From Sphingomonas sp. CCH10-B3 (GTDB taxonomy: Bacteria; Pseudomonadota; Alphaproteobacteria; Sphingomonadales; Sphingomonadaceae), in assembly GCF_001556185.1 (NCBI RefSeq), contig NZ_LSIJ01000078.1:1-24163 (forward strand): a stretch of DNA of 24,163 bases. The letters are read 5' to 3'. The notes beneath the pieces are model-generated. The model was not told the origin of the DNA and made no database searches. It was given only the letters and a program-made list of their open reading frames with translations. The position numbers and the translations under genes were made by a program. Positions 1-24,163 of the stretch are shown here, in pieces; within the stretch, counting starts at the first letter, position 1; each line of letters begins with the position of its first letter.

Positions 1-1
1 C

Positions 2-100
2 CCGCCCAGCGGCGGTGGTGGCGCGCACGAGAACCGCCAGCCCTATTTGGCAATGGGTTTCTTCATTTCGGTCAATGGCACATTTCCGGTCCGGCCATAA
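2..100 (+). CDS. C-terminal fragment of a phage tail collar / Mdp-type protein (5' end outside window)
   Basis: An open frame enters from the left edge and stops at TAA 98-100, giving 32 residues. They read as a glycine-rich turn, then HENRQPYLAMGFFISVNG and a final FPVRP. This matches the conserved C-terminus of the tail-collar / microcystin-dependent protein (Mdp) family, which typically ends in HENRxPYLALNxxIALxGxFP. Such proteins resemble the tail-fibre collar domain and also occur as chromosomal genes outside prophages. Only the tail is visible, so total length, signal peptide and partner genes cannot be judged. The gene converges on the tRNA-Gln gene 14 bp downstream. The family match rests on a short motif but is specific. 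Confidence 0.6.
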   Translation, partial: PPSGGGGAHENRQPYLAMGFFISVNGTFPVRP

Positions 101-114
101 CAGCCCCGGCTTGT

Positions 115-188
115 TGGATGCCCCGTGAGGATTCGAACCTCAATTAACGGAGTCAGAGTCCGTGGTCTTACCTTTAGACGACGGGGCA
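115..188 (-). tRNA. tRNA-Gln (anticodon CUG)
   Basis: On the minus strand the sequence folds as a full cloverleaf. The 7-bp acceptor stem is TGCCCCG/CGGGGCA and the anticodon stem is ACGGA/TCCGT. The 7-nt loop CTCTGAC places CTG at the anticodon, reading CAG. The T arm contains GGTTCGAATCC, and the CCA end is encoded (positions 115-117). A 5' U1-A72 pair is typical of bacterial tRNA-Gln. A TTGACA/TAAGCG promoter lies just upstream. Confidence 0.95.
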
Positions 189-198
189 ACGCTGGCGC

Positions 199-227
199 CG
201 CTTAAGCGGGCGGCCTGCGGCTGTCAA
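199..227 (-). promoter_or_regulatory. Promoter of tRNA-Gln
   Basis: On the minus strand there is a perfect -35 TTGACA (plus-strand 222-227), a 17-bp spacer and a -10-like TAAGCG (199-204). The expected start site is about 4-6 nt before the mature tRNA 5' end at 188. The same TTGAC-N17-TAAG arrangement precedes rpoZ, which supports both assignments. Confidence 0.6.
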
Positions 228-359
228 CGTGGGCATTGCGGCGTCGGCGGATTCGTCATCCCTGCCGCGCTTGCCGCCCCCGTCCGGCTGCGGTATCGTG
301 CGTGCCAAGCACCGGAGGGGGTATAAGCCCCGGGCCGGAAACACTTATGGTGACACGGC

Positions 360-1418
360 ATGGGGCAATTTTCCGCCCAAGCGCCGACGGGGCGTGAGTC
401 GACAGGACATGAAGGCAGGCGGGCCAAGGCGGCGCCCATGCCCCCTAGTGGCAATCGCTGGCCCGACATGCGCCACTATGCTGCGCTCGATCTCGGCACC
501 AACAATTGTCGGTTGTTGATCGCGCGGCCGGCGGGGTCGGGCTTCGCCGTCGTCGATGCCTTTTCGCGCATCGTCCGGCTCGGCGAAGGCCTTGCTGCGA
601 CCGGGCGACTGAGCGACGCCGCCATGGACCGCACCATCGCCGCGCTCGCGATCTGCGCCGACAAGCTGCGCCGTCGCAACGTCGTGCTCGCGCGCTCGGT
701 CGCGACCGAGGCGTGTCGGCGGGCATCGAACGGCGCCGAATTTATCGAACGCGCCTATCGCGAGACCGGGATCGCGCTCGACGTCATCACGGCTGAAGAG
801 GAAGCGCGGCTGGCCGTGCTCGGCTGTCACATCCTGCTCGAACCCGGCGACGATCCCGCGCTGGTGTTCGACATCGGCGGCGGCTCGACCGAGCTGGTGC
901 TGGTCGATACGCGCACCACGGTGCCGACCGTGCTCGACTGGCACAGCACGCCCTGGGGCGTCGTCTCGCTGACCGAAAGTGCCGGGACCGGCGAAGGCGC
1001 CGACGGGCGCGCTGCCGTCTACGCGCGGATGCGCGCGCTGGTCGGCGAGAGCATGGCGCCCTTTGCCGAACGCCTGCCACGCGGGATCAAGCGACCGCGC
1101 CTGCTCGGAACCTCGGGCACCGTGACGACGCTGGCGAGCGTGCACCTTGCGCTCGACCGTTATGACCGCGCGGCGGTGGACGGGTTGATCGTGCCGGCGA
1201 CCGCCATGCGCGCGATCAGCGCCGATCTGGCGCGCAAGTCGATCGCCGAACGCGCTCAGCTGCCCTGCATCGGCACCGAACGCGCCGATCTGGTGGTGGC
1301 GGGTTGCGCGATTCTGGAGACGATCCTCGACCTGTGGCCGGCTGAACGGCTGGGGGTTGCCGACCGCGGCATCCGCGAAGGCATTTTGCGGCGGCTGATG
1401 CAGGGGTCCGACACTTGA
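360..1418 (+). CDS. Ppx/GppA family phosphatase (exopolyphosphatase / pppGpp phosphatase-like)
   Basis: This 352-aa protein belongs to the ASKHA-fold Ppx/GppA family, which hydrolyses polyphosphate or converts pppGpp to ppGpp. The phosphate-1 loop is ALDLGTNNCRLLIA at residues 41-54. An SVATEACRRA segment follows, and the phosphate-2 loop is FDIGGGSTELVLVD. A later LLGTSGTVTTLA motif completes the nucleotide fold. At about 350 residues it has the short single-module architecture common in alphaproteobacteria, lacking the C-terminal HD-like extension of E. coli Ppx. The start is uncertain: ATG 360 gives a 36-residue basic leader, while ATG 438 (preceded by an AAGG) and ATG 468 (directly before the conserved MRHYAALDLG) are also possible. 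It lies 24 bp upstream of rlmE and is probably cotranscribed. Polyphosphatase and pppGpp-ase activity cannot be separated from sequence alone. Confidence 0.9.
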   Translation: MGQFSAQAPTGRESTGHEGRRAKAAPMPPSGNRWPDMRHYAALDLGTNNCRLLIARPAGSGFAVVDAFSRIVRLGEGLAATGRLSDAAMDRTIAALAICADKLRRRNVVLARSVATEACRRASNGAEFIERAYRETGIALDVITAEEEARLAVLGCHILLEPGDDPALVFDIGGGSTELVLVDTRTTVPTVLDWHSTPWGVVSLTESAGTGEGADGRAAVYARMRALVGESMAPFAERLPRGIKRPRLLGTSGTVTTLASVHLALDRYDRAAVDGLIVPATAMRAISADLARKSIAERAQLPCIGTERADLVVAGCAILETILDLWPAERLGVADRGIREGILRRLMQGSDT

Positions 1419-1442
1419 GCCGCTGTCGATGAGCCACAGCAG

Positions 1443-2114
1443 GTGAGCCGCGGCGGATCGGGCGGCCGTACCCGCGTACGCACGTCGCGCGGGCGGTCGC
1501 CGCAATCGACGCGCTGGCTCGAGCGCCAGCTCAACGACCCTTATGTCAAGCGCGCCAAAGCCGAAGGCTATCGCAGCCGCGCGGCATACAAGCTGATCGA
1601 GCTCGATGAACGCTTCGGCTTTCTGAAAGGCGTCAAGCGCGTCGTCGATCTGGGAATCGCGCCCGGCGGCTGGAGCCAGGTCGTGCGCAAGCAGGTGCCC
1701 GGCGCCGCGATTGTCGGCATCGACCTGCTGCCGGTCGATCCGATCGACGGCGTGACGATTTTCCAGTTCGATTTCAATGACGCGCGCGCGCCCGAATTGC
1801 TGCGCGAAGCGCTCGACGGCGCCGCCGATCTCGTCTTGTCAGACATGGCCGCAAATACCGTCGGCCATCCGCAGACCGACCATCTGCGCACGATGGGTCT
1901 GGTCGAGAATGCCGCTGCCTTTTGCTACGATGTGCTGCGGCCGGGCGGCGCCTTTGTCGCCAAGGTGCTGGCGGGTGGCGCCGACAGCACGCTCGTCGCC
2001 GAGCTGAAGCGCAATTTCGCCACCGTCAAGCACGCCAAGCCGCCTGCCAGCCGCAAGGATTCGAGCGAATGGTACGTCGTGGCGCAGGGGTTCAAGGGCG
2101 AGGCGCCGAAATAG
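1443..2114 (+). CDS. rlmE: 23S rRNA (uridine-2552-2'-O)-methyltransferase RlmE/FtsJ
   Basis: RlmE methylates the 2'-OH of U2552 in the 23S rRNA A-loop using S-adenosylmethionine, late in 50S assembly. The 223-aa product has the SAM-binding motif VVDLGIAPGGWSQVV at residues 67-81. The family's catalytic tetrad is recognisable as K50, D134 (in LSDMA), K174 (in FVAKVL) and E209 (in SSEWY), with the same spacing as the E. coli enzyme except for a slightly longer basic N-terminus. The start is GTG at 1443; the ATG at 1429 hits a stop after five codons. The stop codon lies inside a perfect 10-bp inverted repeat. The gene follows the Ppx/GppA gene closely and probably shares its transcript. Confidence 0.95.
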   Translation: MSRGGSGGRTRVRTSRGRSPQSTRWLERQLNDPYVKRAKAEGYRSRAAYKLIELDERFGFLKGVKRVVDLGIAPGGWSQVVRKQVPGAAIVGIDLLPVDPIDGVTIFQFDFNDARAPELLREALDGAADLVLSDMAANTVGHPQTDHLRTMGLVENAAAFCYDVLRPGGAFVAKVLAGGADSTLVAELKRNFATVKHAKPPASRKDSSEWYVVAQGFKGEAPK

Positions 2115-2129
2115 CCCCGCTATTTCGGC
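2105..2129 (+). terminator. Perfect 10-bp hairpin containing the rlmE stop codon
   Basis: The arms GCCGAAATAG (2105-2114) and CTATTTCGGC (2120-2129) are exactly complementary around a 5-nt loop. The TAG stop forms the end of the left arm. No U-tract follows, so it may be a U-less terminator or a 3'-end-protecting structure. It partly overlaps the next hairpin (2126-2138), so the two could compete. Confidence 0.5.
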
Positions 2130-2186
2130 TCGCAGCCGAGCCCCGGCCGGCGTGCGCAGCACGACCGACGGCGCGGCTTCGCCGCG
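2126..2186. repeat. REP-like cluster of three small hairpins
   Basis: Three short perfect hairpins sit between rlmE and the 3' end of the next gene: CGGCT/AGCCG (2126-2138), CGTGC/GCACG (2151-2163) and CGCGGC/GCCGCG (2172-2186). The last is the exact reverse complement of the hairpin at 3359-3373, on the other side of the neighbouring gene. It is best described as a palindromic intergenic element. Confidence 0.45.
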
Positions 2187-2199
2187 ACGCTTCCAACCC

Positions 2200-3294
2200 T
2201 CATTTGACCGCGCACACCGCCATCCGCCGCGCCAAGGCGATCGTCTTCGGCCCGAGCGCGGGGGCATCTTCTGCTTTCCCATAGGCCTTCAGCCCGCGAT
2301 AGGCATTGATGAAGGCCGCTCCGGTCGGATCACGGATCAGCGCGGCAATCGCGCTCGTCCCCCGCTCGCGCTCGATCGCCTTGGCCATCACATAGCCGAG
2401 CGAATAGAGAATCTCGTCGCCGTAAAAGCCGAGGCCATAGATGTCGTCATAGGTGAGCGCGCGCGTCGCCAGCGCATGCGACGACAGTTCGAGCAGCGTG
2501 ACACTGCGGCTGACCAGGCTGACATTGCGCGCGAATTTGCGGCGCTCGTCGGCGACTGCGCCCTTGGCATCCTTGGGCAATGCGAGCACGTCCCCCACGG
2601 CGCTTGCCGTCCCCTCCAGCATCAGCGAGCCGAACAGATCGTCGACATGCGCCGGGGCAGCTATCCGCTTCAGGCATTGGCCGATCGCCGCCTGCCGCGC
2701 CTTGGTGGGGGCCGCAGCACCTTGGACCGCGTGATAAAGCTCATGCTCCAATATCGTCGCGGCGAGCACTGCATCGGGGAAATAATCGAGGTTTAGGAAG
2801 AATTGCGGATCGCCGGACGCAAATCCTCCAGAAGTGCCGCCAACGACGAAATAGCCGGTGATGGCGGTGTCGAGCCCCGGCGGCGTGTAGAGCGCGATCC
2901 GCCGCTTGGCCGCGTCGATCAGCCCGGTCGACGGATTTTCGAGTTCGGCCAGCACCTGGCGCAACTGCGCGATATGCGGGCGCACGCGACCGAAGGCGAA
3001 CTTGCTGGGGTCTGGCGCTGCATCGTCGCCGCGCGCGGCCGCCATCAGCGCGGTGGCGAAGCTTTCGTCATCGGCGGCGCGGCCATAGCTTTTGGCCTTG
3101 CGGATCAGCCCCTGATTGCCCGGCAGCCGCGCAATCGTCCGGGCCCGGTCGAGATCGAGGTTGGGCGTTTCGAGCGCGTCGAGCACTGCACGCGCGGCAC
3201 TGGCATCGATGTTGAGCTTCAGGTCCGCGGCACGTGCGGGGAACGCGATGGCCAAGGCCGCGAGCGCGACCAGCAAGGTGCGGAGAAATGTCAC
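2200..3294 (-). CDS. Secreted/periplasmic putative zinc metallopeptidase (HExxH, DUF5700-like)
   Basis: The product is 364 aa from the GTG at 3294, chosen because an AGGGAG Shine-Dalgarno lies 6 nt upstream; a TTG at 3300 would abut it. Residues 1-22 form a signal peptide ending ARA before ADLKL, so the protein is exported. A gluzincin-like motif, HELYH, lies at residues 184-188, and a downstream LEGTA (E227) could supply the third zinc ligand. The central region TAITGYFVVGGTSGGFA followed by FFLNLDYF resembles the DUF5700 family of putative zinc-dependent peptidases, as I recall it. No substrate can be proposed. The gene stands alone, flanked on both sides by related palindromic elements. 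Confidence 0.7.
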   Translation of the reverse strand: MTFLRTLLVALAALAIAFPARAADLKLNIDASAARAVLDALETPNLDLDRARTIARLPGNQGLIRKAKSYGRAADDESFATALMAAARGDDAAPDPSKFAFGRVRPHIAQLRQVLAELENPSTGLIDAAKRRIALYTPPGLDTAITGYFVVGGTSGGFASGDPQFFLNLDYFPDAVLAATILEHELYHAVQGAAAPTKARQAAIGQCLKRIAAPAHVDDLFGSLMLEGTASAVGDVLALPKDAKGAVADERRKFARNVSLVSRSVTLLELSSHALATRALTYDDIYGLGFYGDEILYSLGYVMAKAIERERGTSAIAALIRDPTGAAFINAYRGLKAYGKAEDAPALGPKTIALARRMAVCAVK

Positions 3295-3352
3295 CGGCAA
3301 CTCCCTTTGGGTGGGTTGCTAGTGGAATAGCTTGATTACGACTGTAGTCAAC

Positions 3353-3410
3353 GAGTGCCGCGGCGAAGCCGCGTCGTCTACCGGGGCATCAGCCCCGCCG
3401 TCCGGCACTC
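3353..3410. repeat. Three-way-junction palindromic element
   Basis: An outer stem GAGTGCC/GGCACTC (3353-3359 with 3404-3410) encloses two perfect hairpins: CGCGGC-GAA-GCCGCG (3359-3373) and CGGGGC-ATCA-GCCCCG (3382-3397). The first hairpin is the exact reverse complement of the one at 2172-2186. The fold resembles a miniature cloverleaf and is not explained by any coding region. Confidence 0.5.
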
Positions 3411-3421
3411 GGCTAATCCTC

Positions 3422-3442
3422 GGCTAGCGCGACGCGCTAGCC
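3422..3442 (-). terminator. Perfect palindrome downstream of rpoZ
   Basis: GGCTAGCGCG and CGCGCTAGCC are exact inverted repeats around one central base. Realistically this is an 8-bp stem with a 5-nt loop. It starts 14 bp after the rpoZ stop codon and is a candidate transcript end, although no U-tract follows on the minus strand. Confidence 0.45.
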
Positions 3443-3455
3443 TTGGGCCTCGTGC

Positions 3456-3800
3456 TCAACCTTCGTAATCGGCGCCCAGATTCTGGTTGCGCGGCGGGGC
3501 CGCGGCAGTGAGGCGCAGCGCTTCGGCCGAGGCCGAAAGCGAGCCGATTTCGTCCGGCGCATCGTCATCATCGACCTGAACGCGCTGCAGGCTCTGGACG
3601 AGCGCTTCCTCGAGATGCGTCGGCCGCACTGTTTCCTCGGCGATCTCACGCAAGGCGACGACCGGATTTTTGTCGCGGTCGCGATCGATAGTCAATTCGG
3701 CGCCGCCCGAGATCTGGCGTGCGCGCTGCGCCGCCAGCAGCACGAGATCGAAACGGTTCGGAATCTTGTCGACGCAATCTTCGACGGTAACGCGCGCCAT
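3456..3800 (-). CDS. rpoZ: DNA-directed RNA polymerase omega subunit
   Basis: Omega is the small subunit that chaperones beta-prime into RNA polymerase. The 114-aa product begins [20 protein letters not shown], then has [14 protein letters not shown] and the segment [15 protein letters not shown], which together are diagnostic for alphaproteobacterial RpoZ. The C-terminal half beyond residue 70 is acidic and less conserved, as usual in this class. A clear promoter (TTGACT-N17-TAAGCC) lies 30-60 bp upstream. In many relatives rpoZ neighbours a RelA/SpoT-type gene; none is visible here, and downstream there are only palindromic sequences. Confidence 0.95.
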
Positions 3801-3830
3801 CGCTTGTCCTTGTCTGTCTGCAAGCGCGCG

Positions 3831-3859
3831 GGCTTAGGCGGTCGGTCTGGTGGAGTCAA
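3831..3859 (-). promoter_or_regulatory. Promoter of rpoZ
   Basis: On the minus strand -35 TTGACT (3854-3859) and -10 TAAGCC (3831-3836) are separated by exactly 17 bp. The predicted leader before the rpoZ ATG is about 24 nt. The -10 form matches that of tRNA-Gln. Confidence 0.6.
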
Positions 3860-3919
3860 GAAATTCGCCGGTTTGGCGAAGGGGGTTGCGCGGCGTGCAC
3901 CAACGCCTAAGCGGAGCAG

Positions 3920-4237
3920 ATGACGCGCGTCGGCCAAATCGCGGTGATCTTCATGTCGGTGCGCACCGATGCCGACGCGGAAGGCTATACCGCCGCCGCC
4001 GAGGCAATGGAAGCGCGCGCGGCGCTCCAGCCCGGCTATTGCGGCTTCCACAGCGCACGCGGTGCCGACGGGTTCGGCATCACCGTCAGCTATTGGGCGG
4101 ACGATGATTGTGCCAAGGCATGGCGCGACGACCCCGAACACCGGCGGATTCGCGAGGCGGGGCGCGCCCGCTGGTACCGCCATTATGAGCTGGTCGTCGC
4201 GCGCGTCGAGCGCGACTATGACTGGCAGCGCGCATGA
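3920..4237 (+). CDS. Antibiotic-biosynthesis-monooxygenase (ABM)-like small protein
   Basis: The 105-aa product resembles the dimeric alpha/beta-barrel ABM superfamily (heme-degrading monooxygenase-like). It has an initial strand GQIAVIFMSVRT, a helix rich in Ala/Glu, the central strand segment PGYCGFHSARG followed by FGITVSYWAD, and a helix with the typical HRRIREAGRARWYRHYEL pattern. No heme- or cofactor-binding residue can be assigned by eye, and members range from quinol monooxygenases to proteins of unknown role. A GGAG precedes the ATG by 4 nt. A possible TTGCGC-N16-TAAGCG promoter (3886-3913) would start transcription within a few bases of the ATG, making the mRNA nearly leaderless. 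Its stop overlaps the MFS gene start (ATGA), so the two are translationally coupled. Confidence 0.75.
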   Translation: MTRVGQIAVIFMSVRTDADAEGYTAAAEAMEARAALQPGYCGFHSARGADGFGITVSYWADDDCAKAWRDDPEHRRIREAGRARWYRHYELVVARVERDYDWQRA

Positions 4238-5559
4238 GCCGGGCGGGCGGCTTCGACCGCGACTTCGCGCTGATGTTCATGGTGATGCTGACGATCGCGG
4301 CGGGCAACACTGCGCTGCAATCGGTGCTGCCGGCGCTGGGGCGATCGCTGCACGTGCCCGACAGCGGCGTTGCGGCGGCCTTTTCGGTATCCGCACTACT
4401 GTGGGTGATCGCGGCGCCCTTCTGGGCAAGCCGGTCGGACCGGCAGGGGCGCCGCGCGATGATCCTGCTCGGCATGGGCGGCTTTGTCGTGTCGCTGACC
4501 TTGTGCGGCCTGTTCCTGACGGCGGGAATCAACGGCTGGATCAGCGGCCCGGCCGCCTTTGTCGCCTTCATCGGCGGGCGGCTGGTGTACGGGACGTTCG
4601 GCTCGGCGGCGCCGCCAGCGGTGCAAGCGCTGGTCGCCGGCCGCACGACGCGCGCCGAACGCACCAAGGCACTGACACTGATCGGCTCGGCGTTCGGGCT
4701 TGGTACCATTTTGGGGCCAGCAGTCGCGCCCTATCTGGTGCTCGGCAGCGTCGGTGGCGTGCAGATCGGCCTCGCCGGGCCTGCCTTTATCGGCGCGCTG
4801 TTCGGGCTGGTGATGGTGATCGCAGTCCAGCGAATGCTCGCCGACGATGGCGGGATGGCGGCAGCGCACGGCGCGGCGACTGCCTATCCGTCGATCGGCG
4901 GCCAGTCGACCGGCGCCAGCATCACGGCGGCCACCGCGGAAGGGATCGAGAAGGTCGGCTATTTCGATCCCCGTATCCGTGGCTGGATGATCGCAGGGCT
5001 GGTGATGGGTCATGCCCAGGCGATGACCGGCCAGACGATCGGTTTCCTCGTGATCGACCGTCTCCATCTGGCGCCGGTCGAAGCGCTCCAGCCGACCGGG
5101 CTGGTGCTGATCTTGGGGGCGAGCGCTGCACTGTTGGTGCAATGGGGGCTGATCCCGCTGCTCAACCTCGATCCACGGCGGCTCGTGCTGGTCGGGCTGG
5201 TGGCAGCCGCCATCGGCACGGTGCTGACGGGTATCGCGACATCGCTTTATGGCATCGCGCTGGCCTTTGCGCTCGCGTCCGCAGGATTTGGCTTCACCCG
5301 CCCCGGTTTTACCGCCGGATCGTCGCTGGCGGTCGGCCCCGGCGGGCAAGGATCGGTCGCGGGCAAGGTCACGTCGATCAATGGCGCATCGTTCGTGCTC
5401 GGGCCGTCGATCGGGGTGGGCCTGTACGAAATGTACAAGCCCTTCCCCTATCTGGTGGCGGCGGCCGCGCTGGTGCTGATGCTCGGCTATGCCTGGGTGG
5501 CGCTGAAAAACCCTATTCGATCGGCGTCGAGCGAGGACGAAGCTGACCCGGTGATATGA
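4234..5559 (+). CDS. Major facilitator superfamily transporter
   Basis: This 441-aa inner-membrane protein has many hydrophobic segments, consistent with 12 transmembrane helices. The MFS motif A between helices 2 and 3 is visible as ASRSDRQGRRAMILLG. Helix 4 carries GGRLVYGTFGSAAPPAVQALVAGRT, and helix 5 carries the motif-C-like AFGLGTILGPAVAPYL, which points to the drug/proton antiporter (exporter) side of the superfamily. A longer loop of about 60 residues separates the two six-helix halves. It starts in a 4-bp overlap with the ABM-like gene, suggesting the two act together, possibly a modifying or sensing protein plus efflux. The last 47 bp overlap the convergent Cdc48-like gene. The substrate is unknown. 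Confidence 0.88.
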   Translation: MSRAGGFDRDFALMFMVMLTIAAGNTALQSVLPALGRSLHVPDSGVAAAFSVSALLWVIAAPFWASRSDRQGRRAMILLGMGGFVVSLTLCGLFLTAGINGWISGPAAFVAFIGGRLVYGTFGSAAPPAVQALVAGRTTRAERTKALTLIGSAFGLGTILGPAVAPYLVLGSVGGVQIGLAGPAFIGALFGLVMVIAVQRMLADDGGMAAAHGAATAYPSIGGQSTGASITAATAEGIEKVGYFDPRIRGWMIAGLVMGHAQAMTGQTIGFLVIDRLHLAPVEALQPTGLVLILGASAALLVQWGLIPLLNLDPRRLVLVGLVAAAIGTVLTGIATSLYGIALAFALASAGFGFTRPGFTAGSSLAVGPGGQGSVAGKVTSINGASFVLGPSIGVGLYEMYKPFPYLVAAAALVLMLGYAWVALKNPIRSASSEDEADPVI

Positions 5560-7804
5560 AGCCAAGCGGTTGCAGCGATGCCGCCTGCTGCTTCAGCTTC
5601 GCCGCCATCTGGGCATAGTCGGCTTCCATTTCAGGCGTCACCGACGCTCGCGATTCCTTCAGCGCCGCGTCGAAATGCGCCTGCATCACCTTCAGCGTGG
5701 CAAGCGACTCCCGCAGCGCGGCCAACCCCGCGCGCCGCACCAGATCCTCCAGATCGGCGCCTGAATAATGGTCGGTCCGCGCCGCCAGATCGTCGAGATC
5801 GACATCGTCAGCCAGCGGCATACGCGCGGTCTGGATGCCGAGGATGCGCGTACGCCCCGCGCGGTCGGGCACCGAGACATAAATGAGCTCGTCGAACCGC
5901 CCCGGTCGCAACAGCGCGGGGTCGATCAGGTTGGGGCGGTTGGTGGCACCGATCACCACCACCGACTGCAATTCCTCCAGCCCGTCCATCTCGGCAAGGA
6001 TCGTGTTGACCACGCGTTCGGTCACCTGCGGCTCGCCCATCCCGCCGCCACGCGCAGGCACCAGCGAATCGAGCTCGTCGATGAAGATCACGCACGGCGC
6101 AACCTGGCGCGCGCGCGCGAACAGCTTGGCGATCTGCTGCTCGCTTTCGCCATACCATTTGCTCAGCAAGTCGCTCGATTTGGTGGCGATGAAATTGGCC
6201 TGCGCCTCGCGCGCCACTGCCTTCGCCAGCAAGGTCTTGCCGGTGCCGGGCGGGCCATAGAGCAGGAACCCCTTGGCGGGGCGAATGCCGAGGCGGCGGA
6301 AGGCATCGGGGTCCTTGAGCGGCAGTTCGACGCCTTCGCGTAATTTTTCGCGCGCTTCATCGACGCCGCCGATGTCGTCCCAGCGCACGCTCGGCGCCTG
6401 CACCATCACTTCGCGCATCGCCGACGGCTGGACGCGCTTGATCGCGCCGGTGAAATCCTCGCGCGTTACCGAAAGCTCGTCGAGCACTTCGGGCGGGATC
6501 GTGCCTCCTGACAGGTCGAGCCGCGGCATGATCCGCCGCACTGCCTCGATTGCGGCTTCGCGGGTCAGCGCAGCGAGATCGGCACCGACAAAGCCATAAG
6601 TCATCCGCGACAGCTCATCGAGATCGACCCGGTCGCCAAGCGGCATCCCGCGCGTGTGGATGCCGAGGATCTCGCGTCGCCCGCGCTCGTCGGGCACGCC
6701 GACGATGATCTCGCGGTCGAAGCGGCCAGGGCGGCGCAAAGCCTCGTCGATCGCCTCTGGCCGGTTGGTCGCGGCAATCACGACGAGATTGGCGCGCGCC
6801 TCCAGCCCGTCCATCAGCGTCAGCAATTGCGCGACGAGCCGCTTTTCGGCCTCGCCCGACACTTGCCCGCGTTTGGGCGCGATCGAGTCGATTTCGTCGA
6901 TGAAGACGATCGACGGCGCTGCCTTGGTCGCTTGTTCGAACACGTCGCGCAGCCGCTTTTCCGACTCGCCATAGGTTGCGCCCATGATTTCAGGGCCGTT
7001 GATCAGGAAGAAATTGGCGTCGCTTTCATTCGCCACCGCGCGCGCGAGCCGGGTCTTGCCCGTCCCCGGCGGACCGTGGAGCAGCACGCCCTTGGGCGGA
7101 TCGACGCCCAGCCGCTGGAACAGCTCAGGATAGCGCAGCGGCAGCTCGACCATTTCGCGGAGCTGGTCGATCGTCGGCCCCATCCCGCCGATGTCGTCGT
7201 AAGTCACATCGGCGCGGCGCGATTCGGTTGGTTCTTCATATTCGGCGCGCAGCTCGATTTCGGTGGTCGGATCGATATGGACGACGCCGCGCGGCACCGT
7301 CGCGATCACCGCGAGCCGGATTTCCTGCAACGCATAGGCCGGCGCGTTGAGCATCTGGCGCAACTGCGGCGGCATGTTGTCGACACGTTGTTGCCCGGCG
7401 GTCGCGACGATGTCGCCCTGCGTCAGCGGACGGCCGAGGAAAGTGCGCTGAAGCGCCGCCGCCGATCCCTGCAGCCGCAGATTCTGCTGCGCGGGCGCGA
7501 AGACGACGCGCGTCGCGGGCTTGGATTCTGCCTTGCGCACACCGACGAATTCGCCCGAGCCGACACCGGCATTGGCGCGCTGGAGCCCATCGATCCGGAT
7601 GATTTCCAGCCCTTCATCCTCGGCATAAGGGGCAACGGCTCGCGCAGGGGTGCTGCGCTTGCCGACGACTTCGATCACATCGCCCTCAGCCAGCCCGAGC
7701 GCGGCCATCAGCGCGCGCGGCAGATGCGCAAGGCCCCGGCCGCTGTCCTCCGGCCGGGCATTCGCCACCTGCAGCTTGCGGAGCGCGGAATCGCTGTCGG
7801 CCAT
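5513..7804 (-). CDS. CDC48/p97-type AAA+ ATPase (VAT-like)
   Basis: The 763-aa product has the complete Cdc48/p97/VAT architecture. The N-terminal substrate- or cofactor-binding module spans about residues 1-190 (double-psi barrel beginning [20 protein letters not shown]). The D1 AAA module has Walker A GPPGTGKT at 244-251 and Walker B VFIDEID at 300-306. D2 has Walker A at 517-524 and Walker B IFIDELD at 573-579. RRPGRFDRE in D1 and LRPGRFDEL in D2 carry the arginine-finger region. The D2 pore loop reads [10 protein letters not shown] with the aromatic pair; D1 reads GATYGESE. The family forms hexameric unfoldases that thread proteins. Archaeal members feed the proteasome; the bacterial partner is not established. 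There is no proteasome, NurA or ubiquitin-like gene nearby. The C-terminus ends in PIE, unlike the HbYX motif of proteasome activators. Its stop lies within the convergent MFS gene. Confidence 0.93.
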
Positions 7805-7895
7805 GGGGGAACTATCCTCGTCGCTTTTCAGGGTCGCGTATCAGGCGAGCGACATAGGATGTGGGCTCCCGGGTTGCGAGTCATGAACGACGGGC

Positions 7896-7929
7896 AAAAA
7901 AAGAGCCGACCTCGCAAAGGGGCCGGCTC
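7896..7929 (-). terminator. Intrinsic terminator of the candidate sRNA
   Basis: The stem is GAGCCGGCC/GGTCGGCTC (one G-U wobble), followed immediately by seven T residues on the minus strand. It is the only canonical stem-plus-U-tract terminator I see in the window. Its orientation requires a minus-strand transcript starting between it and the LysR gene. Confidence 0.75.
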
Positions 7930-7962
7930 GTGAAAGTTTTTAGGAGAGGATGCCTGAAAGGC
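7896..7962 (-). ncRNA. Candidate small RNA with CCUCUCCU motif
   Basis: This lies in the 305-bp gap between the Cdc48-like gene and the LysR gene. On the minus strand a TTGCGA-N17-CACATA promoter predicts a start near 7962. The 5' part can form a GCCT-TTC-AGGC hairpin. The single-stranded middle carries CCTCTCCT (plus-strand 7942-7949), complementary to Shine-Dalgarno sequences. The 3' end is a textbook intrinsic terminator: a 9-bp stem with one G-U pair (7903-7911 with 7921-7929), a 9-nt loop and seven U residues (7896-7902). CU-rich loops of this type are typical of alphaproteobacterial trans-acting sRNAs that occlude ribosome-binding sites. The length of about 67 nt is an estimate. It could alternatively be a short leader, but no minus-strand gene follows before the Cdc48-like start 90 bp on, across the terminator. 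Confidence 0.6.
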
Positions 7963-7968
7963 CCCCTT

Positions 7969-8005
7969 TATGTGCGGTGCAGCATTCACTTTCGCAAGTG
8001 CGAAA
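7969..8005 (-). promoter_or_regulatory. Promoter and palindromic operator candidates for the sRNA
   Basis: The -35 TTGCGA (plus-strand 7992-7997) and -10 CACATA (7969-7974) are 17 bp apart on the minus strand. The -35 is embedded in a palindrome with 7-bp arms, TTTCGCA-AG-TGCGAAA (7990-8005). The -10 end overlaps TGCACCGCA (7973-7981, minus strand), which has the TGC-N3-GCA form of PhaR-type sites. Both palindromes could bind a regulator; this is inference. Confidence 0.45.
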
Positions 8006-8109
8006 AGGAAAACGGCGATTGCGTTGCGCGCATTCATTGCTAGCCTAGCGGCATCGCCAAATGGCAGCGGTGTCATCGATGCCGCACTGCAATAGCGCCG
8101 GAGGGGAGA

Positions 8110-8991
8110 ATGCGTCGATTGCCGCCACTGACCGCGATCGAAGCGGTGGTTCAGGTTGCGCGGTTGGGATCGGTGAAAGCGGCCGCACAGGAACTGGCGC
8201 TTTCGGCACCAGCACTCAGCCGCCGGGTGCAGGCGCTCGAACGCTTCATTGGCCGGCCGTTGTTCGATCGTCGGCACCAGGCGATGCAACTCAATGCCGA
8301 CGGCGAACGGCTGATCGCGCAGATCGCCCCCGCGATCGACATGCTGACCGACGCCGTCGAGGCACTGACCAGCGCGACCGATGTCCAGCGGCTACGGCTG
8401 GGGGTGTTGCCGCTGTTCGCCTCGCAACGCCTGTTTCCGCGGCTGGCCGACCTGCGCGCGCGCCACCCCGAGCTGCACCTCGATATCGACACGGGCGGGC
8501 ACGGCATGACTCGGCTCGGCGAGGGGCTTGATGCCGCGATCGTGCTGGCGCGCGATATCGAACCGGCTCTTTACGCGCGCCGGCTCGACCGCAACCGCAT
8601 TCTCGTGATCGGCGGCCGCGCCATGATCGAGGGGCCACAGCCGATTACCGAGCCCCATCAGCTGTCGAGCGTGACCGCGCTCGTCCACCGCGACATGCCC
8701 GATACCTTTGCTGCCTGGTGCCTTGCCGCCGGGATCGGCGAGATCGAGCCGCTCGCCGTCGATCATTTCGATTCGGGCGCGCTGATGCTCGAAGCGGCTG
8801 CGCAAGGCCTGGGTGTCGCCTTCATGCACGAAAGCCATTTCGAAGACGCGCACGACCCGCGTCTTGCCCGGCTGTTCGATATCAGCGTCGAGAGCCCCTA
8901 TAGCTACTGGTTCGTCTGCCGCCCGCGCGCGCTGATGCAGCGACCGGTCAAGCTGTTCCACGATTGGTTAATCGAAAATCTCGCCAACTGA
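8110..8991 (+). CDS. LysR-family transcriptional regulator (GcvA-like)
   Basis: The 293-aa protein has the LysR layout. An N-terminal winged helix-turn-helix (residues 1-60) reads RLPPLTAIEAVVQVARLGSV, then AAAQELALSAPALSRRVQAL with the GRPLFDR wing. A linker helix follows, and then a periplasmic-binding-like effector domain (about 90-290). The opening RRLPPLTAI and the preference for local targets recall the GcvA/AmpR subgroup. A strong GGAGGGGAG ribosome site precedes the ATG. LysR regulators usually control an adjacent divergent gene; here the divergent unit is the candidate sRNA and then the Cdc48-like ATPase, so the sRNA is a possible target. No effector can be inferred. Confidence 0.9.
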   Translation: MRRLPPLTAIEAVVQVARLGSVKAAAQELALSAPALSRRVQALERFIGRPLFDRRHQAMQLNADGERLIAQIAPAIDMLTDAVEALTSATDVQRLRLGVLPLFASQRLFPRLADLRARHPELHLDIDTGGHGMTRLGEGLDAAIVLARDIEPALYARRLDRNRILVIGGRAMIEGPQPITEPHQLSSVTALVHRDMPDTFAAWCLAAGIGEIEPLAVDHFDSGALMLEAAAQGLGVAFMHESHFEDAHDPRLARLFDISVESPYSYWFVCRPRALMQRPVKLFHDWLIENLAN

Positions 8992-9081
8992 CGTTTTTCC
9001 GCCAAATCGACGTTGATCTTAACCAGTTTTCAGCGCTTCGCTGGCATTTCGCTCGCAACGGCAATCCACTGAGGGCGAACA

Positions 9082-9252
9082 ATGACCAAACTGCTTCAAA
9101 TGCTGCGCGTGTCGAACCGTGGCGCGACCGCAATCGAATATGGCCTGATCGCGGCGCTGATCGCGGTCGCGGCGATTGCCGCGATGGGTGGCCTCGGCAA
9201 CCGGCTGAAGACGACCTTTACCAACGTCACGAGCAACATGAAGGCGAGCTGA
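9082..9252 (+). CDS. Flp-type pilin (class III prepilin)
   Basis: The gene has only 56 codons. The product starts MTKLLQMLRVSNRG, followed by the Flp prepilin motif G14 / ATAIEY and a hydrophobic segment LIAALIAVAAIAAMGGLG. Cleavage after G14 by a TadV/CpaA-type peptidase would leave a mature pilin of 42 residues with Glu+5 and Tyr+6, the hallmark of the Flp/Tad family. The C-terminal part (RLKTTFTNVTSNMKAS) is polar and typical. Flp subunits polymerise into Tad adhesion pili. No tad/cpa secretion gene is present in the window, so this copy is isolated from its machinery or belongs to an orphan locus. It lies 90 bp after the LysR gene with a weak GAGGGCG ribosome site. Its stop codon sits in the loop of a perfect 8-bp hairpin. 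Confidence 0.88.
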   Translation: MTKLLQMLRVSNRGATAIEYGLIAALIAVAAIAAMGGLGNRLKTTFTNVTSNMKAS

Positions 9253-9260
9253 GCTCGCCT
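9242..9260. terminator. Stop-codon hairpin of the Flp gene
   Basis: AGGCGAGC (9242-9249) and GCTCGCCT (9253-9260) are perfectly complementary, and the three-base loop is exactly the TGA stop codon. It lies between convergent genes (flp and the cyclophilin), so it could end transcripts from both sides. No U-tract follows. Confidence 0.45.
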
Positions 9261-9266
9261 GACTGT

Positions 9267-9722
9267 TCAGCTTGCGCGGGCGCTGACGATCTTGCCGGGG
9301 GTGCGCGGTGGCTCACCCTTCGGCAGCGCGTCGACATGCTCCATCCCCTCGATTACTTCGCCCCAGACGGTGTATTGGCCGTCGAGGAATGTCGCGTCGT
9401 CGAGGCAGATGAAGAACTGGCTGTTGGCGCTGTTCGGGTCATTGGTCCGCGCCATCGAGCAGACGCCGCGCGCATGCGGCTCGCGGCTGAATTCGGCCTT
9501 GAGATTGGGCAGCTTCGACCCGCCGGTGCCGCGCCCGGTCGGGTCGCCGCCCTGCGCCATGAAGCCCGCGATCACACGGTGAAAGACGACGCCGTCGTAG
9601 AAACCTTCATTGGCGAGCGTCGCAATCCGCTCGACATGGCCGGGCGCAAGATCGGGGCGCAGGCGAATCGTTACATCGCCGGTGTCGAGCGTCATCACCA
9701 AAGTCGAGAAGCTGTCGGTCAT
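9267..9722 (-). CDS. Peptidyl-prolyl cis-trans isomerase, cyclophilin type
   Basis: Cyclophilins catalyse proline cis-trans isomerisation during protein folding. The 151-aa product contains the family signature FHRVIAGFMAQGGDPTGRGT with the catalytic Arg, the QFFICLDD strand segment (Phe and Gln of the active site), and the terminal TVWGEVIEGMEHVD. There is no signal peptide, so it is a cytoplasmic PpiB-like enzyme. ATG 9722 is preferred because AAAGG lies 9 nt upstream; an ATG at 9731 and a GTG at 9740 overlap that Shine-Dalgarno. It is convergent with the Flp gene and divergent from mgtE. It is slightly shorter than E. coli PpiB but looks complete. Confidence 0.93.
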   Translation of the reverse strand: MTDSFSTLVMTLDTGDVTIRLRPDLAPGHVERIATLANEGFYDGVVFHRVIAGFMAQGGDPTGRGTGGSKLPNLKAEFSREPHARGVCSMARTNDPNSANSQFFICLDDATFLDGQYTVWGEVIEGMEHVDALPKGEPPRTPGKIVSARAS

Positions 9723-9784
9723 CGCGGTCATCCTTTGCACTGTCGCTCCGCGCCCTAGCCGCGCCGCTGCGCGCTGGCAAATGA

Positions 9785-9813
9785 TTGGCTTTGGCGCAGC
9801 CTCGCGCTAAGGC
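9785..9813 (+). promoter_or_regulatory. Candidate promoter of mgtE
   Basis: TTGGCT (9785-9790) and TAAGGC (9808-9813) are separated by 17 bp, giving a leader of about 24 nt before the ATG at 9844. The form resembles the tRNA-Gln and rpoZ promoters. The leader is too short for the M-box riboswitch known ahead of some mgtE genes in other phyla. Confidence 0.45.
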
Positions 9814-9843
9814 GCGGTCAGGCGTTCTGGCGGGAGGTGCGTG

Positions 9844-11250
9844 ATGAGCGAGACCGAACTCGGCAGCGAGGGCCTGGGCGCCGACGGCAGCCAGCTCGAC
9901 GAAGACGACCGCCTGAAGCCCGAATTCGTGCGCAAGGTGCTCGACGCGGTCTATGACGGCGTCCCCGAAAGCGCGCGTGCGCTGGTCGAGCCGCTCCATC
10001 CCGCCGACATCGCCGACCTGTTCGAACTGCTGCCCGCCGAGGCGCGCACCGAACTCGCCAAGTCGATCACCGATCTGCTCGACGGCGACGTGTTTGCCGA
10101 GATGAACGATTATGTCCGCGAGGACCTGATCGATTCGCTCAGCGCCAGCGAAGTCGCCGACATCGCGTCCGAGCTCGACACCGACGACGCGGTCGCGATC
10201 ATCGAGGATCTCGACGCCGCCGACCAGCGCGAAGTGCTGCGCGCGCTCGACCCCGACGATCGCGCGGCGATTGAGGAAGCGCTGTCCTACCCCGAGGAAT
10301 CGGCCGGCCGCCTGATGCAGCGCGAGCTGATCGCGGTGCCGGAGCATTGGACCGTCGGCGATGTGCTCGATTACCTGCGCGGCAATGATGAGCTGACCAC
10401 CGATTTCTGGGAAGTCTTCGTCGTCGATCCGGCGCACAAGCCGATCGGGTCGTGCCACCTCAGCTGGATCATGCGCACGCCGCGTTCGGTGAGCGTCGGC
10501 GATGTCATGCAGCGCGAGCAGACCTTGATCCCGGTCGACATGGACCAGGAGGAAGTCGCGCTGCGCTTCCAGAAATATGCGCTGATTTCCGCCGCCGTGG
10601 TGGATGCCGCCGGACGGCTCGTCGGCATGATCACCGTCGACGACATTGTCCACATCATCAGCCAGGAAGCGGGTGAGGACATTCTGCGGCTGTCGGGCGC
10701 GGGCGACGGCGACATCAACGAACCGGTGGTCGACAGTTACAAGGCGCGCGTGCGCTGGCTGATTTCGAACCTGTTCACTGCCTTGCTTGCTTCGTCGATC
10801 ATCGCGCTCTTCGAAGGGACGATTGCCAAGATGGTGGCGCTCGCCACGCTGATGCCGATCGTCGCCGGCGTCGGCGGCAATGCCGGGACGCAGACGATGG
10901 CTGTCACCGTGCGTGCGCTGGCAACCAATCAGCTTACCCGGTCGAACACGTTGCGATCGATCGTGCGCGAGCTGCGGGTCGCGCTGCTCAACGGCGGCAC
11001 GATCGCGATCGTGATCGGCATCGGCGTGACGATCGTGTTCCAGAATCCGCATCTGGGCGGCGTGATTGCGGCGGCGATGCTGACCAACATCGTCGTTGCC
11101 GGGCTGGCCGGCGTGATGGTGCCCGTCGCGCTCGAGCGGATGGGCGCCGATCCGGCAGTCGCTTCGTCGATCTTCGTCACGATGACGACCGATTCGATGG
11201 GGTTCTTCGCTTTCCTTGGCCTGGCGACGGTCACCGGGCTGGTCGGGTGA
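9844..11250 (+). CDS. mgtE: Magnesium transporter MgtE
   Basis: MgtE is a dimeric Mg2+-gated channel of the inner membrane. The 468-aa product has the full architecture. The acidic N-domain contains repeats such as LHPADIADLFELLPAEART and a run of DxxD segments. A CBS pair follows (about residues 130-260), including the ISAAVVDAAGRLVGMITVDD segment. A plug-helix region comes next, then five transmembrane helices with the conserved PIVAGVGGNAGTQT near the pore and TDSMGFFAFLGLAT at the end. ATG 9844 is preferred over GTG 9841 because GGAGGT then lies at proper spacing (5 nt rather than 2). The gene is followed 36 bp later by a DUF1489 gene, with a hairpin that begins at its stop codon. Confidence 0.96.
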   Translation: MSETELGSEGLGADGSQLDEDDRLKPEFVRKVLDAVYDGVPESARALVEPLHPADIADLFELLPAEARTELAKSITDLLDGDVFAEMNDYVREDLIDSLSASEVADIASELDTDDAVAIIEDLDAADQREVLRALDPDDRAAIEEALSYPEESAGRLMQRELIAVPEHWTVGDVLDYLRGNDELTTDFWEVFVVDPAHKPIGSCHLSWIMRTPRSVSVGDVMQREQTLIPVDMDQEEVALRFQKYALISAAVVDAAGRLVGMITVDDIVHIISQEAGEDILRLSGAGDGDINEPVVDSYKARVRWLISNLFTALLASSIIALFEGTIAKMVALATLMPIVAGVGGNAGTQTMAVTVRALATNQLTRSNTLRSIVRELRVALLNGGTIAIVIGIGVTIVFQNPHLGGVIAAAMLTNIVVAGLAGVMVPVALERMGADPAVASSIFVTMTTDSMGFFAFLGLATVTGLVG

Positions 11251-11280
11251 CTTGACGCGCCGCCGGGCGTCGCCAAGTCA
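11248..11280 (+). terminator. Hairpin beginning at the mgtE stop codon
   Basis: TGACTTG (11248-11254) pairs with CAAGTCA (11274-11280), extended by ACGC/GCGT across a 3-nt bulge; the loop is 8 nt. The TGA stop is the first base-paired triplet. It ends 6 bp before the next gene's ATG, so it may also hinder that gene's ribosome binding. Confidence 0.4.
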
Positions 11281-11286
11281 GCGGTG

Positions 11287-11685
11287 ATGCTCCATCTCTC
11301 CAAGGTCGCGTTCGGCGCGCAAAGCCTCGATCATCTCGCCGAGCGGTTGGCGGTGCGCGCCGCCGAAGGGTCGTTGTTCCTCACCACCCGCTATCTGCCG
11401 AAGCGCCATGCCGAAATTGCCGGGCAGGGCTCGCTGTTCTGGATCCTGAAGCACCAGCTCGTCGCGCGCTCGCCGATCATCGGCTTTGGCGAGGCGGCAG
11501 AGGGCAAGGTCGCGATCCTGCTCGGCATGCCGCTCGTCGCGGTGCGGCCGATCCCGAAGCGCGCGCATCAGGGCTGGCGCTACCTCGAGGCAAGCGATGC
11601 GCCGGTCGACCTTGGCGTGGGCGAAAGTGGCGAGACCTTGCCCGCAGGGCTTGCGCGTGATCTTGCGGCGCTGGCGCTGCTCTAG
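11287..11685 (+). CDS. DUF1489 family protein
   Basis: The 132-aa product matches my recollection of the alphaproteobacterial DUF1489 family. It starts LHLSKVAFGAQSLDHLAERL, continues with FLTTRYLPKRHAEI and GSLFWILKHQLVARSPIIGF, and has the strongly conserved RPIPKRAHQGWRYL near the end. There is no signal peptide or membrane segment, so it is probably cytoplasmic. No function is established for the family to my knowledge; the basic PKR motifs could suit nucleic-acid or phosphate contact, but this is speculation. The ATG at 11287 is preferred over GTG 11284; no good Shine-Dalgarno is visible. It follows mgtE by 36 bp and is likely cotranscribed. Confidence 0.85.
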   Translation: MLHLSKVAFGAQSLDHLAERLAVRAAEGSLFLTTRYLPKRHAEIAGQGSLFWILKHQLVARSPIIGFGEAAEGKVAILLGMPLVAVRPIPKRAHQGWRYLEASDAPVDLGVGESGETLPAGLARDLAALALL

Positions 11686-11724
11686 CGCGGCGCGAACTGG
11701 CAGAAATCTACCCTTGATCCGTCC

Positions 11725-11803
11725 GTGCTGAGCTTGTCGAAGCACCGTTCTTCTTCAAACCCGCCGGTGGAAAAGAAGGACGGCCCTTCGACAAGCTCAG
11801 GGC
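11725..11803. repeat. 79-nt inverted REP pair (BIME-like)
   Basis: Two 31-nt arms (11725-11755 and 11773-11803) are complementary at 26 of 31 positions around a 17-nt loop. The core GAGCTTGTCGA/TCGACAAGCTC is exact, and each arm also has its own short palindrome (GTGCT/AGCAC and GCCCT/AGGGC). TGAGCTTGTCGAAG is a REP core I recognise from many proteobacterial genomes. It occupies the gap between the convergent DUF1489 and DUF2807 genes, the usual REP location, and could act as a bidirectional terminator or mRNA-stabilising element. Confidence 0.75.
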
Positions 11804-11832
11804 AAACGGGGAAGAGTAGATCGAAGGGCACT

Positions 11833-12528
11833 CTAGCGCTTCGGCGTGCAGGTCACCGCGCCGCCGCCGGTTGCGGTCACGCGGCAGGCAGGCGTTCCCG
11901 CGACCGTGACGCCCCCCAACCCGCTCGAGACGATTTCGGCGGTGTAGCGCGCCGCGACGCGGACGTCGCCCGTCCCTGCCGCCGTCACGAACAAGTCGTT
12001 GGCGATCAGGCCGCTCGCTTCATAGCTGCCCGGCCCGGTGATTAGATAGCGCGCGCGCCCCGCCCTGCCCGCCAGCGTCATCGTGCCGGCACCGGTGACG
12101 GCGGCGTTGAGCTGGTCGGCATCGACCGCAGCGACGTTGAGCAGCCCGGCGCCGTTGATCGACAGATCGATCCGCTGCGCCGCCATCCGGTCGACCGCCA
12201 GCCGTCCCCCGGCATTGACGTTGACGCCGCGCAGCACCGGCGTGCCGAGCGTAATGCTCAGCAGCCGAGGCGGCGCGGGATCGCGTGCGCCTGACGCCGG
12301 TCGCTGGCGGCGCACGATCAGCGTCTGCCCCTCGACCGTCAGCGTAAGCCCGTCGAGCGCGGCGGGATCGCCCTCGGCCTGCGCGCTCGGCGGGCGCCCG
12401 GTCTTCACCCGCACGTCGAACGGGCCGTCGATCCGGATGCGGTCGAAGCTGATGACGCTGTAGCGACGCTCGGCAGCGTCGGCGGGTGCAGCGAAAGCAA
12501 GCACGGCGAAGGCGGCGGCGATACGCAT
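11833..12528 (-). CDS. DUF2807 (GIN domain) exported protein
   Basis: The 231-aa product starts MRIAAAFAVLAFAAPADAAE, a Sec signal peptide cleaved after ADA. An in-frame extension to 12663 is ignored because it overlaps the upstream gene and has no signal sequence. The body RYSVISFDRIRIDGPFDVRV is the DUF2807 opening, followed by repeated short beta segments with turns such as NAGGR, NGAG, TGAG, GPGS and AAGTG, consistent with a right-handed beta-helix-like head-GIN domain. The C-terminus has a Cys pair in CRVTATGGGAVTC, parallel to CTTNKMGSGDVRC of the neighbour. The function is unknown; the family is described as putative adhesin-like. It lies 37 bp downstream of its paralogue in the same direction, probably one operon. 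Confidence 0.8.
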   Translation of the reverse strand: MRIAAAFAVLAFAAPADAAERRYSVISFDRIRIDGPFDVRVKTGRPPSAQAEGDPAALDGLTLTVEGQTLIVRRQRPASGARDPAPPRLLSITLGTPVLRGVNVNAGGRLAVDRMAAQRIDLSINGAGLLNVAAVDADQLNAAVTGAGTMTLAGRAGRARYLITGPGSYEASGLIANDLFVTAAGTGDVRVAARYTAEIVSSGLGGVTVAGTPACRVTATGGGAVTCTPKR

Positions 12529-12565
12529 CGCCGCGATGTCGCACCCCCCGCCGCCTAAGCGCAAG

Positions 12566-13295
12566 TCATTTGCCGCAGCGCACGTCACCCGAGCCCATCT
12601 TGTTGGTGGTGCAGGTGGCACCAGCACCGAGATCGACATCGCCCGACCCCATGATCGACACATTGGCCGGACCGTTCACCTCGGCAACGGCCGCTCCCGA
12701 CCCGGCGATCGACACATTGGCCGACTTCGCCTTTAGTCCGCGTGCCTGCACTTCGCCCGACCCGGCAATGTTGATCGCCAGCCTGTCCGCCTGGCCGGTC
12801 GCCTCGATGTCGCCCGAGCCGGCGACCGACAGATCGACCGAAGGTGCGTTGAGTGCCGCAATGCGGATATTGCCCGATCCCTCGGTCGAGGCGGCAAAGC
12901 TCGCCCCTTCGGCGCGACCGATCGTCATGTCGCCCGAACCGCTGACGCGGGCCTTCGCAATCCGCGGCATCGTCACATAGATGCGCGCGCTCTTGCTGTT
13001 GCCCCAGCTCCAGTTATCGTCGTCCTTGCGGGCAATACGGAGCGTGTCGCCGACGCGCTCGATTTTCAGCTGGTCGAGCACCTTCGCCGGGCCTTCGGCG
13101 CGGATCGTGAACGCGCTGGCGATCTTGATGTCGACATCATCCGATCCGTGCAGCTCGACGCCGGTGAAATCGCGCTCGGCAAAAGTGCGGCTCGTCCCGC
13201 GTAAGAGACAGGTGCTATAAGAGACAGGTGCTGCCCTGCGCCGAAGCCGAACAGGCCGCGAGCGGTACCATCATCGCCAGAAGGATCATGCGCAT
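12566..13295 (-). pseudogene. DUF2807 (GIN domain) lipoprotein, frameshifted by a 16-bp tandem duplication
   Basis: From ATG 13295 (GGGAG 7 nt upstream) the frame encodes MRMILLAMMVPLAACSASAQ, a lipoprotein signal with lipobox LAAC. It then meets TAG at 13215-13217, after 26 codons. The rest of the protein is open in another frame, beginning GTSRTFAERDFTGVELHGSD. It carries at least seven GSGD/GSGN/GSGE-type turns about 20 residues apart and ends CTTNKMGSGDVRCGK. The break coincides with two adjacent 16-bp units (13201-13232). Removing one unit restores a single frame of about 237 codons joining the two parts. The downstream portion could still start at GTG 13081, but it would lack a signal peptide. 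As written the gene is broken; whether this is real or a sequencing/assembly artefact is open. Confidence 0.75.
13201..13232. repeat. 16-bp tandem duplication with Tn5 mosaic-end-like core
   Basis: The two units, GTAAGAGACAGGTGCT (13201-13216) and ATAAGAGACAGGTGCT (13217-13232), differ only at their first base. Positions 13216-13227 read TATAAGAGACAG, identical to the last 12 bases of the 19-bp Tn5 mosaic end used in transposase-based sequencing libraries. The duplication causes a +1 frame change in the DUF2807 lipoprotein gene. Confidence 0.85.
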
Positions 13296-13320
13296 CCCGA
13301 GTCTCCCAAAGTGTATTGTT

Positions 13321-13349
13321 GAGATAACACGCATTGGCGCATTGGGCAA
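13321..13349 (-). promoter_or_regulatory. Candidate promoter of the DUF2807 pair
   Basis: On the minus strand TTGCCC (13344-13349) and TATCTC (13321-13326) are 17 bp apart, with the ATG at 13295 about 20 nt after the expected start. The -10 lies within an imperfect palindrome, GTGT...AACAC (13311-13330). The match to consensus is weak. Confidence 0.35.
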
Positions 13350-13371
13350 TTGCTCGTCGGGCCATGACAAA

Positions 13372-13398
13372 GGGCGGCCCACTCGCGTGGCGCCGCCC
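13372..13398 (-). terminator. Hairpin downstream of carD
   Basis: GGGCGGC (13372-13378) and GCCGCCC (13392-13398) form a 7-bp stem, with a possible inner CCA/TGG stem. Three Ts follow on the minus strand, and TTTTT also lies close on the plus strand (13401-13405). A second small hairpin, CGCTT/AAGCG (13409-13423), sits directly after the carD stop. Together they likely end the carD transcript. Confidence 0.5.
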
Positions 13399-13423
13399 CA
13401 TTTTTCACCGCTTGCGGGAAGCG

Positions 13424-13957
13424 TCAGGCGACTTCCTTGTCCTTGTTGTGGATCGCGGCGGCCTTGCGCAGGATCTCAAGGATCTTTTCCTGCGCGGTCG
13501 GCTCGTCGACCTGCTCCATCGCCGCCAGTTCGCGCGCGAGGCGGCTGGTCGCGGCTTCGAAGATCTGGCGTTCGGAATAGCTCTGCTCGGGCTGATCGTC
13601 GGCGCGGAACAGGTCGCGAACCACTTCGGCGATCGACACGAGGTCGCCCGAATTGATCTTGGCTTCATATTCCTGTGCGCGGCGCGACCACATCGTGCGC
13701 TTGACGCGCGGCTTGCCGGTCAGCGTGTCGAGCGCCTCGCGCAACGTCTTGTCGCTCGACAGCTTGCGCATGCCGACGCTCTCGGCCTTGTTGGTGGGAA
13801 CGCGCAGCGTCATGCGTTCCTTTTCGAACCGCAGCACATAGAGTTCGAGCTGCATCCCCGCGATTTCCTGGCGTTGGAGCTCGATGACACGGCCGACACC
13901 GTGCTTGGGATAAACGACATAATCACCGACGTCGAAGGACAGCGCCTTGGCAGCCAT
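13424..13957 (-). CDS. carD: CarD-family transcription regulator
   Basis: The 177-aa product opens MAAKALSFDVGDYVVYPKHG and VGRVIELQ, the Tudor-like RNA-polymerase-interaction domain of CarD. The helical C-terminal DNA-binding domain contains VPTNKAESVGMRKLSSDKTL, then PRVKRTMWSRRAQEYEAKI and GDLVSIAEVVRDLFRADDQP with YSERQIFEAA. CarD binds the RNA polymerase beta subunit and stabilises open complexes, notably at rRNA promoters, and is widespread in alphaproteobacteria. The start at 13957 is chosen because AAAGG lies 9-10 nt upstream and the conserved protein begins there; longer in-frame extensions run to 14062. It has its own AT-rich promoter in the 269-bp gap after fdxA. A low-complexity tail after about residue 155 ends KDKEVA. 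Confidence 0.93.
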   Translation of the reverse strand: MAAKALSFDVGDYVVYPKHGVGRVIELQRQEIAGMQLELYVLRFEKERMTLRVPTNKAESVGMRKLSSDKTLREALDTLTGKPRVKRTMWSRRAQEYEAKINSGDLVSIAEVVRDLFRADDQPEQSYSERQIFEAATSRLARELAAMEQVDEPTAQEKILEILRKAAAIHNKDKEVA

Positions 13958-14102
13958 TCTTGAAAGCCTTTCTGTGGTCATTTCCCGATAAGCGCGCTCG
14001 CCTCCGGCCATAACGTGACGGTCGGACGGCGCGATCGGGGATAGGGGTGTGCAGGTCTCCAAGCAGCAAGCGCCTATGCAGCGCTACTGTTCCGAGCCAT
14101 TT

Positions 14103-14130
14103 AACATAGTCGTAATAAAATTACCAGCAA
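14103..14130 (-). promoter_or_regulatory. Candidate promoter of carD
   Basis: On the minus strand TTGCTG (14125-14130) and TATGTT (14103-14108) are separated by 16 bp within a conspicuously AT-rich island (14100-14125) in an otherwise GC-rich region. It would give carD a leader of about 140 nt, long enough for regulation, although I see no known riboswitch in it. Confidence 0.45.
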
Positions 14131-14152
14131 CTTGTGGCACAATACGCGCCAG

Positions 14153-14174
14153 CCGATGCGCGTCAGCGCATCGG
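14153..14174 (-). terminator. Hairpin downstream of fdxA
   Basis: CCGATGCGC and GCGCATCGG form a perfect 9-bp stem with a four-base loop. It lies 53 bp beyond the fdxA stop and just upstream of the carD promoter, so it can separate the two transcription units. No U-tract follows. Confidence 0.45.
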
Positions 14175-14226
14175 GGCGGTCATTTTTGGCACATTTTTGC
14201 GATGGATGCGGCGCGGCCCGCCGACA

Positions 14227-14565
14227 TCAGTCGCCCTGACCGGGATTCTCGCTGAAATATTTGTCGTATTTGCCCGACTCGCCCTTATGCTCGTCGGCAT
14301 CGGCGGGGGCTTCACGCTTGCGTGTGACATTGGGCCACTGCGCCGAGAAAGTCGCATTGAGCTCGAGCCATTTTTCCTGACCGTTTTCGGTATCGGGCAG
14401 GATCGCCTCGGCCGGGCATTCGGGCTCGCACACACCGCAATCGATGCATTCGTTGGGATTGATGACGAGCATATTCTCGCCTTCATAGAAGCAGTCGACC
14501 GGGCAGACCTCGACGCAGTCCATATATTTGCAACGGATGCAGGCGTCGGTGACGACATAGGTCAT
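14227..14565 (-). CDS. fdxA: 7Fe ferredoxin FdxA
   Basis: The 112-aa product closely resembles Azotobacter ferredoxin I. It carries one [3Fe-4S] and one [4Fe-4S] cluster. By analogy C9, C17 and C50 bind the 3Fe cluster and C21, C40, C43 and C46 the 4Fe cluster; C12 and C25 are also present. The visible motifs are [18 protein letters not shown] and [12 protein letters not shown]. The C-terminal extension ([15 protein letters not shown] onward) is standard for this subfamily. It is a soluble low-potential electron carrier whose partner cannot be inferred here. It lies 36 bp downstream of the S4-protein gene and is probably the last gene of the helicase-S4-fdxA operon. GGGAG precedes the ATG by 10 nt. 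Confidence 0.96.
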
Positions 14566-14601
14566 GCGCGGTAAACTCCCCTGATGCTCGTGCGGATACT
14601 G

Positions 14602-14904
14602 CTATTGCGCGGCTTCGGACGCGTCAACAGGGCTTAGGTCGATATAGAGGCTGGCAGCCTCGGTAGCAGGGCCGCGCCGGTGTGGGAGCGCCACGACGCG
14701 GAGCACGCGAACCGACCCGCTGTGGACATAACCGATCACCGACCCGACGCGAACCGGCGCATGCGCGCGTTCGACCCTTCGCCCGTCGAGCCGGATGCCG
14801 CCGCTGCGCGTCAGCTCGGCCGCCAGCGCGCGCGAGCGGGCGAGGCGGGCATACCAGAGAAAGACATCGAGCCGCATCGTCGCGCCGTCGGTCGCGTCGA
14901 CCAT
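14602..14904 (-). CDS. S4-domain RNA-binding protein (Hsp15-like)
   Basis: The 100-aa product contains a single S4 domain from residue 10: MRLDVFLWYARLARSRALAA, then ELTRSGGIRLDGRRVERAHAPVRVG. This matches the ribosome-associated heat-shock protein Hsp15 family, which binds stalled 50S subunits carrying nascent chain. It lacks the basic C-terminal helix of E. coli Hsp15 and is therefore shorter than that protein. ATG 14904 is favoured because CAGGG sits 6 nt upstream, although MRLD at 14877 is where homology begins. The start lies one base after the stop of the helicase gene, so translation is probably coupled, and both gene products likely act on structured RNA. Confidence 0.88.
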   Translation of the reverse strand: MVDATDGATMRLDVFLWYARLARSRALAAELTRSGGIRLDGRRVERAHAPVRVGSVIGYVHSGSVRVLRVVALPHRRGPATEAASLYIDLSPVDASEAAQ

Positions 14905-14905
14905 G

Positions 14906-17419
14906 TCAGCCCTGCCGAACGATCAGTTCGGCGAGGCCGGCAAAGGCACCGCGCGGTGCCGTCGGCGCCGGTTTCACGCGCGCCGGGCGGCCGCGCCACA
15001 GCCAGCGCGGCCCGCCTTCCTGCGCGGGCGCGGCGCGAAAACCCAATTGGGTCATCAGCTTCGCGAGTGTTGCCGGTGTGATGCCGATGGATGTTGCCAG
15101 GGCCGGGTCGGGCGCAAACGGTTTGGTACCACGGCGTGCATCATGCGCGGCGCGGGCAAGCCGCTCGACCAGATCGAGCCTCACCGATTGCGCACCAATG
15201 TCCCGAAAGCCGCTGGTGAGCGGCTGGCCGCGCGCGAGCACAGTCGCACCCCCCGGCAAGGCGTCGGCAAGCGGCTGGTCACGGCGCGCGGCAATCAGGA
15301 CACGGCGCCAGCGCGCGGCTTGCGGCTTCAGCAGGGCAGCGGCGAAAAGGTCGAGCGCGCCGATCGTGACGCCCGCACGGCGCAACCGCTTGCGGTCGTC
15401 CGGGCCGAGCAGATCGACGCTGTCGCCGAGCGGCGCGCGCGCGGCAAAGCCCGCCCCGGTGACAAGGCCAGCCGCAACCACGCGCAGCGCCGCCGACGCC
15501 GCAGCATCGCGGGCGATCGCCTCGACATGGGCCAGCGACGCGAGATACCGCTCAACCTGTGCGGCGACCCAGGTTTCGAGCCGGGACCGGATGCGGTCAC
15601 GGGTATCGCGATCGAGACAATCGAGCGAACGGTCGAGATCGACGCGCGGCTGCGTCAGCGCAGTGCCGGGACGCAGCGTCGCCATGGTGACGGTCGACCA
15701 GAGCAGCGTCGGCGGCGCCCCGGCCGCATCCTGAAGCGCGAACGCGGCGTCATCGGCCGCGACCAGCGCCGCCGCGCGCCGCGACCGCTCTGCCCCCAGT
15801 CGCTTTTCCGCCGCTGCCAGCAGCAACCGTTTGTCGGCGGCACGCGCATCGGCGGCGACCACGAAGCGGAAACCCTCCAGCCGACCGAGGACATGGTCGT
15901 CGACCATCACTTCGCCCAGCGGCCCGATCATGACCGGCAGCGCGGCGGCATCGGCGCCGACCTGACGCATCAACAGCGCAGTGCGCGTGTCGACGAAGCG
16001 CTGGCGCAGGCTCGCATGAAGTGCGTCGGACAGTCGTTCCTCGACCGCGCGCGTTCGATCGGCCCAGTGCAGCGGGTCGGCCAGCCAATCGGGGCGATGC
16101 GCGATATAGGCCCAGCTGCGCACCGACGCGATCCGCCCGGCGATCGTCTCGACATCCCCCGTCACCGTGTCGAGCCGCGCGAGTTCGGCGGCAAACCAGT
16201 CGTGCGGGATATGGCCCTGTCCTTCGGACAGATAACCGAACAGCCGCGCGACAAAGCGCTGGTGCGGATCGACGCCCAGCTTGCGGAAATCGGGCACACC
16301 GCACGCAGCCCACAGCCGGGCGACGCCGCGCGGGCCCCGCACGCGCTGGCGCACCCAATCCTCCTCGGCGAGCCGCTTGAGCACGGCGAGATCGATCGCT
16401 TGCGGCGCCGCACGCAGCACGTCGGCGGATGGCTTTTGCTCGAGGTCGGCGATCAGCGCGTCGATGCTCGACAGATCAGGTTCGCCTTCGCGCCAGTAGA
16501 GCGAGCGAAGCGGCGGAAAATGATGCTGCTCGATCGCTTCGACTTCCTCGGGCGTGAAGGCGCCCGGCCCTTCCTCGCTCAGCGCGCCGAAGGTGCCGTC
16601 GCGCTGATGCCGCCCGGCGCGCCCGGCGATCTGCGCCATTTCGGCAACCGTCAGGCGGCGCTGGCGGTGCCCGTCGAACTTGCGCAAGCTTGCAAAGGCG
16701 ACATGCGCGACATCCATGTTGAGGCCCATGCCGATCGCGTCGGTCGCGACCAGATAATCGACTTCGCCCGCCTGAAACATCGCGACCTGGGCATTGCGCG
16801 TGCGCGGGGAAAGCGCGCCCATCACCACCGCGGCACCGCCGCGCAGCCGCCGCAGCATTTCGGCGACGGCATAGACTTCCTCCGCCGAGAAAGCGACGAT
16901 CACCGACCTTTTAGGCAGCCGCGAAATCTTGCGCGCGCCGGCATAGCTCAGCGTCGAGAAGCGCGGCCGCGAAATGATCTCGGCGCCCGGCACCAGCGCT
17001 TTCACCATCGGGCGCAGCGCTTCGGACCCCAGGATCATCGTTTCGTCGCGCCCGCGGGCGCGCAGCAGCCGGTCGGTGAAGACATGGCCGCGTTCGGGAT
17101 CGGCGCCCAACTGCGCTTCGTCGAGGCCGACAAAGCCCAGCTCGCGGTCGATCGGCATGCTTTCGGCGGTGCACAGGAACCAGCGCGCGCCGGGCGGCAC
17201 GATCCGCTCCTCGCCAGTGATCAGCGCGACTTCCTTCGGCCCCTTGATCCTGACGACGCGGTCATAGACTTCGCGCGCCAGCAGGCGGAGCGGAAAGCCG
17301 ATCATCCCGCTGGAATGGCCGCACAATCGCTCGATCGCGAGGTGCGTCTTGCCGGTGTTGGTGGGGCCAAGGACGGCCGTGACCGTAGCGTCGACCGGGG
17401 CGCGGACAGGATCGGTCAT
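14906..17419 (-). CDS. SUV3-like DEAD/DEAH-family RNA helicase
   Basis: The 837-aa protein has the helicase core of the mitochondrial SUV3 type. Motif I is GPTNTGKT (18-25) and motif II is FVGLDEAQ (96-103). Motif V is ATDAIGMGLNM (225-235) and motif VI is QIAGRAGR (263-270). The opening VTAVLGPTNTGKTHLAIERL and the RKFDGHRQRRLTVAEMAQIA segment are characteristic. The remaining 500 or so residues form a large helical region and a poorly conserved Ala/Arg-rich C-terminus ending in basic segments. SUV3 unwinds RNA for degradation in mitochondria; the bacterial homologue is common in alphaproteobacteria but its role is less clear. It heads an operon with the S4 protein and fdxA. No good ribosome site is visible before ATG 17419. 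Confidence 0.9.
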   Translation of the reverse strand: MTDPVRAPVDATVTAVLGPTNTGKTHLAIERLCGHSSGMIGFPLRLLAREVYDRVVRIKGPKEVALITGEERIVPPGARWFLCTAESMPIDRELGFVGLDEAQLGADPERGHVFTDRLLRARGRDETMILGSEALRPMVKALVPGAEIISRPRFSTLSYAGARKISRLPKRSVIVAFSAEEVYAVAEMLRRLRGGAAVVMGALSPRTRNAQVAMFQAGEVDYLVATDAIGMGLNMDVAHVAFASLRKFDGHRQRRLTVAEMAQIAGRAGRHQRDGTFGALSEEGPGAFTPEEVEAIEQHHFPPLRSLYWREGEPDLSSIDALIADLEQKPSADVLRAAPQAIDLAVLKRLAEEDWVRQRVRGPRGVARLWAACGVPDFRKLGVDPHQRFVARLFGYLSEGQGHIPHDWFAAELARLDTVTGDVETIAGRIASVRSWAYIAHRPDWLADPLHWADRTRAVEERLSDALHASLRQRFVDTRTALLMRQVGADAAALPVMIGPLGEVMVDDHVLGRLEGFRFVVAADARAADKRLLLAAAEKRLGAERSRRAAALVAADDAAFALQDAAGAPPTLLWSTVTMATLRPGTALTQPRVDLDRSLDCLDRDTRDRIRSRLETWVAAQVERYLASLAHVEAIARDAAASAALRVVAAGLVTGAGFAARAPLGDSVDLLGPDDRKRLRRAGVTIGALDLFAAALLKPQAARWRRVLIAARRDQPLADALPGGATVLARGQPLTSGFRDIGAQSVRLDLVERLARAAHDARRGTKPFAPDPALATSIGITPATLAKLMTQLGFRAAPAQEGGPRWLWRGRPARVKPAPTAPRGAFAGLAELIVRQG

Positions 17420-17650
17420 GGTCGTTTGAAGATCGCGCGGCGATGTCCGCGATGCAACCGCCGCGCACCAAAAAATATCAGCGAATCGCGCGCGACTCGT
17501 GTCGACTCCCTTGGTCCGTGAGATGCAACGGTTCGCCGCAAAGTTTGGCGCCTGCCCGACCGGTTAATTTGACTTTAGGATTCGCGGCCCACAGTCCTGC
17601 CATCGAGGGGTTGCGACAGCGGGACGCACGCCGAGGGATTGGGAGCAGCT

Positions 17651-19123
17651 GTGTTTCTGCGCAGCGATTTTAGCGGGGAACAGGGCGGCGGCGCGGCGGC
17701 GCTGACGTTCGGTCGCGTCGAACGTGCCCAGACCACGCCGCGTCTGCTTCATGTGCAAGACCGGCTCGCCGACATCGACTGGACGCCCGATCTTGGCGCG
17801 AACATTGGCTCGCGCGATTGGTGGCGTGGCCTTGCCACCTGTACGTCGCTGATCGCCGTCGCCTGTTTCCTCACCCCCGGTATCCAGCCGATTGCCGGCC
17901 AGTCGCCCGCGCCGCTTGCCGGTGCCGATTGGGACGATGCGCGCGCGCAGGCAATCGCGCCGCTCGCCTGGGGTGCGACCACGGGCCACCGCATGGGCGC
18001 CAATGATCTGGCGCAACCGCTCGCCGAAGTGCCCGAACGCCCGATCGAGGAACGCAGCGCGACGCTTGGCAGCGGGGATGGCTTGCGCGACGTGCTGAAA
18101 CGCGCCGGGGTCGGTGGCGATGAGGCTGGGGTGGTCGCCAGCCTGATCGGTCGCGCGGTGTCGCTCGACAGCCTCAATCCCGGTACCCAGATCGATCTCA
18201 CGCTTGGCCGCCGCCCGAACAAGACGGTGCCGCGCCCGCTCGAGGCAATGCGGTTCCGCGCGCGGTTCGACCTGAACATCGCCGTGTCGCGGGTCGGCGG
18301 CGCGCTCGTGGTCACACCGCAACCGATTGCGATCGACAATACGCCGCTGCGCATTCGCGGGTTGGTCGGCCAGTCGCTCTATCGCTCGGCGCGGGCCGCT
18401 GGCGCGCCTGCCAAGGCCGTCGAGGCCTATATCCGGGCGCTGGCGAGCCGCATCTCGATCGGGTCGGATGTTGCCCCGACCAACATCTTCGATATTGCCA
18501 TCGCCCAGCAACGCGCAGCGACCGGCGAAGTAAGGCTCGGCAATATCCTCTACGCCGGGCTCGACCGCGACGACCGTTCGCTGCGGCTGTTCCGCTGGGA
18601 CGAAGGCGACCAGACCGGCTGGTTCGACATGAACGGCGTCGGCGAGCGCAAGGGCGGCATGGCGATGCCGGTCGATGGGCGGCTGACCTCCGGCTATGGC
18701 ATGCGCTGGCACCCGGTTTACGGCAACCAGCGGTTCCACAAGGGGCTCGACATCGGCGCTCCCTATGGCACGCCGATCCGGGCCGCGATCGACGGCATCG
18801 TCGCGTTCGCCGGTCGCAGCGGCGGCTATGGCAATTTCGTCAAGTTGACACACGGCGACGGGTTGGCGACGGGATATGGCCATATGAGCCGGATCGCGGT
18901 CGCCCCCGGCACCCGCGTCGCGCAGGGACAGATCATCGGTTATGTCGGTTCGACCGGCCTCTCGACCGGGCCGCACCTCCATTACGAGCTGTGGCGAAAT
19001 GGCATTCCGATCAACCCGCGCTCGGTCGCCTTTGCGTCGGTCCAGCGGCTGACCGGCAATGTGCTGCGCAGCTTCCGCGCGCGTGTCGCGAGCCTGCTTG
19101 CGGTCAAGCCTGTCGGCCGCTGA
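17651..19123 (+). CDS. M23-family peptidoglycan peptidase, membrane-anchored
   Basis: The 490-aa product has a cytoplasmic N-terminal segment of about 57 residues. One membrane helix follows (about 58-78, GLATCTSLIAVACFLTPGI), then a periplasmic region. Residues 130-200 resemble a LysM/OapA-like module, and the C-terminal LytM/M23 domain has zinc ligands H363 and D367 in HKGLDIG, H411 in GHMS and H444 in HLHYELW. All ligands are present, so it should be an active endopeptidase cleaving peptide cross-links, unlike degenerate EnvC/NlpD activators. The start is GTG 17651, with GGGAG 6 nt upstream, rather than TTG 17639. It is divergent from the helicase. A TTGACT at 17569-17574 could be its -35, but no convincing -10 follows. 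Its stop codon lies in a nested hairpin. Confidence 0.92.
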   Translation: MFLRSDFSGEQGGGAAALTFGRVERAQTTPRLLHVQDRLADIDWTPDLGANIGSRDWWRGLATCTSLIAVACFLTPGIQPIAGQSPAPLAGADWDDARAQAIAPLAWGATTGHRMGANDLAQPLAEVPERPIEERSATLGSGDGLRDVLKRAGVGGDEAGVVASLIGRAVSLDSLNPGTQIDLTLGRRPNKTVPRPLEAMRFRARFDLNIAVSRVGGALVVTPQPIAIDNTPLRIRGLVGQSLYRSARAAGAPAKAVEAYIRALASRISIGSDVAPTNIFDIAIAQQRAATGEVRLGNILYAGLDRDDRSLRLFRWDEGDQTGWFDMNGVGERKGGMAMPVDGRLTSGYGMRWHPVYGNQRFHKGLDIGAPYGTPIRAAIDGIVAFAGRSGGYGNFVKLTHGDGLATGYGHMSRIAVAPGTRVAQGQIIGYVGSTGLSTGPHLHYELWRNGIPINPRSVAFASVQRLTGNVLRSFRARVASLLAVKPVGR

Positions 19124-19140
19124 GCCGGCGGCCCGCAAGC
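19096..19140 (+). terminator. Nested hairpin around the M23 gene stop codon
   Basis: The inner stem is GGCCGC (19115-19120)/GCGGCC (19128-19133), with the TGA stop (19121-19123) in its 7-nt loop. An outer stem, GCTTGCGG (19096-19103)/CCGCAAGC (19133-19140), shares one base with it. It lies between convergent genes and has no U-tract. Confidence 0.4.
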
Positions 19141-19169
19141 CACAAAGACCAAGGATGTAACGGCAGGGC

Positions 19170-20870
19170 TCAGCGCCCCTGTGCGCGCCAGCGGCGGATC
19201 GTTCGGCCGATGATTTCCTCTTCCTGGCCGACTTCGCGCCACAATACCGAAAACAGCGGATCGGCCGAGGCAGGCCGCTTGATTTCCTCAAGGTCGTCGA
19301 ACGACACGCGCACGGGCACGCCCACGCCTTCGCCGCAGACGATGCATTCGCGGTTACGCAGCGCCGGGATCGAATCGAGGAAACCGCGCGCGCCTTCGGG
19401 CATGGCGGCGCGCACGAACGACTGGTCGCGATCGTTGTTGAGCCGCATCGAAATGATCGTGCCGCACTGTGACAGCACGCCTTCCGCAAGGTCCGACGGG
19501 CGCTGCGTGATCAGCCCCAGCGACACGCCATATTTGCGGCCTTCCTTGGCGATGCGGCTCAGGATCTTGCCGACCGACGAGCCATTGGCATTGGCTTCAT
19601 TGGGAATGTAGCGGTGCGCCTCCTCGCAGACGAGGAGGATCGGGCGCTGCGGCTCGCTACGCGACCAGATCGCAAAATCGAACACCATCCGGCTGAGCAC
19701 CGCGACCACCACCGACGTAATTTCGGACGGCACGCCCGACACATCGATGATCGAAATCGGCCGCCCGTCGCCGGGCAGGCGGAACACGCGCTCGATAAAA
19801 TTCGCCATCGTGTCGGCTACCAACATGCCCGAGAACATGAAGCTGTAGCGCGGATCGCCTTTCACTTCGTCGATCTTGTTCTTCAGCCTCATGTAGGGCG
19901 CGGTGTCGCCGGCGCGATCCATCTTGCCCATTTCATTGGTGATGATGTTGGTCAGGTCCGACAGCAGATAGGGAATCGGCGCGTCGACCGTCAGCTTGGC
20001 GATTTCCTGGCCGATCCGCCCCTTGCTGCGCGCGGCGAGCAGGCATTTGGCGAGAATGTCGGCATCCTGCTGCCGCTCGCTGCCCGATGTCGTGAGCAGC
20101 ACTTCGCAATGCTCCTCGAAGTTCATCAGCCAATAGGGCATTTGCAGGTTCGACACGTCATAGATCGCGCCGTTGGTCTTGAACGCAGCGCCATATTCGC
20201 CGTGCGGGTCGATCATCACGATATGACCCGACGGCGCGAGCTCGCAGATGCGATGCAGGATCAGCGCGGCGGCAGTCGATTTGCCGGTACCGGTCGAGCC
20301 GAGCAGCGCGAAATGCTTGCCGAGCAGCGCATCGACATACAGCGCGGCCCGGATGTCGCGGGTCGGATAGACGGTGCCGATGCCGACATTGGCGCGATCG
20401 TCGGCGGCATAGATTTGCTGGAGATCGGCCGTCGACACCGGGAAGATCGGCGTGCCCGGTGTCGGATAGCGGGTGACACCGCGCCGGAATTTGTAGAGCT
20501 TGCCGGTCAGCTTTTCCTCGTCACCTTCGCCGAGGAAATCGATTGCCGCGACAATGCTGTCCTCATGCCCGTCGAGCAGTTTCAGCGTGCGGACATTGGC
20601 GATCAGCCACGCATTGCCGACGCGCATCTTGACCTGGCTGCCGACTTGCCCGGCAGCGGCAACGACCGGGTCCGGATGCATGCTGAGCGCGTCCATGGCC
20701 GCGGCATCGAGCAGCACCTGGCTCGACGAGCCGGCAATTTCGAACACCACGCCGAACCCGCGCGACATGTCATAATGCATGGGCGCGCCCGCCTGACTCG
20801 GTGCCTGACTTGGTGCCTGACCCGGCGCCTGACCCGGCGCCTGGCTCTGGGTAGTGAGGTGGTCGCTCAT
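19170..20870 (-). CDS. HerA-like DUF87 ATPase
   Basis: The 566-aa product is a FtsK/HerA-superfamily ATPase. After a repetitive Q-A-P-rich leader (residues 8-30) comes a HAS-barrel-like beta domain (35-130). Walker A is GSTGTGKS (191-198), the segment VMIDPHGEYG follows, and Walker B is ILLVCEEAH (411-419). The sensor region is LGLITQRPSDL with QCGTIISMRLNN. HerA proteins are hexameric DNA translocases; archaeal ones pair with the NurA nuclease and some bacterial ones with defence effectors. No nuclease, Sir2 or DUF4297-type partner is adjacent, so a solitary housekeeping role is more likely. ATG 20870 is preferred, with GGGGG 10 nt upstream; ATG 20879 is also possible. The stop lies in a small hairpin (19164-19181). 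Confidence 0.85.
   Translation of the reverse strand: MSDHLTTQSQAPGQAPGQAPSQAPSQAGAPMHYDMSRGFGVVFEIAGSSSQVLLDAAAMDALSMHPDPVVAAAGQVGSQVKMRVGNAWLIANVRTLKLLDGHEDSIVAAIDFLGEGDEEKLTGKLYKFRRGVTRYPTPGTPIFPVSTADLQQIYAADDRANVGIGTVYPTRDIRAALYVDALLGKHFALLGSTGTGKSTAAALILHRICELAPSGHIVMIDPHGEYGAAFKTNGAIYDVSNLQMPYWLMNFEEHCEVLLTTSGSERQQDADILAKCLLAARSKGRIGQEIAKLTVDAPIPYLLSDLTNIITNEMGKMDRAGDTAPYMRLKNKIDEVKGDPRYSFMFSGMLVADTMANFIERVFRLPGDGRPISIIDVSGVPSEITSVVVAVLSRMVFDFAIWSRSEPQRPILLVCEEAHRYIPNEANANGSSVGKILSRIAKEGRKYGVSLGLITQRPSDLAEGVLSQCGTIISMRLNNDRDQSFVRAAMPEGARGFLDSIPALRNRECIVCGEGVGVPVRVSFDDLEEIKRPASADPLFSVLWREVGQEEEIIGRTIRRWRAQGR
20791..20838 (-). repeat. 12-bp tandem repeat encoding Q-A-P-G/S
   Basis: Four consecutive 12-bp units (20791-20802, 20803-20814, 20815-20826, 20827-20838) plus a degenerate fifth encode the repeated tetrapeptide QAPx near the N-terminus of the HerA-like ATPase. 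The last two full units are identical. Copy number may vary between strains without changing the reading frame. Confidence 0.8.
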
Positions 20871-20973
20871 GCAAGTCATGCCCCCGGGAATGCATCTGTC
20901 TGACGCATAACCTTGGCAGGGCATTGGTAAATTTAGCGTGTTGATGGCGCCGGGCGCGCTGCCCGAGTCAGGG

Positions 20974-21732
20974 CTAAAGCCGCCGCGCAATCCAGCCCGC
21001 CGCCCAGCCGAACAGCACCGACAGCGCAACCGCGACCAGCCCATAGGTGATCGAGTGCCGATCGGCGGCGCGCGCGACGAAGCGTTCAAACCCCGATTTG
21101 CGGATGTCGATCTCGCGCACGGCGGCGGCGAGCACGCGCCCCTTGCGGATCAGGAAGGTCTCGGCGGTGAAGCGCCCGACCGGCACGCGCGCGGGGATGT
21201 TGAGCCGGGCGCGGTAGAGCACGCCATCGGTGATCTCGACTGCGCCGGGCGCTTCGAAATAGAGCCTGCTGCGGCGCTTCAGATCGACCAGCCCGCGCAC
21301 GAACCGCTCATTCTCCTCGGGTGCTGCGCCGCTCGCTGGCGAAAGCTGCAAGCTGTCGAGCCCGATTTCGTAGATCGCCCGGTTGCGTTCATCGAGCAGC
21401 TGGTTGATCGGCTTCGACGAGGCGAGTGCATAATAGCTCGGCGCCGAAAGGTAGCGCATCCGCGCCGCATTGACCCAGATGCCGGCGACCTTCTGCTTTT
21501 CGCGCACCAGAATCGACTGCGACGGGCCCTTGATGACGACGACGATATCGGCATCGCGCTCTTCGGGCACGCGCCCGCCAGGATAGAGGATGGCGCCGAA
21601 CAGCAGCAGTTCGGCGCCCGTGAAGCTGTAGGCGATTTCGATGTCGCGCTGCGAGACATCGGGCACCAGCACCGGCTTGGCCTGCCCCATCAGCAGCGGC
21701 AACGCCGCGAGCAGGGCCAGCGCCCGTTTCAA
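20974..21732 (-). CDS. TIGR02186-type exported membrane protein
   Basis: The product is 252 aa from TTG 21732, which overlaps the TauE/SafE stop (TTGA). That start yields a clean signal peptide MKRALALLAALPLLMGQA, whereas GTG 21768 would add a charged leader. The mature part begins VLVPDVSQRDIEIAYSFTGA and ELLLFGAI, the hallmark of the TIGR02186 family. The protein ends with a membrane helix (ITYGLVAVALSVLFGWAAGW) and a basic tail, so most of it faces the periplasm, anchored at the C-terminus. From memory of alphaproteobacterial genomes, this family is commonly found beside TauE/SafE-type transporters, which suggests a joint role in export of a sulfur-containing anion. The function is not established, as far as I know. 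Confidence 0.82.
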   Translation of the reverse strand: MKRALALLAALPLLMGQAKPVLVPDVSQRDIEIAYSFTGAELLLFGAILYPGGRVPEERDADIVVVIKGPSQSILVREKQKVAGIWVNAARMRYLSAPSYYALASSKPINQLLDERNRAIYEIGLDSLQLSPASGAAPEENERFVRGLVDLKRRSRLYFEAPGAVEITDGVLYRARLNIPARVPVGRFTAETFLIRKGRVLAAAVREIDIRKSGFERFVARAADRHSITYGLVAVALSVLFGWAAGWIARRL

Positions 21733-22643
21733 ATCAGCTCGACCGAATATATTTCGTCGGGCCGCCACCCCAGCCCGATCGCCACGCGGACCGCCAGCAG
21801 CAACACGATAATGGCGAGCGCGAGCCGGAGGTATTCGGGCTTCACCTTGCTGGCGAAGCGCGCGCCGATCTGTGCCCCGGCGACCGAGCCGAGCAGCAGC
21901 AGCACAGCAAGCACGATGTCGACGGCTTTGGTCGTCGTTGCGTGCACCATGGTGGCGATGGCAGTGACGAACAGCGTCTGGAACAGCGACGTGCCAACGA
22001 CGACCTGCGCGCCCATGCCGAGCAGATAGAGCATGGCGGGAACCAGAATGAAGCCGCCACCGACGCCGAGCAATATGGTCAAGATGCCCACGAACACACC
22101 GAGCAGCAGCGGCGCCAGCGGCGAGATGTAGAGCCCCGAGCGATAGAAGCGCGTCCGCAGCGGCAGCGACGCGATCAGCGGGTGATGACGCCGCTTGCGC
22201 GCGGGAAGCGGCTGGCCGGTCCGCATCGCACGGATCGCCGCGATCGATTCCTGCGCCATCGTCGTGCCGATGAAGCCCAGCAGCAGCACATAGATGATCG
22301 CGATCGTGGTATCGATCTGGCCGCTCGCCTGCAGCAGGCGGAACAGCCCGGCGCCGACGAAGGTGCCGACGATGCCGCCAGCCACCATGATGCCGCCCAT
22401 CTTGAAGTCGACACCCTTGCGGCGCAGGTGCGCGAAGACGCCCGACACGCTCGCCCCCGTTACCTGGCTCGCCGCCGAGGCCGCGGCGACGGTCGGCGGG
22501 ATGCCATAGATGATCAGCAGCGGCGTGGTGAGGAAGCCGCCGCCGACTCCGAACAGGCCCGATAACAACCCGACGCCACCGCCAAGCAGCACGATCACCA
22601 GCGCATTGACGCTCAAATTCGCGATCGGGAGATAGATGTCCAT
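21729..22643 (-). CDS. TauE/SafE-family sulfite/organosulfonate exporter
   Basis: The 304-aa inner-membrane protein shows the two-fold repeated TauE/SafE hallmark: GLLSGLFGVGGGFLTTPLL near the N-terminus and GILTILLGVGGGFILVPAM in the second half. It is consistent with about eight membrane helices and a cytoplasmic loop containing PLPARKRRHHP. The family exports sulfite, sulfoacetate or related organosulfonates. The start MDIYLPIANLSVN at 22643 is chosen because an extension to 22682 is charged and non-conserved. It overlaps the TIGR02186 start and lies 51 bp after the outer-membrane-protein gene, so the four minus-strand genes may be one operon. The substrate is inferred from family only. 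Confidence 0.9.
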   Translation of the reverse strand: MDIYLPIANLSVNALVIVLLGGGVGLLSGLFGVGGGFLTTPLLIIYGIPPTVAAASAASQVTGASVSGVFAHLRRKGVDFKMGGIMVAGGIVGTFVGAGLFRLLQASGQIDTTIAIIYVLLLGFIGTTMAQESIAAIRAMRTGQPLPARKRRHHPLIASLPLRTRFYRSGLYISPLAPLLLGVFVGILTILLGVGGGFILVPAMLYLLGMGAQVVVGTSLFQTLFVTAIATMVHATTTKAVDIVLAVLLLLGSVAGAQIGARFASKVKPEYLRLALAIIVLLLAVRVAIGLGWRPDEIYSVELI

Positions 22644-22694
22644 GCCGCCGTTTGGCCTATCGTTTTCGCGGGCCAAGCGCAAAGCGCAAAGGCG

Positions 22695-23732
22695 TCAGAA
22701 ATCGCCGCCGATCGAGAGCGCCAGCCCCGAGCCGGGCGCGGCTTGCCCGCCGACCCGTGCACGCCATTCGAGCGCGACGCGCACTCGCCGCCGCTCGACC
22801 GGCAGCGAAACCGCAATCATCGGCCCGACATCGATCCGCTCGGCGCCCGGCTGGACCGCACCCCACGCCCCGACTCCGGCGGTGAAGGTGGCGCCACGAT
22901 AACGGGCGATTGCGCGGTCGATCCGCAGCGCGCCATCGGCATAAGCCACGCCGCGTCCGCGGCCGATTACCCCCGCCTGACCATAGCCTTCGAGCCGGAA
23001 ATTGCCGATCGGCACCGGGCCAACGCCGCCAACCACGCCAACCGCCGGGCCACCGCCACCGCCGTCGATCGCGATGCGCTGTTCGGCGACAAGGCGGACG
23101 GGCAGGCGCGTCGGCTGCCATTCGATCCCCGCTGCGGCTTCGCGCCCGGCACCGGCAAGCGGCGTCGCGACCCGACCGACCAGCGCTAGCCGACGCTGCC
23201 GATCGAGCGCATAGGCGAGCCGGATACCGGCCTGCGACCCGCCGAGCTGACCGCCGAGCGGACTTTGTCCGAGCCCACTGCCACCGCGCGCAATCAGCCA
23301 GACGCTCCCTGACAGCCGCCTCGCGCCCGGTGCCGACGGGCGATAGGGCGTTACCGGAGCCCTGGCCTCATCGTCGCGCAGATGCTCGGCGACCGGTTCC
23401 CCCGCGCCGAGCCGAGTCAGCCCGAGCAGCGCCAGCGCAATGCGGTCCGGATCGCCAGGGTGGCGTTGCCATGCCGGAGCCATTGGTCGTGAGAGGATTG
23501 GCGACTCGACGGGCAAGCGCACGAGCGCCCCGGGAACCGGCAGCGTCCCACGGCTGGCGACCCGAGCCTCAGGCGCTAGCGGTTGCGGCGGCGCGGGCAA
23601 CGGATTCAGCAGCGCGCGACCCTTGGCGATTTCTGGCATGGTGCCGGGCATCAATTGCACCAGCACCACGGTGCGCACCGCGATCCAGCCGCCGAGCACC
23701 AGCCCCAGAAAGCGCAACGGCCGACCGCTCAC
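22695..23732 (-). CDS. Predicted outer-membrane protein associated with an NfrB-like glycosyltransferase
   Basis: The product is 345 aa from GTG 23732, which overlaps the upstream stop as GTGA. An N-terminal hydrophobic segment (RFLGLVLGGWIAVRTVVLV) serves as signal or anchor. A Pro/Ala-rich linker of about 100 residues follows. The C-terminal 190 residues alternate hydrophobic and polar residues with many Gly (for example ARGGSGLGQSPLGGQ and EGYGQAGVIGRGRGVAYADG) and end in GGDF. A terminal Phe and this pattern suit an outer-membrane beta-barrel. In E. coli NfrB is encoded with the outer-membrane protein NfrA; this gene may play the matching role, possibly resembling the NfrA C-terminal domain, but I see no decisive motif. 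Function: probable cell-surface polysaccharide export, by inference. Confidence 0.6.
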   Translation of the reverse strand: MSGRPLRFLGLVLGGWIAVRTVVLVQLMPGTMPEIAKGRALLNPLPAPPQPLAPEARVASRGTLPVPGALVRLPVESPILSRPMAPAWQRHPGDPDRIALALLGLTRLGAGEPVAEHLRDDEARAPVTPYRPSAPGARRLSGSVWLIARGGSGLGQSPLGGQLGGSQAGIRLAYALDRQRRLALVGRVATPLAGAGREAAAGIEWQPTRLPVRLVAEQRIAIDGGGGGPAVGVVGGVGPVPIGNFRLEGYGQAGVIGRGRGVAYADGALRIDRAIARYRGATFTAGVGAWGAVQPGAERIDVGPMIAVSLPVERRRVRVALEWRARVGGQAAPGSGLALSIGGDF

Positions 23733-24163
23733 GGCTTTGCCTCGCGGCCGAGATCGGGGAAGGCATGCGCGGTCTTGTCCCACACCGGCGCGGCGCCGCG
23801 CAGCATCGCAATGTATCGGACAATCGCGCGCCGGGCGGCCAGCAAGCTAATGACGTTGCCAACAAAGGCCCGCGGCAGCGACCATAAAGCCTCGCGCCAG
23901 CCATAGATCGCGCCGGTAAACGCCATGCGCATCGCCAGCCGCCAAACCAGCAGCGCGGCATTGACCGCAACGAGCCAAAAGGGAAGCGGGACCGTCGGTG
24001 CGCTGCCGGTGGTCCAATGCAGCAGGAGCGCGACGCCCCAGGAAACCACCGCCACATAGGCAGCGGCCAGCACCAGCACGGCCAGCGGCGCGCGCCGGTC
24101 GCGCATCCGCATCCAATGGTCCGACAGGTCGAACGTCCGCCCCCAGCCGACCCGGTCCCACCC
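23729..24163 (-). CDS. C-terminal part of an NfrB-like glycosyltransferase (5' end outside window)
   Basis: The open frame continues through the right edge; 144 residues are visible. They begin GWDRVGWGRTFDLSDHWMRM, followed by two membrane segments (APLAVLVLAAAYVAVVSWGV and FWLVAVNAALLVWRLAMRM). The segment WSLPRAFVGNVISLLAARRA follows, and then the motif APVWDKTAHAFP. The WDKTxHxFP ending is the C-terminus I recognise from NfrB-type membrane glycosyltransferases (family GT2), where it follows the catalytic domain. The catalytic D-D-QxxRW region is outside the window. NfrB in E. coli is an inner-membrane protein that, with NfrA, makes the surface glycan used as phage N4 receptor. It overlaps the next gene by four bases. 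Confidence 0.72.
   Translation of the reverse strand, partial: GWDRVGWGRTFDLSDHWMRMRDRRAPLAVLVLAAAYVAVVSWGVALLLHWTTGSAPTVPLPFWLVAVNAALLVWRLAMRMAFTGAIYGWREALWSLPRAFVGNVISLLAARRAIVRYIAMLRGAAPVWDKTAHAFPDLGREAKP

Follow-up and report, generated by a model that had tools for sequence, protein, structure and literature searches.

Does a lipoprotein gene of Sphingomonas sp. CCH10-B3 carry a genuine frameshift, or has its assembled sequence been altered by sequencing adapter? The question arises at positions 13201-13232 of a contig of 24,163 nucleotides (the whole stretch of DNA that was analysed, called the window below), where two adjacent units of nearly identical sequence separate the start of the gene from its main domain. 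An earlier note on this DNA set two explanations against each other, namely a slippage or duplication mutation, possibly phase-variable, and an artefact of adapter-containing or over-trimmed reads at a natural CTGTCTCTTA site. Sequence comparison with homologous proteins, related loci and assemblies of the genus now leads, with high confidence, to the reading that the tandem is residual Tn5 mosaic end adapter assembled in place of about 17 linker bases, so that the pseudogene would be false.

Gene layout at the site

The interrupted gene is read from the minus strand and is present in the window as two pieces:

13215..13295, minus strand: lipoprotein gene piece 1, running from the start through signal peptide and lipobox into the first linker residues and closed by TAG (13217-13215)
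12566..13200, minus strand: lipoprotein gene piece 2, with the head-GIN domain (DUF2807) preceded by the last part of the linker, in a different frame

Piece 1 translates as MRMILLAMMVPLAACSASAQGSTCLL followed by the stop; MRMILLAMMVPLAACSASAQGST covers the start, the signal peptide and the lipobox, the latter two features having been assigned by eye. The frame of the GIN domain, translated from 13216, is open down to 12566, and the GIN piece matches Pfam family PF10988 with an E-value of 2.6e-38 and 132 bits, compared with a curated cut-off of 24.2. Translation bears out the description in the earlier note, according to which the frame of the signal peptide and lipobox stops at 13217-13215 and the GIN domain lies in another.

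A second DUF2807 (GIN) gene (11833-12528, minus strand; PF10988 E-value 2.5e-35) is located directly downstream of the lipoprotein gene, and paired PF10988 matches also stand side by side in genome G001 and several other genomes. Just upstream is a CarD-family gene (13424-13987, minus strand; PF02559 and PF21095). The order of the CarD and lipoprotein genes is conserved in two Sphingomonas MAGs (L001 and L002), each of which aligns in one piece across the CarD gene. Over the site both MAGs align unbroken at 82% identity, between window positions 11831 and about 19208, which indicates that the flanks are true neighbours and that only the local letters are doubtful. Elsewhere in the window, Tandem Repeats Finder reports a 12-bp tandem repeat at 20790-20847 (4.8 copies, 84% match), which lies inside a minus-strand open reading frame (19170-21089) with a HerA-like DUF87 domain, is translated there as QAPGQAPGQAPSQAPSQ and is a candidate variable-number repeat.

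Composition of the tandem block

The two 16-mers at 13201-13232, GTAAGAGACAGGTGCT and ATAAGAGACAGGTGCT, are adjacent and differ at the first base only, exactly as first described, and Tandem Repeats Finder places the repeat at 13202-13232 with a period of 16, 1.9 copies and a 100% match. Its G+C content is 47%, compared with 67% for the window. For the Tn5 mosaic end of tagmentation libraries, the parts of PMC4248319 and PMC2229646 considered here give the 19-mer AGATGTGTATAAGAGACAG, and with this sequence the letters at the site can be assigned as follows:

13201..13227, strand not applicable: foreign block of 27 bases, replacing about 17 natural bases, with edges accurate to 1-2 bases in either direction
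13201, strand not applicable: single joint base, apparently in agreement neither with the mosaic end nor with the codon that the intact relative P0003 predicts (see below)
13202..13211, plus strand: adapter remnant 2, TAAGAGACAG, the final 10 of the 19 Tn5 mosaic end bases
13212..13215, plus strand: 4-nucleotide echo GTGC, repeating the genome that begins at 13228
13216..13227, plus strand: adapter remnant 1, TATAAGAGACAG, the final 12 of the 19 Tn5 mosaic end bases

The identification of the junction with the final 12 mosaic end bases, already made in the earlier note, is thereby confirmed at 13216-13227. Both remnants end exactly at the last base of the mosaic end, the boundary between adapter and insert, and are then followed by GTGCT; on the plus strand, genomic sequence takes over after the block, with GTGCTGCCC from 13228 onwards. 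Under Markov models trained on the remainder of the window, the 12-mer is expected 8e-5 (order 1), 7e-5 (order 2) and 2e-5 (order 3) times when both strands of the window are counted. The 8-base core AGAGACAG is less telling, with a shuffle mean of 0.29 and two copies reached in 2 of 100 shuffles. The window was also searched for other adapter fragments: further mosaic end pieces of at least 9 bases are absent, as are 10-base pieces of the TruSeq 12-mer. Beyond the 12 nucleotides of remnant 1 the window reads GCAC rather than CACATCT, so neither further mosaic end nor index adapter follows; the missing run-on would be expected only if the adapter tail had been partly trimmed. The block is placed mid-contig, at 13.2 of 24.2 kb, and not at a contig end.

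Comparison with an intact relative

Searched against proteins, the GIN piece gave 1,981 matches, and the best 120 of these include P0003 (NCBI label Sphingomonas aquatica), one continuous protein of 239 residues. This protein is found on 6 contigs, compared with a single contig for P0004, the truncated product of the window; that contig has 24,163 bases, as does the window. The signal-peptide piece of the window is identical to the first 23 residues of P0003 (23/23), and the GIN piece, from GTSRTF onwards, is identical to its last 210 (210/210). Between these identical halves P0003 has the six linker residues DGAGSG, which are missing from the window, and the lipobox with its signal peptide and the GIN domain, which occupy different frames in the window, share one frame in P0003. 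DGAGSG cannot be read in any minus-strand frame of 13180-13260, and the foreign block contains no GG, from which it follows that the block is a replacement and not a copy. Codon arithmetic from the P0003 protein suggests that about 17 bases would fill this place in the intact gene, compared with 27 in the window, and the net gain of 10 bases would account for the frameshift.

The DNA encoding P0003 is absent from the 295 genus genomes (247 matched, with a best identity of 80%) and from a separate contig scan (5 loci, the best sharing 80% of residues). PMC12210278 names a type-strain genome, GCA_037173185.1, from which P0003 may come. Two other window proteins have best representatives at 96% (120 of 306 matches listed) and 95% (27 matches) with no S. 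aquatica name listed, in a protein database clustered at 90% in which a representative may hide an S. aquatica member. The agreement of both flanks suggests that P0003 comes from a very close relative of the window's organism, which need not be the same strain.

Linkers were parsed in 116 of the 120 listed homologues (all except P0004, P0016, P0077 and P0088) and are 13 to 25 residues long. No parsed linker contains cysteine, and none of the 120 listed homologues has CLL within its first 60 residues. For linker DNA, 49 related loci were collected. Parsing gave 42 linker DNAs, 30 of them distinct, and left 7 loci unparsed; a search of the 42 for three adapter pieces of 7 or 8 bases found no match. 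Across the 49 loci the 12-mer is absent, and the 10-mer CTGTCTCTTA is present in two (L016:2786-2795 and L044:2753-2762), both from genome G083, which probably represent a single natural copy shared by overlapping loci and lying beyond the parsed linker. In the comparison with related sequences that the earlier note had proposed, P0003 lacks the block at the protein level and the 42 linker DNAs lack the adapter pieces tested.

These comparisons bear most directly on the explanation in which a single natural CTGTCTCTTA in the linker was doubled by adapter trimming or mis-assembly. One unit would preserve the frame by arithmetic, and the 10-mer does arise naturally now and then, as the two G083 loci illustrate. 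However, P0003 is identical on both flanks and reads DGAGSG at this place, and the linkers of the relatives offer neither the cysteine or CLL that such a site would encode nor the tested adapter pieces, which makes this explanation very unlikely. The artefact proposed in the earlier note is therefore upheld in kind, as tagmentation adapter that produces a false pseudogene, but its over-trimmed or duplicated natural site is not. Similarly, the observation that deleting 16 or 31 bases brings the gene back into frame is correct as arithmetic, since both numbers are 1 modulo 3, but the linker so restored would carry residues of the CLLR kind, which are seen in no parsed relative.

The 12-mer in assemblies of the genus

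The base rate of the 12-mer was obtained from 295 genomes of the genus, in which CTGTCTCTTATA has 62 copies in 15 genomes and a reversed control pattern has 13 copies in 12 genomes. The number of genomes is hardly above that of the control, and the excess of copies is concentrated in a few of them (24 of the 62 in G281, 17 in G119 and 6 in G003). Places are listed for 47 of the 62 copies, for the 12-mer only, and 44 of these 47 are at contig ends and point outward. On the minus strand, 24 listed places are no more than 72 bases away from a contig start, with 2 others in the interior; the 21 on the plus strand comprise 20 no more than 60 bases away from a contig end and one in the interior. The sequence was inspected at 21 of the 44 end places: 17 had the exact mosaic end up to the contig limit or through all 19 bases, many of them extending into index-adapter bases, and the other 4 (L057, L059, L060 and L061) had the mosaic end with one or more differences. 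The three interior places (L062, L072 and L073) have no mosaic end continuation and are probably natural. The end placement together with the run-on into the mosaic end indicates that the 12-mer in this genus is mostly residual adapter and sometimes natural.

Mosaic-end adapter at contig ends, often with index bases, was observed at L050-L061 and L063-L071, in genomes G119, G066, G281, G003, G096, G026, G232, G268 and G125. A tandem 10-mer within 30 bases occurs in none of the 295 genus genomes, contaminated ones included, and no second example of a doubled artefact was found among them.

Explanations that place the block in the cell

If the mosaic-end block were truly in the cell, either as a scar of a laboratory transposon or as a mutation that replaced sequence, the GIN lipoprotein would really be lost; this is judged highly improbable.

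In slipped-strand phase-variable genes for surface proteins, the number of adjacent repeat units sets the reading frame. The window resembles such systems in having adjacent units that affect the frame, and a real slippage or duplication mutation, possibly phase-variable and switching the lipoprotein off, would account for two near-identical 16-mers that shift it. Slippage copies existing sequence, however, and neither unit is present in the intact copy P0003; moreover, unlike the units of slipped-strand repeats, those of the window are the end of a synthetic adapter and stop at the adapter boundary. The number of units is 0, as inferred at the protein level, for P0003 on its 6 contigs and 2 in the window contig, a comparison of two sequences only, with no other isolate of the species found among the 295 genus genomes or in the contig scan. 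The absence of the unit from P0003, the lack of a comparable tandem 10-mer throughout the genus set and the lack of cysteine in the parsed linkers leave slippage scarcely credible, and the phase-variable duplication advanced in the earlier note is not sustained. A natural duplication in general was rejected on the same ground, because the repeat unit is absent from the linker of the intact relative.

A real scar left in the cell's DNA by a mosaic-end laboratory transposon or by an IS50 end would explain why the letters match the Tn5 mosaic end. The natural outside and inside ends of IS50, we presume, each differ from the 12-mer, so that only the synthetic mosaic end would remain as a source. 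The block comprises only 27 bases without a transposon body, and both remnants have the same orientation. Insertion of Tn5 produces a 9-bp target duplication, as stated in the part of PMC4248319 considered here, but the 9-mers flanking the block agree at only 3 of 9 positions, so no such duplication is present. The footprint was accordingly rejected, and the chance of a scar is considered negligible. A coverage gap caused by a hairpin was also rejected as a candidate, because the 131-nucleotide strand 13160-13290 folds no better than shuffled sequence (z 1.39, with equal or better folding in 185 of 200 shuffles), although this sequence bears the artefact and is uninformative on the natural linker.

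Proposed origin of the block

Adapter incorporated during assembly explains the tandem far better than any of the rivals, and apart from the interior position the case is an ordinary one. On the minus strand, GGGCAGCAC may have been the last genomic sequence of a tagmentation fragment, in which case reads from short inserts would have run into CTGTCTCTTATA. Incomplete trimming would then have left 10 to 12 adapter bases, the tails of which formed a contig end, and the neighbouring contigs may have been joined or gap-filled over these tails with loss of the true bases, about 17 in number. Under such a sequence of events, reads clipped at 13228 would carry CTGTCTCTTATACACATCT tails. The weakest part of this account is the 4-base echo with the shorter second remnant, for which no mechanism has been derived. 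Several observations count against an artefact: the block is placed mid-contig, whereas 44 of the 47 listed places in the genus are at contig ends; the 12-mer has no CACATCT run-on, in which it resembles the three interior, probably natural, places; the 12-mer hardly exceeds its control by number of genomes; the doubled form has no second example in the 295 genus genomes; and neither the DNA of P0003 nor an S. aquatica name for the two other window proteins turned up in the collections covered. The artefact is favoured despite these points because the otherwise identical P0003 lacks the block and because the block is letter-exact adapter, twice.

Relation to known contamination and to the lipoprotein family

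In the portion of PMC11536531 considered here, exact adapter letters are reported in 1,110 of 15,657 MGnify reference assemblies (p < 0.01), with TruSeq adapter concentrated at contig ends, and adapters are described as able to inhibit the merging of contigs. The window is similar to these cases in that exact adapter letters are present in a published contig far above chance. It differs in that the adapter is the mosaic end rather than TruSeq, and is doubled, mid-contig and in place of natural bases inside a gene; that portion of PMC11536531 describes no interior mosaic-end replacement. Among the papers listed by a literature search, as judged from titles and the openings of abstracts, there is no evident case of a false bacterial pseudogene caused by adapter, although this cannot prove absence.

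With respect to the gene family, the window gene is like the Sphingomonas head-GIN lipoproteins (DUF2807, PF10988) in that both its halves equal P0003, and differs only in that a stop and a frameshift stand where P0003 has its six linker residues. The case suggests a kind of contamination that contig-end trimming would miss, in which a short interior remnant replaces bases and shifts the frame. For the organism, the tandem is most likely an artefact and its reading as a biological switch is not favoured. The lipoprotein gene is probably whole, so that 'pseudogene' or 'on/off lipoprotein' would be a false call, and reading the block as adapter removes one false pseudogene and one false candidate for phase variation.
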